A stretch of 64,000 nt of DNA from Clostridia bacterium (GTDB taxonomy: Bacteria; Bacillota; Clostridia; Christensenellales; SZUA-584): NCBI GenBank assembly GCA_018648645.1, contig JABGQS010000001.1, positions 1 through 64,000 of the forward strand, read 5' to 3'. The notes beneath the pieces are model-generated. The model saw only the letters and a list, made by a program, of their open reading frames with translations. It was not told where the DNA came from and ran no database searches. Made by a program: the position numbers and the translations under genes. Shown in pieces: positions 1 through 64,000 of the stretch (positions within the stretch are counted from its first letter, which is position 1; each line of letters begins with the position of its first letter).

Positions 1-363
1 TTCAATTTTTCTTGTCGAAACACCGTTTATGACCATTTCTATCATCGCAAGAACAAGCGCTTGTTCGCTGCGTTGGTAACGCTGAAACATGGTGGTGCTG
101 AAATCACCGTTTCTATGGCGTGGCACTTTTAAAGTGATAGCGCCGATGCGTGTCGTCAGGTCTCTGTCTCTAAAGCCGTTACGGTAAGCCGTGCGATCAT
201 CGTTACGTTCATAAGGTTCTGCTCCCAGCTGTTCAGTTGATTGAGCCAGAAGCACCTGATTAAGGATTGCTTCCAATAATTTAGAAAATGCTTCATCCTT
301 TGAATCTTTAGTAAAAAGTCCGTGCAAAAGTTCCGTATCCAGTGTAATATTTAGTTGAGCCAT
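1..363 (-). CDS. IS256-family (mutator-type) transposase, N-terminal part, truncated by window edge
   Basis: Reverse translation from ATG at 363: MAQLNITLDTELLHGLFTKDSKDEAFSKLLEAILNQVLLAQSTEQLGAEPYERNDDRTAYRNGFRDRDLTTRIGAITLKVPRHRNGDF...; AEPYER..RxxYRNGFR..L.TRIG.I.LKVPRxRxG is the IS256-family N-terminal signature. Not in the ORF track because it runs off the edge. Confidence 0.93.
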   Translation of the reverse strand, partial: MAQLNITLDTELLHGLFTKDSKDEAFSKLLEAILNQVLLAQSTEQLGAEPYERNDDRTAYRNGFRDRDLTTRIGAITLKVPRHRNGDFSTTMFQRYQRSEQALVLAMIEMVINGVSTRKIE

Positions 364-472
364 TTTTCTCCTCCTCGATTTGTATTGTCTATAACTTTAT
401 TTTAACCGAGGTTGAGCTCTTTGGCTCTTTTTTATTTGAATTCCCTTTTTACACCATTATACGGACTTTATC
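1..472 (-). mobile_element. IS256-family insertion sequence, left part only, with terminal inverted repeat at about 446-472
   Basis: Transposase start plus upstream sequence whose reverse complement reads GATAAAGTCCGTATAATGGTGTAAAAA, closely resembling the remembered IS256-type terminal repeat; lies ~85-110 bp upstream of the transposase ATG. Confidence 0.8.
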
Positions 473-882
473 GGATACAGAAAAAATCAACACAAATGTA
501 ATATCTGAAATCAATTTAATCATAATGCTACCTCACTACTTTTTCATATATTTCCTGCGATATTGACCTACCCCCAGTAATACTACAGAGTTGAAAGTGA
601 GGATTTACAACTGATAAATAGCTCAAAAGACGAAGGAAGGTAGTAACAAGATATATGAAAAAACCACAACTCCATAAATTGAACCGAACCCCCTTGCCTC
701 ATTCTTACTATAAAATTTGACAATAACACTTATAAAAGTGACGGTTAATTTTATTATAACCTAACAAAAAACAGGGATTCCGAATAGGTTAAAGATTTTC
801 AAGGTGCAAGATTCATAGGCTAAACTACTTATAACTGTTCAAGCTTCTTATTTGAGTGCTTGGTTTAGTGTGCCTCTTTCTC

Positions 883-926
883 CGCCAATAAAAGGGTACC
901 CATATGGGTACCCTTTTATTGGCGGT
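883..926. repeat. 44-bp perfect palindrome (ccgccaataaaagggtaccc-atat-gggtacccttttattggcgg)
   Basis: Direct reading; arms 883-902 and 907-926 are exact reverse complements and the centre atat is self-complementary. Confidence 0.95.
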
Positions 927-1300
927 TCGGCGGGATTCGAACCAGAGCTTGCCGCCGCCTGTGGCGGATGAAGGCAAGCGAGGTGGCGTGATAGCGAGCA
1001 ACGCGAGCGGAGCGAATCCCACCCGTTGGGGGTGTGCTGTTGGTTGATTAGTAATGGGTACCCTTTGCGTTGGCGCAAGGCGGGATTCGAACGGGCACTC
1101 GCCGCCGCCTGCGGCGGATGAAGGCGAGAGCCCATGTGTGATAGCGAACGCAGTGAGCGGAGCGATTCCCACCTTGTTGGGGTGTGCTGTTGGTTATTTG
1201 GGAGGTCTATTTTCATTCTATCAAATCCGATTCGAACGGGCACTTGCCGTCGCACATTCCGTGTATTTATAAGGTGGATGAAGACAAGCGTATCGGTATC
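907..1300. repeat. Tandem ~149-bp repeats (two good copies, 907-1047 and 1056-1197, and a degenerate third from ~1229) carrying a tRNA T-arm-like motif
   Basis: gggtaccctt at 907 and 1056; cgggattcgaac at 932 and 1081, gattcgaacgggcact at 1084 and 1229; ggtgtgctgttggtt at 1031 and 1181. Confidence 0.85.
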
Positions 1301-1344
1301 CAATATGATATAATGAAAGAAGATACATTTTGGAGGTAGGCATT

Positions 1345-2304
1345 ATGCAGTTTGAGCAGGAGCAGAAAAAAGCGATATTTGCGGGCGGGTGTTTTTGGTG
1401 TATGGAACCGCCGTTTGACGGCGTGCAGGGCGTTATAAGCGTGGTGCCGGGATACACCGGCGGGCAGGTGAACAACCCGACATACGAGCAGGTGTGCGGC
1501 GGGGACACGGGACACTACGAGGCGATTGAAGTGACGTATGACCCCGAGTACTTATCGTACAAGCAGCTTTTGCACATATTCTGGAGAATGATAGACCCGA
1601 CGGACGCGGGGGGACAGTTTGCGGACCGCGGGCAGCAGTATATGTCGGCGATATTTTATACGGACGCGTATCAAAAGAAAATAGCGCGGGAGAGCAAAAT
1701 TGAGGTTGGGAAGTTGTTTAAAGAGCCGATAGCGACAAAAATTCTTCCTGCGAAAAAATTCTATACAGCGGAGCAGTATCACTGCAAGTATTATCTGAAA
1801 AATGAGGCGCATTACAAGGGGTATAAAGTGGGCTCGGGAAGGCAGGGTTACATCGACAGCGTTTGGAAAAAGATTGACGAGCGGCAGGACGAGCTTAGAG
1901 AAAAGCTGACGCCAATGCAGTACAGCGTTACGCAGCAGGATGCGACCGAGCCGCCGTTCAAAAATGAGTATTGGGACAACATGCAGGACGGCATATACGT
2001 AGATATAGTTTCGGGGGAGGCGTTGTTTTCTTCGAAAGATAAGTATGATGCGGGGTGCGGATGGCCGAGCTTCACAAAGCCGATTGACGAGGCATTGGTG
2101 CAAAGAAGCGTGGACAACAGACTTGCGCGGGTGAGAACCGAGGTTAGAACCACAAACACTGACGCGCATCTTGGGCACGTTTTCGATGACGGACCCACGC
2201 CCGAGGGTACGCGCTTTTGTATAAACTCTGCGGCGATGAAGTTTATCCCCAAGGATGAGCTGGAGAAACTTGGGTACGGGAAGTATTTGAAGCTTTTTGA
2301 ATAG
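1345..2304 (+). CDS. msrAB: Fused peptide methionine sulfoxide reductase MsrA/MsrB
   Basis: [10 protein letters not shown] (MsrA active site), [13 protein letters not shown]-terminal [11 protein letters not shown]...[15 protein letters not shown] (MsrB). Start placed at ATG 1345 behind GGAGG. Confidence 0.96.
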
Positions 2305-2328
2305 TGTTGAGAAATTAAGGGTGATAAG

Positions 2329-2790
2329 ATGACGGATAAGGAAATTGTTAAGTCGGTGACTATAGAGAAATCGCTGAACGAAGTGTGGTGGGCTTGGACA
2401 ACGCACGAAGGGCTGTTTACTTTCTTTGGTGCGGACAACAAAATTGAACTAAAGCCGGGCGGAGTGTTTGAGATATATTTTCTGATGGACAATCCGTATG
2501 GGCTGCGGGGAAGCGAAGGGTGCAAAGTGCTTAGCTTCCTGCCGCAAAAAATGTTGTCGTTTTCGTGGAATGCACCGCCGCAGTTTCCCGATATCCGAAG
2601 CGATGAGTATAAAACGTGGGTGGTTGTAGAGTTCGAGCAAGTAGGCGAGAGTGAAACAAGAGTAACGCTGACGCATCTTGGGTGGCCGGAAAGTAAAGAG
2701 TGGAACAAGGTGTATGATTATTTTGACGAGGCTTGGGAGAGCGTGCTGGAAAGTTTGAAAGGCGGGGAATTAAAACGGGCTAAAGATTAA
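2329..2790 (+). CDS. SRPBCC / AHSA1-like domain protein
   Basis: VTIEKSLNEVWWAWTTHEGLFTFFG..., ..VVVEFEQVGESETRVTLTHLGW..EW..VYDYFDEAWESVLESL pattern. Confidence 0.85.
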   Translation: MTDKEIVKSVTIEKSLNEVWWAWTTHEGLFTFFGADNKIELKPGGVFEIYFLMDNPYGLRGSEGCKVLSFLPQKMLSFSWNAPPQFPDIRSDEYKTWVVVEFEQVGESETRVTLTHLGWPESKEWNKVYDYFDEAWESVLESLKGGELKRAKD

Positions 2791-3313
2791 GCCCATTTTT
2801 CAACTCGCGTATGAATTCTTTTGCGTAAAGCTGTCGTTCATCGAGAGTGGCTGCGTTCTCTTCAAGAGAAACCTTACCGTTACCGATAATGTTCTTTTCC
2901 ATATAGGCAATGGTTTCGGTCAGGCTTTGCCCTCTCGCAGTACCGGTTACCAAACATTTTGTCACGATAAAAGTTTTACCGCCCTCCAGCAAATGTGCAT
3001 CATGAAGAATGCTACCCTCTAAGGAAATTGGAATACTATTTATTTGAGAGTCTCGCGATGCTTGAAGAATTTTCGCGATTTTACTCTGAACAATGTTTAT
3101 GCTACTCAAATATTCTTGAATATCGTCGGTGCTATTATCAACCAAGCCGTGAAAATAAGCGCCGAAGATGACGGTTTCTATTTCAGCGTCAGCATGATTT
3201 TCGCACATCTTTTTTGCGAGGCGAATAATCCTGTCGATGTGGCAGAGGTTATGCATGATGTCTTTGCTCTCATAATGAGGAGAGCAAAACTGCCGCAAGT
3301 TTTTTTCGTCCAT
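2780..3313 (-). CDS. HD-superfamily-like protein with altered HD motif
   Basis: HNLCHIDRIIRLAKKM...VIFGAYFHGLVDN...EGSILHDAHLLEGGKTFIV resembles YedJ-like HD hydrolases; convergent 11-bp overlap with preceding gene. Confidence 0.6.
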   Translation of the reverse strand: MDEKNLRQFCSPHYESKDIMHNLCHIDRIIRLAKKMCENHADAEIETVIFGAYFHGLVDNSTDDIQEYLSSINIVQSKIAKILQASRDSQINSIPISLEGSILHDAHLLEGGKTFIVTKCLVTGTARGQSLTETIAYMEKNIIGNGKVSLEENAATLDERQLYAKEFIRELKNGLNL

Positions 3314-3353
3314 AAACAATCATCCTATAAACTATTTGCGGATTGAGTGTGGA

Positions 3354-4145
3354 TTATGAAATGTCTGCGCAGAACCCTAGCTCATCGATCATCTTGTCGA
3401 TGTTTTTGATGTCGTAGGTAACGCTGAACGCGTCGCATATCATGGCGCATCTTCCGCAGCCTTTGCATTTGTCTTGGTCGAGGGTGATTAGGTCGCCCTC
3501 AAGCGTGATTGCGTTTGCGAAGCATTCGTCTACGCATTTGCCGCATGCGTTGCATTTGTCTTCATCAAAGAGAATTTGCACGGATGGCAGCTTTTGGGCG
3601 TTGGAGTGGAACGAGTTGTCTAGACCGTCGCTCAGTTTGCCCGAACGCCGCGCAACGCAGTGACACGGGCAGCAAAAGCATACCAGCATCAGCTTATCGA
3701 AATCGAGACTCAGCATCATGGCGTCGCGCTCGTAATGCGAGATGAGCGGATAGAGACCCTCGCCCAGCGCCTTTTTGACATGTGCTTTGGCTTCCTGCTT
3801 GTCTACGATTCTGCCGAAGCTTGGATCCATGTCCTTGAGGCTGCTTCCCATACCGAGGCAGGCGATGTCGTGTGGGTAGTCTTTGCAGTTTCCGCCGACG
3901 CGGCACATGCACTCTTTCATGACAGCCAAAGCACCGGCTTTGTCGATAAAGGCGTCAACGATGTCCATTGGGACAAATTTCTGTGATGGCTGCTCAATTT
4001 TCTCTTCCATGGGGATCATTACGAAGTGCATTCTCTCTCTTGGCGCGCGCACGTACTTTGCGAGGATACCATACCAAGAAGAAAGCTTGTGGCCGGCAAC
4101 GCAAGCCAGCTTGTACCAAGCGTAGTTCAATTTAGCTTTATTCAT
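3354..4145 (-). CDS. 4Fe-4S ferredoxin-domain protein
   Basis: CNACGKCVDECFANAI and CKGCGRCAMICDAFSV ferredoxin motifs plus N-terminal CMCRVGGNC and CFCCPCHC clusters. Confidence 0.88.
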   Translation of the reverse strand: MNKAKLNYAWYKLACVAGHKLSSWYGILAKYVRAPRERMHFVMIPMEEKIEQPSQKFVPMDIVDAFIDKAGALAVMKECMCRVGGNCKDYPHDIACLGMGSSLKDMDPSFGRIVDKQEAKAHVKKALGEGLYPLISHYERDAMMLSLDFDKLMLVCFCCPCHCVARRSGKLSDGLDNSFHSNAQKLPSVQILFDEDKCNACGKCVDECFANAITLEGDLITLDQDKCKGCGRCAMICDAFSVTYDIKNIDKMIDELGFCADIS

Positions 4146-4333
4146 TTTTTGTTACCCCTCAAACTTAATAAAATATATATGATGCAGATGCGCTTTGAGT
4201 TCGTATATGATGATAACGGATGAGAACCAAAAGCACATTTAATATAATATCAAACCCGCGCGTTTAATTCAAACACGAAATTCTAACAATCATGTAATAA
4301 CTTGCTTTGTTGATGCATTGAGTAAAATCGCAC

Positions 4334-5011
4334 CTATAAAGCGGGCTTGGCTTTCGGCGAAAACAGCTTGAACACGAGCGCGGCAAGGGCTGCGCCGACA
4401 AACGGTGCGACGATGAACACCCAGACCTGCTGCAGCGCGATGCCGCCTGCGAATATGGCGGGCCCAAGACTTCTTGCCGGGTTTACCGACGTGCCCGTGA
4501 GGTTGATGCCGAGTATGTGCACGAAGGCAAGCGTTAAGCCGATGACAAGACCCGCAACTTTGGATGTTTTCTCGGAGCTGGTGACCCCAAGGATGGTGAA
4601 GACGAACACAAACGTTAGTATAATTTCGACGATGATTGCACCGAGCATCGTGATGTTTACCGCAGAGACCGCGCCAAATCCGTTGGTGCCAAACGCGAGA
4701 TCCAGATTGGACGAGCGGACGATGAACAGTATGATTGCCGCAGCTGCGAGCGCGCCAGCGACTTGTGCGATGACATAGCCGATAAAGTCGAGAAACTTCA
4801 TTTTGCCCGAGATTAGCATCGCCAGAGAAACAGCGGGGTTGATGTGACAGCTTGAAATGGGGCCGATTACGTAGGCCATTGCGACGATGGACAAACCAAA
4901 TGCCATTGCAATTCCAAAAACGCCGAGTGAGCCGCCGGCGACCACCGCGCTTCCGCAGCCAAACAGCACCAGTACGAACGTACCGATTAGTTCTGCAAAG
5001 TACTTTTTCAT
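4334..5011 (-). CDS. aqpZ: MIP-family aquaporin
   Basis: Two NPA motifs: SCHINPAVSLAML and TGTSVNPARSLGPAIF; six hydrophobic segments; RBS GGAGG before ATG 5011. Confidence 0.93.
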   Translation of the reverse strand: MKKYFAELIGTFVLVLFGCGSAVVAGGSLGVFGIAMAFGLSIVAMAYVIGPISSCHINPAVSLAMLISGKMKFLDFIGYVIAQVAGALAAAAIILFIVRSSNLDLAFGTNGFGAVSAVNITMLGAIIVEIILTFVFVFTILGVTSSEKTSKVAGLVIGLTLAFVHILGINLTGTSVNPARSLGPAIFAGGIALQQVWVFIVAPFVGAALAALVFKLFSPKAKPAL

Positions 5012-5188
5012 ATGCGCTACCTCCATTGTTTTTTCTCTTTAATTATAAAAGTATTTGGCAGAAAAATCAAATTATAAAGCGCAAAGACACAAAGTGCCTA
5101 AAGTTGGTTCTGTATCGGTGAAACGCAGCAGCTTTGCGGAACAAAAACGACTGCAAATGCGTCTAACTTGTATAGGAGAGTGATTTTA

Positions 5189-5731
5189 ATGAAAAAGATG
5201 TTATTACTGTTATTGATTTGCGCGATTATTTTTGCGTCAGCGTGTGCGCCGGCGATGCAGGCGGAACCCAGTCAAGCAGAAGAGGCGCAGTTAAGCAGCA
5301 GCAATGAGGAGTTTGAGATCACGCTTTACACCGATAAAGGTATTTATGTGCAAGACGAGGCGATTGAGTGCTATGCGGAGCTTAAGTATCTTGGGAGCGA
5401 TGCAATTACGGTTTACAGTGGCAATCCGCTGCTTGGCTTTGGTGTGAAAGATGAAAAATACTTTGACGGCGGGTATGTGACCAATGACAGCCTTGAGTAT
5501 ACACAGTTTGCACCGGGAGAGACAGTACGGGTAGCGTTCTCAAAAAGCGGCGGGTACACTTCTGACGATCCGCTGGTGGAGTTTTTTAAGGAGTACTATG
5601 CGGACAGCGAATTCGTTTTGCCGAGCGGCGAGTATGAGATTAGTGCTAACATTGATTACTCGTTGGATGTGGACGATATGTTGGGGAGCAGGAGAACGCT
5701 CTCGGTTTCGGTGACAGTAACGGTGGAGTAG
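5189..5731 (+). CDS. Putative lipoprotein
   Basis: MKKMLLLLLICAIIFASACAP lipobox; function unknown. Confidence 0.75.
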   Translation: MKKMLLLLLICAIIFASACAPAMQAEPSQAEEAQLSSSNEEFEITLYTDKGIYVQDEAIECYAELKYLGSDAITVYSGNPLLGFGVKDEKYFDGGYVTNDSLEYTQFAPGETVRVAFSKSGGYTSDDPLVEFFKEYYADSEFVLPSGEYEISANIDYSLDVDDMLGSRRTLSVSVTVTVE

Positions 5732-5763
5732 GGGATTGCAAAAAAACATTGAGAGAAACAATA

Positions 5764-5795
5764 AAAGCCTTGTCGATAAAACGACAAGGCTTTGT
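5764..5795. terminator. Rho-independent, bidirectional terminator
   Basis: aaagccttgtcg-ataaaa-cgacaaggcttt hairpin between convergent genes. Confidence 0.85.
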
Positions 5796-5805
5796 TTATG
5801 TTGTG

Positions 5806-7317
5806 TTAGTTTTCCCGCTCCTCTAAAACCAGCAGGTCGCAGACGTCTTTTGGAACGTTGATAGGCTCTTCGTCGTGATGAAGCGGTGTCCAGACCTGTG
5901 CGAAGAAGGGGTTGACGCCGGCTATCTCTGTGTAGTTCCATGCTTTACGCTCGCACTCGGGACACCAATGCCCGCCTTTGAGTACGAGGTTTGGTGTTGC
6001 TTCAAACTCGTGTCCGAACGCGCACGTCCAATTGAGCGGTGTAAAAAGGTCGCCCTGCGTCATCTTTGCGGATGTGCACGTTCCGCCACGGAAATCAGCC
6101 GCTTGTTTCATATCTTCTAGTTTTAATTTTTCTGTTGGTTTGGTTTCGTCGTAGCCGTGATCGAGGTAGCTGGGGTCTTCGCTCGGGCGTTTTAGCTCGT
6201 ACCCTTCGTCCCATGCTCTGATGCATGCTTGTTTCTCCCTTGAACCATAAAACGCTTTAATCCAATCCTCTTTGTTGTTTTCTATCATCCAATCGGGTCC
6301 CATGTGCTTTTTGCATATTTTTTTGTTCTGCTTGTAAAGCTGCTTTGCCGAAGGAATAAAAACTCGCAGAATCGGTATAGCGTATAGGCGCGTGTACAGC
6401 TTAAAGATGTCTTCAAAATAACTGTCGGGTGACAGACTTCTAAAGTGCGTGATTTCATCGAGCGCGTCTGAGTCGGTAAACCATTGACCGTGAAAGTTGT
6501 ACAGCGCGAGGTCTCTGCAGTCAAAGGCGCCGTGGAAATCGACGTTGATGGATTGCAGTGCCTTTTGCATGAACTCCCAATGTGTGAACCGCCACTGCTT
6601 GCCGCCGCCGATGTTGTAGGCTTTGCGCCAGAATGATTCAGGTATCCAGTCTTCGCAGACATTCGCCATCAATACTGCGGATTCTTCTGCGGTCGCCCAC
6701 TCGATTGCGTTGTTGGCGTTTTGGTGGAATATGATGGGTTCGTGTCTTGCGCTGGTGTGTACGGGAAGCATGCCTGTTTGTCTCAGGCTGACCCATCTTG
6801 CGAGACCGGACTCGAAAACGGCGCGCTCTGATGCGATTTTGGAAGTGGCATAGCTGTCGAAAATAGCGCCTTTGATAGGATCGCCGCATCTGCCCCAGTG
6901 TATCGGCTCTCTGCGGCAGCCGGTGTTTGCGATTGTTCCGACATAAACAAGCGTAATATCGTCTGCGTTTGGCTGTGCTTTAATGGCGTCTATTATGTTC
7001 AGAATTGATCCAAGGTTGGTACGCATGGTCAGCTCGGGATATTTGTCCGCCTCGGGTGATATAATGGCGCCCATGTGAAGTACATAATCTGTGCCCCGTA
7101 CACATTCAAAGATGAGGGCTTTGTCGAGCATGTCGCCCCAAATAATCTCCAGACCGGGTGTGGCGCGATATTTCCTCATGAGCTTTTTGTTCTTCTTGGA
7201 GGGGCGCACGAGTATTCTCACATTAAAATGGTCTGTGCGAGTAAGAAACTCTTTTAGTGTCGCAAGACCCATGCTGCCGGAAGCACCGGTAAAGAAAACG
7301 GTTTTTTTCGTATTCAC
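5806..7317 (-). CDS. NAD-dependent epimerase/dehydratase with C-terminal zinc-ribbon-like domain
   Basis: N-terminal TGASGSMGLATLKEFL Rossmann motif, YATSKIASE; C-terminal NWTCAFGHEFEATPNLVLKGGHWCPECERKAWNY (CxxGHxF...CPxC). GTG start. Confidence 0.85.
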   Translation of the reverse strand: MNTKKTVFFTGASGSMGLATLKEFLTRTDHFNVRILVRPSKKNKKLMRKYRATPGLEIIWGDMLDKALIFECVRGTDYVLHMGAIISPEADKYPELTMRTNLGSILNIIDAIKAQPNADDITLVYVGTIANTGCRREPIHWGRCGDPIKGAIFDSYATSKIASERAVFESGLARWVSLRQTGMLPVHTSARHEPIIFHQNANNAIEWATAEESAVLMANVCEDWIPESFWRKAYNIGGGKQWRFTHWEFMQKALQSINVDFHGAFDCRDLALYNFHGQWFTDSDALDEITHFRSLSPDSYFEDIFKLYTRLYAIPILRVFIPSAKQLYKQNKKICKKHMGPDWMIENNKEDWIKAFYGSREKQACIRAWDEGYELKRPSEDPSYLDHGYDETKPTEKLKLEDMKQAADFRGGTCTSAKMTQGDLFTPLNWTCAFGHEFEATPNLVLKGGHWCPECERKAWNYTEIAGVNPFFAQVWTPLHHDEEPINVPKDVCDLLVLEEREN

Positions 7318-7556
7318 AAGTTTAGATTCCTTCTTTTATAAAATATATATGATGCCAATTACATAAAATATACTGGTTTTCGTCACTGTTTGCAACTAAA
7401 AAAACTTTATATTTGTGTTACAAAACTCAAAAAGGGTGGCAAAGTAGTTTTAGAAGAGAATAAAGAGCGCAGTATTTAGCTGCGCTCTGACGAGGTATTA
7501 CTATGAGTTAGAGTCATGTTTCTTTGCAAAAAATCTGCAAAGTCAAGACAATCGGT

Positions 7557-8159
7557 TTACAGCAGTTCACCGAGGTTGACTACAGCAAGTTTGCCCGCTT
7601 CGATTAGAATAGCTTGAACCGCTTCGTCATTTGTGTTGCCTGCGCCGATAACGATGTAATAGCCGCGATACAGGATGTGCAGACCGGGTGTGCCTGAAAA
7701 GCAGTCGTCGCCGATGCCGCTGACCGCAAGGTCGCTGGTTTCGTCGAGAGCTTTCTTGGCTGACTCATAGATTTCGGACGGCGTGATAGAGCTGCCCGCC
7801 GGCATGGAGCTCTGTTGACTGAGCGATATCTGCAGGAAGGCAAATGAGCCGTCCTCCACCGGGTCGTAGAGCGCAATTTTTTGACCGACCGATTCCATTT
7901 GAGACTTTTGCGCGTCCATAACCGGCTCACCAAGCAGGGCGGACACATCGTCGGTACTGAGAAGCTGTTCGGGTTCGATTGCGGTCATGAGCGTTTCGTT
8001 TTCATTTGATTCTTGCGTTTGCTCGCCGGGGGCTTCGCCTTCTTGCGCGCTTTGCGATTGCTCGGCGGGTGCGGCAGGTGTTTCAGGGATGCCGGAACAG
8101 CCTGCGAAAGCTGCAGCAACAAGAATCAGAATCAAGATTGCACACAAAAATTTCTTCAT
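7557..8159 (-). CDS. Putative lipoprotein
   Basis: MKKFLCAILILILVAAAFAGCSG lipobox. Confidence 0.75.
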   Translation of the reverse strand: MKKFLCAILILILVAAAFAGCSGIPETPAAPAEQSQSAQEGEAPGEQTQESNENETLMTAIEPEQLLSTDDVSALLGEPVMDAQKSQMESVGQKIALYDPVEDGSFAFLQISLSQQSSMPAGSSITPSEIYESAKKALDETSDLAVSGIGDDCFSGTPGLHILYRGYYIVIGAGNTNDEAVQAILIEAGKLAVVNLGELL

Positions 8160-8314
8160 TACAAACCCTTCTTTCGTTTACATATTTGGATATTGTATAT
8201 ATGTAATAATACTTGGAATTGGGATAAATTGCAAATGAAGAGCGCGAATATGAGTCTTTGGGGTAATAATGAGGTTACATACGTTCAAATGTGAACAAAT
8301 TGTAAAAAAAGCTA

Positions 8315-8343
8315 TTGACATAGTGCGCTATATTTCCTATAAT
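8315..8343 (+). promoter_or_regulatory. Sigma-70-type promoter for symporter operon
   Basis: TTGACA (8315-8320), 17-bp spacer, TATAAT (8338-8343). Confidence 0.8.
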
Positions 8344-8420
8344 AAGCACTAGCATGGTAGCGTTGGGTGGAGTAGTACATAATCAACAGTAGTAGAATGT
8401 GATAATTGATTTTTGTTTAC

Positions 8421-8452
8421 CCTTTGGTTCGCGCCAAGGGGTATTTTTGTAT
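8421..8452 (+). terminator. Leader terminator/attenuator-like hairpin upstream of symporter operon
   Basis: accctttggttcgcgccaaggggtatttttgt: hairpin followed by T-run lying between a consensus promoter and the first gene. Confidence 0.5.
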
Positions 8453-8489
8453 AATAATAAAAAATAATAAAAAGGAAGAGGTGAATTCA

Positions 8490-8672
8490 TTGCTAGGAAT
8501 GGGTGATTTTTCAATTTTTTTGGTGTACATACTTTGTATAGCGTCTGCGCTTGCGTGCGTTATTTATGGCATCATCAATTGGAACAAAGGCGGAGAAACG
8601 GAAGAAGAGCTTGCGAAAGACAAGGAGTGGGCTGAAAAGGAAAACAAGATTAAAGAGGAATTGGACGTTTAG
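8490..8672 (+). CDS. Small membrane accessory protein of the symporter
   Basis: MLGMGDFSIFLVYILCIASALACVIYGIINWNKGGETEEELAKDKEWAEKENKIKEELDV directly upstream of an SSS transporter; TTG start behind GGAAGAGG. Confidence 0.75.
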   Translation: MLGMGDFSIFLVYILCIASALACVIYGIINWNKGGETEEELAKDKEWAEKENKIKEELDV

Positions 8673-8716
8673 TATTTATACTTAAAATTTTTTAGAAAGA
8701 ATTGGAGGGTGGAAAA

Positions 8717-10336
8717 TTGGCTTTAGTATGGAAAATAATTATTATAATAGTTTATCTTGGAGTTGTAGGGTTTCTTGGATTCCTTGGTTGGAAAAGAACG
8801 AAGAGTGCAGAAGATTTCATGCTCGGAGGTAGAAAGATACATCCGGCTGTTATGGCTCTTAGCTATGGTGCAACATTTATCAGCACCTCGGCTATCGTTG
8901 GGTTTGGCGGGTTTGCGGGATTGTTTGGAATGAGCCTATTGTGGCTGACGTTCCTCAACATATTCCTTGGCGTGTTTATCGCGTTTATCTTCTTTGGAAA
9001 AAGAACGCGCAGAATCGGTCGCAACCTGAACGCTCACACATTCCCCGAATTTTTGGGTAAACGATTCAAATCTAAGTTTATACAGAAATTTGCCGGAATC
9101 ATCATATTCGTGTTTATGCCGTTCTATACCGCAGCAGTAATGATTGGAGTCTCGAGGATACTGGAAGCCGGACTTGGGCTTAACTATAACCTCGCGCTCA
9201 TTATATTTGCGGTAATTGTGGCGGCCTACGTTATATTCGGTGGCATCAAGGGTGTTATGTATTCGGATGCGTTCCAAGGCAGCTTGATGCTGGTTGGAAT
9301 GGTGGCGTTGCTGGTTATCGTGTATACGCAGCTTGGCGGAATAGCACCGGCGCATCAAGCGCTGACCGACATGGGACAAAACTCGGCAGTTTTGGAGCAG
9401 GTTAAGGCACCACCGGGATTCACCGGCTGGACTTCTATGCCGGAGTGGTTCTCGATGAACTGGATGATTGTCGTTACGAGCATCATCGCCGGCGTTGGTA
9501 TCGGTGTTCTTGCTCAACCGCAATTGGCCGTGCGTTTTATGACAGTCAAAAGCGACAAAGAACTCAATCGCGCAATCCCAATCGGTGGTGTGTTTATACT
9601 GCTGATGACGGGTGTGGCGTTCGTCGTTGGAGCACTGTCTAACGTATTGTTTTTCCAGAAGGGCGGCGAAATTGCTGCTGTTGCTTCAGGAGGAGTCGAT
9701 AAAATCATACCGAACTTCCTCAACACGTTCACTTCACCGTGGTTTGTGACGATATTCCTTGTCATACTGATGGCGGCGGGTATGTCGACTATCAGCTCGC
9801 AGTTCCATACAATGGGTACTGCAGTAGGCAGAGACATCATCACACCGTCTAAAAAATCGCCTAAGAAGTCGATGATTTTCTCGCGTATCGGCGTTTTGAT
9901 CGCGATCGTTGTGACAGTGATACTGGCTTACTTGCTTCCGACTGTTTGGGACGGTGCAATCGCTATTGCGACAGGATTGTTCTTCGGACTTTGCGGCTCG
10001 GCGTTCCTGCCTATGTTTATAGGCGCGCTGTATAGCAAGAAGCTGACTAAGATAGCTGCCGTTTCCGGATTTGTTTCCGGATTTGCTGCCAGCATCATTT
10101 GGATGGTATTGTTCCATGCGAAAGAAGCTAGTGTGTTTGGGCTGGTTGGCGCGATTACAGGTGGCGAGGCACAGACGGTTGTGGGTAACATGATCGTACA
10201 GAACCTTGACCCGCTGTTTGTTGCACTGCCGATATCGGTTATCGTTACGCTTGTTGTTCAGGCAATAACGAAGAAGAAGCAGCTTCCGCAAGAGCTTATT
10301 GATCAGAGCTTTGCAGGCGTTGGAAAAAAGAAATAG
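8717..10336 (+). CDS. Sodium:solute symporter (SSS family)
   Basis: SAEDFMLGGRKIHPAVMALSYGATFISTSAIVGFGG and ~13 hydrophobic segments typical of SSS; TTG start 8717 with GGAGG. Confidence 0.92.
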   Translation: MALVWKIIIIIVYLGVVGFLGFLGWKRTKSAEDFMLGGRKIHPAVMALSYGATFISTSAIVGFGGFAGLFGMSLLWLTFLNIFLGVFIAFIFFGKRTRRIGRNLNAHTFPEFLGKRFKSKFIQKFAGIIIFVFMPFYTAAVMIGVSRILEAGLGLNYNLALIIFAVIVAAYVIFGGIKGVMYSDAFQGSLMLVGMVALLVIVYTQLGGIAPAHQALTDMGQNSAVLEQVKAPPGFTGWTSMPEWFSMNWMIVVTSIIAGVGIGVLAQPQLAVRFMTVKSDKELNRAIPIGGVFILLMTGVAFVVGALSNVLFFQKGGEIAAVASGGVDKIIPNFLNTFTSPWFVTIFLVILMAAGMSTISSQFHTMGTAVGRDIITPSKKSPKKSMIFSRIGVLIAIVVTVILAYLLPTVWDGAIAIATGLFFGLCGSAFLPMFIGALYSKKLTKIAAVSGFVSGFAASIIWMVLFHAKEASVFGLVGAITGGEAQTVVGNMIVQNLDPLFVALPISVIVTLVVQAITKKKQLPQELIDQSFAGVGKKK

Positions 10337-10353
10337 TCTAAATGAGAATAGAA

Positions 10354-10385
10354 AAGCAGGTGCGAAATGCACCTGCTTTTTTTCT
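10354..10385 (+). terminator. Rho-independent terminator
   Basis: aaagcaggtgcgaaatgcacctgctttttttc. Confidence 0.88.
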
Positions 10386-10501
10386 TACGCTTATATACGA
10401 AACGTTGCATATGGCTCGGTAATATATTCTTTTAATCCATTGCAACGAAGCATCAGACGAGCCTCCTTATTTTCGTTAAAGATAGAAATTTGTAAAGGTT
10501 A

Positions 10502-10548
10502 TTGACATATACCCAAAAAGGTGTATAATAATACCGTAACGGGTATAT
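10502..10548 (+). promoter_or_regulatory. Promoter with flanking inverted repeat
   Basis: TTGACA 10502-10507, TATAAT 10524-10529; inverted repeat ATATACCC (10507-10514) / GGGTATAT (10541-10548). Confidence 0.65.
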
Positions 10549-10575
10549 GCCCAAAACAAGAAGGAGGTAATGATT

Positions 10576-10908
10576 ATGCCGAGAATGGATGGAACGGGAC
10601 CAAGTGGCTGCGGGTCGATGACAGGCGGTGGTTTTGGAAACTGTAATGAAGTGGCAAGCACTTCGCAAAAGTGTGGCAGAGGTCCGGGCGGACGTGGCAG
10701 ACGCGGGACGGGGCGAAACACGGCGAGGTTTGGGTTTAGTGCGAAAAGCGTATCGTCTCAATACGGCGATACTGCTGTAGGCGAGTTAACGGCGAGCAAA
10801 GGTGCACTTGAGAAGGAGCTGAGCCAAGCGAGAGAAGAGAATGACAGACTGATAAAAGAGAACGAGAAAATGCGTGGCAGTAAAGGCAAAGGGAGTAAGG
10901 GAAAGTAG
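10576..10908 (+). CDS. DUF5320-type Gly/Met-rich N-terminal protein with coiled-coil/basic tail
   Basis: MPRMDGTGPSGCGSMTGGGFGNC matches the MPxxDGTGPxGxGxMTGxGxGxC signature; AAGGAGG 8 nt before ATG 10576. Confidence 0.75.
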   Translation: MPRMDGTGPSGCGSMTGGGFGNCNEVASTSQKCGRGPGGRGRRGTGRNTARFGFSAKSVSSQYGDTAVGELTASKGALEKELSQAREENDRLIKENEKMRGSKGKGSKGK

Positions 10909-11015
10909 GAAAACAGAGCGAATGTGCAACAGGCGAAAGTGTACATTCTTTTGAACAATTAAAATGACTGTGATATAATAGTTGTCAAGTGACGTTATTG
11001 ATTGGAGAGCACAGC

Positions 11016-11384
11016 TTGTCTAGACCAAGGATACAAAAAAGAATATGCGATGTGCCGAGTATAGATACTTTTACACCGTCGGGTATGAGCAGTGCGAGCG
11101 CTCAGACCGTCACGATGAGCGTTGAGGAGTATGAGGCCTTGCGCTTGATTGATTATGAGGATCTGAGTCAAGAGCAGTGTGCGCAGATTATGGGTGTTGC
11201 ACGCTCGACCGTGCAAAGGCTTTATAATGATGCAAGAAAGAAAATTGCCGATAGTATTATTAATGTGAAGGTATTAAAAATTGGCGGCGGGGATTATACA
11301 ATTTGCTTGAAAAAGCAAAATCAAAGCCTTTGCACAGGCTGTAAGCGGCATCAGCATCGGCGCGGAGGAAATAGAGAATCGTAG
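11016..11384 (+). CDS. DUF134 family predicted DNA-binding protein
   Basis: MSRPRIQKRICDVPSIDTFTPSG...VTMSVEEYEALRLIDYEDLSQEQCAQIMGVARSTVQRLYNDARKKIADSI. Confidence 0.9.
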   Translation: MSRPRIQKRICDVPSIDTFTPSGMSSASAQTVTMSVEEYEALRLIDYEDLSQEQCAQIMGVARSTVQRLYNDARKKIADSIINVKVLKIGGGDYTICLKKQNQSLCTGCKRHQHRRGGNRES

Positions 11385-11401
11385 AAAAAAATGAATGAAG
11401 T

Positions 11402-11438
11402 AAAAAGCGGTCTGAGTAAAAAACTCGGACCGCTTTTG
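11402..11438 (+). terminator. Rho-independent terminator
   Basis: aaaaagcggtctgagtaaaaaactcggaccgctttt. Confidence 0.88.
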
Positions 11439-11464
11439 TTTTGTGATTTATGCGTAAGAAATCG

Positions 11465-12310
11465 CTATGATTTTACCCAAGCCAAACCAAGCGTACCCGG
11501 ACCGACGTGAGCGCCGACAACAGGGCCGATAGAGACAAGGTTGATGTCGATGTCTATCAATTCTTTGATGGACGCCATGAACTGCTGAGCTTCTTTTTCG
11601 TCGTTGACGTGCATAACCGAAATATCGGAAACGCCGCCCGATTCGATGTCATTGAGCAGCTCTGCCAGCATCACTTTTTTTGCTTTGATACGCGTTCTGA
11701 TTTTTGCGTGTAGGTCGAGCTTGCCGTCTTTAACCGTGAGGATGGGGACGATTTTCAGAACGCTGGCGGCCAGGGCGCTCGCCTTATTAAGCCTGCCCGA
11801 CTCTTGCAGATATTTAAGTGACTCCGGAATAAACAGTAGCCTGATTTTTGGTATGGTGTTATTTATGGCGGCGATTGCCTCGTCCATGTTTTTGCCTGCG
11901 GCAACCGCTTTGGCTCCGGCGAGCGTTGCAAAGCCGTGTCCCATGCAGTTTGACTGCGTGTTTACGACCTCCACTCGTGCTTTCGGATACTCTTCGAGAA
12001 GCTGATTTTTTACCGTGAGTGCGGTAGAAAACGTTGTGCTCAAGTCGGACGAAACGCATGTGAAAAGAACGCTGTCGCCGGCAGCTGTATATTGCTTAAA
12101 AACGGAGTATATCGCTTGCGCGGTTGGATGAGCCGAAGAGGGGTGAAACGCGCTTCTTTTGAGCCGCGCAAAAAACGTCTCGTTTGTAATTTGGGTCTCG
12201 TCAATCACCTCGGGACCAAGGATTACGCTGAGCGGTATGATGTCGATGTTGTATTTTTCAATAAGCTCGCCCGGCAAATAGGACGTGGAGTCGCAAATTA
12301 ACTTTATCAT
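11465..12310 (-). CDS. DegV family (fatty-acid-binding) protein
   Basis: IKLICDSTSYLPGELIEKYNIDIIPLSVILG...TSQ/HPSSAHPTAQ... ESLKYLQESGRLNKA...GPVVGAHVGPGTLGLAWV. Confidence 0.95.
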   Translation of the reverse strand: MIKLICDSTSYLPGELIEKYNIDIIPLSVILGPEVIDETQITNETFFARLKRSAFHPSSAHPTAQAIYSVFKQYTAAGDSVLFTCVSSDLSTTFSTALTVKNQLLEEYPKARVEVVNTQSNCMGHGFATLAGAKAVAAGKNMDEAIAAINNTIPKIRLLFIPESLKYLQESGRLNKASALAASVLKIVPILTVKDGKLDLHAKIRTRIKAKKVMLAELLNDIESGGVSDISVMHVNDEKEAQQFMASIKELIDIDINLVSIGPVVGAHVGPGTLGLAWVKS

Positions 12311-12475
12311 AATGCTGCCTTTCTACTTTTGGGTAATGTGGCTTGCTGGCTTCAGTATAGCACAAGCGGGCGCGGCAGGTTGGTAAAGCGGGTAATGTTT
12401 ATGGATTGTTAATGTTTTGGGGTTTTGGTGGGGGGTGATGCATGACTTGTGTGTGGGGCGATAAAGCATCAAACG

Positions 12476-12508
12476 CCAAAAAAGGCACACAATATGCGTG
12501 CCTTTTTG
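12476..12508 (-). terminator. Rho-independent terminator for the tail-collar locus
   Basis: aaaaaaggcacacaatatgcgtgccttttt. Confidence 0.8.
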
Positions 12509-12524
12509 TTTGCGTTAAACCACC

Positions 12525-12779
12525 CTATTCTTCCGGGTTTAGTATTCCGCCTGTTACCAGCGCGTCGATAATTGCGCTGATTGCCGCTCGTGCTTCGGCG
12601 TCAGTTGTTGTGCCGCCGCTTGGCGCAGTTATGTAGTCCGCGTGCTCCCCGGTCAGCCCATCTACTGCGCTCTGCACATCGTTCAGCTTGTCAATTTCGG
12701 CGTTTGTAATCATTTTCGTTGCGTTTTGATCCACGTTAAACGAAATACCTTCAATGGATACTTTTTCAAATCTTGCCAT
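12525..12779 (-). CDS. Small phage-head-fibre-like protein downstream of collar protein
   Basis: MARFEKVSIEGISFNVDQNATKMITNAEIDKLND...GILNPEE; RBS AAGGAG before ATG 12779; family assignment tentative. Confidence 0.5.
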   Translation of the reverse strand: MARFEKVSIEGISFNVDQNATKMITNAEIDKLNDVQSAVDGLTGEHADYITAPSGGTTTDAEARAAISAIIDALVTGGILNPEE

Positions 12780-12793
12780 AGTCGTCTCCTTTC

Positions 12794-14803
12794 TTACGCT
12801 GTGCGCTTCCACATATAGACTGTAATCGACGGCTGCAGGTTGGTGTGCGCGCTGTCGCTGCCCGCGGACTGGTTGGTTGCGGTGTTGCCGCCGGATGTTC
12901 CGCTGTGCGAAGGTAGATTCACACTGTGCGTATGGTCTGACACCGCTTTCGAAATCATGGAAGCATCGTATACGCTGCCACTGGCGTAGCCTGTTCTGTA
13001 ACCAGTCGAAGAGTACGAACCGCCTTCGTTACCGCTCGACAGCGAGATAGGTCGGTTTGTCCCCCACCAAATACTATGCTGATGACCGCCGCCGCTGCCC
13101 GACGTTGCCGAAGCGTGGTCGTGGTTGATAGAGTGCGTGTGGCTGTTTTGCGTGTGCGTATGCGAGGGAAGCTCTGATTCGGCCAGCGAGTGGGTTTTTG
13201 CGCCCGCTGTGCCTTCCGACGTGCCAAAATCGCTGTCGCCGCTTTGGAATCCGACGAGTGCTTTGCCTGCGCCAAACGCGCTCCATGTGCCGCCAAACAA
13301 CGTTGCGGGCGAAGTGGAAATGACCGACGTGTAAATAGCGCCGACCGGATACATCGCGAGCTGAAAATCTGACAGCGTGAAGCCGTCTTTGAGCGTTTTT
13401 GTGCTGCTGCCGTCCCATTGCGGGAATTTCTCGTCGGTGTTTGACGCCGGTGCAACTACATCGCCTGTGCCGTTTCCGTCTTCGCCCTTGAACAGCATGC
13501 CTGTGCCAAACGTGCTGCCGCCGTCGTAGCTGAACCGAATGTACTCATCGCCCGAGGCGTATGTGCCGTGCCAAGAAGCGTCGTCGGTCGAATACTCTGA
13601 CTCAACATCCGGTGCAGCAGCTCCGGTTGCACCTGCGTCCCCGGTGTTGCCGGTGTCGCCTTTGCTTGCGGCCAAATCCCAATATGTCGCGTTTGGCGGC
13701 TCAAAATTTGTGCCGGTGAGTTTGCATACATAACTGCTGCCGTTGTGATCCACGATGTCTATGAAATCGGCGCTGTTGACGTATTCAGTTGCAGAATTCC
13801 ACTCGCCTTGGTTTCGAAGCGATACGCCGGTGTCGCCTTGAGAACCTGTTGCGCCTGTTGCGCCTGTATCGCCTGTATCGCCCGTGTCGCCTTTTTCACC
13901 CTTGAACAGGATTGCATCGCCCCACACAGTGCCGTCGTCAACGCTGAACTGGATGTATTGGTCGCCTGTCGTAAATGAAGCGTGCCAGCCGATGCTGTCT
14001 GCCGAAAACTGGTATTGCAACTCCGGCGCATTCTCGCCTTTGTCGCCAGTATCGCCAGTATTGCCGGTTGTGCCTGTGCTGCCCTTGAACGGTATCTTCA
14101 CATCCTGATAGTTGATGATGAAGCTGACCGTTAGGAATGGCGGCATGTTTTCGTGCGCGCTGCCGCTGCCTGCGTTGCCCGAGTCTCCGGTGTAGTTCGG
14201 TAGGTCTACGCCATGCGTATGGCTCGCGCTTTGAGTGTCAGAATCAAAAGAGCCTTGGTTGTAATACCCTGTGTTACCCGAGTTCCCGCTAGCGACAACG
14301 CTGCCGGTTCCGCTTCCGACAACTGCAGTGCCGACACCGTCGGCCAGACTATGCCTATGAGTCGGGGGATTCACTCCATGCGTGTGACTTGCGCTTTGGG
14401 TGTCTGTTGTTGCCGAAGCGTGATCGTGCGCAATCGAATGATCGTGCGAAGGCAGCTCTGACTCGCTCAGCGTTACGTCCTTTGCGCCGCCTGTTTCTCC
14501 AAGAGCGTCGAAGTCGGTGTCCGAGTCGTCTATACCAATCGGGAACTTGCCCTTTAAGTTTGGCAGGTTAAACGTCGTGCTGTTGTCTCCCACACCGTAT
14601 GTCGTGCCTATGGTTTCGTACAAATCCTCATATGTCGTCCGCGATACTGCAGTTCCGTCACAAAGCAGCCATCCTGTCGGCAGCGTTTCGCTCGTCCACA
14701 TCAGCATAGAGCCGACAGGCATAAGCGTATCTGCAACGTAGCTTGTGGACACTTCTTGATTTCTTTTAATTCTTCTGGATAGTCTTAAATATTCACTGTC
14801 CAT
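12794..14803 (-). CDS. Phage tail-collar domain protein with collagen-like Gly-X-Y repeats
   Basis: MPVGSMLMWTSETLPTGWLLCDGTAVSRTTYEDLYETIGTTYGVGDNSTTFNLPNLKGKFPIG (tail collar); GDTGDTGDTGATGATGSQGDTG repeats; repeated SHTHGV/LPSHTHT motifs. Confidence 0.9.
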   Translation of the reverse strand: MDSEYLRLSRRIKRNQEVSTSYVADTLMPVGSMLMWTSETLPTGWLLCDGTAVSRTTYEDLYETIGTTYGVGDNSTTFNLPNLKGKFPIGIDDSDTDFDALGETGGAKDVTLSESELPSHDHSIAHDHASATTDTQSASHTHGVNPPTHRHSLADGVGTAVVGSGTGSVVASGNSGNTGYYNQGSFDSDTQSASHTHGVDLPNYTGDSGNAGSGSAHENMPPFLTVSFIINYQDVKIPFKGSTGTTGNTGDTGDKGENAPELQYQFSADSIGWHASFTTGDQYIQFSVDDGTVWGDAILFKGEKGDTGDTGDTGATGATGSQGDTGVSLRNQGEWNSATEYVNSADFIDIVDHNGSSYVCKLTGTNFEPPNATYWDLAASKGDTGNTGDAGATGAAAPDVESEYSTDDASWHGTYASGDEYIRFSYDGGSTFGTGMLFKGEDGNGTGDVVAPASNTDEKFPQWDGSSTKTLKDGFTLSDFQLAMYPVGAIYTSVISTSPATLFGGTWSAFGAGKALVGFQSGDSDFGTSEGTAGAKTHSLAESELPSHTHTQNSHTHSINHDHASATSGSGGGHQHSIWWGTNRPISLSSGNEGGSYSSTGYRTGYASGSVYDASMISKAVSDHTHSVNLPSHSGTSGGNTATNQSAGSDSAHTNLQPSITVYMWKRTA

Positions 14804-15049
14804 AATTGTCCTCCTTTATTTTGTAGTTTCGTTACCTTTGCCCTTTTGTCATAACATTATTGTCACACCTCTTTCATCAAATAAGCTTTTCGCTATTGTC
14901 TTTTGCCATGCTTGATGGCGTATGCTCTATTCGCCAACAACGTATTTTTGCCCAAAAATCGGCTTATTACCGCGATTTATTAATATTGTTGCACAAAAAG
15001 TCGCTCACGGTCGCTCATCTTTTCGGTTTTTGCAACTTTTTTGCACAAA

Positions 15050-15082
15050 AAAACCGCTTTTCGTGTTGACAAGCGGTTTCGT
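15050..15082 (-). terminator. Rho-independent terminator
   Basis: aaaaccgcttttcgtgttgacaagcggttt hairpin. Confidence 0.65.
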
Positions 15083-15143
15083 TTGAGATTTCTACTTCTT
15101 GCGGCTGCCTTGGTAAAATGCTGACTACATGTGCAAATGGGTA

Positions 15144-16229
15144 CTATTCATATGGCGAGATGTGTATCCAAGTGTTGCCCGGTCGCAGTATGATTTGGTT
15201 TCCTTCGGCGTCATAATATACGGTGGCGTCGTCTGTCGATTCGCGCTGCCACGTGCCCTTTATGAGCGTGCCGCCAATGTATATGTCTGCGTCTCCGCCG
15301 CCGGTCATTGCCCATATCTTTACGGGACCGCTTTTCGTATACGTGCTGTATTGCACGATGACGTTTTTTACAAAAAGCTGTGCGTCAGTTTCTGCTGCAA
15401 GAAACGGTTTGCCCTGCATGCTGCGAAGGTATACATCGCGCTCAAAGTCGTATGTGTAGGATACGTATTCTGACACATCGGAACATAGCGCAAGGTTAAT
15501 CTGTGTGCCGTCCTCGCCGATGTAGACTTTTTCGCCGTCAAACAGCCATGCGATTGGCTGGGGGTCGTAATCGTAGAGCTCTTGCGCAAGCAGCGGGTTA
15601 CCCATCACGTTGTGCGGTGCTCTGGCAAAGTCGACTCGGTAATAGTAGGCGTTCCATTTGCCGTACAGCCCGTCTACATCAAACGAGATGTCGTCAAACA
15701 GCTTGTGACCGTATACATTGAATGCTTCGGTGCCGCTTTTATTGTCGCTGCCCGAGCCACCAAAGTGCATGTATATAGCGTCCCACTCGTTTATCACGTA
15801 TAAAAACGGTACGCGCGCGCTCCGTACAGGCATCACTTCGCTGGGGACGATGTCGGAAAACACGCAAAGGAATCTTGTTATGCTGCCTTCAACGGGGATT
15901 TCGTACACTACGTCGGCGGTTTGCAGACCAAGCTGCGGACGTGCGGCCGGAGAGTTTTCGATCGTCACGATAACGGGTTTGTACTGCCCGTCGTACGGCA
16001 GGCCTGTGGTGAGCGACTTTTGCACATATGGCGTAGTTGTCGGTATTGGAGACGGCGATGGTGTTGGCACAGGCGACGGCGTCGGCGTTGGCACAGGCGT
16101 CGGCGATGGCGTGGGTGCAACGGTTGGCTTAAGAGTCGCAGATGGCGCGGGCGGCTCTTCTAGCACCGCGCATGCCACAAGCGATGCGCAAAGAACAATC
16201 GCGATAATTAGTAAGATTAGACGTTTCAT
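15144..16229 (-). CDS. DUF3048 (YerB-like) lipoprotein with Pro/Thr/Ser-rich linker
   Basis: MKRLILLIIAIVLCASLVACAV lipobox; PTPSPTPVPTPTPSPVPTPSPSP; RPQLGLQTADVVYEIPVEGSITRFLCVFSD...PVRSARVPFL...FGGSG. Confidence 0.9.
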   Translation of the reverse strand: MKRLILLIIAIVLCASLVACAVLEEPPAPSATLKPTVAPTPSPTPVPTPTPSPVPTPSPSPIPTTTPYVQKSLTTGLPYDGQYKPVIVTIENSPAARPQLGLQTADVVYEIPVEGSITRFLCVFSDIVPSEVMPVRSARVPFLYVINEWDAIYMHFGGSGSDNKSGTEAFNVYGHKLFDDISFDVDGLYGKWNAYYYRVDFARAPHNVMGNPLLAQELYDYDPQPIAWLFDGEKVYIGEDGTQINLALCSDVSEYVSYTYDFERDVYLRSMQGKPFLAAETDAQLFVKNVIVQYSTYTKSGPVKIWAMTGGGDADIYIGGTLIKGTWQRESTDDATVYYDAEGNQIILRPGNTWIHISPYE

Positions 16230-16397
16230 ATATTTCTCCAATGTAGGTGTAATTTCATGTTGATATTATCATTAATAAAGTTTGTTGGCAAGAATTGGCG
16301 ATTAAGTACGTTGTGTCGGCGTGCCGAGCGGGCTTGACTAGAGAAAGACATCTTGCTATTATCTAGCTGTGGCATATTGAAAGAGAAGGATATTAAT

Positions 16398-17438
16398 ATG
16401 ATAGATCCAATTAGATATGAAGATAACAAAATCATGATGCTTGACCAGACGCAGCTGCCCGGAAAAAGCGTTTATGAGCACATCAAAACTGTAGAGCAGA
16501 TGTTTGACGCGATAAGAACGATGAAGGTGAGGGGTGCTCCGGCAATCGGTATCGCGGCGGCGTATGGCATGGTGATTGCTGCAAAAGCTGCGCCGACATG
16601 CAGCTATGGAGCTTTTATGGCTGTGCTGAGACAGCACGGCGAGTATTTGAGCACATCGCGACCCACAGCGGTTAATTTGTCTTGGGCGATAGTACGGATG
16701 GTGGACAAGGCAGAAGGTATGCAAGGCAGCGGAGTTGGAGAGATTGTTGCAGCATTGGAGAGCGAAGCGCAGGTGATTCATGCGGAGGACGAGCAGATTA
16801 ACCGCGCGATCGGCGAGAACCTTTTGAGTCTGCTGAAAGACGGTGACACCGTTTTGACGCATTGCAATGCAGGGATACTTGCGACGTCTAAGTACGGCAC
16901 TGCGACTGCGCCGTTTTATCTGGCGCAAGAGAGAGGCATGAACATTAAGGTGTATGCGGACGAGACGCGTCCGCGATTGCAGGGCGCAAGGTTGACGGCG
17001 TATGAATTGTTCGAAAGTGGAATTGACGTTACGTTGATTTGTGACAACATGGCGGCTGTTTTGATGGACGGCGGTAAGATAGATGCGGTTATCGTTGGGT
17101 GCGACAGAGTAGCGGCAAACGGCGACACAGCCAACAAGATTGGCACGTATAATGTAGCGATACTCGCGAAACATTTTGGGATTCCGATGTATATCGCGGC
17201 ACCGACGCCGACGATTGATATGGCTTGTGCGACGGGCGACAAGATACCGATTGAGCAGCGCGACCGGCAGGAGGTTATTTGCATCAACGGCAAGTACAAT
17301 GCACCTAAGGACGTGAAAGTGTTTAACCCTGCGTTCGATGTAACGCCAAATGAGCTGATAACTGCGATTGTTACTGAAAAGGAGATTGTGCGCGCGCCGT
17401 TTGGGGAGAATCTGAAAAAGTTGTTTGCGATGGACTAG
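16398..17438 (+). CDS. mtnA: S-methyl-5-thioribose-1-phosphate isomerase / eIF2B-alpha-like
   Basis: [90 protein letters not shown]. Confidence 0.95.
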
Positions 17439-17462
17439 TAGAGACGAAAATGTGTGAAAAAG

Positions 17463-17507
17463 AAAAAGTCTGAAATGTGCGGAGATTGACATGTTTCAGA
17501 CTTTTTA
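17463..17507. terminator. Bidirectional terminator
   Basis: aaaaagtctgaaatgtgcggagattgacatgtttcagacttttt between convergent genes. Confidence 0.85.
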
Positions 17508-17528
17508 TATACGTTTAGTTAGTTTTGA

Positions 17529-18323
17529 TTACCAAGCTGTCCAACCGCCGTCTACAACCACGTTTGAGCCTGTCATGTAGCTGGATGCGCCAGAGCACAG
17601 AAGCAGGAGTGGTCCTGCGAGCTCGTCCGCTTTGCCTTCGCGTTTCAGCATCGTCTTGGCTTTGAGCTTCTCGTAGAAATCCTTGTCTGTCGCTTCGGAA
17701 ATCAGCGGGAACGGACCGGGGGTTAGGCTGTTGACGCGGATGCCGCGCTCGGATAGATTTGCCGCGCAATATTTTGTTAGCTGGATAACGCCTGCTTTGC
17801 CCGTGCCGTACATGACCGGGCTGTTGTTGCCTGTGTCGCCGTATATCGAAGGGTCGGGTGCGACTGTGCCGTACATTGACGCGATGTTGACGATGTTGCC
17901 GCCGCCCTGCTTGTCGAAGAATGGCAGAACCTCGCGAATACAGCGGAACGTGACGCCGACAGTGCCATCGATACCGACCGTCCACATTTCGTCATCAACG
18001 TTGTCGATAAACGGCGAGCTTTTTGAGCCGCCTGCGCCGCCGCCGTATGCAGCGTTGTTGATGAGAACGTCGATGCTGCCGCCGATTTGTTCTACTGTGC
18101 CGTACATTTGGCGAATGGACGCGGTGGACGACAAGTCGCATTTGATGTAGTGCAGGCTGCCGCTTTTTTGATAAGCACTTAGCGAGTCAATTGGTGTGTC
18201 TACGATGTCGGCGATGAAAAGCGTAGCGTCATATTCGAGCAGCCACTTTGCCATCACTTTTCCGAGATTGCCGTTACCACCTGTGAGTATTACGTTTTTG
18301 CCCTTCAATGAAAATAGATTCAT
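17529..18323 (-). CDS. SDR family oxidoreductase
   Basis: VILTGGNGNLGKVMAKWL, NNAAYGGG, NIVNIASMYG, YGTGKAGVIQLTKYCA, GIRVNSLTPGPF, VVDGGWTAW. Confidence 0.93.
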   Translation of the reverse strand: MNLFSLKGKNVILTGGNGNLGKVMAKWLLEYDATLFIADIVDTPIDSLSAYQKSGSLHYIKCDLSSTASIRQMYGTVEQIGGSIDVLINNAAYGGGAGGSKSSPFIDNVDDEMWTVGIDGTVGVTFRCIREVLPFFDKQGGGNIVNIASMYGTVAPDPSIYGDTGNNSPVMYGTGKAGVIQLTKYCAANLSERGIRVNSLTPGPFPLISEATDKDFYEKLKAKTMLKREGKADELAGPLLLLCSGASSYMTGSNVVVDGGWTAW

Positions 18324-18341
18324 ATAATTCTCCTATAATAA

Positions 18342-19532
18342 TTATTGGTTGAACCAATTAATTGTTTTCTTTAGGATGTCAGCTTGACTCTGCGCATCGT
18401 CGGTGTCCCAGTAGTTCGTTTTGAACTGGAGCAGGTTTGGTTGGAGCTGCTCGGCAACGGGGCAAAGACCTTGCTCGTAACGATAGTCGCCAGACATTTG
18501 AAGTATCTTTTCTCTGCCGAGGAAGTTTTGACCAAGAAACATCGGCTCGAGATATGACAGCTGCCACGCGCCGTAGATACCGTCGCCGCCGAATTCGGCG
18601 AACTTTTTGCGGAAGGTGTGCCACGAGACCTTGGCGCTGTCGATTTTGGCGGTGAAAGCCCAGTAGGCGTGCTCGCACTCGCTTGGTGTGTGTTGCGGCG
18701 TAAGCCAATCGCAGTCGTTAAGCGCGTCTAAAAACAGCGCTCCTGCATGTTTCCGAGCACCCACAAGCTCATCCAGACGTTCTAGCTGCCCAAGCGCTAC
18801 GCCGCCGATAACGTCGGACATGCGGTAATTCCAGCCGAGCACCATGTGCCGCTCGTAGCTTGGGTCTTGTATATCATCTTTGGTGATTCTGCCTTTGTTT
18901 AGCCCGATAGCGCCGTAGCCTAGCCCCGAATAGCGGCGGACTTTAAGCGCTAAATCCTCGTCGTTGGTGGTGACCATGCCGCCTTCGCCGCACGTCATGT
19001 GCTTGCTGGATTGGAACGAGAAGCTGGATATATCGCCGATGCCACCGGCAAGGGTGCCTTTGTATTTGCCGAGGAAGCATTGCGCGTCGTCCTCGATAAC
19101 TGCGATGTTGTGCTTTTTGGCGAGAGCCATGATGCTGTCCATGTCCGGCATCAGCCCGTACAGAGAAACCACGATGACGGCTTTTGTACGTTGCGTGATT
19201 TGTTTTTCAATCTCGCTTGCTGTGATTAAGAAAGTGCGCTCGTCCACGTCCGCAAAGACGGGGATTGCGTTTGCATGCAATACCGCGATTGCGGGGGACG
19301 ACATAGTTAGCGGCGGCACTATTACCTCGTCGCCAAAGGACACGCCCGCGGCCTCTAGCGCGATGTGCAGCGTTGCTGTACCGTTGACGAACGCGATTGC
19401 GTATTTAGTGTTCATTTTTTGAGCAAATGCGGTTTCGAGTCTGCCGACTAGTTTATAGCTGCTTGCGCTCTTGAATTGACCGTCAAGCGCCTTGCTTGCA
19501 TAGGAACGCTCGAGCTCTGATATTCGCTGCAT
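18342..19532 (-). CDS. DegT/DnrJ/EryC1/StrS family PLP-dependent sugar aminotransferase
   Basis: FVNGTATLHIALEAAGVSFGDEVIVPPLTMSSPAIAVL, VIEDDAQCFLGKYKG, SFSFQSSKHMTCGEGGMVTT, GWNYRMSDVIGGVALGQLERL. Confidence 0.94.
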   Translation of the reverse strand: MQRISELERSYASKALDGQFKSASSYKLVGRLETAFAQKMNTKYAIAFVNGTATLHIALEAAGVSFGDEVIVPPLTMSSPAIAVLHANAIPVFADVDERTFLITASEIEKQITQRTKAVIVVSLYGLMPDMDSIMALAKKHNIAVIEDDAQCFLGKYKGTLAGGIGDISSFSFQSSKHMTCGEGGMVTTNDEDLALKVRRYSGLGYGAIGLNKGRITKDDIQDPSYERHMVLGWNYRMSDVIGGVALGQLERLDELVGARKHAGALFLDALNDCDWLTPQHTPSECEHAYWAFTAKIDSAKVSWHTFRKKFAEFGGDGIYGAWQLSYLEPMFLGQNFLGREKILQMSGDYRYEQGLCPVAEQLQPNLLQFKTNYWDTDDAQSQADILKKTINWFNQ

Positions 19533-19575
19533 AGTAATGGTTGCTCCTTATTTTTGTTTGGGAGGTGTAGATGCG

Positions 19576-20568
19576 CTAGCTTTGTGATTCAAACCGCCAA
19601 GCGTCCTCGCACATTTGGTTAATGTCGAGCTGTGTCTGCCAATTAAGCAGCTGTTTCGCCTTACTTGTGTCGGCAAAGCACACAGCGATGTCACCGGGGC
19701 GGCGTGGGTCGATAACGTAGGGAATCGTAATACCCGTTGCCTGCTCGAACGCGTGGATGATTTGCAGCACGCTGCAGCCTGTGCCCGAACCTAGGTTGAT
19801 GGATTGTGCACCGCGGCTTTCCTGCGCATATTCGAGCGCGCGTACATGCCCCTGCGCCAAATCGACAACGTGGATATAGTCGCGCACGCCTGTGCCGTCG
19901 GCGGTGGGATAATCGTTGCCGAAAACGTGCAGCTTGTCCCGCACGCCCGCAGCGACCTGTGTTATGTATGGCATAAGGTTGTTCGGGATGCCGGATGGTC
20001 TCTCGCCGATTTTGCCGCTTTCGTGTGCGCCGATTGGGTTGAAATAGCGCAGCGACACGATTGACCAACTCTCGTTGGCGGTTGCCAAGTCTCGCAGAAT
20101 CTGCTCGTTCATCAACTTTGTCCAGCCGTATGGGTTGGTGCACCCTAGCGTCGCGCTTTCAACCAGCGGCATATCGTTACTTGGGTCGTAAACGGTGGCG
20201 GACGAGCTGAAAATAAGCGTTCGCACACCCTGCATGTCCATAACTTCGCACAGAGTAAGCGTGCTGTCAAGGTTGTTTTGGTAATAGGAAAGCGGCTTGC
20301 TGACAGATTCACCGACCGCTTTGTGCCCGGCAAAATGTACGACCGCGCTGATATCGTAGTCTTTGAAAACTGACAAAAGCTTGTCCTTGTCGCGAACGTC
20401 GGCATCGACGCAAACCACATCTTTGCCGGTGATGTCTCTTATCGATTCAACTACGCTTGGGTCGCTGTTGCAAAAGTTGTCTACGATAACGACTTTGTGC
20501 CCGGCATTGATAAGTTCTACGCAGGTGTGGCTTCCGATATAGCCCGCACCGCCTGTGACTAGAATCAT
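19576..20568 (-). CDS. galE: UDP-glucose 4-epimerase
   Basis: MILVTGGAGYIGSHTCVELINAGHKVVIVDN, VVHFAGHKAVGESVSKPLSYYQNNL, FSSSATVYDPSNDMPLVE, NPYGWTKLMNEQIL. Confidence 0.96.
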   Translation of the reverse strand: MILVTGGAGYIGSHTCVELINAGHKVVIVDNFCNSDPSVVESIRDITGKDVVCVDADVRDKDKLLSVFKDYDISAVVHFAGHKAVGESVSKPLSYYQNNLDSTLTLCEVMDMQGVRTLIFSSSATVYDPSNDMPLVESATLGCTNPYGWTKLMNEQILRDLATANESWSIVSLRYFNPIGAHESGKIGERPSGIPNNLMPYITQVAAGVRDKLHVFGNDYPTADGTGVRDYIHVVDLAQGHVRALEYAQESRGAQSINLGSGTGCSVLQIIHAFEQATGITIPYVIDPRRPGDIAVCFADTSKAKQLLNWQTQLDINQMCEDAWRFESQS

Positions 20569-20790
20569 AGTGTTTCCCTCCGCGACTGCATAGTTTGTGC
20601 CATAGCACAATTGGTAGTATAGCAGAATAATTATACAATGTTTAATATTGGAGTGCAAGAGGCATCATTACGACGAGTATGCAATAAAGTGTCGTGAGTA
20701 TAGAGGACTTGATTTGTTGCTTGTCGAAAGTATGAGTGTAACAGTGCTAATGAAGGATTGTATGATTTGGCGCTGCGAAAGGAGAGGCAG

Positions 20791-22038
20791 ATGGCTGATA
20801 AGCAGGCAGTATATGACGCCTTGAATCATAAGCAGGGCAAGGTTGCCGTGGATCTTGGGGCAACGCCGACGTCCGGCATCCATATCAGCACGATGCAAAA
20901 GCTGCGCGAGCGCTATGGGCTTGAGAAGCGCATTCCAAAAGTCATCGAACCGTTTCAAATGCTTGGAATGGTAGAGGACGATTTGAGAGAAGCGGTGGGG
21001 TGCGATACAGCGCCGTTTTGGGCACGCGAAACTATGCTTGGGTTCGAGAACAAAGGCTGGAAACAGTGGACTGCGCCTTGGGGACAGACGGTGCTTGTGC
21101 CGGCAGGGTTTGTAACGAAAAGAGTTGGCGACAGAACGGTATTTTACGCGAAGGGCAACACCGACTATCCGCCGTCGATGGCGATGCCGGATGCCAGTTT
21201 CTTCTTTGATTCGATTCCGCGGGACAGCGGGTTTGACGAGAACAACCTTGACCCGCGCGACAACCTAGAGGAATTTGGCGAGATATCGCAGCAGGATTTG
21301 GATTTCTACCGCGACCAAAGGGACGAGTATAGCGGCAGCCCTTATGCGCTGTGCGGCAGCTTTGGAGGAACGGGGCTTGGCGATATTGCGCTGATACCGG
21401 GACCGGGGATGGAGAACCCGAAAGGCATACGCAGCGTGGAGGAGTGGTACGTATCGACCGCGATTCGCCGTGACCATTTGCACGCGATATTCGAGCGGCA
21501 AATGGATATCGCGATCCGCAACTTGGAAAAGATATATGACGTTGTCGGTGATGCGGTGTGCGTATCGTTTGGGTGCGGTACGGATTTTGGTGCACAGCTT
21601 GCGCCGATGTGCAGCGCGGATACTTTCAGGAAGTTGTATAGGCCGTATTACAGGCAGGTGAACGATTGGGTTCACGCCCACACAAAATGGAAGACACTCA
21701 AGCACAGCTGCGGCGCGATTGAGCCGTTGATGGGCGAGATTATCGACGCCGGGTTTGACGCTATAAACCCTGTGCAATGGACAGCAAGCGGCATGGATGC
21801 CAAGAAGCTGAAAGTGAATTACGGCAAGGATGTCGTGTTTTGGGGCGGGGGAATCGACACGCAGAAGACGTTGCCGTACGGTACGCCGAGCGAGGTGGCG
21901 GACGAAACGAAAAGGGTGTGCGAGATCTTCGCTAAAGACGGCGGGTTTGTGTTTAACGCGATACACAACATACAAGCGTTGACGCCGCCGGAGAACGTGG
22001 TGGCGATGTTTGAAGCGGTAAAGGAGTTTAACGCATAG
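20791..22038 (+). CDS. Uroporphyrinogen decarboxylase family (UroD/MtaA-like) protein
   Basis: LNHKQGKVAVDLGATPTSGIH..., KTLKHSCGAIEPLMGEIIDAGFDAINPVQWTASGMDAKKLKVNYGKDVVFWGGGIDTQKTLPYGTPSEVADETKR. Confidence 0.85.
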   Translation: MADKQAVYDALNHKQGKVAVDLGATPTSGIHISTMQKLRERYGLEKRIPKVIEPFQMLGMVEDDLREAVGCDTAPFWARETMLGFENKGWKQWTAPWGQTVLVPAGFVTKRVGDRTVFYAKGNTDYPPSMAMPDASFFFDSIPRDSGFDENNLDPRDNLEEFGEISQQDLDFYRDQRDEYSGSPYALCGSFGGTGLGDIALIPGPGMENPKGIRSVEEWYVSTAIRRDHLHAIFERQMDIAIRNLEKIYDVVGDAVCVSFGCGTDFGAQLAPMCSADTFRKLYRPYYRQVNDWVHAHTKWKTLKHSCGAIEPLMGEIIDAGFDAINPVQWTASGMDAKKLKVNYGKDVVFWGGGIDTQKTLPYGTPSEVADETKRVCEIFAKDGGFVFNAIHNIQALTPPENVVAMFEAVKEFNA

Positions 22039-22119
22039 ATTGTATTGGCGCAGATTTGTGTTGGTATAAATGTGTGGCGATGATATAATGGAAAGCAAAT
22101 AATGATGTGGAGGATGAAT

Positions 22120-22548
22120 ATGGGTTGTGGTAAAGACGGATGCGGCTGCGAAGAGATTATGGGACTTGCGCACATTGGTGTGTTTGTGGATGACATCGAG
22201 GTATCAAAGGCGTTTTACATGGACGTTTTGTGTTTTGAGTGCTTTGATGAGTCGGCGATTGATGGAGAGAGCGGCACGGTAAAAATAGCGTTCATACGCA
22301 ACGGCTCGTGCGTGATAGAGCTGGTGGAGTTTCCTGAGAAGAAGAAGCGAGCTGTTGACAGCGTGATTGCACACATTGCGCTTAACGTGAAGGACATAGA
22401 AATCGTTCAGGTGTGCCTTGAAAAGAAGGGCGTTAAGTTTGAGACGGAGAAGCCGGTAGAGTTACCGATGGTGTTTGACAACGGCGTGAAGTATATTATG
22501 TTCAGCGGTCCCGACGGCGAAGTGCTTGAGCTTAATGAGACAATGTAG
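22120..22548 (+). CDS. VOC (glyoxalase/bleomycin resistance) family protein with Cys-rich N-terminus
   Basis: MGCGKDGCGCEEIMGLAHIGVFVDDIEVSKAFYMDVLCFECF...YIMFSGPDGEVLELNETM. Confidence 0.85.
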   Translation: MGCGKDGCGCEEIMGLAHIGVFVDDIEVSKAFYMDVLCFECFDESAIDGESGTVKIAFIRNGSCVIELVEFPEKKKRAVDSVIAHIALNVKDIEIVQVCLEKKGVKFETEKPVELPMVFDNGVKYIMFSGPDGEVLELNETM

Positions 22549-22587
22549 TATGTAATAGGCGTTTAGAATTATAGATTTCGAAGCGAA

Positions 22588-22619
22588 AAAAAGAGCCGAC
22601 ATTTACCGGCTCTTTTTTT
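22588..22619. terminator. Bidirectional terminator
   Basis: aaaaagagccgacatttaccggctctttttt. Confidence 0.88.
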
Positions 22620-22637
22620 ATGCGATTGTGGGTATGT

Positions 22638-24251
22638 TTAGCCTGCGACAAAGATGCCGTCAAAAATGTCCCAAGCATCGATGTACATGACGTCGTCGTA
22701 TCCGCTCATCTCAAAGCTGACAACCCTAATCCAGCCTTGATAACCGTCTGCTGTCTTTAGCTTGAACCAACGCTTGCCGTACACTTTGACGACTTCCAGC
22801 GTTTCGCCGTTTTGCGCGATGATTACAACATCGCCTGTGCCACCGGGGTCTATCGCTCTGCCCTCTGAATGAGGCCAGGATGCGTGATCCCACATGACGT
22901 TCATGCTGAATTCGAAATACGCAAGGTCGATGTTTTTCAGCAGTATACAAGGTTTCTTTAATGTTAAGTCCGGGATGGGATATAGCGGTACTGTCGCGTA
23001 GAGGTCTTCTTTCTTCTGTCTGTTTGCGCCGTTAAGCTCCCAATGCGCCATGTACCACATGTCCGTGAAGTTGGGCGAGCGGTCTAGCGACATAATCATA
23101 CCGTGACCGTCCATGTGCTCGGTGGCGTCAAAGCTTGCGCGTGCTGCTCCGTCCCAGCCCATGTCCCAGAAGCTTCCGCACTCTATGAAGGTGCTGCCGT
23201 CCCACCAGTAGTAGTATGTGTTTGGCAGGTCGAGGTCGTGCTCCGGCGCGTCATCGACATCGCAGAAAGCGATCTCTATCCAGCCATCGGAAATGTCGAC
23301 ATCGGTTATAGCAAACTTTTGCGCGAGGTCGTTTTCGTTGATGGTGTAAGCTACGCCGTTGACGGTTAGTGTCGAGCTACCGCCGCCGGCAACAAAGCTG
23401 ATAGTGTCGTCGCTGCCGTCGTTGTTTATGTCGGCAACCGCGTCTGTGTCGTAGATGTCGAACAGCACGTCACCGCTGCCTGCTGAATCTGCCGCGGGCA
23501 ATGCCGGTGTCGGTGATGCTGTGGGGCTAGGCACGGGCGTTGCAGTTGGCGGTGGAGGCTGTGGCTGCGTTGACGTTGATGGCTCTTGCGGGTCGGTTTG
23601 TGCCATCGGCTGCTCGTCCATAAACTTGATGAACGCGCTGCCTTCGTCCAGGCTGCCGGTTTTCGTTATAATGTCTGCTTCGAAACCGAGAACCTCATTG
23701 ATTTTACGCATGAGCGCTTGCATGTATTGATCTTTGTTGTCTTTGTTGCCGAATAGCGTTAACGTAATGGTGACGTCGCTCGGCGGGTCAAAATATCCTT
23801 CGCGCTTTGCGAGAGCCACAACGGTGCCTATGGCGTTGATGGAGTTGGTGCCTTTAAGGTCGACTCCTTCGAGGATAGCTGCCGCGTCTTCGCTGGCAAA
23901 CGCAACACTTTGCACGTTATCGTCGTTGTCTATCTCGAGCACAATGCTTGGGTTTATCTCGAGCGCGACATAGGCGGCTGTCCCGCCCGCCGGTGCAAAC
24001 ACGCCGGTGATGGCGAGCACGGCTATCACCACTGCTGCTGCCAGTGCCGCGGCAACACCGATAAGTGCTCCCTTATAGCTTCTCTGACGTTTTGGCTGTT
24101 TCTTTGGTGTGTCCATTTCGATATCCATAATAACCTCCTTATAACTGTTTAGAACTTTATCGTCCACAGGGCTGTCATTTTCGAAGATGTCGGTATTAAG
24201 GGCAAGTTTGCTTAGTGCGTCTTCAATTTTGTTCATTTTTATATTATACAT
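22638..24251 (-). CDS. RsgI-like membrane anti-sigma candidate with Pro-rich linker, VCBS/EF-like segment and C-terminal SH3-like region
   Basis: Single TM (GALIGVAAALAAAVVIAVLAITGVF) then AAYVALEINPSIVLEIDNDDNVQSVAFASEDAAAILEGVDLKGTN (RsgI periplasmic-domain pattern with Asn-Pro), PTATPVPSPTASPTPALP linker, DINNDGSDD, GETLEVVKVYGKRWFKLKTADGYQGWI. Confidence 0.8.
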   Translation of the reverse strand: MYNIKMNKIEDALSKLALNTDIFENDSPVDDKVLNSYKEVIMDIEMDTPKKQPKRQRSYKGALIGVAAALAAAVVIAVLAITGVFAPAGGTAAYVALEINPSIVLEIDNDDNVQSVAFASEDAAAILEGVDLKGTNSINAIGTVVALAKREGYFDPPSDVTITLTLFGNKDNKDQYMQALMRKINEVLGFEADIITKTGSLDEGSAFIKFMDEQPMAQTDPQEPSTSTQPQPPPPTATPVPSPTASPTPALPAADSAGSGDVLFDIYDTDAVADINNDGSDDTISFVAGGGSSTLTVNGVAYTINENDLAQKFAITDVDISDGWIEIAFCDVDDAPEHDLDLPNTYYYWWDGSTFIECGSFWDMGWDGAARASFDATEHMDGHGMIMSLDRSPNFTDMWYMAHWELNGANRQKKEDLYATVPLYPIPDLTLKKPCILLKNIDLAYFEFSMNVMWDHASWPHSEGRAIDPGGTGDVVIIAQNGETLEVVKVYGKRWFKLKTADGYQGWIRVVSFEMSGYDDVMYIDAWDIFDGIFVAG

Positions 24252-24813
24252 ACCAGTCATCTCCTAACTCTTTTTTCATCAGGATGATTGCTTTGTTTAG
24301 CTTGTATTTGACGGTACTTTCGCTCATACTCAGCAGCGGCGAGATCTCGACAAACTTTTTGCTGTGGAAGAAACGCAGCACTACGATGTCTTTGAGTTTG
24401 TCCGGCAGAGAAAATACTGCGGTCAGCAGCTCTGCCCGCTGCTCTTTGTCGAGGGTTAATTGCTCTGTGGATTTTTGCTGTGCCAGCAGAGACTCGTAGT
24501 ACTCGATGTCAAGCTGCAGTTTTGTGGCGGAATCTGTTCCGCGCGTTCTTGCCCGTTGTCGCCGAAGCTCGTCATAAATGGTGTTTTGGCAAATCTTGAA
24601 TATCCAGCTTTTGAAGCTGCTGCCCAGTTTAAACGTGTGGATTTTTCTAAATGCTTTTTCCCACGTTATCTGATAGCAGTCCTGCGCGAGATCGGAATCG
24701 AGCAGGCGCGTTCTGCAAAAGCCCATCAGGTCTGCTTTGTGCTTTTTAATGAGTTTGTTGGCAGCATAAATATCGCCGTCTAGCATTTTGGCAATATACT
24801 TCTCGTCACACAA
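24244..24813 (-). CDS. ECF-type RNA polymerase sigma factor
   Basis: DLAQDCYQITWEKAFRKIHTFKLGSSFKSWIFKICQNTIYDELRRQ (region 2) and LPDKLKDIVVLRFFHSKKFVEISPLLSMSESTVKYKLNKAIILMKKEL (region 4); 8-bp overlap with the downstream anti-sigma candidate. Confidence 0.93.
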   Translation of the reverse strand: MCDEKYIAKMLDGDIYAANKLIKKHKADLMGFCRTRLLDSDLAQDCYQITWEKAFRKIHTFKLGSSFKSWIFKICQNTIYDELRRQRARTRGTDSATKLQLDIEYYESLLAQQKSTEQLTLDKEQRAELLTAVFSLPDKLKDIVVLRFFHSKKFVEISPLLSMSESTVKYKLNKAIILMKKELGDDWYV

Positions 24814-24979
24814 AGCTGTTCGCCTCCCCTCGTATCAGGGCGTCGCAATCACGATTGTTTAAGCGCCTTCACTATATACTACGTATGTTGTTTACAAAAA
24901 GTCGGATATTTTTAATTATAACTCTTTTTTTTGTATAATGATAGGTTTTATGGGGTTATTTTGTGTTGGAATGCCGGAA

Positions 24980-25125
24980 GAAACCTTTTTTCTTGAAAAA
25001 GGTTTCTATTCGGCGCTTTGCGCCGAATTCACTTCCAAAAAGCGCTTAAGGGTGGGGTTTCGCTGCTTGCCAGCAGCGATTTAGGGCGCAGCCCTAAAAA
25101 CCCGCAATTTTTTGGTAAAAAATTG
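24980..25125. repeat. Array of five consecutive short perfect hairpins (REP/BIME-like intergenic element)
   Basis: Stems: gaaaccttttt/aaaaaggtttc; attcggcgc/gcgccgaat; tcgctgct/agcagcga; tttagggc/gccctaaa; caatttttt/aaaaaattg, in order within 146 bp. Confidence 0.85.
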
Positions 25126-25147
25126 AGTAAAACTTTTTTATAGGGTA

Positions 25148-25184
25148 TGAAAAAAAGAGCTATCAAACTGATAACTCTTTTAGT
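25148..25184 (-). terminator. Rho-independent terminator of aminopeptidase gene
   Basis: aaaaaagagctatcaaactgataactctttta. Confidence 0.75.
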
Positions 25185-25192
25185 TTTAGTTT

Positions 25193-26305
25193 CTATTTTA
25201 GGTTGTCTTCGTTCAGCACATCCAGCTCGCCAAGGAAAACGCCGTCTTTGCGCACTAGCTCGTCGTCGAAGTAAATCTCGCCGCCGCCGTACTCGGGTCG
25301 GTGGATTTGCACGAGATCCCAGTGAACTGCGCTTTGGTTGCCGTTGTCCGCTTCCTCGTAGCACGCGCCGGGGGTTAAGTGAATCGAGCCGGCGATTTTT
25401 TCGTCGAACAGTGTGTCGCACATCGGGTTCTGTATGTATGGGTTTACGCCCATTGCAAACTCGCCGATGTAGCGCGCGCCTTCATCGGTATCGAGTATTT
25501 TGTTGATGCGATCGTTGTCGTTGGCTGTTGCTTTGATAATCTTGCCGTCCTTGAATTCCAGACGAACGTTCTCGAACTTGAAGCCTTGAAGGAACGAAGG
25601 AGTGTTGTATGTGATGACGCCGTTTACGCTTGTTTTAACCGGCGCTGTGTAAACTTCGCCGTCGGGTACATTTCTGTCGCCTGCGCATTTGTTTGAAGGG
25701 ATGTCTTTGATGGAAAACGTGATGTCTGTGTCTTTTGCTACGATGTGAACATTGTCGACAGACTTCATTCGTTTTTGCAGGACTTCCATCGCTTTGCCCA
25801 TCTTCGCGTAATCGAGATTGCACACGTCGAAGTAGAAGTCTTCGAACTGCTCTGTGGATTTGCCTGCAAGCTGTGCCATAGATCCGTTTGGATAGCGAAG
25901 AATTACCCATTTTGTTTTGGCAACCCGAAGGTCTAGGTGCACTTGCTTTGAGTAGGTTGACTGGAATAGTGTCATGTTGTCCTCGTTAACGTCGCTAAGC
26001 TCGCTGTTGTTGTTAGAGCCGCGGAACGCCACGTATGCGTCCATGTCCTGCATGCGCAAAGAGTCATAGCGTGTCATGTCTGCTATCTGCTCTTTGGTCG
26101 CGTTTTGCAGCAACGCTCGACGCACGCTGATTGAGCGCGAAATGTGATACGGAATACCGCCCACTGCGTATACTTCCTTGATGAGCTGAGTGGATAATTC
26201 GTCTGGGCAGTCGAAGTTTTCGATGAGAACCTTATCACCCTTTTGTACGTTCATTGAGTAACTTACCAATGATTTGCATAGCTTGATTAGTCTTTGGTCT
26301 ATCAT
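25193..26305 (-). CDS. M29 family aminopeptidase (AmpS-like)
   Basis: [93 protein letters not shown]. Confidence 0.92.
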   Translation of the reverse strand: [370 protein letters not shown]

Positions 26306-26316
26306 GTTTTCTCCTG

Positions 26317-27231
26317 TCAAAAGTTTATTTGTTCGTTAATGATATATATTGGACGGGACTTTGCCTCGTCGTATATTCTGGCTAGGTATAGTCCGAAAAT
26401 GCCGAGGCTGACAAACAGCGCGGATATGAGCATGAACACGATGGCGAACAGAACGTGAGATAGTGCCCATGTACCCATGCAGGACAGTACGATGGAAACA
26501 ATCAGATATGCTGTTGAAGAAAACCCGATGAACATACCAAAGTATAAAGGCAGCTTTAGCGGTCTATTGGAGAAAGAAGTTACGCCGTCGCCTGCTAGCT
26601 TGAGCATCTTTCCCATGGAGTATTTTGTCTGCCCGGCTGCGCGCTCGTCACGCTCGAAGAGTATGGGGACAGCGGTGAATCCCGACCATGCGGACATGCC
26701 GCGCAGGAATCTGTTTTTCTCGGGCATTGCGTTTAGCGCGTCGCAGACTTTGCGGTCGATTAGCCTAAAGTCGCCGGTGTTTCGTGGGATGGGCTGTCCG
26801 CCAAGAAGCGACAGCGTTTTGTAGTAAACCCATGCGGTTAGTTTCTTGAATACCGACTCGCCTTTACGTTTGGTGCGCTGACCGTACACGATGTCTGCGC
26901 CCTGTTTCCATTTCTCTATCATCTGTGGAATAACTTCGGGTGGGTCCTGCAAATCGCAGTCGATGATGATGACAGCGCTGCCTGTGCTTTTTGCCATGCC
27001 GGCAGACACGGCTTCCTGATGTCCAAAGTTTCGCGAGAAGCTGAGAACCTTGACTTTCTTGTCCTTTTTTGCCAGCTGCTTTAGCATTATCAGCGTGTCG
27101 TCGCGCGATCCGTCGTCGACATAAATAAGCTCGTAGCCACCAAGTTTGTCCATCACTTTTTTTAGGCGCGGGTAGGAGAGAGGCAGAACCTCTTGCTCGT
27201 TGAATGCCGGTATTATTACTGAGTATTTCAT
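26317..27231 (-). CDS. Family 2 glycosyltransferase (polyprenyl-phosphate glycosyltransferase type, two C-terminal TMs)
   Basis: SVIIPAFNEQEVLP, YVDDGSRDDTL, VLSFSRNFGHQEAVSAGM, DCDLQDPPEVI, GDFRLIDRKV. Confidence 0.94.
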   Translation of the reverse strand: MKYSVIIPAFNEQEVLPLSYPRLKKVMDKLGGYELIYVDDGSRDDTLIMLKQLAKKDKKVKVLSFSRNFGHQEAVSAGMAKSTGSAVIIIDCDLQDPPEVIPQMIEKWKQGADIVYGQRTKRKGESVFKKLTAWVYYKTLSLLGGQPIPRNTGDFRLIDRKVCDALNAMPEKNRFLRGMSAWSGFTAVPILFERDERAAGQTKYSMGKMLKLAGDGVTSFSNRPLKLPLYFGMFIGFSSTAYLIVSIVLSCMGTWALSHVLFAIVFMLISALFVSLGIFGLYLARIYDEAKSRPIYIINEQINF

Positions 27232-27406
27232 GTCTGCCTCCTAACGTTTCTTCGATAGAAGTATATACCAAATCGTGAATAATTACAAAGGAAATCAGTG
27301 TGAACGATTCGAAAACACTTCGACGGTGGTGGGTTGCCACAAACAGCCAAATCTGCTAAAATGAAAGTAACTTCGAACTGCATTTGTCGCAATAAAGGAG
27401 AAAACT

Positions 27407-29149
27407 ATGACGGTTATCATCACTTTTTTTGACAAGGATTTTAAAGGCAATACGTATAAGCTGCAAGGTAAATATTTTGAGCATTTTATTCGGGTCTTTC
27501 CCGGCTATAAAACGACGCTTAAAGAAGCAAAGCGATGCATCGCGTTTTTTGCCGGCAGGGACAACGCGAATATGCATGCCTACACAATCGAGATCAAGTC
27601 GGTTAATATACTGAGCAAGAGTATATTGTTTGAGTTTGGGATAAGCAAGAAGCTCGATTTGTTGAGTAAGGACTTAGCACGCCAGGTGCGCAGGATATCG
27701 ACGCAGCGCGGGTATAACGACGCGAAGGGGATGTCGCCGCTTGTGTGTCTGTTTGCCAAGCAAGAAGAGATTATGCGTGCTGTTGATAAAGCAAAAAGAG
27801 TGGAAGCTCTGATAAAAGACAAGAACTATAAAGGTGTGTGCATGATGTTTGCGCCGCTCGGCGAGGCGAATAAGAATCCGGATATTTGGAGCAACGCGGA
27901 TACGCTGTATGCTCTCGGGCTGTCGTGCAGTAAGCTGTCTGTAACCCTTTTGGTGAAGGCGGGGGAAACCAAGAAACTGCAAAGCAAAGCGAAGTATCGA
28001 AAGTATTGCGTGGCGTTTTTGACGCGCGGGTATGAGATAGAGCAGGACAACGTTCGGTTTGCGGCTGCGCTGGCGTATCGGTATTATTCTAACGTACACG
28101 AGCTGATGCGGCCGGGCGAGCGGCGGGACAGCGACGTGGAGCAAGAGATTGCGCTTGCAAACGAGTGGCTAAACAAAGCGCTTGAGATGAACCCGACCAG
28201 TGTACGAAACCACTACCGAAAAGGCAAGCTGATTATCGAGAAGCAGGCGCCGTATCTGCTGTTTGGCAAAAAGTCGTACGGACCCGCCGAAGCGAAGACG
28301 ATTCGCGAGATTAGGCAGGTGGGCGAAGAGCATTTGGTAACGGCGATTTCGCTTTATGAAGCACTGACGGACGAAGCAAAAAAGAAGTCTAACGCAAGGG
28401 AGTATGCAAAAGCGCTGTTCGTGCTGGGGAGGTATTACCTCGGTGATACCAACCTGCCGATACATGGCTTTTATCTAAGCAAAGTGGCGGGCAAGCAGCC
28501 CGATGTGACAATTGAGAAGATCGATAAGTTGAACCTGCAAAGCGCACATGTGAACCTGAAAAAGAGCTTTACTGCCGAGAGCGACATGTCACTTAACGGT
28601 GCGCTCGATATCAAAAAGCTGGCTGCGCAGGAAAAAGAGTGGACGAACTCGCCTATCAAGAAGCTGTATCATATCGGGTGTATGTATTGCGATACGGTGT
28701 TTGTGCTGACGGCACAGGGCAGTGCACAAAAGGCGGAGCAATATGCAAAAAAGGCGATCAAGATACTCGAAGCCGCAAAAAGAGTTGCGGACAGCTTGAA
28801 GGACAGAAAGCGGAATACGTGGTATATAAGCGAGCGGATTGCGTGGGTATATATGCATATCGGCAAGTATGAAGTTGCGGTCAAGCTGCTGAAAAACGCG
28901 CGTGCCGGGTATGTCGTAAACACGTACGCGATTGCGCTGATGCTTTGTGGCAGCGAGAACAAAGCGAGGGCAGAGCAGGTGCTGAAACAGGCGGCGGGCG
29001 ACAAGCACAATCTTGCTGCGGGTCTGTCAAAAGTGCTGTATGCATATGCGTCGGCAAAGACGGGCGAGGCGATATGGCTTGACACAAAGGAACTGTCGGA
29101 AAAGAACAAGAAACTGGCGAAAATACTGGATATTGAGTTTGTGAACTAA
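27407..29149 (+). CDS. Uncharacterised helical-repeat (TPR-like) protein
   Basis: 580-aa ORF with RBS AAAGGAG; repeated Ala/Leu/Tyr-rich helices (AEQYAKKAIKILEAAKRVADSLKDRKRNTWYISERIAWVYMHIGKYEVAVKLLKNA). Confidence 0.7.
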   Translation: MTVIITFFDKDFKGNTYKLQGKYFEHFIRVFPGYKTTLKEAKRCIAFFAGRDNANMHAYTIEIKSVNILSKSILFEFGISKKLDLLSKDLARQVRRISTQRGYNDAKGMSPLVCLFAKQEEIMRAVDKAKRVEALIKDKNYKGVCMMFAPLGEANKNPDIWSNADTLYALGLSCSKLSVTLLVKAGETKKLQSKAKYRKYCVAFLTRGYEIEQDNVRFAAALAYRYYSNVHELMRPGERRDSDVEQEIALANEWLNKALEMNPTSVRNHYRKGKLIIEKQAPYLLFGKKSYGPAEAKTIREIRQVGEEHLVTAISLYEALTDEAKKKSNAREYAKALFVLGRYYLGDTNLPIHGFYLSKVAGKQPDVTIEKIDKLNLQSAHVNLKKSFTAESDMSLNGALDIKKLAAQEKEWTNSPIKKLYHIGCMYCDTVFVLTAQGSAQKAEQYAKKAIKILEAAKRVADSLKDRKRNTWYISERIAWVYMHIGKYEVAVKLLKNARAGYVVNTYAIALMLCGSENKARAEQVLKQAAGDKHNLAAGLSKVLYAYASAKTGEAIWLDTKELSEKNKKLAKILDIEFVN

Positions 29150-29183
29150 GTGTAAATTAGGCATCTGGGGGCGTGAGGCAAGA

Positions 29184-29212
29184 TTGACACAAGCAAATGC
29201 GTATGTTATATT
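29184..29212 (+). promoter_or_regulatory. Sigma-70-type promoter
   Basis: TTGACA 29184-29189, 17-bp spacer, TATATT 29207-29212, ~45 bp before the small ORF. Confidence 0.6.
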
Positions 29213-29256
29213 TGTTGTGGTATAAATTACTAATTTATTACAAGGAGGAAAAGAGT

Positions 29257-29490
29257 ATGAAGATTAAAAACATCAACGAACCCGCAAAGTTCTTCGAAGT
29301 GCTCCAGGATTGCAAAGGCAAAGTAGAACTGGTTACTAATGAAGGCGACAGGCTGAATTTGAAATCGACTCTTTGTCAGTACATCATGCTTACGCAGATG
29401 TTCAGCGAAGCAAAGATTGATGAGCTGGAATTAATCGTATCTGAGCCTGAAGATTTGAATCTGCTTCTCAACTATCTGGTTAGAGGATAG
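29257..29490 (+). CDS. Small uncharacterised protein (78 codons including stop)
   Basis: MKIKNINEPAKFFEVLQDCKGKVELVTNEGDRLNLKSTLCQYIMLTQMFSEAKIDELELIVSEPEDLNLLLNYLVRG; AAGGAGG before ATG 29257. Confidence 0.75.
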   Translation: MKIKNINEPAKFFEVLQDCKGKVELVTNEGDRLNLKSTLCQYIMLTQMFSEAKIDELELIVSEPEDLNLLLNYLVRG

Positions 29491-29548
29491 TTTCAACTCT
29501 ACAACGATAAGCTGCTTTTTTAGGTGGCTTTTTTAATACGATAATATT

Positions 29549-29583
29549 CAAAAAGCACCTTGGGAAAACCAAGATGCTTTTGT
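29549..29583. terminator. Terminator-like hairpin
   Basis: caaaaagcaccttgggaaaaccaagatgctttt. Confidence 0.7.
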
Positions 29584-29604
29584 TATTTTAACAATTGCGC
29601 AGTA

Positions 29605-30774
29605 CTATAGCGCGAGTTTAAGAATGTTTTTGATGTCCTGCTCGTACAACTTGACGAAATAGCCGACTCCGTCGTCGTTGGTTTTGCGGCAGTTTGTTGC
29701 AATACGCTCGAAGCTGCTTTCATCAAGATCTATCTGCGACAGCATGGTCGGCAAACCTAATGATTTGAGAAACGACTCTAGCCTTGCAATACCTTCCAGC
29801 GCAGTTTGCTCCGGATTCCCGAATGATTGATCTACGTTCCAAACGCGAACGGCAAACTGGACGAAGCGCGCAATGTCGTGCTTATAGACATATTTGAGAT
29901 ATGCCGGAAATACAATCGAAAGACCCGCGCCGTGTGCTACATCGTTAATCCCGCTGATTTCGTGCTCTATCATATGCGTAGACCAGTCGCCTTCTCTGCC
30001 TGTATCGAGAAGATTATTATGTGCTAATGTGCCTGCCCACATGATTTCACTTCGTGATGCATAGTCGCTTGGATTTGCCAGCGCCAGCGGTGCGTTATGT
30101 ATCATAGTTTTTAGCGTTGATTCACAAAGACGGTCGGTGAAATCTACATCCTTGACATTCGTGAAGTATCGCTCCATAACATGAGCCATGATGTCTGATG
30201 TGCCACATGCTGTTTGATAAGCAGGCAGTGTATAAGTCAATTCCGGATTCATAATAGCAAATGTGGGTATAATTAACGGGCTGCCTATATGCCGCTTGTT
30301 TTTGTTTGGCAAGTCTGTTATAACGCTGCCATCGCTCGACTCGCTGCCGGCCGCAGGAATAGTTAAGACTACTCCGTTTGGAATGGCTTGCTTGATGACC
30401 GCTTTATCATAGAAAAAGTCCCAAACGTCTCCGTCATAACGCGCGCCAACCGCGATAGCTTTTGCGGAGTCGATTACGCTGCCGCCGCCGACGGACAGTA
30501 TAAAGTCTACTTTGTGCTCGCGGCAAAGAGCGATGCCTTCTCGCACTAATGCAAGCCGCGGGTTTGGCTTTACACCCCCGAGCTCAATAAAGTCGACGTT
30601 AGACTCGTTTAGCGATTCGATTACTTCGTCATAAAGACCGCTCTTTTTGATGTGGCCGCTGCCGTAATGAAGCAGCACTTTACTGCCGTGCTTTTTAACT
30701 TCTGCACCAACTTCCTTTTGAGTGTCCTTGCCAAAGATAATTTCTGTTTTGTTTAAAAATCTAAAGTTTTGCAT
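29605..30774 (-). CDS. Iron-containing alcohol dehydrogenase (butanol dehydrogenase-like)
   Basis: MQNFRFLNKTEIIFGKDTQKEVG, FILSVGGGSVIDSAKAIAVGA, DWSTHMIEHEISGINDVAHGAGLSIVFPAYLKYV. Confidence 0.94.
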   Translation of the reverse strand: MQNFRFLNKTEIIFGKDTQKEVGAEVKKHGSKVLLHYGSGHIKKSGLYDEVIESLNESNVDFIELGGVKPNPRLALVREGIALCREHKVDFILSVGGGSVIDSAKAIAVGARYDGDVWDFFYDKAVIKQAIPNGVVLTIPAAGSESSDGSVITDLPNKNKRHIGSPLIIPTFAIMNPELTYTLPAYQTACGTSDIMAHVMERYFTNVKDVDFTDRLCESTLKTMIHNAPLALANPSDYASRSEIMWAGTLAHNNLLDTGREGDWSTHMIEHEISGINDVAHGAGLSIVFPAYLKYVYKHDIARFVQFAVRVWNVDQSFGNPEQTALEGIARLESFLKSLGLPTMLSQIDLDESSFERIATNCRKTNDDGVGYFVKLYEQDIKNILKLAL

Positions 30775-32035
30775 TTTTCTTGCTCCTATTTTTTTTATTT
30801 TTTGGTTTTTTTGATGTCCATATATGATACCTTTCCAGACTAGCTGCATATTCTAAGGCCGGTTCAAGCTTCTCGTAGCTTTTATCACGTTTGAAGAGCC
30901 AATTTTTAATCAGTATTCTAAGCAGCCCAAACAGCGGTGCTGCAATTAGCATACCGACAATGCCAAAAAGAGCCCCCATAACAATGATGGAGAAAAGTAT
31001 CCAAAACCCGTTGATGCCAAGGGAGTCGCCAAGAATTCGCGGCGAGAGAATGTTGCCCTCGATAATCTGCACGGCAATGATAATGATGAGCATGTAAAGC
31101 CCGTATATGGGCGAGGTCATCATCGCGAGCAGTACGGCCGGGATTGCGCCAATCAATGGACCAAACGTTGGTATCATGTTTGTGACAGCGATGATTAAGC
31201 TGATGAGCGCGGCATATTTGAACCCGGCGATTGCGCAAACGGCGAACGTTATAATACCTACGGCGAGGGAGCTAAGACCCTTGCCGGCAACGAATCGAAA
31301 GAACATGCCGTCTGCCACCTTGTACGTGAACGCGAGCTTGTAGTAGAATTTTTTGAACACTGCTTTGCTGATAAGATTAATTTGGTTTCTGATTTGGTTT
31401 TTGAACAAAAGCATGTAGATAGCAAAAACCATACCTAGCACGAAGTTGTATAGGAACCGACCTGTGTTGACTATGAAACCAAACACGGCAGCAGTTGCGC
31501 TTTGCAGTACTGATGTGATTTCGCCCCATGAGTTTGTTACGAGTGCCGCAATCGAGTTATCGTCGGTGATTTGCACATCAAGGAACTCGAGCACCTGCGC
31601 AACAAACGGTGTCTTGGTCATGTCGATACCCCATTGATATACGTTTTGAGCGTATTTGGGTAAATCGATACCAAGGCTGCTGATGCTCTGTATTATACTT
31701 GGTATCAGCAAGTATAGGAAAGCAGCGAAAAAAGCGAGCAGCAACACAAATGTGATGAGCACACCAAGTGCACCCGCGCCTCGCGGACGCGTTTTGAAAA
31801 GCTTGGTTTTTTGCAGCAACCGGGCAAATATAGCTGCCGGTCTGTGCAGAAGAAACGCAAATATAAAGCCGATTATAACGGGGGTAAGTATGCGCGCAAT
31901 AAAAGAGACGGCAGAGCTCACGCTCTCGTAGACCAAGCCGATGTTGTTAATGATCATCATAATCGCGTATAGAATGGCAGCAGAGATGACGACCGTTATT
32001 GCGATTTTTACGTGTTTGCTTACGGGCTTTTTCAT
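30761..32035 (-). CDS. AI-2E family (PerM-like) membrane transporter
   Basis: Hydrophobic protein with FGPLIGAIPAVLLAM, IIAVQIIEGNILSPRILGDSLGINGFWILFSIIVMGALFGIVGMLIAAPLFG. Confidence 0.9.
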   Translation of the reverse strand: MKKPVSKHVKIAITVVISAAILYAIMMIINNIGLVYESVSSAVSFIARILTPVIIGFIFAFLLHRPAAIFARLLQKTKLFKTRPRGAGALGVLITFVLLLAFFAAFLYLLIPSIIQSISSLGIDLPKYAQNVYQWGIDMTKTPFVAQVLEFLDVQITDDNSIAALVTNSWGEITSVLQSATAAVFGFIVNTGRFLYNFVLGMVFAIYMLLFKNQIRNQINLISKAVFKKFYYKLAFTYKVADGMFFRFVAGKGLSSLAVGIITFAVCAIAGFKYAALISLIIAVTNMIPTFGPLIGAIPAVLLAMMTSPIYGLYMLIIIIAVQIIEGNILSPRILGDSLGINGFWILFSIIVMGALFGIVGMLIAAPLFGLLRILIKNWLFKRDKSYEKLEPALEYAASLERYHIWTSKKPKNKKNRSKKNAKL

Positions 32036-32067
32036 TTGCCTCTTCCTATGTAAGTCGTTTGTCCGCT

Positions 32068-32376
32068 TTATTTATACTTGATTGCGGTGCCATATGCTGT
32101 TATTTCGGCCGCGCCCTGCATGAGCGAGCTTGAAGTGAAGCGCATACCTATTATGGCATCTGCACCGAGGGTATCTGCCTGTGAGCTCATCCTGCGAAGC
32201 GCTTGCTCTCTGCTCTCTTCCATCATTTGCGTATAGCCTTTAAGCTCACCGCCAACAAGAGTCTTAAAGCCTGCCATCATGTCTCTGCCCAGGTGTTTGC
32301 TTTGTATCATTGAACCACGCACAAGGCCGAGAACCTCAAAGTCCTTGTTGATGTGCTCGGTTGTCATTATAATCAC
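32068..32376 (-). CDS. YbjQ-family protein
   Basis: EVLGLVRGSMIQSKHLGRDMMAGFKTLVGGELKGYTQMMEESREQALRRMSSQADTLGADAIIGMRFTSSSLMQGAAEITAYGTAI; GTG start with GGAGG. Confidence 0.92.
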   Translation of the reverse strand: MIIMTTEHINKDFEVLGLVRGSMIQSKHLGRDMMAGFKTLVGGELKGYTQMMEESREQALRRMSSQADTLGADAIIGMRFTSSSLMQGAAEITAYGTAIKYK

Positions 32377-32508
32377 GTTTGTTTCCTCCAGTATCTTGTT
32401 TTTTTGATTATAACATAAGAAGACCCTGCATACATTATTTATTTTGCAATTTTTACCCATCAGGAGTAGAATGGAACAAAGAGGTAGAATTCAATTTGGA
32501 GGTGTTTT

Positions 32509-32931
32509 ATGAAAAAGTCGATTGTGATTTTAGTGTTTGTTTTGGTATGCGCGCTCTTTCTTGCGGGATGCCAGATTCAGCTTGGCGGCGGTGGTAAAAC
32601 GGCCATTGAAATGAGCGGCGAAACCGGCGATGTCGATTCTTTACCGGACACCGTGACGGCACCCGTGGGCAGCACGTTTGCGTTTAGCCTTGAAGGAAAT
32701 GCAACAACGGGGTATACGTGGCAAGTAACGATTGAGGATGAGGAGATTGTGGAGCTGAAAAGCAACGAGTATGTGCCGGAGGACAGCGATGCGGTCGGCA
32801 GCGGAGGGATTGCTACGCTGACGTTTAAAGCGCTGAAAAAAGGCGAGACGAAGCTGACACTTGAGTATGCACAGGACTGGGAAGGCGGAGAGGTCGACAA
32901 GACCAAAGAGGTTACCGTTGTTGTAGAATAA
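32509..32931 (+). CDS. Lipoprotein with chagasin-like (MEROPS I42) protease-inhibitor domain
   Basis: Lipobox LFLAGCQ; GNATTGYTWQVTIEDEEIVEL... GGIATLTFKALKKGETKLTLEYAQDWEGG: chagasin NxTTGYxW and later loops. Confidence 0.82.
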   Translation: MKKSIVILVFVLVCALFLAGCQIQLGGGGKTAIEMSGETGDVDSLPDTVTAPVGSTFAFSLEGNATTGYTWQVTIEDEEIVELKSNEYVPEDSDAVGSGGIATLTFKALKKGETKLTLEYAQDWEGGEVDKTKEVTVVVE

Positions 32932-33126
32932 CCGATGTTTGCTGCTGCGAGTAAGTGCGAAGTTATCCACGAGCGAATAGGGCGATTTGTGAGAAGATAG
33001 GGTATAAATGCGCGTTTTTATCCGCGTAATACACAATGCGGTTATAACTTCGTGGAATGTACGAGCGTCCTTGGTGGATTTCGTGTGAGGCTGCTTGGAT
33101 GCATTGTATATAGGTTTAGGTAAAAA

Positions 33127-33165
33127 TAACAGTTATCCACATACGTTGTGGATAGCTGTTTGTTT
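33127..33165 (-). terminator. Terminator-like hairpin at the addA 3' end
   Basis: aacagttatccacatacgttgtggatagctgttt. Confidence 0.6.
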
Positions 33166-33186
33166 TTTGGGGAAAGTATGTGTACG

Positions 33187-36100
33187 CTAAACCAGAGATA
33201 CTGATTTACCCGGTGCAAGGAAGAAGATCACTTTTTCTTTGACGGGCAGTTTTGTTATGCCGGTAAGCGCGTTTGCGTACAGCGAAAGCTGAACCGCGTA
33301 CTTTTGCGCGGCGTCCGCGCAGGTGGCTACTGTAACACTATCCGTTTTGTAGTCCACAATCACCCAATTGTCGTTCTCGATAAAACACAGATCAATGACG
33401 CCTTGCACGATGATTGGCTCGTCAGAATCCGTAAGCCCGGCTTGCTTCGCGGGCATCTGTAGACAGAACGGCGCTTCCGGAAGGCTGCGCTCCGAATGCC
33501 TAGCACGAGTGGCGATATCGCTGTTTAGAAAGCGGGCGATGCTTTGCGCGTCCACGTGCTCAGTGTGCTTTGCGTCAATTATACCGCTCTGCGCGAGAGA
33601 GGTCACAAAGGAGCTGACTTGTGCAGCGTTTCTTTGGTCTAGACCAATTTTTTGCAGCACTTTGTGAGTTAGTGTACCGCGCTCGGACGCAGAGATTTCG
33701 GTGCTTTCGCTTGGCAGATATGCAGGGGTGAAGTCGCGCGACTCGCCCATGCGCTTTAGTGCAGACACGCTTAGCTTGGAGGGTATGCGAGTATCCGGGC
33801 GGTAAGCGTCGCGAATGTCTATCGGCTGCGCAAGTGCAGCTTTCTCGAAAAGTGTAGTCAGTTTTTCCGCTTTGTTGTGAGGCGGCAACGCCGTTACTTC
33901 AAAGTCCGAATAATCGACAAATTGACTTATATCATCGGCATACATATGCAGCGCGGGCATTATTAGGTCTAGGTGCGTACCTGCGCTAAGCTGCCAATTT
34001 GCAGCCTTTGGCTCTTCCCATTCCTCCTTGTGTTTTTTAATGACTCCGCAGATAATCAGTTTTTGCTGTGCGCGCGTCATGCCGACGTAAAGCAAACGCA
34101 CTGTTTCGCAAATTTTTTCTTCTCTCATAGCGGAGGCTACCGCTTTTTTGTGCAAGGTAGGGCGCTTTATATGCGAAGCGGTGTCCGAAATATCGAGCGC
34201 TAAACCCAATGACCTGCCAACCAGCACAGAGCTTTGCGTGTCCTGCTGGTTGATTCTTTTGTGCATGCCCGAAAGGATGACGGCAGGAAACTCGAGGCCT
34301 TTCGATTTGTGTATCGTTGTGAAAAACACGGCGTTGGTATCGTTTTGGGCGCTGCCCGCGTTTTGAGCTGCAATGATGCGGTCTGAAATCTCGAGGATGC
34401 CACTGATGTGCGTTGCCATGCTTGCGTTGTCGATGAGCGCGCTGATGGCGAGCTCCTTATCCTTGCCGCTTGGCGCGGTTAGTGCGTATTCACGAAACAT
34501 GACCTCTTGACGCAGCCGCATAAGGAAATCGGGCATGGTGAGGCTGTCTGACAGAAGAGAAAAATAAGCGATTTTGTCAGAGAAACGCTGAACCTTTTCG
34601 CCAAGGGCAGAGCGCTGTGTGAACATGCGCACCGCATCGCTAAAGCTTAAGTATATCTGGGATGTGTTTGCGTCTGCATGTATGCGAATTTTCGCAAATT
34701 CGGGCTCGGTAAAGCCAAAGTATGGGTATCGCATTACACTCAAAAGTGCAACGTCGTCATATGAGCCGTCGATGACTTTCAATAGGTTAAGGTATACGCT
34801 GACATCGCTGAAATCGGGATCGGTGCTGTTAAAGCCGCTGATTAAAGGTATACCAAGATCGGTAAGCGCTTTTGCTATTTGCCTGCCGTCGCCGGCGACC
34901 ACAGGGCGGAGAATGGCGATGTCCTTGTATTCAAACCCTTGAGCCACCAAATCGCGAATATGCGCCGCAATAGCCCGCGACTCTGCCGCTGTTGCGCTGT
35001 CGCTGATTGGCAGGGAGACTTTCACATCGCCGCTGCCGCTGATGCCTGCGCTTAGCATGTGACCACCTGCGTACGCAACACCGCCGATTTGCTCTGTCAT
35101 CATATTTTGCATGACGCCGTTGATAAAATCGATGATGGCGGGGCAGCTGCGATAGTTGGTGTTCATCTCGATAAGACCGCTGCCCTTTAGCTCGCTGCAT
35201 CGCGCAATCAGCAAGTCGGGGTTGGACTCGCGGAACATGTATATACACTGCTTGACATCGCCGACAAAAAAGTCGTTATCATCGCGTTTGACGCGGCTGA
35301 TGATTGCGTGTTGGACGTTGTTGATGTCTTGGTATTCGTCGACGAAAACATGGGTGTATCGGTTTTTGTATCGCTGCGCGATGGCGTCCTCACTGAGCAC
35401 CTTTTTGGCGAGATGAAGTGAGTCGTCGTGGTCGAGTATATTTTTCTCGCGCTTGAGCTTGGTGTATTGCTTCACGAAAGCGCGTGTGATTTCAATAAAC
35501 GCTCCGCCGTCGCTTCCCGCACCGAGCTGCTCGTCCGATATCTTTTGTGCAAAATCAACGCTGTATTCGGTGAGTTCCTCAAAGCACTTGTTTGCTTTGT
35601 TTGTCAGCTTGCTCACAATACCGTACGGCGCGCCTTTGAACTTTTCTATCGGCGGCAGAATGGGAAGTGTTGTGTTGTCAGGCGAGATGGATTGTATTGC
35701 TCGCAGCATTTGGATTCGCTCAGCTTCGCTGGCATCCGCCTCATCGACAAAGCCTTTTTCTTCCCATACTGCGCTTCTTGCAGACAAATAGTCGGATGCG
35801 GTTGCGGCGGCAGAATGTGCCATGCTTTTATAGTGGGCAAAAAGTGAGTCGATAATTTGCGTGCCCGAAAAATTGCTTTGTGCGTTGCTTAGCCACTGTG
35901 TCGGGTTGTCGCTGCTGATGATGCGCGAGTAGATTTTGGACACAATGCTTTTGATGCCGTTTGTGTTGCCCCGCGGCGCATACCTTAGCAGAAAGTCTGT
36001 TACTTCACTCGAATAGCTTTCGACAGCGTGGTCGAGCGCGCGCTGTTTCAGAAGCGCTGTTTCGGCATCGCTGGCGAGCGAAAAAGTCGGCGAAACGCCG

Positions 36101-36444
36101 GCGTATTCAAAGTTGTCTCGGATGATGTTGTTACAGAAAACGTGGATGGTGCTGATGTCGGAAAACACGCATTTTTCTGCTTGGGCGGCAAGCCGCGCTG
36201 AATTGGTTTGTCTGCCGGCACTACTCAGGCGCTGATATATTCGCTCTTTCATCTCGCTTGCCGCAAGGTTGGTGAACGTGACGATGAGCATGCGCTCGAT
36301 ATCCTCGCCCTGCTCGACAAGTCGTAGAACGCGCTCTGTCAACACGCTCGTTTTTCCGCTTCCTGCTGCGGCAGAAACCACGATGCTTTTATCGCGCGCA
36401 TCTATGGCGGTCTGCTGGTGTTTGTTGAATACTTTATCGCTCAT
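33187..36444 (-). CDS. addA: ATP-dependent helicase/nuclease subunit A
   Basis: NKHQQTAIDARDKSIVVSAAAGSGKTSVLTERVLRLV (Walker A), HVFVDEYQDINNVQ, TTIHKSKGLEFPAVIL, C-terminal VIVDYKTDS nuclease motif. Confidence 0.95.
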   Translation of the reverse strand: MSDKVFNKHQQTAIDARDKSIVVSAAAGSGKTSVLTERVLRLVEQGEDIERMLIVTFTNLAASEMKERIYQRLSSAGRQTNSARLAAQAEKCVFSDISTIHVFCNNIIRDNFEYAGVSPTFSLASDAETALLKQRALDHAVESYSSEVTDFLLRYAPRGNTNGIKSIVSKIYSRIISSDNPTQWLSNAQSNFSGTQIIDSLFAHYKSMAHSAAATASDYLSARSAVWEEKGFVDEADASEAERIQMLRAIQSISPDNTTLPILPPIEKFKGAPYGIVSKLTNKANKCFEELTEYSVDFAQKISDEQLGAGSDGGAFIEITRAFVKQYTKLKREKNILDHDDSLHLAKKVLSEDAIAQRYKNRYTHVFVDEYQDINNVQHAIISRVKRDDNDFFVGDVKQCIYMFRESNPDLLIARCSELKGSGLIEMNTNYRSCPAIIDFINGVMQNMMTEQIGGVAYAGGHMLSAGISGSGDVKVSLPISDSATAAESRAIAAHIRDLVAQGFEYKDIAILRPVVAGDGRQIAKALTDLGIPLISGFNSTDPDFSDVSVYLNLLKVIDGSYDDVALLSVMRYPYFGFTEPEFAKIRIHADANTSQIYLSFSDAVRMFTQRSALGEKVQRFSDKIAYFSLLSDSLTMPDFLMRLRQEVMFREYALTAPSGKDKELAISALIDNASMATHISGILEISDRIIAAQNAGSAQNDTNAVFFTTIHKSKGLEFPAVILSGMHKRINQQDTQSSVLVGRSLGLALDISDTASHIKRPTLHKKAVASAMREEKICETVRLLYVGMTRAQQKLIICGVIKKHKEEWEEPKAANWQLSAGTHLDLIMPALHMYADDISQFVDYSDFEVTALPPHNKAEKLTTLFEKAALAQPIDIRDAYRPDTRIPSKLSVSALKRMGESRDFTPAYLPSESTEISASERGTLTHKVLQKIGLDQRNAAQVSSFVTSLAQSGIIDAKHTEHVDAQSIARFLNSDIATRARHSERSLPEAPFCLQMPAKQAGLTDSDEPIIVQGVIDLCFIENDNWVIVDYKTDSVTVATCADAAQKYAVQLSLYANALTGITKLPVKEKVIFFLAPGKSVSLV

Positions 36445-39400
36445 CGCTGACCCCCAATTCCGCCTTGTCGAACGGTTCCATTTGCCGATACTCATTGCCG
36501 CCGTAACCTTCGTCCATCTGGCACACCGATTTATATTCGCAATATTCGCAAACGTGATCACCCGGCGAAGTTTCTGTTGGGTGGATGTCAGCTTCACCGC
36601 TGTATATACCGACAGCCGCGTCAGCGATTAGCTTGTTTGTGAGGTTAAGGAGCGCATCAAGCTCGGTTGCTGTAAAAAACTTGTTTTTTGCGATGCCGTT
36701 TAGCGCGCCTTTTGACGTGACTCGTTGGTCCATAGCAGTAAAACCGCCGTTCTCGTACTGCGTGGAAAAGCTTTGCAGAACATCAACATCGTTTAGCGAT
36801 ATTCCAAGCAGGCGGCGGTCTTGTGCCAGCTCGGTTTCGCTTTGTTTAAAGCCTTCGCCGATTTGCATATAGTAACCGCCGGACGGCAGGAGAGAGTTCG
36901 CTTCCAACAGCCGTCGAGCGGCTTCGATATATATCGGCAATTGCAGCGCGATACCGTTTGCAAACTGCTCCAAGGAAAAGCTTTTTGCGGAGGATTTGTA
37001 GTCGATTATGCGGAAGTATCCATCTGCCGTGTCGATTCTGTCGATTTTCCCCGATATTGTGACTTCTCCGAATTTTGTCTGTATCGCAATGTTGTCGAAG
37101 CTTTGCTCGCTTGCGAATATTTGAGCTTGAGTGTCGTCAAAGTGCATTTTGATGCGCTTGGTTGTATTAATAAGCTCTTGTGTTAAAAGCGGGTACAGCA
37201 TTTTGAACCGCTCGTCTTCAAGCAACTTCGCGTTGTCGTATTGCTGCGCGGCGGTTTGTGCAGAGGCGACCGCACGATTTTGCACGTCGTCAAAGCTGAT
37301 ATGCCGGATGTCAGCCTTGTCGTCAATCAGACTGTTTGCAAATATGTCGAGCGCAAGATGAAGGTATGAACCCGTGTCGAGCGCGTTGATAAACTCTCGC
37401 AATGGCTTGGCCTTGAGCCCGCGTTCCATAAAGTGCGCAAACGGACATTTGTAATAGCTCTCTATGCGCGTTGCGCTGCACTTGATGCCTCCGTACAAGT
37501 CTACTGCGTCGGCTTCGCCAAGCGCTACTGCGGCGTTGGTTCTGGTGAGGATTCTTCGCGCTTTGGTTTCCCATTCGGGCTGTTGCAAATATGCTGCGCA
37601 CGTGCGGATGAGCGACTGCGCAGGCTCGCCGCCGTTCAGTACGTTGCAGATTTGAGAAAGCACGGATGATTCTGCGCTCTTGAGCGACGCGATTGGCGAG
37701 TGTTTATCTATCTCTAGCTTGGGGAAAATACGCCTTATGCGGTCGATTAGCACGGAAGGTGGTGAAGCTGTGTTATAGCTTATGTACAGCTTGTCTTTTG
37801 GCTTGACGAGTGCTGTATAGATTTTCAGCTTTTCTGCGCCGAGATCGGGTACGCCAATGTCGATGCCGATAGCGAAAAGTGCCTCCCGCTCTTGCGCTGA
37901 CATGATACCGGGCGGCTCGTTCATTGAAGGCCAGACGCCGTCCTGCACACCGGCGGCGAAAAGCACGTCTATGTTTTGTAGACGTGCCAGCGATATATCA
38001 AAAATGCTAACTTCGTCGGTGGAAGGCGGGATTACGGCAATTTTGGTGGCGGTGCAGCCCGTTTTGATAAGCTCGATAAGCTCGGCTGGGGGTATTGCTT
38101 GGTCACCAAACACATTTGATATGCCATGTAAAACCTCTATGGTTTTCTCGAAAACCTGAGCGTAGTATTCGCGCTGCTCGGCCATTTGCAGCTCGCCGAG
38201 TGTGTCGCAAAAGTCCAACAATTTCTGCTCAACATCGCAGTCACTTAGAAACTTTGTGATGGCACTAATCTGTTTTTTTGCGCTAAAACTCTTTAGCCCG
38301 TCCTCGAGAGCGAAAAGAGGACGCATCACCGATTTGCGTATTGTTTCTGCCTGCTGCGCATCTTCGCCGCGCCAAAAAGTGCTGCCAAAGTGCCAGCCTT
38401 TGTAGGCGTGGTTTTGTGCGTACTTTCGGACAGTTTGGCGGTTAAGCTCGCTTGTTGCAGAGAATTTGCTATATACGTAACCAAGGGTGTAGAGTGCATC
38501 GCCGGCAGCGGCGAGCAAGGACTTGTTTAGGAAATCAAAAAAGGTGTTGTCGCTTAGCGCGCGCCGCTCGTCGATGAAAAAAGGAATGTCGCTGAGTTCA
38601 AATTGCATTTTTAAAATAGGCACATATTGCGGCAGGTTGCCGACAACAACGGCGATGTCGGAATACCGCTTGCCATCCGCGACCTCGGCCAGTATCGCAG
38701 ACGCGATGATGTCGACTTCGCCCTGCATATCTTGAGCCTGCCGCATTGCTATATTTGATGTGGGAAGCTGATATGCGTCGTACGGATACTTGTATAGATT
38801 GGCTTCAAGATGCCGCAGCTCATCGTTTGTGTATCTAACATCATCGCTCTTAAGCTCGATTTCCTTTACCGATTTACCGGTGGATTTGGCGGCGTTGATA
38901 AAGCGCTGCATATCAGCGGCTTCGGTGGCGAACAGACCCTCATCGCTGCCGCTGCCTTGGTGCCGAAATGCGGCAAGGGTGTCGCTGCTGTACTCTATGA
39001 TTTTGGCTATCATCAGCATAACGGCCGGACAATAGCTGTCCATGCCGTCGATGACGACGTGTGCACTTTTAAGAAACTGCGCAGAGTGTGCTTTTGCTGC
39101 GGCCAGTGCGTACATGTCGTCGCTGTCATATTTGTCGCCGCAAAAAGAAAGGTATTGCTCGAAAATGTCGGCAGTATCGTTGAGCTTCTGCTTTATTGCG
39201 CTGTCTTGCGTTTTTGCCTGCCTAAGGCTCTCCGGAGTTTGGTTATAGCTTTTTAGGCGGGTGATGAGCGCGCTTAGACAGCTTAGAAAATCGGGAGAAA
39301 CAGCCACGCCGTGAAACGGAGCGTCGAGCTCGGCAAGCGCTTTTTTGCACACCATCGCTTTTTGGGCGTTGGTGAGGAACGTTTCTGTGTCGTCGAGGAT

Positions 39401-39616
39401 GGCGTAGGCAAGCCGCTGTATGCTGAAAACCTGCAACCCGAGGATGCCGTTGACTCTGCAGTTTTGTATGATGTTTTTCTCGGTCTCGAATGTCAGCGAA
39501 CCCGGCACAATGACGATGACTTTTGCAAACGGGTCTGCGATTAAAGAGCTGATGTGCTCCGTCAAGCGGCGGCTTTTACCGCTGCCCGAGCGCCCTTTTA
39601 TAACTGTAACGCTCAT
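36434..39616 (-). CDS. addB: ATP-dependent helicase/nuclease subunit B
   Basis: KGRSGSGKSRRLTEHI; RIDTADGYFRIIDYKSSAKSF nuclease motif; CEYCEYKSVC iron-sulfur cysteines; overlaps addA start. Confidence 0.94.
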   Translation of the reverse strand: MSVTVIKGRSGSGKSRRLTEHISSLIADPFAKVIVIVPGSLTFETEKNIIQNCRVNGILGLQVFSIQRLAYAILDDTETFLTNAQKAMVCKKALAELDAPFHGVAVSPDFLSCLSALITRLKSYNQTPESLRQAKTQDSAIKQKLNDTADIFEQYLSFCGDKYDSDDMYALAAAKAHSAQFLKSAHVVIDGMDSYCPAVMLMIAKIIEYSSDTLAAFRHQGSGSDEGLFATEAADMQRFINAAKSTGKSVKEIELKSDDVRYTNDELRHLEANLYKYPYDAYQLPTSNIAMRQAQDMQGEVDIIASAILAEVADGKRYSDIAVVVGNLPQYVPILKMQFELSDIPFFIDERRALSDNTFFDFLNKSLLAAAGDALYTLGYVYSKFSATSELNRQTVRKYAQNHAYKGWHFGSTFWRGEDAQQAETIRKSVMRPLFALEDGLKSFSAKKQISAITKFLSDCDVEQKLLDFCDTLGELQMAEQREYYAQVFEKTIEVLHGISNVFGDQAIPPAELIELIKTGCTATKIAVIPPSTDEVSIFDISLARLQNIDVLFAAGVQDGVWPSMNEPPGIMSAQEREALFAIGIDIGVPDLGAEKLKIYTALVKPKDKLYISYNTASPPSVLIDRIRRIFPKLEIDKHSPIASLKSAESSVLSQICNVLNGGEPAQSLIRTCAAYLQQPEWETKARRILTRTNAAVALGEADAVDLYGGIKCSATRIESYYKCPFAHFMERGLKAKPLREFINALDTGSYLHLALDIFANSLIDDKADIRHISFDDVQNRAVASAQTAAQQYDNAKLLEDERFKMLYPLLTQELINTTKRIKMHFDDTQAQIFASEQSFDNIAIQTKFGEVTISGKIDRIDTADGYFRIIDYKSSAKSFSLEQFANGIALQLPIYIEAARRLLEANSLLPSGGYYMQIGEGFKQSETELAQDRRLLGISLNDVDVLQSFSTQYENGGFTAMDQRVTSKGALNGIAKNKFFTATELDALLNLTNKLIADAAVGIYSGEADIHPTETSPGDHVCEYCEYKSVCQMDEGYGGNEYRQMEPFDKAELGVSDER

Positions 39617-39689
39617 ATGTTTGCCTCCGGTGTATTGATAATATCACTATAACATAAATCGGTATGTTTTGGCAGATTTACGTTGATAA

Positions 39690-39744
39690 TTTTGGAATTT
39701 GTGGTACAATGAGTTTTGGATTTTGTGGTACAATAAAATTGTAC
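39690..39744 (+). promoter_or_regulatory. Tandem 21-bp direct repeat and GTACAAT-aaa-ATTGTAC inverted repeat upstream of the FAD-disulfide reductase
   Basis: ttttggaatttgtggtacaat (39690-39710) and ttttggattttgtggtacaat (39714-39734); palindrome 39728-39744. Confidence 0.7.
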
Positions 39745-39811
39745 AAAAAAATAGATATGACTAATAAACAAAAAGCGCGAATATGCGCGCCGAGAGAAAA
39801 GAGGTAAATGT

Positions 39812-41464
39812 ATGAAAGTTGTTATTGTGGGAGGCGTTGCGGGCGGTGCAAGCCTTGCTGCACGTTTAAGAAGATTGGATGAGAATGCGCAGATTGTGAT
39901 GTTTGAGAGAGGCAGCTACATTTCGTTTGCAAATTGTGGATTACCTTATTATATAGGCGGGATAATAACAGACCGGGATGAGCTGCTTTTGCAGACGCCC
40001 GAGTCGATGGGCGCGCGCTTTGACGTGGATGTGCGAATAAACAGCGAGGTTGTCGGCATCGACAGGGCGGCAAAGACTGTGCAAGTGAAGAGCGGTGGAG
40101 AGACGTATAGCGAGAGTTATGACGTTTTGGCACTCTCGCCGGGGTCTAGCCCAATTGTACCGAAGATGGAGGGCGTGGATAGCGATAAAGTGATGAAGCT
40201 TTGGACGATACCCGACATGGACAAGATTGCGGCTGCGGCAAAGGGCGCAAAAAGCGCGGTGGTTATCGGCGGTGGATTTATCGGTGTGGAAATGGCGGAA
40301 AACTTGACGCACGCGGGGCTGGATGTGATCTTAATCGAAATGATGGATCAAGTGATGCCGAATCTCGATTTTGATATGGCGCAGATTTTGCACAAGCACA
40401 TGAGCGCGAAAGGTGTGAAGCTGGCACTGAATCAAGGCGTGAAAGGCATTAAGGATACGGACGTGGGCGTTACTGTGATAACGGATAGGGCGCAGATTAG
40501 CGCAGGGTTTGCTGTGATGTCGATTGGTGTACGTCCGAACAGCGAGCTGGCAAAGGACTGCGGGCTGGAGCTTGGTGAACGCGGCGGTATCGTGGTGGAC
40601 GTGAGTCTCAAAACGAGCGATGAGAATATATACGCGGTGGGCGACGTTGCGCAAGTTAATAATTTTGTAAGCGGCGAGAAGACTATGATACCGCTGGCGG
40701 GACCTGCGAACAAGATGGGGCGCATGGCTGCGGACAACATATGCGGGATGAACCGCGTTTATAAAGGCACACAGGGCAGCAGCGTTGTCAAAGTGTTTGA
40801 CATGAGCGCCGCAAGTACCGGTTTGAATGAGAAGCAGCTTAGCGGCATGGGCAAGAAGATAAACGACGATTACAGGGTGACTGTGCTGCATCCGCTGAAC
40901 CACGCGGGGTATTATCCCGGTGGAGAGAAGATGTGCCTAAAGGTGATATTTGACACGGATGGCAAGGTGCTTGGTGCGCAGGCGGTTGGTGGCGAAGGTG
41001 TTGACAAGCGCATCGATGTGATTGCGACTGCGATACGATTTGGTGCGAGCGCGGACGATTTGCAGGAGTTGGAGCTTTGCTATGCACCGCCGTTTTCATC
41101 CGGCAAAGACCCTGTGAACATGGCGGGATTCACCGCTGAGAATATACTTGGCAACGTGACCGCCAACATCACATTTGACGAGCTTGCTGATTTACCCGAC
41201 GATACAGTATTGCTTGACGTGCGGACACCGGGCGAGGTGAAATGGGGCGCAATTGAAGGCAGCGTTAACATTCCTGTTGACGATTTGAGAGCGCGTATTG
41301 GCGAGCTTGATAAGGACAAGGATTATGTGGTGTACTGCGCTGTGGGCATCCGTGCGCATACCGCTTGCCGGATATTGATTAACAATGGGTTTAGGAGTGT
41401 GCGAAACCTTGCGGGCGGATATTCGACGTATGGAGTTGCAAGCAAAGATTATACGATTGGTTAA
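39812..41464 (+). CDS. FAD-dependent CoA-disulfide reductase-like protein with C-terminal rhodanese domain
   Basis: VVIVGGVAGGASLAARLRRLDENAQIVMFERGSYISFANCGLPYYIGG; VVIGGGFIGVEMAENL; C-terminal VLLDVRTPGEVKWGAIEGSVNIP...YVVYCAVGIRAHTACRIL. Confidence 0.94.
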   Translation: MKVVIVGGVAGGASLAARLRRLDENAQIVMFERGSYISFANCGLPYYIGGIITDRDELLLQTPESMGARFDVDVRINSEVVGIDRAAKTVQVKSGGETYSESYDVLALSPGSSPIVPKMEGVDSDKVMKLWTIPDMDKIAAAAKGAKSAVVIGGGFIGVEMAENLTHAGLDVILIEMMDQVMPNLDFDMAQILHKHMSAKGVKLALNQGVKGIKDTDVGVTVITDRAQISAGFAVMSIGVRPNSELAKDCGLELGERGGIVVDVSLKTSDENIYAVGDVAQVNNFVSGEKTMIPLAGPANKMGRMAADNICGMNRVYKGTQGSSVVKVFDMSAASTGLNEKQLSGMGKKINDDYRVTVLHPLNHAGYYPGGEKMCLKVIFDTDGKVLGAQAVGGEGVDKRIDVIATAIRFGASADDLQELELCYAPPFSSGKDPVNMAGFTAENILGNVTANITFDELADLPDDTVLLDVRTPGEVKWGAIEGSVNIPVDDLRARIGELDKDKDYVVYCAVGIRAHTACRILINNGFRSVRNLAGGYSTYGVASKDYTIG

Positions 41465-41486
41465 GCAGAATAGTTGATAGAGAGAG

Positions 41487-41520
41487 TAAAAGGTCTGTGC
41501 AATGCGCACAGACCTTTTTA
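41487..41520. terminator. Bidirectional terminator
   Basis: taaaaggtctgtgcaatgcgcacagacctttttа-type hairpin between convergent genes. Confidence 0.88.
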
Positions 41521-41545
41521 ATTTGTCAACGTATTGATGAAAGGG

Positions 41546-43711
41546 TTATTCTTCTGCGGTTTCGTGTTTTATATCTGCGCGTATGCTGATGTTGCGCAGG
41601 GTGGGAATGGTATCAAACTTGATTATGTATGACGCATTCTCGCTGTCGTAAGCGATGACTTCGCCGGCGCCCATGATGGTATGAACGACGCGGTCGCCCA
41701 CCGTAAAGCTGGGACCGTTTGCCATAACCTCGAGCATTTTCTCGCTGTTGGTGATGTTCCAGCCGGATTCGGACACGAGGGAGCCAGGAAGCTCGTTAGT
41801 ATATGTAAGCAGGGTTTTGTCTATGTTGAAGATGAACCGCGAAGGGTAGCGATATGAGCCGTCGAGGTTGCGCCCTTCTGCGTCGGTGAGAAAAAGCGAT
41901 TTTTGTGCGCGGGTGATTGCGACGAATGCGAGTCGGCGCTCTTCCTCCATGTTTTCGAGCGTCGAGGTTTTCTTGGAAGGGAACACGCCTTCCTCGAGAC
42001 TGCAAACGAAAACGTGCGGGAACTCGAGACCTTTGGCAGCGTGTACCGTCATCAGCTTGACGCTGTTCTTCTGCGAGGCGGCGTCTGTGTTTGTCATCAG
42101 CGCGACGCGGGAGAGGTAGCTGGAGAGAGTGCTTTCCTCGCCGCAGGTGGTCTCATATTCGTAGACCGATTGCTTAAGCTCTGCCAGATTGTCGAGACGG
42201 TCTTGACTGCCTTGCGTGCGCAGCATCTGCTCGTATCCGCTTTCGTCGAGCAGCGCGCTGAGGCGTTCGGAAATGGGGGCTTCCTGATCCTCGTTGCTAA
42301 AGCGCTCGATCAGCTCCAGAAACTGTCGCGCCTTGGTGCCTTTGAAGATGTCGTTGTCGATTGCGCGCTCTAGCGCGGTATACATCGAGCATCGGTTTTG
42401 CTCGGAGTACTCTGTCAGGAAAGCGATTCTGCGCTCGCCGATGTTGCGCTTGGGGGTGTTGACCACGCGCAGGAACGACAAGTCGTCCTTGAACTCGATG
42501 AGTCGCAGATAGGACAGCGTGTCTTTGATTTCCTTTCGCCCGAAGAACTGCACACCGCTGTAGATGGTGTAGGGCAGCTGCTCTTTGAGGAACACATCCT
42601 CGAGCACGCGGGTCACGAAATGCGCGCGATACAGTATGGTGATGTCGTGTAGAGGTATATCTTGGTCGGCAAGCTGCTTGATTTGCGACACAATCCATTT
42701 AGCCTCTGCCTGCGATGTTTTTGCGTGGTGGTAGATGGCATCGGTGCCATCCGGCAACAGTGCGATTAAGTCCTTTTTGATGCGGTTCTTGTTGGTACTA
42801 ATCAGTGAGTTTGCGACCGCGATAATCTGCGGCGTTGAGCGATAGTTGTCCATCATCTTGATTGTTTTCACATCGGGAAACGTTTTGTCGAAATCGAGGA
42901 TATATTTGATACTGGCACCGCGCCAAGTGTATATGGTTTGGTCGGGGTCGCCCACGATAAACAGGTTGTTGTGGTATGCGCACAGAACCTTCATCAGCTT
43001 GAACTGCAGCTCGTCGATGTCCTGATACTCGTCTACCATGATGTACTGGAGGCGCTGTTGCCATTTTGTTTTAATGGCATCGTTGACGCTGAAGATGTAT
43101 AGCACGAACTTAATGAGGTCGTTGTAATCGAGACCAAAGCACTTTTTCTGCTGGTATAGATAGCCCCAGAATATGATGTCGTCGCTAGACTGCGCATCAA
43201 GATACTTTTGGTGCAGCTCGCCGAGAGTCATAGCAATCAAGTGCTCGTAGTAGGTCGGGTTCTGTTTCAGCTTGCGGATTTCGATCATGTCACGCGCTTT
43301 GGCGAATGTCATGTGGCGCAGGGTTAGGTCGCGCTCTTCATAAACGATTTTGAGCATGGCGTCGATGTCGCTGTTGTCGAGAACGAGAAAGTTCTTTGGG
43401 TATTGCACGGAGTTGATGTCCTCTTGCAGCACGGTGACGCAAAAGCTGTGGAATGTGCTGATATAGCCCGTGTCGTTGTCGCCCGTAAGCGCACGGATAC
43501 GCTGGCGCATTTCGTTGGCCGACTTGTTGGTGAAGGTGACGCACAGGATGCCCGAGGGCATGATGCCGATTTCGTTGACGAGATAAGCAAAGCGATGCGA
43601 AAGCGCGCGCGTCTTGCCCGAGCCCGCACCCGCGATGACACGGATGAAGCCTTCGGTGGATGTGACAGCCTTGCGCTGCTGCTCGTTTAGCTCTTTTAGA
43701 ATATCCAGCAT
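41546..43711 (-). CDS. pcrA: UvrD/PcrA-family ATP-dependent DNA helicase
   Basis: LNEQQRKAVTSTEGFIRVIAGAGSGKTRALSHRFAYL, VDEYQDIDELQFKLM, GDPDQTIYTWRGA, TVHAAKGLEFPHVFVCSLEEGVFPS; C-terminal GDRVVHTIMGAGEVIAYD. Confidence 0.94.
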   Translation of the reverse strand: MLDILKELNEQQRKAVTSTEGFIRVIAGAGSGKTRALSHRFAYLVNEIGIMPSGILCVTFTNKSANEMRQRIRALTGDNDTGYISTFHSFCVTVLQEDINSVQYPKNFLVLDNSDIDAMLKIVYEERDLTLRHMTFAKARDMIEIRKLKQNPTYYEHLIAMTLGELHQKYLDAQSSDDIIFWGYLYQQKKCFGLDYNDLIKFVLYIFSVNDAIKTKWQQRLQYIMVDEYQDIDELQFKLMKVLCAYHNNLFIVGDPDQTIYTWRGASIKYILDFDKTFPDVKTIKMMDNYRSTPQIIAVANSLISTNKNRIKKDLIALLPDGTDAIYHHAKTSQAEAKWIVSQIKQLADQDIPLHDITILYRAHFVTRVLEDVFLKEQLPYTIYSGVQFFGRKEIKDTLSYLRLIEFKDDLSFLRVVNTPKRNIGERRIAFLTEYSEQNRCSMYTALERAIDNDIFKGTKARQFLELIERFSNEDQEAPISERLSALLDESGYEQMLRTQGSQDRLDNLAELKQSVYEYETTCGEESTLSSYLSRVALMTNTDAASQKNSVKLMTVHAAKGLEFPHVFVCSLEEGVFPSKKTSTLENMEEERRLAFVAITRAQKSLFLTDAEGRNLDGSYRYPSRFIFNIDKTLLTYTNELPGSLVSESGWNITNSEKMLEVMANGPSFTVGDRVVHTIMGAGEVIAYDSENASYIIKFDTIPTLRNISIRADIKHETAEE

Positions 43712-43875
43712 GTTGGTACACCGCCTTAAAACGACTATATCATATAGTATAGGCGCTTTCCAGTCCCAAAAAAGGGACGGGGGGAAGCGGGGTGGTTTAA
43801 TGGTAGATTTTTGGTCAGGTTATTGATATAATGGGATTAGATTTAGGTTAAGATAATATTTCTTTAGGAGCACAT

Positions 43876-45540
43876 ATGGGCAGACTTGAAAGTAACCGTG
43901 GTTATTTGTGTCAAGGAGTAGTCTCAATATTTAGTTCTATTTTAGAAAACGATTGGGATGGCATAAGTGTTAAATATGCAGCTGAAAGGGACAAAGTTGA
44001 CATAGCCCTCATTTATTCTGATGGTACTTTAAATAAAGCGGTCCAAGTAAGATCATCAATAAACGTATTTAGCAAGGATGATGTTCTTTCTTGGATTAAC
44101 GAAATAATGAATGATATAGATGCTCTTGAATATAATCTAATTATAATTGGGGAATGTAAAAAGAAAGCCAGCGCATTTATTGAATCTATAACAAAGTTCT
44201 ATTCTTTAAATATGGATAATGAAGCAAAGAGAAGTATTGCCGGTTTTGAAAGTGCTTTATCCCGCAATATGATAAGAATAACTGTACTGCCTTATGATGC
44301 AGATACATTATTTAGAGAAGTTAGTGACTCCGTTTATCGTTTTGCTTCATATAAGGATTTCTTAGTTGATCATCCAACCCTAGAGCAATTATCATATGCG
44401 CTGGTTTCATTGCCTATACTTTTTGGGACAAAAGGAGAAAATGTACGTAAAACGGATTATGAGAATAAAATTTTTAGGTGGTTAGAACATACGGTGAACA
44501 ATGAAACGGCGAGAACGGACACTTTTTCTGATTTGGATTTATTGGCTTATGATGGAATAGAAGAAGAGTTTAAGAAGAGTTTTCATGCTTACCATTTGTC
44601 TGATTTATCCTCATTTAAACTATATAAGGAGAAGCTGCTATCCGATGGCAAAGAACTAATAGATAAGATAAACTCGATGAAAATGAAATCCTTTGATCTA
44701 CAGATAGCCGACCATACTGATAATACTAAATCAGCAGATACAGATAAGATAAGCTTAGCGAAGGCATTTCAGTTTAAAAAAGCAGAACTTATCGATGATG
44801 AGCAAATAGATTACAAAGCAAGTATAAAGGAGTATTGGGGCATTGAAGTTAAAACCAGTTTTTTTCATGTTGGAAACCTGATACAAGAAAATATATTGAA
44901 TACCAGGATTGTGTATGAGGGAACTGATGTTGAAAAGGAAAAGCACAATTTGATAAATGTTTTGCTGTTTAACTATATTTTTATACTGAAAAGTATTGAC
45001 CATTTGTCCAAAGGAATGCAGCAGGTGCTATTCCTGCAATTAACAGTAGCGAATACAGCGAATATATCAGACAGTAATATTACGATAACGATTCCATCAA
45101 AAACAAATGATTATTGCTTGTTTGATTTTGATAGGGATTTAAGCAGCGATAATAAAGAAATGCTTGATGTAATGGCAGATATCTGGATTGAGAAAAAGAT
45201 TATTGGTACGCTCTTCGGGCAAAAGGCAAATTCGCAGGTTGGCACAGACGCTGATGAAAGTGTTTACGACAACCCACTGTTGATGCCGACATTTTTAGGA
45301 AATGCACCAAAGAAGAATCTGGAAGATATAAAAAAAGAAATAGCGTTATATCAAGCGGAAGAGAGTTCTGCCGGATTCGTAGAATATGATTTTAGCTCTA
45401 TACGTCCGGACGAATCTTTATGGCTGGAACCTTGGATGATGATATTACCAAGCACCAATGAATTTGAAATTCGCTACTCAATTCTTTCAGATGCCTTAGG
45501 CGGTAAGAAAGAGGGAGAGCTAGTGGTATCCGTTGAATAA
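43876..45540 (+). CDS. Uncharacterised 554-aa protein; putative restriction-endonuclease-like (PD-(D/E)XK) N-terminal domain
   Basis: RBS TAGGAG, ATG 43876. N-terminus GYLCQGVVSIFSSILENDWDGISVKYAAERDKVDIALIYSDGTLNKAVQVRSSINVFSKDDVLSWINEI resembles the E..DKVDI...G....QVKSS...F...DV..W pattern of defence-associated nucleases; family not established. Confidence 0.7.
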   Translation: MGRLESNRGYLCQGVVSIFSSILENDWDGISVKYAAERDKVDIALIYSDGTLNKAVQVRSSINVFSKDDVLSWINEIMNDIDALEYNLIIIGECKKKASAFIESITKFYSLNMDNEAKRSIAGFESALSRNMIRITVLPYDADTLFREVSDSVYRFASYKDFLVDHPTLEQLSYALVSLPILFGTKGENVRKTDYENKIFRWLEHTVNNETARTDTFSDLDLLAYDGIEEEFKKSFHAYHLSDLSSFKLYKEKLLSDGKELIDKINSMKMKSFDLQIADHTDNTKSADTDKISLAKAFQFKKAELIDDEQIDYKASIKEYWGIEVKTSFFHVGNLIQENILNTRIVYEGTDVEKEKHNLINVLLFNYIFILKSIDHLSKGMQQVLFLQLTVANTANISDSNITITIPSKTNDYCLFDFDRDLSSDNKEMLDVMADIWIEKKIIGTLFGQKANSQVGTDADESVYDNPLLMPTFLGNAPKKNLEDIKKEIALYQAEESSAGFVEYDFSSIRPDESLWLEPWMMILPSTNEFEIRYSILSDALGGKKEGELVVSVE

Positions 45541-45569
45541 CTATTAGTGAATACCTACACAACATATAA

Positions 45570-45600
45570 AGAAGCCTCCGCAATATAGGAGGCTTTTTTT
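45570..45600 (+). terminator. Rho-independent terminator
   Basis: agaagcctccgcaatataggaggcttttttt. Confidence 0.88.
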
Positions 45601-45651
45601 CTACCTAAAACAGCGATTTCACAATAAAATAAAAAAATTAATAATAAATAC

Positions 45652-45681
45652 TTGACAATAGTGTATGGCATACAGTATAAT
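45652..45681 (+). promoter_or_regulatory. padR promoter with embedded palindromic operator
   Basis: TTGACA 45652-45657, TATAAT 45676-45681 (18-bp spacer); TGTATG-g-CATACA at 45662-45674 inside the spacer. Confidence 0.75.
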
Positions 45682-45698
45682 GAGCACGAGGTGAGAAG

Positions 45699-46043
45699 AT
45701 GAGTGATAATAACGAGATTAAAACGAACTTATTCCTGGAGCTGAGACGGGGCACGATTACACTGTGTGTGCTGAGCCAGCTGACAGAGCCAAAGTACGGA
45801 TACGCGCTGGTGGAGACGCTGGACGAAAAAGGAATGCGCGTGGAACCCGGGACGCTGTATCCGCTGCTGAGAAGGCTGGAGAAGCAGGGGCTGTTGAAAA
45901 GCGAGTGGGAGACCACGGGCAGCAAACCGCGCAAGTATTACGTGCTTAGCGAAATGGGAGAGCAAGTGTATCTGGCGCTGACAGCAGAGTGGGGACAGAT
46001 GCGCGAAACGATTGATACGTTAACGAATGAGGAGGCAAAGTAA
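45699..46043 (+). CDS. PadR family transcriptional regulator
   Basis: LRRGTITLCVLSQLTEPKYGYALVETLDEKGMRVEPGTLYPLLRRLEKQGLLKSEWETTGSKPRKYYVLSEMG. Confidence 0.95.
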   Translation: MSDNNEIKTNLFLELRRGTITLCVLSQLTEPKYGYALVETLDEKGMRVEPGTLYPLLRRLEKQGLLKSEWETTGSKPRKYYVLSEMGEQVYLALTAEWGQMRETIDTLTNEEAK

Positions 46044-46044
46044 A

Positions 46045-47064
46045 ATGGAAAAGACGAGCAATGATTTTATGGGAATGGTTGATCGATATGTGTATGACGT
46101 GACACGGCGGCTGCCAAAAGCGCAGCGGGCAGATATCGAGCAGGAACTAAGAGGATTGATTGAGGACATGCTGGAGCAGGCGGGGCCGACACCTCGTAAA
46201 GAAGACGTGGAAGCGGTGTTGACGGAGCTTGGGCGTCCGAGCGAGCTGGCATCCAAATATCGCGGTAAGAAGCGATTTTTGATAGGACCGGAGTTATTCG
46301 ATACTTACTTACTTGTGATTAAAATCGTTATGGGCGCAGTAGCGCTTGGCATCACAATCGCGACAGTTGTCGGCGTGATTGCCTCGCCGCCGCCGCACTT
46401 TTGGATAGCGCTAGCCGATTACTTATCAACTCTAGTCTCGGCGGTGGTGCAGGCGTTTGCATATGTCACAATAGTGTTTGCGATAATCGAGCGCTTTGCC
46501 AAGAGGAAAGAGAACTGGAAGCAGGACGCTTGGAAGCCGGTCGATTTGCCCGAGATTCCAAAGGCGAAGGCGCGCATCAAACCGTCTGAACCGATTGCCG
46601 GCATCGTGTTTGCCGTAATCGCGCTGATGGTATTCAATACTGTGCCGCATTTGATTGGCATCTATCAATTCTCGGACGGGGTTACGATTACTCCGGTGTT
46701 TGATCTTGATGTATTGCGCAGTATGATTGTATTGATCGATATACTGTTTGTTCTCGCCATTGTAAAGGAAGCATTTAGATTGGTGAACGGCAAGCATTCG
46801 ATAATGCTGGCGACAGCAGTTACAATTATTAACGCCGCTATGATTACGATAACGATTGCGGTGTTCCTCCCACCGGCAATCTGGAACGGCGATATGATTG
46901 CGATGCTGCAAGCGGGTTCGGATATGACCTGGGCAGAGCGGGTTGACTTGCAATACATTTGGTCAATCGTACCAAAGATTATTGTGGGGCTAAGCGTGTT
47001 CGGCTATGTGGTAGAGATTATCACAAGCTGGGTACGGGGCGCAAGAAACGCAATCACTGGATAG
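46045..47064 (+). CDS. PadR-linked membrane protein (N-terminal permease-prefix-like domain)
   Basis: DFMGMVDRYVYDVTRRLPKAQRADIEQELRGLIEDMLEQAG...VLTELGRPSELASKYRGKKRFLIGPELFDTYLLVIKIV plus multiple TMs. Confidence 0.82.
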   Translation: MEKTSNDFMGMVDRYVYDVTRRLPKAQRADIEQELRGLIEDMLEQAGPTPRKEDVEAVLTELGRPSELASKYRGKKRFLIGPELFDTYLLVIKIVMGAVALGITIATVVGVIASPPPHFWIALADYLSTLVSAVVQAFAYVTIVFAIIERFAKRKENWKQDAWKPVDLPEIPKAKARIKPSEPIAGIVFAVIALMVFNTVPHLIGIYQFSDGVTITPVFDLDVLRSMIVLIDILFVLAIVKEAFRLVNGKHSIMLATAVTIINAAMITITIAVFLPPAIWNGDMIAMLQAGSDMTWAERVDLQYIWSIVPKIIVGLSVFGYVVEIITSWVRGARNAITG

Positions 47065-47075
47065 GCAAGAAACAG

Positions 47076-47121
47076 GCAAAAAAGGGAGCGCATCCGCATT
47101 GGATGTGCTCCCTTTTTATTA
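47076..47121. terminator. Bidirectional terminator
   Basis: aaaaaagggagcgcatccgcattggatgtgctcccttttt. Confidence 0.85.
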
Positions 47122-47135
47122 TGTCGTCTAATATG

Positions 47136-47708
47136 CTACCATTGTGTTTTGTCTTCTTGCTTTTCTGTATTGACCGGATAGTTCGGCTCAGGAAATTGTG
47201 CAGAGCTATCAATAGGCGCGACTGAAATCGCTGTGTCTTCCTGTTGTGCAATTTGCTGTTGCTGAGTGATAAATGCCTCCATGTGTCGATGATACTGCTG
47301 ACGAAATACCAGCTTTTGAAAATAGCTGTCGGGCAGCGGTATAAAAGCGAGTATGCCGGCCGCGATACACACAAGGCTTGTGAACGCCAAAATAGAAAAC
47401 GCTGCAGAGTCGATAACGGCTATCACAAACAGTGGTATGCTTGCGCCAATAATGATTAGACCGCCAACGATGCGCTTTGCTCTTATTAAGCCGGCACCGA
47501 CGATGCTGGCGGCGACCGTTAGAAACAAGAGTATGGCTACGGCTGTTGCTACGCTACTGTCATATTGTAAAAAGAAAATGTCTTGGTGCCCTGCCAATAT
47601 GCTCGTGCCGATTATTAGTGCGAACAGACCGCCGTATATGCTGGCGATAAGCCCCATAATAAAGCCGGACAATCTTCCTCTGTTACGTTTCAATTTCGCT
47701 ATATCCAA
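47136..47708 (-). CDS. Four-TM membrane protein, DUF4064-like, paralogue of the next gene
   Basis: Hydrophobic segments with GRLSGFIMGLIASIYGG...GAGLIRAKRIVGGLIIIGASIPLFV; Q-rich tail; TTG start. Confidence 0.7.
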   Translation of the reverse strand: MDIAKLKRNRGRLSGFIMGLIASIYGGLFALIIGTSILAGHQDIFFLQYDSSVATAVAILLFLTVAASIVGAGLIRAKRIVGGLIIIGASIPLFVIAVIDSAAFSILAFTSLVCIAAGILAFIPLPDSYFQKLVFRQQYHRHMEAFITQQQQIAQQEDTAISVAPIDSSAQFPEPNYPVNTEKQEDKTQW

Positions 47709-47734
47709 AAGTGCTGCCTCCGTATTTTAGTCTG

Positions 47735-48361
47735 CTATTCTGCCGGGTTGTTGTCCTTTGGTGGTGGCGGCGCAACCGGGGGTTGCTGTGGTTGCGGAGG
47801 TTGCTGCGGTTGATATGGCTGCTGTGGCTGCTGCTGATACGGTTGGTACGGCTGTTGCTGTGGTGGATACTGCTGGTATTGCTGCTGCGGCTGGTATGAT
47901 TGTTGCGTATTTCGGTTAAATTTCTTTTGTTTGCGCTCGACATAAAGCTGCTTGTAGCGGGCGCTGTATGGTACAAACGCCAGGATTGCGGCTGTGAATG
48001 ACATCAGCCCGGTTATGAGAAGTGGGATCATAAGAATCGAAGTCCATGCGCCGGCAACGCCGACAAAAATAATGGGTATAGAAGTAATCAGCATTAAAAC
48101 GCCGCCTGCGATACGGCTGGATCGAACGATGCAACCGCCAATCAAGTTGAGCAGAGCGATAACAAAAATAACGATGCCTGCAACCAGGATTATACCACCC
48201 AACCAAGCACTCAAGTCGCCCAATACGCTTTCAAACAGACTGCTTGTGAAACCACTTGCCAAGAATGCGCTAAATGCCAAAACGATGCCGATGATGCCGT
48301 GGAGAATCCCGGCGATAAGCCCGAGCACCGTTGCGGAAACGCGTCCAATTTTGTTACTCAT
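47735..48361 (-). CDS. Four-TM membrane protein, DUF4064-like, with Gln/Pro-rich C-terminal tail
   Basis: GRVSATVLGLIAGILHGIIG...GGCIVRSSRIAGGVLMLITSIPIIFVG; tail QQSYQPQQQYQQYPPQQQPYQPYQQQPQQPYQPQQPPQPQQPP. Confidence 0.75.
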   Translation of the reverse strand: MSNKIGRVSATVLGLIAGILHGIIGIVLAFSAFLASGFTSSLFESVLGDLSAWLGGIILVAGIVIFVIALLNLIGGCIVRSSRIAGGVLMLITSIPIIFVGVAGAWTSILMIPLLITGLMSFTAAILAFVPYSARYKQLYVERKQKKFNRNTQQSYQPQQQYQQYPPQQQPYQPYQQQPQQPYQPQQPPQPQQPPVAPPPPKDNNPAE

Positions 48362-48526
48362 TGCAAATACCTCCAAAATTTTTGTACATATTTATATGCT
48401 TCAATTTTACTCCCTTTATCTATAGTAGTCAATCAGATTAACACGCTTTTTGCAAATTTTACATGTCGGATTTGTGAACACAGTGGTAACATTGCCGTTT
48501 TGAAACGCGAATTGAATAAAAAGTGT

Positions 48527-48556
48527 TGATTTTCATTGGGGGGTATGTGTTATAAT
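48527..48556 (+). promoter_or_regulatory. Probable rex promoter
   Basis: TTGATT 48527-48532, 18-bp spacer, TATAAT 48551-48556, AGGAGGAG before ATG 48580. Confidence 0.6.
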
Positions 48557-48579
48557 AGTTTAATTAGGAGGAGACAGCT

Positions 48580-49215
48580 ATGCGGGATAACAGAATTAGC
48601 GAAGCGGTTATAAGTCGGCTGCCTAAGTACTATAGGTACTTGAGCGAACTTGAAGCAAAGGGGACTCAGCGAGTATCATCCAGCAAGATGAGCGCGGATA
48701 TGGGGCTTAATGCGTCGCAGATTCGGCGAGACCTTAATTGCTTTGGGGGTTTTGGTCAACAGGGGTATGGGTATCAGGTGAACAATCTCAAAAACGAGAT
48801 TAAGAAAATACTTGGTATTGGCAAGAAATATACCGCGGTGGTTGTGGGCGCCGGAAACATTGGGCAGGCGCTGTACAAGTACACGAACTTCGCTGAGGAA
48901 GGTTATAATCTTGCTGCAATCTTTGATGCTGACCAATCTGTGGTCGATAAGGAGATTGACGGAATAACTGTGCGGCCTATCGAAGAGCTTGCCGATTTTG
49001 TTATCAACAACGAAGTGAACCTTGGGGTGATTACTGCGCCTAAGCGGCACGCCCAGCGGATTGCTGACGAGCTTGTGCTTCTTGGCGTCAAAGGCATATG
49101 GAATTTCGCGCCGGTTGATGTTGTGGCACGCAAAGGCGTTTGTGTAGAAAACGTGCATTTGAGCGACAGCTTGTTTGTGCTTTCATATAGGATGAGAACC
49201 AATGGAGAAGATTAG
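48580..49215 (+). CDS. rex: Redox-sensing transcriptional repressor Rex
   Basis: ISRLPKYYRYLSELEAKGTQRVSSSKMSADMGLNASQIRRDLNCFGGFGQQGYGYQV; VVVGAGNIGQALYKY. Confidence 0.96.
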   Translation: MRDNRISEAVISRLPKYYRYLSELEAKGTQRVSSSKMSADMGLNASQIRRDLNCFGGFGQQGYGYQVNNLKNEIKKILGIGKKYTAVVVGAGNIGQALYKYTNFAEEGYNLAAIFDADQSVVDKEIDGITVRPIEELADFVINNEVNLGVITAPKRHAQRIADELVLLGVKGIWNFAPVDVVARKGVCVENVHLSDSLFVLSYRMRTNGED

Positions 49216-49594
49216 CGTAAAGACAAAGCAGCGCTGTGAGATGGTCAACATCACAAGCGACGTAAAGCGATGCGTAAAGCAAATCGGGATAAAAAGCGGC
49301 GTGGTGCATGTTTTTGTTCCGCACACAACGGCGGGGGTGTCGATAAACGAAAACGCAGACCCTGACGTAGTGCGTGATGTCGTGTTTGCGATGGAGCGCG
49401 CTGTGCCAAACGAGGGATTCGATCACCTTGAAGGCAATTCGGACGCGCATACCAAAGCGCAGATGACTGGGCTGTCCTTGACCGTAATTGTGCAGGACGG
49501 GCAGCTGATGCTCGGCGTGTGGCAAGGCATATATTTTTGTGAGTTTGACGGACCGCGCAATCGTCAAGTATATGTGCAGGCAGCAAATTGTTAA
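49202..49594 (+). CDS. YjbQ / UPF0047 family protein
   Basis: GVVHVFVPHTTAGVSINENADPDVVRDV...GFDHLEGNSDAHTKAQMTGLSLTVIVQDGQLMLGVWQGIYFCEFDGPRNRQVYVQ. Confidence 0.95.
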   Translation: MEKISVKTKQRCEMVNITSDVKRCVKQIGIKSGVVHVFVPHTTAGVSINENADPDVVRDVVFAMERAVPNEGFDHLEGNSDAHTKAQMTGLSLTVIVQDGQLMLGVWQGIYFCEFDGPRNRQVYVQAANC

Positions 49595-49681
49595 TGTAAA
49601 GTCGGTGTTTGCAGATGCTCTGCGATGCCTGAATCAATAAAGGAAAGAATGTGCGAAGGGCACAAAGCGAAAGGAAAAGTC

Positions 49682-51205
49682 ATGGTAAAGAGAAAAAACA
49701 AAAACTCAAAATTAATGAGGAACTTGTTATGGGCACTCGGAGTGCTTATCGTAGCATTGATTGTCGTGCTGATTATTATACTTGCGACCGGCGGAAAAGA
49801 TGAAGAGCAGCAGAAAGTTGAGCAGTTGTATGAAACGGCTGAGTATGTTACCGGCGTGTCTATTTCGGGTGTTGATATCTCGGGGTTGATGTTTGATGAA
49901 GCAAACACAAAAAGTGAGCTGTTATCTATTGCAGGGTCTGCGACCGACAATGTGAGCTTTACATTTAACGTGGACGGTGTGCAGTTTTCGTTTACTGCCG
50001 AGGAGCTTGGTGTCACGTCCAATTTTGCGCAGGTGCTGGAAGATGCCATGCTATATGGTAATTCGGGCAGTGGTGCGCAGATTAGAGAAGAGCGCGGTGA
50101 GGCACGAGAAAACGGAATGGATTTTGCGATTGGTTTACATGCAGAGGAAACGGTTGTATATGAAAAGCTGCAGCAGATCAAACCAATGATGGATATATTG
50201 CCTCAGGACGCGTCACTTGATATTGTAGATGCCGTTTTAGGCGAAGCGAGATTTATATATACGGACGAAGTCAAAGGTGTCGATGTTGACATTGCGCAGC
50301 TTGCTAAGCTGATAGGCATAGGTGCGGCGAGCGGCGACTTTAGCGCGATTGAAGCGCCGGTGATTATCACCAATCCGAAAATCGATGTCGTTACTCTAAA
50401 AGAGAACACAAAGCTGATAGCGTCATTCTCTTCGTTCTTTGACTCGCCTACGCTGAGCAAAGAAGGCAGAGTGAACAATATTCAGATACTCGGAGACTTT
50501 GTGAACGGTGTTGTCATTATGCCGGGAGAAACGTGGTCGATAAACGAGGAAGCAGGACCGCGAATTCCGTCTACGGCGACGACAATTGGATGGTCAGAAG
50601 CACCGGGAATAAGCAACGGCAGATATGAAGAGCAGCTTGGCGGCGGAGTTTGTCAGGTTAGCAGCTCGGTGTACAATGCGGCGATTTTGGCAGAGCTCGA
50701 AATTGTCTCTAGAAACCAGCATAGTTGGCCATCGGGATATATTGTTGAAGGAATGGATGCAACGATTAGTACAGGCGGACCGGATTTGGTATTAGGAAAT
50801 CCTTATGATATGCCGATATATTTGGCTGTCTTTGTAGAGGAAGAGGAGTTTAAAGTGACGGTCGAGGTTTACGGACCTCCATTGACTCACGGATATACGG
50901 TGCGGTTTGTTTCTAATTTGGTTCAAACGATACAGGCAGGCGATCCGATATACCATTATGATTCGCTTGTTGACCCGGAGGGCAACGAAATCCCTGAGGG
51001 TGCAACTGTCACATGGATTAAAGGAAAGAACGGTCAAGTTTGGGAAGTGACAAAACAGTACGTTGATGAAGATGGCAACGTTATAATGTCGGAGAAGTTC
51101 TCGAGCAACAGGTATAAGGCGTTTACCTATGAGTATTATGTGAACGGACCGGACCCGGCGATTGCGGGACCGACGCCATTGCCGTCACCATCACCGACAC
51201 CATAG
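49682..51205 (+). CDS. VanW family membrane-anchored protein (copy 1)
   Basis: N-terminal TM; VVIMPGETWSINEEAG...LGGGVCQVSSSVYNAAILAELEIVSRNQHSWPSGYIVEGMDATIS...NPYDMPIYL. Confidence 0.93.
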   Translation: MVKRKNKNSKLMRNLLWALGVLIVALIVVLIIILATGGKDEEQQKVEQLYETAEYVTGVSISGVDISGLMFDEANTKSELLSIAGSATDNVSFTFNVDGVQFSFTAEELGVTSNFAQVLEDAMLYGNSGSGAQIREERGEARENGMDFAIGLHAEETVVYEKLQQIKPMMDILPQDASLDIVDAVLGEARFIYTDEVKGVDVDIAQLAKLIGIGAASGDFSAIEAPVIITNPKIDVVTLKENTKLIASFSSFFDSPTLSKEGRVNNIQILGDFVNGVVIMPGETWSINEEAGPRIPSTATTIGWSEAPGISNGRYEEQLGGGVCQVSSSVYNAAILAELEIVSRNQHSWPSGYIVEGMDATISTGGPDLVLGNPYDMPIYLAVFVEEEEFKVTVEVYGPPLTHGYTVRFVSNLVQTIQAGDPIYHYDSLVDPEGNEIPEGATVTWIKGKNGQVWEVTKQYVDEDGNVIMSEKFSSNRYKAFTYEYYVNGPDPAIAGPTPLPSPSPTP

Positions 51206-51326
51206 AGCATATCAACACGGGGCAGACGACGGGCGTGCTGCATTGCGAGCTGTCGGTTTACAAGAAAGAGATTATGTTGTATTATATACAATATATGGAG
51301 AAAGATTATTTGGAGGAAGTACAGTT

Positions 51327-53075
51327 ATGACCAACGAGGGGAAGTACCAGGTGGATAAGCCCGCAGTTGATATGAAACAAAAAGGAAGTCTTTGGAGCAA
51401 GATAACTCTGATTGCGGCAGGCGTTGTGTTTGTTGTCGCGCTCGGTGTTTCGGCGATGTTTATTATGGACGACAAAGGCGTCAGCGAAGAGAGAATTGTC
51501 AGAGTGATTGACTACGGTACGGTGCTGAGTGGCGTCAGTGTCGGTGGCGTGGATGTTTCCGGGATGACGGGAATTGCGGCATCTGAGGCAACCGGCGGTA
51601 TCGAAACGCAGCTGTTGGCATCGGCACAGTTTGTGCTGGATGTGGACGGCGAAATCACAGAGTATGACGCAGAATCGTTCGAGCTGTTTACCGATTACGA
51701 GGAAGTTTTCGCGCAAGCGATGAGATATGGGCATGTAGGCACGTTTGAGGAACGCAAAGCGGCAAAAGAGGCGGCGTTGAATGGCGGCGTTGATTTTACA
51801 GTCGAGATGTATGCCGACGAAGCTAAGGTTGCGGCAGTAGTAGCCGATTTGAAACTGGCTATGGACAGACCACCATCAGACGCGGGATATACATTTATGC
51901 CGTGGGGTTATTTTGAAGACGGAACCGCGTATGAGCCTGACATGGAAGAGATGATTACTATACTCGCTAAGAAGGATGAGTTCGTGTACCCCGAAGGGCT
52001 TGTCAAAATCGCAGACGAGGATATGCCGAGCGATTTGAGATACGAATATTATCAAGACGATTACGATTGGGAAGAGCATTACGAAGAGCAGTATAAGCCA
52101 AAGGATGCGGCTATTGCGAGGTTCTCGTATGCGGGAGAATCGAAAGGCGTTATTGTGGACGAGGCAGGCACGGTTGACCTTATTATGGCGGCTGTGCAAA
52201 ACGACGATTTTGCAGCAATCGCAGTGCCGGCGCAGATTATTCACTCTGAGGCAACGCTCGAGGCAATGCTGAACGCTACCCAGCTGATTGCATCTTGGAC
52301 ATCGAGCTATCACGACCATTACGGACGAAGCAGAACATACAACGTTGGTAAGCTGTCGTTCATCATCAGCGGCGTTGTAATAATGCCGGGCGAGACATGG
52401 TCGATAAACGAGGAAGCCGGAGATCGAACGAGATCGAACGGATGGAAGGAAGCTGCGGGGATTAGCGGCGGAGCGTTTACGCAGCAATACGGCGGCGGTG
52501 TTTGCCAAGTCAGCAGCACGCTGTTTAACGCGGCGCTGAGAGCGGGGCTTCATCACGAGGACGATATTGACCACGCCAATCATACGATTATCTCCGACTA
52601 TATACCGATTGGACTGGATGCGACGATCAGCAGCAAAGGGCCCGATCTAAAGCTGACCAACCCGTATGACACGCCGCTTTATATCGTGTCGTACTTGAAC
52701 GGAGTAGAAGAGAACGTTACGATAGAGATATACGGCAGCCCGCTTATTCATGAGGAATTCGGTCCGATTATATACGACTTTAGCAGCAGAAGAACGGGCA
52801 CGGGCGAGGCGCCGGAGTATACTTATATTTATGATACACCGGTTGCACCTGACGGCGAAGTGATTGCGCCGGGCGAATCCTATAGATATATTAAGTCTCG
52901 CGGCAAGACAACCGCAAGGGCGTATATGCATATACTTGACCTTGAGGGCAACGAGCTGATTGAGAAAGAGCAAATGTTTACTGCGACATACAAAGCATAT
53001 ACAGGTGTATATTATGTGAACGACCCTGCTCCGCCGGAACCGACAGAGGAGCCGACGCCAACTCCTGATCCATAA
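51327..53075 (+). CDS. VanW family membrane-anchored protein (copy 2)
   Basis: N-terminal TM; VVIMPGETWSINEEAGDRTRSNGWKEAAGISGGAFTQQYGGGVCQVSSTLFNAALRAGL...IPIGLDATISSKGPDLKLTNPYDTPLYI. GGAGG before ATG 51327. Confidence 0.93.
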   Translation: MTNEGKYQVDKPAVDMKQKGSLWSKITLIAAGVVFVVALGVSAMFIMDDKGVSEERIVRVIDYGTVLSGVSVGGVDVSGMTGIAASEATGGIETQLLASAQFVLDVDGEITEYDAESFELFTDYEEVFAQAMRYGHVGTFEERKAAKEAALNGGVDFTVEMYADEAKVAAVVADLKLAMDRPPSDAGYTFMPWGYFEDGTAYEPDMEEMITILAKKDEFVYPEGLVKIADEDMPSDLRYEYYQDDYDWEEHYEEQYKPKDAAIARFSYAGESKGVIVDEAGTVDLIMAAVQNDDFAAIAVPAQIIHSEATLEAMLNATQLIASWTSSYHDHYGRSRTYNVGKLSFIISGVVIMPGETWSINEEAGDRTRSNGWKEAAGISGGAFTQQYGGGVCQVSSTLFNAALRAGLHHEDDIDHANHTIISDYIPIGLDATISSKGPDLKLTNPYDTPLYIVSYLNGVEENVTIEIYGSPLIHEEFGPIIYDFSSRRTGTGEAPEYTYIYDTPVAPDGEVIAPGESYRYIKSRGKTTARAYMHILDLEGNELIEKEQMFTATYKAYTGVYYVNDPAPPEPTEEPTPTPDP

Positions 53076-53385
53076 AGACAGCCGGCGTAGTTCAAAGGTA
53101 AAATGTAGCATGATTGGCAGGTAAAGTGTTGTTGATAATGGTATATATAGTGGGGTTTTAGTGCAGTATAAAGGGATTTTAACAACATATGGGGTGTTGA
53201 CGAAAGTCTGCTAAAATGATAATATATTTTATGCGTGAAATATAAGTTTTGCGTATAAAAATACAATGGTCAAAAGAAGCTGATGAAAGCGTTCCTAACC
53301 TTGGGTAGTGGTAAAAAAATTCTCCTGGAGTTATGAAAATGTCATCTCGTCTTGTGAACCATGGATAGCAAAAAAAGGAGAAAAA

Positions 53386-53664
53386 ATGTTTGAAGACAGA
53401 ACACTGAGTTGCGCGGATTGTGGTAGTGATTTCACTTTTACAGTTTCTGAACAGGAATTCTATCGTGAAAAAGGCTTTGAAAACGATCCGAAGAGATGCC
53501 AGGATTGCCGCCAGGCAAGAAAGCGTCAGAGAAGAGGAGACCGCCCAATGTTCGAAGCAGTATGCGCTGAATGCGGCGCAGAGACTCAGGTTCCTTTCCA
53601 ACCTACAGGTGAGAGACCGGTTTACTGCAGTGATTGCTTTAGAGCCAGACGTGACCGTTACTAG
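53386..53664 (+). CDS. Zinc-ribbon domain protein (CxxC...CxxC)
   Basis: MFEDRTLSCADCGSDFTFTVSEQEFYREKGFENDPKRCQDCRQARK...VCAECGAETQVPFQPTGERPVYCSDCFRARR. Confidence 0.93.
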   Translation: MFEDRTLSCADCGSDFTFTVSEQEFYREKGFENDPKRCQDCRQARKRQRRGDRPMFEAVCAECGAETQVPFQPTGERPVYCSDCFRARRDRY

Positions 53665-53687
53665 AAAGTAACTTATCAAAACGACAC

Positions 53688-53724
53688 AAAAGTACTGTGT
53701 ATGAAAATGCACAGTACTTTTTTT
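53688..53724. terminator. Terminator
   Basis: aaaagtactgtgtatgaaaatgcacagtactttttttа-type hairpin. Confidence 0.88.
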
Positions 53725-53800
53725 ATTGGTGAAAACAAACGCCCCGAGCTGTGTCAAAGCTGCTCGGAGCGTTTGCTGCTTAATCGGTTGGGAGTAGCTG

Positions 53801-55390
53801 CTACTTAATTGTAATTTTGCCGACAACCTCCGGCACTGCGTCGAGCGTTGCGAGGTACTCGATGACTGCTTCGTCAAGAGCCGCAAACTCGTTCTCGATA
53901 CCGTTGGTGAGCATCTCGTACCCATCGCCGCCTGCATACATGAAGTCGTTCGTTGCAATCACGAAAACGTCTGTGTCCGCTACTGCAACACCCTTCACCA
54001 TCAAGTCTTCAACTCTGCTGCCAGCCGCGTTTGCTGTGTTGATTGTAAACGTGATGTTTGCGACATGCGGGAAAGCGCCCATGGTTTCGGGGTAGCTGGA
54101 CGTTCCAAGCTCGAGAGCTTCTTTCAGCTGTGCGCCGGTGACCGTGGTGGTTACGATGTAGTTGCCGAACGGAAGCACGGTGATGATGTCGCCGATTGTG
54201 ATGTCGCCGGGGTCAATGCTTGCACGGATCCCGCCGCCGTTGGTAAGCGCGATGTCTGCGCCCGTCTCATAGATCATCGCATCAACAATGAGGTTACCCA
54301 GGTTGGTTTCTCCGGTACGCACATCGTCTCTCTCTCCGTCGAGGGTAACATCGGTGCTGCCGACGACTTCGCCCAGAATCTCTGCCTGTGCATCTGCGAT
54401 TCCATCGATTAAGTCTTCCACATCACCGTTTGGCAATACGCGCTCGATCAGCTCTGCTTCGATGCTGACCATGCCGTCCGCGTAAGTCAATCGAACATGA
54501 CCCAAGTTTTGTAGATATTCACCCGCGGAGACGATAACTGTGCCCGTTTGCGAAACGATGCCGCCGTCAAGTTCGGTATGGCTGTGACCGTCGATAAACA
54601 GGTCGATACCGCTGACTGCGTCGCAGATCATCTCGCTGGTAATCAAAGTGCTTGCGTCGGTGCCGATGTGACCGATGCAGATGATGATGTCTACCTCTCC
54701 GGACAGCTTGTCGACCATCTTTTGTGCCGCTTCTATCGAATTGGTAAAAGTTATGTCCGCAACATTGTCGGGATGCGTTTTGTATGCCGTTTCTTCCGAC
54801 GTTAGACCAAACAGACCGATTTTTACGCCTTCGATTTCTGTGATTTCGTATGCAGGCAAGAACAGATCACCGTCTCGAACCACGTTTGCGGAGATGATTG
54901 GGAACTCTGCCATGCCGGCAAGCTCGAACAGTTTATCGGCTCCGTAGTTGAAATCGTGGTTGCCGGGTGCCATGTAGTCGTAGCCAATTAGGTTCATGAT
55001 TTCCACGATGCTTTCACCCTCTTCGAGCGTGGCGAGCGTTTTGCCGTGGAACGTGTCGCCTGCATCGATGAGCAGCGTGTTGGGGTTGGCTGCTCTAAAC
55101 CTCTCTACAAGTGTAGCCAATTTTGCATAACCCATGCCGTCATACTTTCCTTCTATTGCGCGCGCATGTACGTCGTTTGTGTGCAAGATGTCAATGACAA
55201 CAGGGTCTGCCACGGGCTTTGGCGCCTCGGTTGACGCAGTCGTTTCGACCGGCTCTGGGGTTGCCGATGCGGGTTTTTCTGTCGGTTCCGGAGTTGACGT
55301 TGGGGTTGCACAACCTGCAAATATAAAGCTGCATAGCAGTGCAACGAGCACCATAACAAGCGTTATGGATTTTACAACATGTCTATTCAT
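53801..55390 (-). CDS. Bifunctional metallophosphatase / 5'-nucleotidase lipoprotein
   Basis: Lipobox FIFAGCAT; VIDILHTNDVHARAIEGKYDGMGYAKLATLV, APGNHDFNYGAD, IDGHSHTELDGG, C-terminal TNGGGIRASIDPGDITIGDIITVLPFGN. Confidence 0.95.
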   Translation of the reverse strand: MNRHVVKSITLVMVLVALLCSFIFAGCATPTSTPEPTEKPASATPEPVETTASTEAPKPVADPVVIDILHTNDVHARAIEGKYDGMGYAKLATLVERFRAANPNTLLIDAGDTFHGKTLATLEEGESIVEIMNLIGYDYMAPGNHDFNYGADKLFELAGMAEFPIISANVVRDGDLFLPAYEITEIEGVKIGLFGLTSEETAYKTHPDNVADITFTNSIEAAQKMVDKLSGEVDIIICIGHIGTDASTLITSEMICDAVSGIDLFIDGHSHTELDGGIVSQTGTVIVSAGEYLQNLGHVRLTYADGMVSIEAELIERVLPNGDVEDLIDGIADAQAEILGEVVGSTDVTLDGERDDVRTGETNLGNLIVDAMIYETGADIALTNGGGIRASIDPGDITIGDIITVLPFGNYIVTTTVTGAQLKEALELGTSSYPETMGAFPHVANITFTINTANAAGSRVEDLMVKGVAVADTDVFVIATNDFMYAGGDGYEMLTNGIENEFAALDEAVIEYLATLDAVPEVVGKITIK

Positions 55391-55528
55391 AATAGTCTCC
55401 TTTCCTGTGATTATTTGATATATTTATTATACCATAATTCGGTATGATTGCATATCGTTATGCGAAAGGTTTTACCTTTTATTCCAGTGTAGAAAAAGTG
55501 CCGGCAAAGTTCGAAATTTCTTTGAAAA

Positions 55529-55560
55529 TAAAAAAAGACACAGCAACTGCGTGTCTCGAT
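55529..55560 (-). terminator. Rho-independent terminator of amt-glnA
   Basis: aaaaaaagacacagcaactgcgtgtctcga. Confidence 0.7.
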
Positions 55561-55664
55561 TTTTCTTGCTGGCTAATATGCTTCGGGATGCCCGCACACC
55601 CCGAAACAAAAGCCAGACAAAGAAGTTCATCATTATTAAAAGTGACTTTAAGCCCCTTTTAAAC

Positions 55665-57002
55665 TTAATATCTAGTTAGGTACTCGTCAATTTCCCAAGG
55701 ATGAACGGCCAGCCTGTAGCTGTCCCATTCCTTGGTCTTGAACTCGTAGTATGTGTCAAAGACATGCTCTCCGAGCGTTTCCTTGACTAACGGATCTGCC
55801 TTGTACTCCTGCAGTGCATCGTATAGGCTGCCCGGCAAGCTCGTTACACCAAGAGCGTCCATTTGCTCGTCGCTCATTGCGAAGATGTTTTTGTTGACAG
55901 CCGGTGGAGGAGTCAGGTCTTTCTTTATTCCGTCAAGACCGGCAGCCAGCAGCAGCGCAATTGCGAGATACGGGTTGCACGTCGGGTCGGGATTTCTCAC
56001 TTCTACCCTTGTGCCGGAGCCTCGGGAAGCAGGAATGCGGATTAGCGGGCTTCTGTTCTTGCCCGACCACGCTACATAGCACGGAGCTTCATAACCCGGA
56101 ACAAGCCGTTTGTATGAGTTAACCGTTGGGTTGGTGACGGCTGCGATTGATTTGATGTGAGCCATGATACCCGCAATGTAGTTATATGCAATTTTGGACA
56201 GACCGTCTTCGCCGTTTTCGTCGTAGAAAGCGTTTTTACCCTCTAATGTACAAAGCGACTGGTTTGCGTGCATTCCGCTACCGTTGATGCCGTATATCGG
56301 TTTTGGCATAAATGTTGCGTACAGACCGTGACGTGCAGCGATGCTCTTAACAACGATTTTGAACGTCATGATGTGGTCTGCGACAGTGAGCGCGTCGGTA
56401 TACTTGAAGTCGATTTCGTGCTGACCCGCCGCAACCTCATGGTGAGACGCTTCGATTTCGAAGCCCATCTCTTCGAGCGTCAGGCACATGTCACGACGTG
56501 CGTCTTCGCCTTTGTCGATTGGCGCAAGGTCAAAATACCCGCCGTCATCGTGAGTCTCTGTCGTCGGATTTCCGTTATCGTCCGTTTGGAAGAGGAAGAA
56601 CTCGCACTCTGGACCAACGTTCATGATGTAACCCATGTCTTTGGCTTCCTTGAGAACCTTCTTCAGCACGTTTCTCGGGCAGCCCATGTAAGGCTCGCCA
56701 TCGGTCGTGTATACGTCGCAGATAATACGCGCGACTTTACCCTGCTGTGGTCTCCATGGATAAATCTCGAAAGTGTCTGTGTCCGGCATCAGCGTCATGT
56801 CGGACTCTTCGATACGCACGAATCCGTCGATCGAGCTGCCGTCGAACATTGCACCTTCTTCGAGCACTCTTGGAAGCTGCTTTGCTGTGATTGCTACGTT
56901 CTTTAGGATACCGAACACGTCTGTGAACTGCAGCCTGATGAACTTTACGTCGTTCTCCTCAACCATTTTGAGGACATCTTTGTTTGTAAAACTCTTTGCC
57001 AT
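55665..57002 (-). CDS. glnA: Glutamine synthetase, type I
   Basis: [101 protein letters not shown]. Confidence 0.97.
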
Positions 57003-57055
57003 TTTTCTAATCTCCTTTAAAAAATCTTTGATATAAATGTATTTTTAATGCCCAT

Positions 57056-58273
57056 CTATAAATCGAGCATTCCAGTCGTGTTGTATGCCGACACCTTATG
57101 TTCGGCGTTGTCGAGCCCGGCAATCTCTTCTTCTTTCTTCACCCGCAAACCAACAAATCGTTTCATCAGAGAGAAGTATACGAAGCTGATTGCCATTGCG
57201 AATGCACCACATGCGACTACGCCAAGGAATTGTATGGGAAGTAATATCCCACCACCATAGAGTATACCACCATCGACTGCAAATAGTCCAACACAAATAG
57301 TGCCGAATGCGCCCGTAATTCCGTGGACCGATATTGCGCCGACAGGATCGTCGATCTTCAGTTTGTTATCAAACAAGTCTACGGCGAAAAGCATCACTAT
57401 GCCTGAAAGTACACCTATTACGATTGCTGCCCATGGTTCTACGCCGGAGCAGCCCGCCGTAATGCCGACAAGACCTGCAAGGCAGCCGTTTAGCGTGAGG
57501 CCTACGTTTGCGTGTTTGTGCCGAAGCATGCTGACGCCCATTGCCGACAGCGCGCCTGCTGCGCCGGCAAGAATCGTATTGACTGCAACGAGACCGATGT
57601 CTGCTGTTGCGCTAAATCCGCTGCCTGCGTTGAACCCAAACCAGCCAAACCATAGGAGCAACACGCCGAGCGCGCCTAGTGGAATGCTGTGTCCGGGGAT
57701 CGTTCTTACGTTGCCTCTGTGCGGATATTTGCCGTTGCGCGCGCCGACGAGCTTTGCGCCGACCAATGCCGAGAAACCGCCGATTGCGTGTACTGCTGTT
57801 GAGCCGGCAAAGTCTGTGAACCCTAAGCGGCCAAGCCATCCGCCGCCCCAAATCCAGTGACCGGTAATCGGGTATATTACCGTGCACATTACGAGACAGA
57901 ACCCGAGGTACACGCCGAACTTCATGCGCTCTGCGACTGCGCCCGATACTATGGTTGCGCAAGTGGCAGCAAACACGGCTTGGAAAAACCAAAACACGTT
58001 TAGAGAAACGCTGTCCGCCCCGCCGCCGACGATGCCAAGCCCCGGCGTGCCGATGATGCCGAGCAGGCTTGTGCCATACATCAGCGAGTATCCGATGAGG
58101 TAGTAGCACAGTGAGCCGATTGCGATGGTCATGAAGTTTTTCATGATGATGTTTGCTGTGTTCTTCGACTGAGTCATGCCGGCCTCTACGCATGCAAACC
58201 CTGCATGCATTAGAAAAACAAGTGCTGCACAAATCAGTATCCAAACATTGTTTAGTGCGATGTCAATAGTCAT
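57056..58273 (-). CDS. amt: Ammonium transporter
   Basis: NNVWILICAALVFLMHAGFACVEAGMTQSKNTANIIMKNFM, DFAGSTAVHAIGGFSALVGAKLVG, LGVLLLWFGWFGFNAGS, VHGITGAFGTICVGLFA. Confidence 0.97.
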   Translation of the reverse strand: MTIDIALNNVWILICAALVFLMHAGFACVEAGMTQSKNTANIIMKNFMTIAIGSLCYYLIGYSLMYGTSLLGIIGTPGLGIVGGGADSVSLNVFWFFQAVFAATCATIVSGAVAERMKFGVYLGFCLVMCTVIYPITGHWIWGGGWLGRLGFTDFAGSTAVHAIGGFSALVGAKLVGARNGKYPHRGNVRTIPGHSIPLGALGVLLLWFGWFGFNAGSGFSATADIGLVAVNTILAGAAGALSAMGVSMLRHKHANVGLTLNGCLAGLVGITAGCSGVEPWAAIVIGVLSGIVMLFAVDLFDNKLKIDDPVGAISVHGITGAFGTICVGLFAVDGGILYGGGILLPIQFLGVVACGAFAMAISFVYFSLMKRFVGLRVKKEEEIAGLDNAEHKVSAYNTTGMLDL

Positions 58274-58304
58274 GTGCCTTCTCCTCTGCAAAAATTTTAA
58301 AATA

Positions 58305-58350
58305 TAAAAAAGATGCCCAAACTTGCGCCGCAGCGCAGGATTGACATCTT
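58305..58350 (-). promoter_or_regulatory. Attenuator-like hairpin in the amt-glnA leader
   Basis: On minus strand AAGATGTCAATCCTGCGCTGCGGCGCAAGTTTGGGCATCTTTTTT: inner 7-bp stem (one wobble), outer AGATG/CATCT, followed by T6. Confidence 0.5.
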
Positions 58351-58672
58351 CGTCATCTGATTTATACTGATAACATACCACACTTTTTATCGTGATGCAA
58401 TAGGAAAATCAACAATTATGACATTTAATTTTAGATTTCTTGCAAAAATCGCGAAAAATCGGCTGAAAAAGTACTAATATTACAAGATGTGATGATGCGA
58501 CTTGCGAAAATTAATTTTTGGGAGTGCGGTCGGCAGGTTGAGAACAGCACAAAACGGTAAACACAATGTATACTCGCGGTGCGGCTGCAAATGTGAATTT
58601 ATTGCATCTACCAACAAAAGATGTGCTATAATAGGTTTGGTACGTGGTGAGAACATTTTATGGAGAGGGTTA

Positions 58673-61219
58673 ATGAATAGTCGTATTCGTTTTATATTAT
58701 TTGCGGTTTTGATCGTAGGTCTTTTTTTCACTTTGGTGGTGCAACTGGCAAAGCTGACAATTGTGGACGGCGAGAAATATGCGGCGTTGGCTGCGCAGCT
58801 TGAGGAAAGAGAAGTCAGCGTTTCGGGTGCAAGGGGCAGCATACTGGACAGAAACGGGTTGCCGTTGGCGTACGATCAAAAGAGCTACAATGTCCAGTTT
58901 TTAAGAGACCCTATGAAAAATAAAGAGACACACCGCGCATATTATACCGAAATTATAATTGAAGCAATTGCGATTATAGAAAAAAACGGCGCGAAGACTG
59001 TTGACACCTTCGCAATCAGATATGACAATGACGAAGGCGTGTACTTTTTTGACTGGGGGGATATATCGCCCGAGAATCAAGTGAAACGTGAAGTGAACTG
59101 GCGCGAGAACATGTACGTGAACAGCGACCTATCACCAGAGCAAATATACTTATTTCTGCGCAGAAAATATCAAATACCGAGCGAGATGGGGTATGAAGAG
59201 GCAAGAAAAGTGCTGTCAATTTGGCAGGATGTACAGCTTGCGTCTTGGGTTGCGTACAAGCCGATAGATATCGCGTATAACGTCAACATTCAAACGGTTG
59301 CTGAGATTGAAACACACGCGGTCGAGCTTGAGGGTATGAGCATTGCCGACAGCACGGTGAGGATATATCCGCGCGTGAATGTGGCTGCGCACACGATTGG
59401 GTATCTTGGAAAAATCGAAGGAAAAGATAAGCTTGATGAGATGACTGATCTTGGGTACAGCGTGGATGACTTGATTGGAGTCAGCGGCGTTGAAGCGTCC
59501 ATGGAGTCGTTTTTGTCGGGCAACAGCGCAAAACGGCAGGGTAAAAAAGTTGTGGAAATTGACAACATGGCCGTTGTTATAAACGAGCTTTCGTCTACCG
59601 AACCGTCACAGGGCGATAATGTTGTATTGACAATTGATATTCCTTTGCAGCTGGCGCTCGAGGAAGCATTGGCAAAAAACGTTCCAAAGATAAAGGAAAA
59701 GCAGATAGAAATTTTTAATACTGATAGAGAAAAGCCGCTGAGTAAACAAAGCTATGAGGATATTGAAAAGATTGAGGATCTTAAACTTGCCGAGACGGGA
59801 GCTGCGGTTGTTATAGACGTGAACACCGGCGATGTTTTGGCGATTGGCAGCTATCCGAGTTTTGACTTGAATTTGTTTACCGGCGGTATTGATTACGATG
59901 TGTTTAAAGAGATGAACGATGATGAAATAAAGACCCCGCTGTTTAACAAAGCTGTGTCGAGCCGAGGAACACCGGGCTCTATCTTTAAGATGGTAACGGG
60001 CTTGGCGGGGTTGATGGAAGGCGAGCTCACGCTTGAAGAGCTGATTGATGACGAAAGTCCGTATGATAAATATACCAGATACGGTGAATCGCCGAGCTGT
60101 TGGACAAGATATCCAAGTAGCCATCAGAACCAAACGATTGTGGAGGGCCTGAAAAACAGCTGTAACTATTTCTTTTTTACCGTTTCGGACAGGTTGGGTA
60201 TAGACCGCCTGAACGATTGGGGAGACAAGTTTGGATTGACATCATTGACCGGTATTGAGATTCCCAGCGAAGTGCAGGGCTATGTTGGTAACCAAGACAT
60301 ACTGTATGATAACGATCGCGAAGTTAATGACCAGGAAGCGTATATTGCGATCCTTGTTAAGCGTCGTATCGTTGAGACGATACATCTGATCAGCGAGGAG
60401 AGAGATGTGCAGTACAGTGAGGATTTGATAGACGATACAGCGGATGAACTAGTTTTTCTTGCCGGTATTGACTGGAAACCGAGATCCGAGACCGACCCGA
60501 CGCTAATAGATGAACGTGGGATTCCGTTGGGCGATTATATACGCAGTATATTGAACGATAACTTAAGGGTGCCGGAGAACATTGCGAATATCAATGGCTG
60601 GGACAGAGACATATCGGCTTATATTTATGAGCTGCGGTGGACGCCGTTTATGACGATAACCAGCGGAATTGGTCAGGGGCTTGTGCAGGTGACGCCGATT
60701 GCGGTGGCAAGATACGTTGCGGCGCTTGTGAACGGCGGCATTGTCTATGAAATGCACGTTGTGGACAAAGTAATCCGCCAAGACGGTACGATATTGTTTG
60801 ACCAAGAGCCGGTCGTGTTCAACACGCTGGATGCACCGGACGAATACTTGGATGCAATAAAGCGAGGAATGCGGGACGTTGTTGATGAAGGCGGAACAGC
60901 GGATAGATATTTTAAGGACTTTATATATAAAGATGAAATGGGTGGTAAAACTGGCACGGCCGAAGTTAGCTTAATTGATCTTGAAAACAATAGTTGGTTT
61001 GTTTGTTTTGCGCCGTACGACAATCCTGAGATTGCTATTGTGGTGTACACTCCGAATGGGTATTCGGGAGGGCTGTCGTCTCTGGTTGCGCAGGATATCA
61101 TTACGTATTACATCGAAGACAGCCGGCTGGTGGCAAAGCAGACGATACCCGGCACAAACACGCTGGTACCCGAGCACAATCTGCTGGTGCCCGAGAACGA
61201 TGACGAGGAAGAGGAATAA
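58673..61219 (+). CDS. Penicillin-binding protein 2-type transpeptidase
   Basis: GSILDRNGLPLAYDQKSYNV; SSRGTPGSIFKMV (SxxK), KNSCNYFF (SxN), GGKTGTAE (KTG). Confidence 0.95.
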   Translation: MNSRIRFILFAVLIVGLFFTLVVQLAKLTIVDGEKYAALAAQLEEREVSVSGARGSILDRNGLPLAYDQKSYNVQFLRDPMKNKETHRAYYTEIIIEAIAIIEKNGAKTVDTFAIRYDNDEGVYFFDWGDISPENQVKREVNWRENMYVNSDLSPEQIYLFLRRKYQIPSEMGYEEARKVLSIWQDVQLASWVAYKPIDIAYNVNIQTVAEIETHAVELEGMSIADSTVRIYPRVNVAAHTIGYLGKIEGKDKLDEMTDLGYSVDDLIGVSGVEASMESFLSGNSAKRQGKKVVEIDNMAVVINELSSTEPSQGDNVVLTIDIPLQLALEEALAKNVPKIKEKQIEIFNTDREKPLSKQSYEDIEKIEDLKLAETGAAVVIDVNTGDVLAIGSYPSFDLNLFTGGIDYDVFKEMNDDEIKTPLFNKAVSSRGTPGSIFKMVTGLAGLMEGELTLEELIDDESPYDKYTRYGESPSCWTRYPSSHQNQTIVEGLKNSCNYFFFTVSDRLGIDRLNDWGDKFGLTSLTGIEIPSEVQGYVGNQDILYDNDREVNDQEAYIAILVKRRIVETIHLISEERDVQYSEDLIDDTADELVFLAGIDWKPRSETDPTLIDERGIPLGDYIRSILNDNLRVPENIANINGWDRDISAYIYELRWTPFMTITSGIGQGLVQVTPIAVARYVAALVNGGIVYEMHVVDKVIRQDGTILFDQEPVVFNTLDAPDEYLDAIKRGMRDVVDEGGTADRYFKDFIYKDEMGGKTGTAEVSLIDLENNSWFVCFAPYDNPEIAIVVYTPNGYSGGLSSLVAQDIITYYIEDSRLVAKQTIPGTNTLVPEHNLLVPENDDEEEE

Positions 61220-61303
61220 GTACGACATATTTACTGTATTATGCAGGATAATATAATACACATATAGAATTTTGAGCTACACGCTGATTATTTAGAGGGG
61301 TAT

Positions 61304-61987
61304 ATGGGAATTTCGATAAAAGGAAAAAACGGGCGATTAGAAGTTGCGGTAGATGAGAAGACGCCATATAGCGAAATCAAAAAGGCGATTACTGATAAGC
61401 TGTCGAAAAACAAAGACTTTTTTGCAGGCAGCGAGGCAAAGCTTGTTATCTCCGGCAAAGAAATGACAAAGGCGCAAAGGCAGGAGTTAAAACGGCTGCT
61501 TGCCATGGATTATGACATATTTGACGTGTCGTTTTGTGGCGCGTTGAGTTCGCCGGACTCGCAAGTGGAGGTAAAGCAGGCACAGCCGGCGCAGCGCAAT
61601 GACGCTGACCCAGCTATTAATCTGGTTTCAAAAAACTATTTTAATGCGAAGAGCGTTTTCGTGTCGCACACGCTAAGAAGCGGACAGCGCGTGGAATGCG
61701 CAGGTGATGTTGTGGTGCTTGGGGACGTTAACATTGGGGCAGAGGTTATTGCGGGAGGCAGCGTGGCGGTTATGGGCACGCTTAGAGGTTTGGTGCACGC
61801 AGGTGCGACGGGGCGAAGCGATGTGGTGGTTGCGGCGAACGCGCTGCTACCCGGGCAGCTGCGCATAAGCGGAAAGATTGCCGTTTTCCCCGAAGGAAAA
61901 CAGTCGCCGGGACCGGAGATTGCCGAGTATAAGCAGGGCAGCGTGATGGTGAGGCTCTTAAAAACACAAACAAGACAGAAAAAATAA
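61304..61987 (+). CDS. minC: Septum site-determining protein MinC
   Basis: Located before minD; C-terminal HTLRSGQRVECAGDVVVLGDVNIGAEVIAGGSVAVMGTLRGLVHAGATG. Confidence 0.93.
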   Translation: MGISIKGKNGRLEVAVDEKTPYSEIKKAITDKLSKNKDFFAGSEAKLVISGKEMTKAQRQELKRLLAMDYDIFDVSFCGALSSPDSQVEVKQAQPAQRNDADPAINLVSKNYFNAKSVFVSHTLRSGQRVECAGDVVVLGDVNIGAEVIAGGSVAVMGTLRGLVHAGATGRSDVVVAANALLPGQLRISGKIAVFPEGKQSPGPEIAEYKQGSVMVRLLKTQTRQKK

Positions 61988-62015
61988 TTGATATAAACAT
62001 TTTGGAGGATAAGGC

Positions 62016-62810
62016 ATGCAGAACGTAATTGTGGTTACATCGGGCAAAGGAGGCGTTGGAAAGACAACAACCGTTGCGAATCTTGGCGCAGGGCTGGTAC
62101 AAGAAGGTAAAAGGGTTGTTTTGATTGATACGGACATCGGGCTTAGAAACTTGGATGTTGTTTTGGGACTAGAGAACCGAATCGTGTACGATTTGGTCGA
62201 TATTGTTGAGGGCACGTGCAGAATGCAGCAGGCGATGATTCGCGATAAGCGATTTTCAGGATTGTTCTTGATACCGGCTGCGCAAACGCGAGACAAGACG
62301 GCGGTGAGCCCCGCGCAAATGAGAAAGCTGATCGAAGAGCTGGAGCAGGAGTTTGACTATGTTTTGATAGATTGCCCGGCGGGGATAGAGCAGGGGTTCA
62401 AAAACGCGATTGCCGGAGCAAAATCGGCGATTGTGGTTACGGTGCCCGAAGTCAGCTCAGTGAGAGACGCGGACAGGATTATAGGACTTTTGTCGGCTAG
62501 CGGTATAGACGACTGCGAGCTGTTGGTCAACAGACTAAGACCCGACCTCGTGAGAAGAGGCGACATGCTTGCGCTGGACGACACGCTTGATATTTTGGGT
62601 ATCGATCTGATCGGCGTTGTGCCGGAGGACGAGACGATTATTCGCAGCTCTAACATAGGAGAGCCGATTATAAGCAACGAAAAATCTATGGCGGGCAAGG
62701 CGTACAGGAACATTACGCAGCGTATACTCGGCAACAATGTTCCGCTGCTTGACATGGACACGCAGGGCAACTTCGGAGGAAAACTTAAGAAACTATTTAG
62801 CGGAAAGTAG
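62016..62810 (+). CDS. minD: Septum site-determining protein MinD
   Basis: VIVVTSGKGGVGKTTTVANLGAGL, VVLIDTDIGLRNLDVVLGLENRIVYDLVDI, C-terminal amphipathic GGKLKKLF. Confidence 0.97.
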   Translation: MQNVIVVTSGKGGVGKTTTVANLGAGLVQEGKRVVLIDTDIGLRNLDVVLGLENRIVYDLVDIVEGTCRMQQAMIRDKRFSGLFLIPAAQTRDKTAVSPAQMRKLIEELEQEFDYVLIDCPAGIEQGFKNAIAGAKSAIVVTVPEVSSVRDADRIIGLLSASGIDDCELLVNRLRPDLVRRGDMLALDDTLDILGIDLIGVVPEDETIIRSSNIGEPIISNEKSMAGKAYRNITQRILGNNVPLLDMDTQGNFGGKLKKLFSGK

Positions 62811-62819
62811 GGGGGAATT

Positions 62820-63104
62820 ATGGCACGATTCAGACGAAAAAAGACATCATCCAGTAATGTCGCTAAAGAACGGTTGAAGTTGGTGTTGATCCATGACAGG
62901 GCGGGCACGTCGCCTTCCGGCGATATCATGGAAAACATCAAGCAAGATATCATCAAGGTTATTTCGAAGTATTTTGAAGTGCGCGAAGAGCTTTTTGACG
63001 TTGAGATAAAAAACACCAGAGACACCAAAGGCAGCAGCGCAACGACGTTGACTGCTAATATTCCGATTCGGCGAATTAAGAACATGGGAAAAAACAAGTA
63101 CTAG
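62820..63104 (+). CDS. minE: Cell division topological specificity factor MinE
   Basis: SSNVAKERLKLVLIHDRAGTSPSGDIMENIKQDIIKVISKYFEV. Confidence 0.95.
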   Translation: MARFRRKKTSSSNVAKERLKLVLIHDRAGTSPSGDIMENIKQDIIKVISKYFEVREELFDVEIKNTRDTKGSSATTLTANIPIRRIKNMGKNKY

Positions 63105-63244
63105 GGCGCCTTAACTTTAAACTGATGCGTTTTTATCAGTACTTTTACTCGAAAGCAGAGCCGGGGGGGTGGACACTGCCCCTTCTTTTTATGCGAAGAG
63201 TACGCTTGGAGCGCGGCGATACTGTAATAAATTAGTCAAAAAGG

Positions 63245-63274
63245 TTGGCGTATCGTGGGTTTTGTGGGTATAAT
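63245..63274 (+). promoter_or_regulatory. Probable pgi promoter
   Basis: TTGGCG, 18-bp spacer, TATAAT. Confidence 0.45.
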
Positions 63275-63298
63275 ATAAAAAAATGATGGGAGATATAT

Positions 63299-64000
63299 AT
63301 GAGCGGTTTGGTTTTTGATTTTAACAATGCAATGGCGGGAATGGTGAGCCATGGGTTTGAAATACAGCAGAGCGATGAGGCGATGGTGGCGAAGGCGCAC
63401 AGCGCTATGCAAGAGGGGCAGATGGGGTTTCGCGAGCTGCCGAGAGGGCAGGAAGATATTCTTGATGATATTATTGACACAGCTAGAGATGTGAGTGAGC
63501 GGTTTGATAATTTCGTTGTACTGGGCATCGGAGGAAGCGCGCTTGGTCCGATTGCGGTGTATCATGCGCTTGGGCAGCAAAGCGATATCAACTTTTTCGT
63601 AGAAGACAACATTGACCCCGAACGGCTTAACAGAACGTTTGGTGGTCTCGATTTGCAAAAAACGATGTTTAACGTTGTGACGAAGTCGGGCAAGACCAGC
63701 GAGACGATGGCGCAGATGATGACGGTAGCCGGAATGCTGGAGAAAGCGGGGCTGAAGCTGAGTGACCACATGATTGCTACGACGGACAAAGAAAACGGTA
63801 ATCTCGCACTGATTGCAAGAAAAGAGGGGCTTAAGACGTTTATATTGCCGAGCAATGTCGGCGGAAGGTTTTCTGAGCTTAGCCCGGTTGGGCTTTTGCC
63901 TGCGGCGGTGTGCGGGATTGATATTCGCGGTTTGCTGCAAGGTGCTGCGCATATGGACGAGGTATGTTCACGCGAGCAAAATAACCCGGCGGCGATGTTT
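63299..64000 (+). CDS. pgi: Glucose-6-phosphate isomerase, N-terminal part (runs off window)
   Basis: FDNFVVLGIGGSALGPIAVYHAL, VVTKSGKTSETMAQMM, LPSNVGGRFSELSPVGLLPAAVCG; ATG at 63299, no stop before the window end. Confidence 0.93.
   Translation, partial: MSGLVFDFNNAMAGMVSHGFEIQQSDEAMVAKAHSAMQEGQMGFRELPRGQEDILDDIIDTARDVSERFDNFVVLGIGGSALGPIAVYHALGQQSDINFFVEDNIDPERLNRTFGGLDLQKTMFNVVTKSGKTSETMAQMMTVAGMLEKAGLKLSDHMIATTDKENGNLALIARKEGLKTFILPSNVGGRFSELSPVGLLPAAVCGIDIRGLLQGAAHMDEVCSREQNNPAAMF

What the first reader, a model, noticed from the sequence alone, without database searches (positions are those of the whole stretch)
43876..45540. AT-rich 554-aa gene with a putative, possibly altered, PD-(D/E)XK-like N-terminus: candidate defence or nuclease effector
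Seen: a single ORF with a good RBS, its own terminator and no close resemblance to a housekeeping family I can name. It is clearly AT-rich against its neighbours (one 60-nt line counted at 44221: 22/60 G+C; one at 43501 in adjacent pcrA: 37/60), suggesting horizontal acquisition. The N-terminus ..GYLCQGVVSIFSSIL..VKYAAERDKVDIALIYSDGTLNKAVQVRSSINVFSKDDVLSWINEI.. has the layout of restriction-endonuclease-fold domains in standalone defence proteins (E..DDVDI..dG....QVKSS...F...D...W), as in DUF4297/Cap4-like or Mrr-like nucleases. The expected QxK lysine is Arg (QVRSS), so it may be a divergent or inactive nuclease fold. The remaining ~450 aa have no motif I recognise. It sits beside pcrA and near addAB, a recombination-gene neighbourhood.
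Basis: partly seen in the sequence, partly recalled or inferred. Interest (0 to 1): 0.75.

Follow-up and report, generated by a model that had tools for sequence, protein, structure and literature searches.

The report
Phage-defence nuclease with altered active site
This is a foreign-looking, single-gene bacterial defence protein that joins a DNA-cutting domain of the Cap4 type, apparently disabled in this copy by changes at its active site, to an undescribed C-terminal module that other bacteria attach to different killing domains.

Summary
The ORF is real: 554 codons at 43876-45540, 34.9% G+C against 49.0 +/- 2.6% for 1181 equal-sized stretches elsewhere in the window, none as low. Residues 1-193 are a Cap4-type PD-(D/E)xK nuclease: PADLOC Cap4 effector profile E=2.5e-48, HHalign to true Cap4s E=2e-62, and all 12 confident Foldseek PDB hits are Cap4. 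The C-terminal ~360 residues are not SAVED and match no curated family. A profile of them finds the same module fused to a DUF4062 (TIR-like NADase) domain in five loci and, in one damaged copy, to a possible TIR-like domain. Relatives are rare (about 1% of genomes searched); most sit beside known defence genes: Gabija and Nhi, type I R-M, GmrSD, Fic. The K-to-R change is real: K59 is Lys in all 20 compared relatives, and the equivalent AbpA Lys is essential (PMC10732053). An invariant Glu is also Lys here (E33K). Best reading: a horizontally acquired solo abortive-infection effector of undescribed architecture, with an intact C-terminal module but a probably crippled nuclease.

The parts
43876..45540 (+). 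554-aa gene, Cap4-type nuclease fused to an undescribed C-terminal module
   Evidence: full-length homologues
43866..43870 (+). Shine-Dalgarno AGGAG
   Evidence: read from sequence
43876..44454 (+). residues 1-193: PD-(D/E)xK nuclease domain of Cap4 type
   Evidence: PADLOC PDLC00735 E=2.5e-48 over residues 1-208; hhalign E=2.3e-62; Foldseek top 12 all Cap4
43972..43974 (+). codon 33 AAA (Lys) where all 20 compared relatives have Glu
43999..44001 (+). codon 42, Asp equivalent to the catalytic Asp of Cap4 and AbpA (retained)
   Evidence: alignments; role from PMC10732053
44044..44046 (+). codon 57, Gln of the QxK motif (retained)
   Evidence: AbpA Q58 is the equivalent
44050..44052 (+). codon 59 AGA (Arg) where all 20 compared relatives have the catalytic Lys
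   Evidence: the equivalent AbpA K60A abolishes T4 defence
44455..45537 (+). residues 194-554: C-terminal module shared with DUF4062 proteins; helical part followed by a predicted beta-sandwich
   Evidence: profile searches; model, Foldseek
45572..45601 (+). terminator-like stem-loop with T-run
   Evidence: read from sequence; the scan reports the same stem on the minus strand only

Best explanation
The gene is a horizontally acquired, single-gene phage-defence (abortive-infection) effector. Its N-terminal Cap4-type nuclease belongs to a family that cuts DNA, and its C-terminal module senses infection or drives the assembly that switches the nuclease on. By analogy with Cap4, Avs3, DUF4297-HerA and Swarozyc, activation would be by ligand-induced dimerisation or higher assembly of the N-terminal domains. 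Shown here: nuclease homology, sharing of the module between effector types, mobile and defence-rich contexts, and loss of K59 and E33 in this copy. Inferred: that the module is the sensor, what it senses, the abortive outcome, and that this copy is catalytically impaired and so either a decaying gene or one kept for a non-catalytic role.
For: Nuclease. Module on nuclease and on DUF4062 proteins; DUF4062 proteins with another C-terminal domain are proven anti-phage NADases (PMC13174449). Contexts with defence genes: L033 between Gabija (GajA E=1.6e-207, GajB E=1.2e-136) and Nhi (E=1e-181); L053 right after HsdR-HsdM-HsdS; L002 after type I R-M; L036 near HsdR; L045 before HsdM; L038 after GmrSD at a conjugative region; L007 right after a Fic gene of candidate defence family PDC-S04; L034 near a methylase and S subunit. 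Patchy: 5/399, 6/391 and 2/83 genomes. Atypical G+C. Active-site loss: the window deviates at 4 of 13 columns invariant in 20 relatives; those 20 have 3 deviations in 183 (Fisher p about 4e-4, ignoring phylogeny and computed after looking). Essentiality of the Lys: PMC10732053.
Against: No experiment on this family was found. The sensor role of the C-terminal module is by analogy. Defence context was counted by hand on about a dozen loci, without a formal background. L006 and L008 show no known defence gene nearby, L003 and L035 only suggestive neighbours. R59 might still support weak activity, and an assembly or strain error cannot be excluded (one draft genome, no reads).
Confidence: 0.75

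Rival explanations
1. It is an orphan Cap4, the effector of a CBASS system that lost its cyclase and responds to a cyclic oligonucleotide.
For: The N-terminal domain is that of Cap4.
Against: The C-terminal module has no detectable relation to SAVED (hhalign probability 0.1; no Pfam SAVED hit, while the true Cap4 L005 scores 4e-43). No SMODS nucleotidyltransferase in the genome, nor noticed beside the full-length relatives.
Confidence: 0.04
2. This copy is a decaying gene in all but reading frame: the family is a defence system, but this allele has lost catalysis recently and is drifting.
For: K59R, E33K, G3R and Y12C at positions otherwise fixed or nearly so, each one transition away from a common codon for the usual residue; damaged copies elsewhere: L009 truncated, L021 cut off beside an IS-like element, L047 with stops.
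Against: Frame, start, ribosome site and C-terminal module are all intact over 554 codons; unique deviations in the C-terminal module are no more than in L008.
Confidence: 0.4
3. The nuclease domain was inactivated but the protein is kept for binding: a decoy, regulator or sensor acting without cleavage.
For: Intact ORF with intact C-terminal module and its own ribosome site.
Against: No relative with the same substitutions exists in the data, so there is no sign of selection for the dead form.
Confidence: 0.15
4. An active nuclease that tolerates Arg in place of Lys.
For: Arg keeps the charge; D42 and Q57 are present.
Against: K60A in AbpA abolishes defence (PMC10732053), Lys is invariant in 20 relatives of several architectures, and E33 is reversed in charge too.
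Confidence: 0.2

Closest known systems
Cap4 (CBASS effector; PADLOC PDLC00735, PDB 6vm5/6vm6/6wam/6wan)
   Same: N-terminal nuclease domain, 34% identity over 192 columns by profile alignment; predicted fold
   Different: No SAVED domain, no CD-NTase, catalytic Lys and an invariant Glu lost
Swarozyc (DUF4062 TIR-like NADase plus AUX domain, PMC13174449)
   Same: Single-protein layout of effector plus C-terminal auxiliary domain; DUF4062 domains occur on the same C-terminal module as the window protein (L035, L036, L038, L045, L053) and keep an SGTEEE motif
   Different: Window protein carries a nuclease, not DUF4062; two plasmid-borne DUF4062 proteins of 333 and 368 aa do not match the module; the published AUX is a winged-helix-like domain
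DUF4297-HerA and AbpAB (Cap4-type nuclease with ATPase or helicase partner)
   Same: Cap4-type nuclease at the N-terminus of a two-domain protein
   Different: No HerA or helicase partner beside the gene in the window, and none shared among its relatives
Avs-like STAND proteins with Cap4 nuclease
   Same: Same nuclease module at the N-terminus (L020, L023, L024, L025, L027)
   Different: The window protein has no NTPase domain (no Pfam hit)
Lamassu LmuA
   Same: Cap4-related nuclease; PADLOC LmuA profile weakly matches the related Cap4 L005
   Different: Window protein does not match LmuA and no LmuB-like SMC gene adjoins it

Membership tests
PD-(D/E)xK nuclease, Cap4 type | homologous core fold | tested here: met
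PD-(D/E)xK nuclease, Cap4 type | catalytic Asp | tested here: met
   D42
PD-(D/E)xK nuclease, Cap4 type | (E/Q)xK lysine | tested here: not met
   R59; Lys in all 20 relatives
PD-(D/E)xK nuclease, Cap4 type | DNA cleavage | not testable with these tools
   needs purified protein
Cap4 / CBASS | C-terminal SAVED domain | tested here: not met
Cap4 / CBASS | CD-NTase partner | tested here: not met
   no SMODS match in the genome, 95% complete; none among neighbouring ORFs
Swarozyc | N-terminal DUF4062 | tested here: not met
Swarozyc | AUX domain that binds phage portal | tested here: inconclusive
   no match to two other DUF4062 proteins; KpSwz itself was not at hand
Avs / STAND | P-loop NTPase | tested here: not met
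   no Pfam match
Lamassu (LmuA) | LmuA match and LmuB partner | tested here: not met
DUF4297-HerA | adjacent HerA ATPase | tested here: not met
   neighbours are pcrA upstream and a PadR-type regulator with a membrane protein downstream, judged by reading the ORFs

The most novel reading that the evidence does not exclude
The C-terminal ~330-residue module is an undescribed infection-sensing and activation domain that is swapped among unrelated killers (Cap4-type nuclease, DUF4062 NADase, perhaps TIR), defining a new family of single-gene defence systems in Bacillota in the way that SAVED defines a family of CBASS effectors.
Probability: 0.55. Interest if true: 0.7.

Novelty: new variant of a known kind. 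Interest (0 to 1): 0.5.

Why it matters
If the module is a sensor, its trigger is unknown and directly testable with intact homologues in E. coli or Bacillus; DUF4062 and nuclease versions of the same sensor would allow the trigger to be separated from the killing. None of the libraries searched (Pfam, NCBIfam, PADLOC, PDB sequences) holds a match to the module, so such genes are annotated as hypothetical. The window copy is a natural example of active-site loss in a defence nuclease.

Tried and rejected
Pfam and NCBIfam gave nothing for the window protein; PDB sequence searches gave nothing significant for the protein, the module profile or the nuclease profile, so structure comparison carries the PDB link. 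IMG/VR scans found no viral relative and phage records none. An alignment of ten modules was too diverse for a pattern scan. Foldseek of the module alone gave only Ig-like beta-sandwich folds (complement, TEP1, integrin) with query TM about 0.2, so no functional inference is drawn; the viral library gave nothing usable. An insertion-site comparison failed because relatives do not share the pcrA-PadR order; the longest shared flanking word is 10 nt, as expected by chance. A recalled resemblance of the module's end to AlbA_2-type proteins was not borne out by tblastn in plasmids. A repeat of the phylum search with a richer profile found no new locus.

Full report
Observation. The ORF at 43876-45540 is intact, 554 codons, with AGGAG upstream. 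Its G+C of 34.9% lies below all 1181 equal-length stretches elsewhere in the window (mean 49.0%, sd 2.6, minimum 42.2%). The low G+C extends from about 43800 to 45700, i.e. the gene plus its intergenic flanks. The next gene (PadR type) has its own perfect sigma-70-like promoter at 45652-45681, so the gene appears to stand alone.

N-terminal domain. Pfam and NCBIfam give nothing, but PADLOC's profile PDLC00735 (effector, endonuclease) matches residues 1-208 at E=2.5e-48. A true Cap4 with this nuclease domain and a SAVED domain, L005, matches the same profile over its full length at 7e-270 and Pfam SAVED at 4e-43. Profile-profile alignment of nine domains of the window family with five Cap4 nuclease domains gives E=2e-62, 34% identity. 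An AlphaFold2 model (mean pLDDT 70.7, nuclease part mostly 80-90) has as its only Foldseek PDB hits below 1e-3 twelve Cap4 chains, aligned over 212-236 columns.

Active site. In AbpA, D45, Q58 and K60 correspond to D50, E67 and K69 that Cap4 needs for cleavage, and Q58A or K60A abolish T4 defence (PMC10732053). The window has D42, Q57 and R59 in these places. In an alignment with 20 other nuclease domains, taken from relatives with the same C-terminal module, from Cap4s, from STAND-like proteins and from a membrane-associated protein, K59 is Lys and E33 is Glu in every one. The window deviates at 4 of 13 otherwise invariant columns (G3R, E33K, K59R, L90I); the other 20 deviate 3 times in 183. 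The pattern used to fetch most of these relatives allowed Lys or Arg at this place. The Fisher p of about 4e-4 ignores relatedness and was computed after seeing the data. E33 is not among the residues whose role is given in the papers read, so its importance is inferred from invariance alone.

C-terminal module. Full-length relatives share 23-36% identity with the window protein. A profile built only from the part after residue 193 finds four further genomes in the phylum sample. In L033 and L034 the N-terminus is again the nuclease, but in L035 and L036 it is a DUF4062-like domain (Pfam E about 0.002, below the curated cut-off; PADLOC PDC-S60 matches the N-terminus of L035 at 6e-23). L045, L038 (Aerococcus) and L053 show the same arrangement. 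In L047 a damaged module follows a possible TIR-like sequence; the Pfam support is weak (E=0.08). DUF4062 has recently been shown to be a TIR-like NADase that, with its own auxiliary domain, senses a phage portal and causes abortive infection (Swarozyc, PMC13174449). The DUF4062 domains on this module keep an SGTEEE motif near residues 93-102, close to the position of the reported catalytic E97 of KpSwz; the equivalence is inferred from position, since KpSwz was not aligned. The module does not resemble SAVED or the C-termini of two other DUF4062 proteins. A model of the module alone (pLDDT 70, pTM 0.62) shows helices and a C-terminal beta-sandwich; Foldseek finds only generic Ig-like folds.

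Context. L033 lies between Gabija (GajA, GajB) and Nhi; L053 follows HsdR-M-S; L002 follows a type I R-M operon; L036 lies near HsdR; L045 precedes HsdM; L038 follows a GmrSD gene at the edge of a conjugative region; L007 follows a Fic gene of candidate defence family PDC-S04; L034 lies near a methylase and S subunit. L008 follows a tyrosine integrase. Eight of about twelve loci thus have a known or candidate defence gene close by; no background set was run. The module is patchy: 5 of 399, 6 of 391 and 2 of 83 genomes, query genomes included, and it is absent from the four other family genomes. No partner gene is common to the relatives, so the protein probably acts alone.

Mechanism. Sharing of one module by at least two unrelated kinds of executioner, in mobile and defence-rich places, is best explained if the module detects infection or assembles the effector. 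Precedents are Avs3 and DUF4297-HerA, whose nuclease domains are activated by dimerisation within an assembly (PMC11291478), and Swarozyc. What it detects is unknown. In this copy loss of the catalytic lysine and of an invariant glutamate makes cleavage unlikely; whether the gene is decaying or kept for another role cannot be told from one sequence.

Verdict. The family is an undescribed architecture built from a known nuclease; the window copy is probably not an active nuclease.

Noticed in passing
L016 4042-5487, L017 8660-10105, L018 4346-5320: Same Cap4-type nuclease domain fused to a C-terminal part with hydrophobic, membrane-like stretches in Lachnospiraceae-type genomes; another architecture of the nuclease module.
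   Followed up: partly
L020 3263-6337, L023 9980-12628, L025 1362-4772: Three nuclease plus NTPase plus TPR-repeat proteins on separate contigs of one Lachnospiraceae MAG (RUG12161), with highly repetitive, near-identical TPR units: several Avs-like genes in one genome.
   Followed up: no
L021 10001-10237: A relative of the window gene broken after about 55 codons next to an IS3-like transposase fragment.
   Followed up: no
L002 8199-9428: A HEPN-like protein (Pfam HEPN E=0.003, below cut-off) just upstream of the Mesobacillus relative, no PADLOC match; possible further defence gene.
   Followed up: no
L003 11915-12949: SMEK-domain protein directly downstream of the Priestia relative, and an AAA ATPase fragment upstream.
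   Followed up: partly
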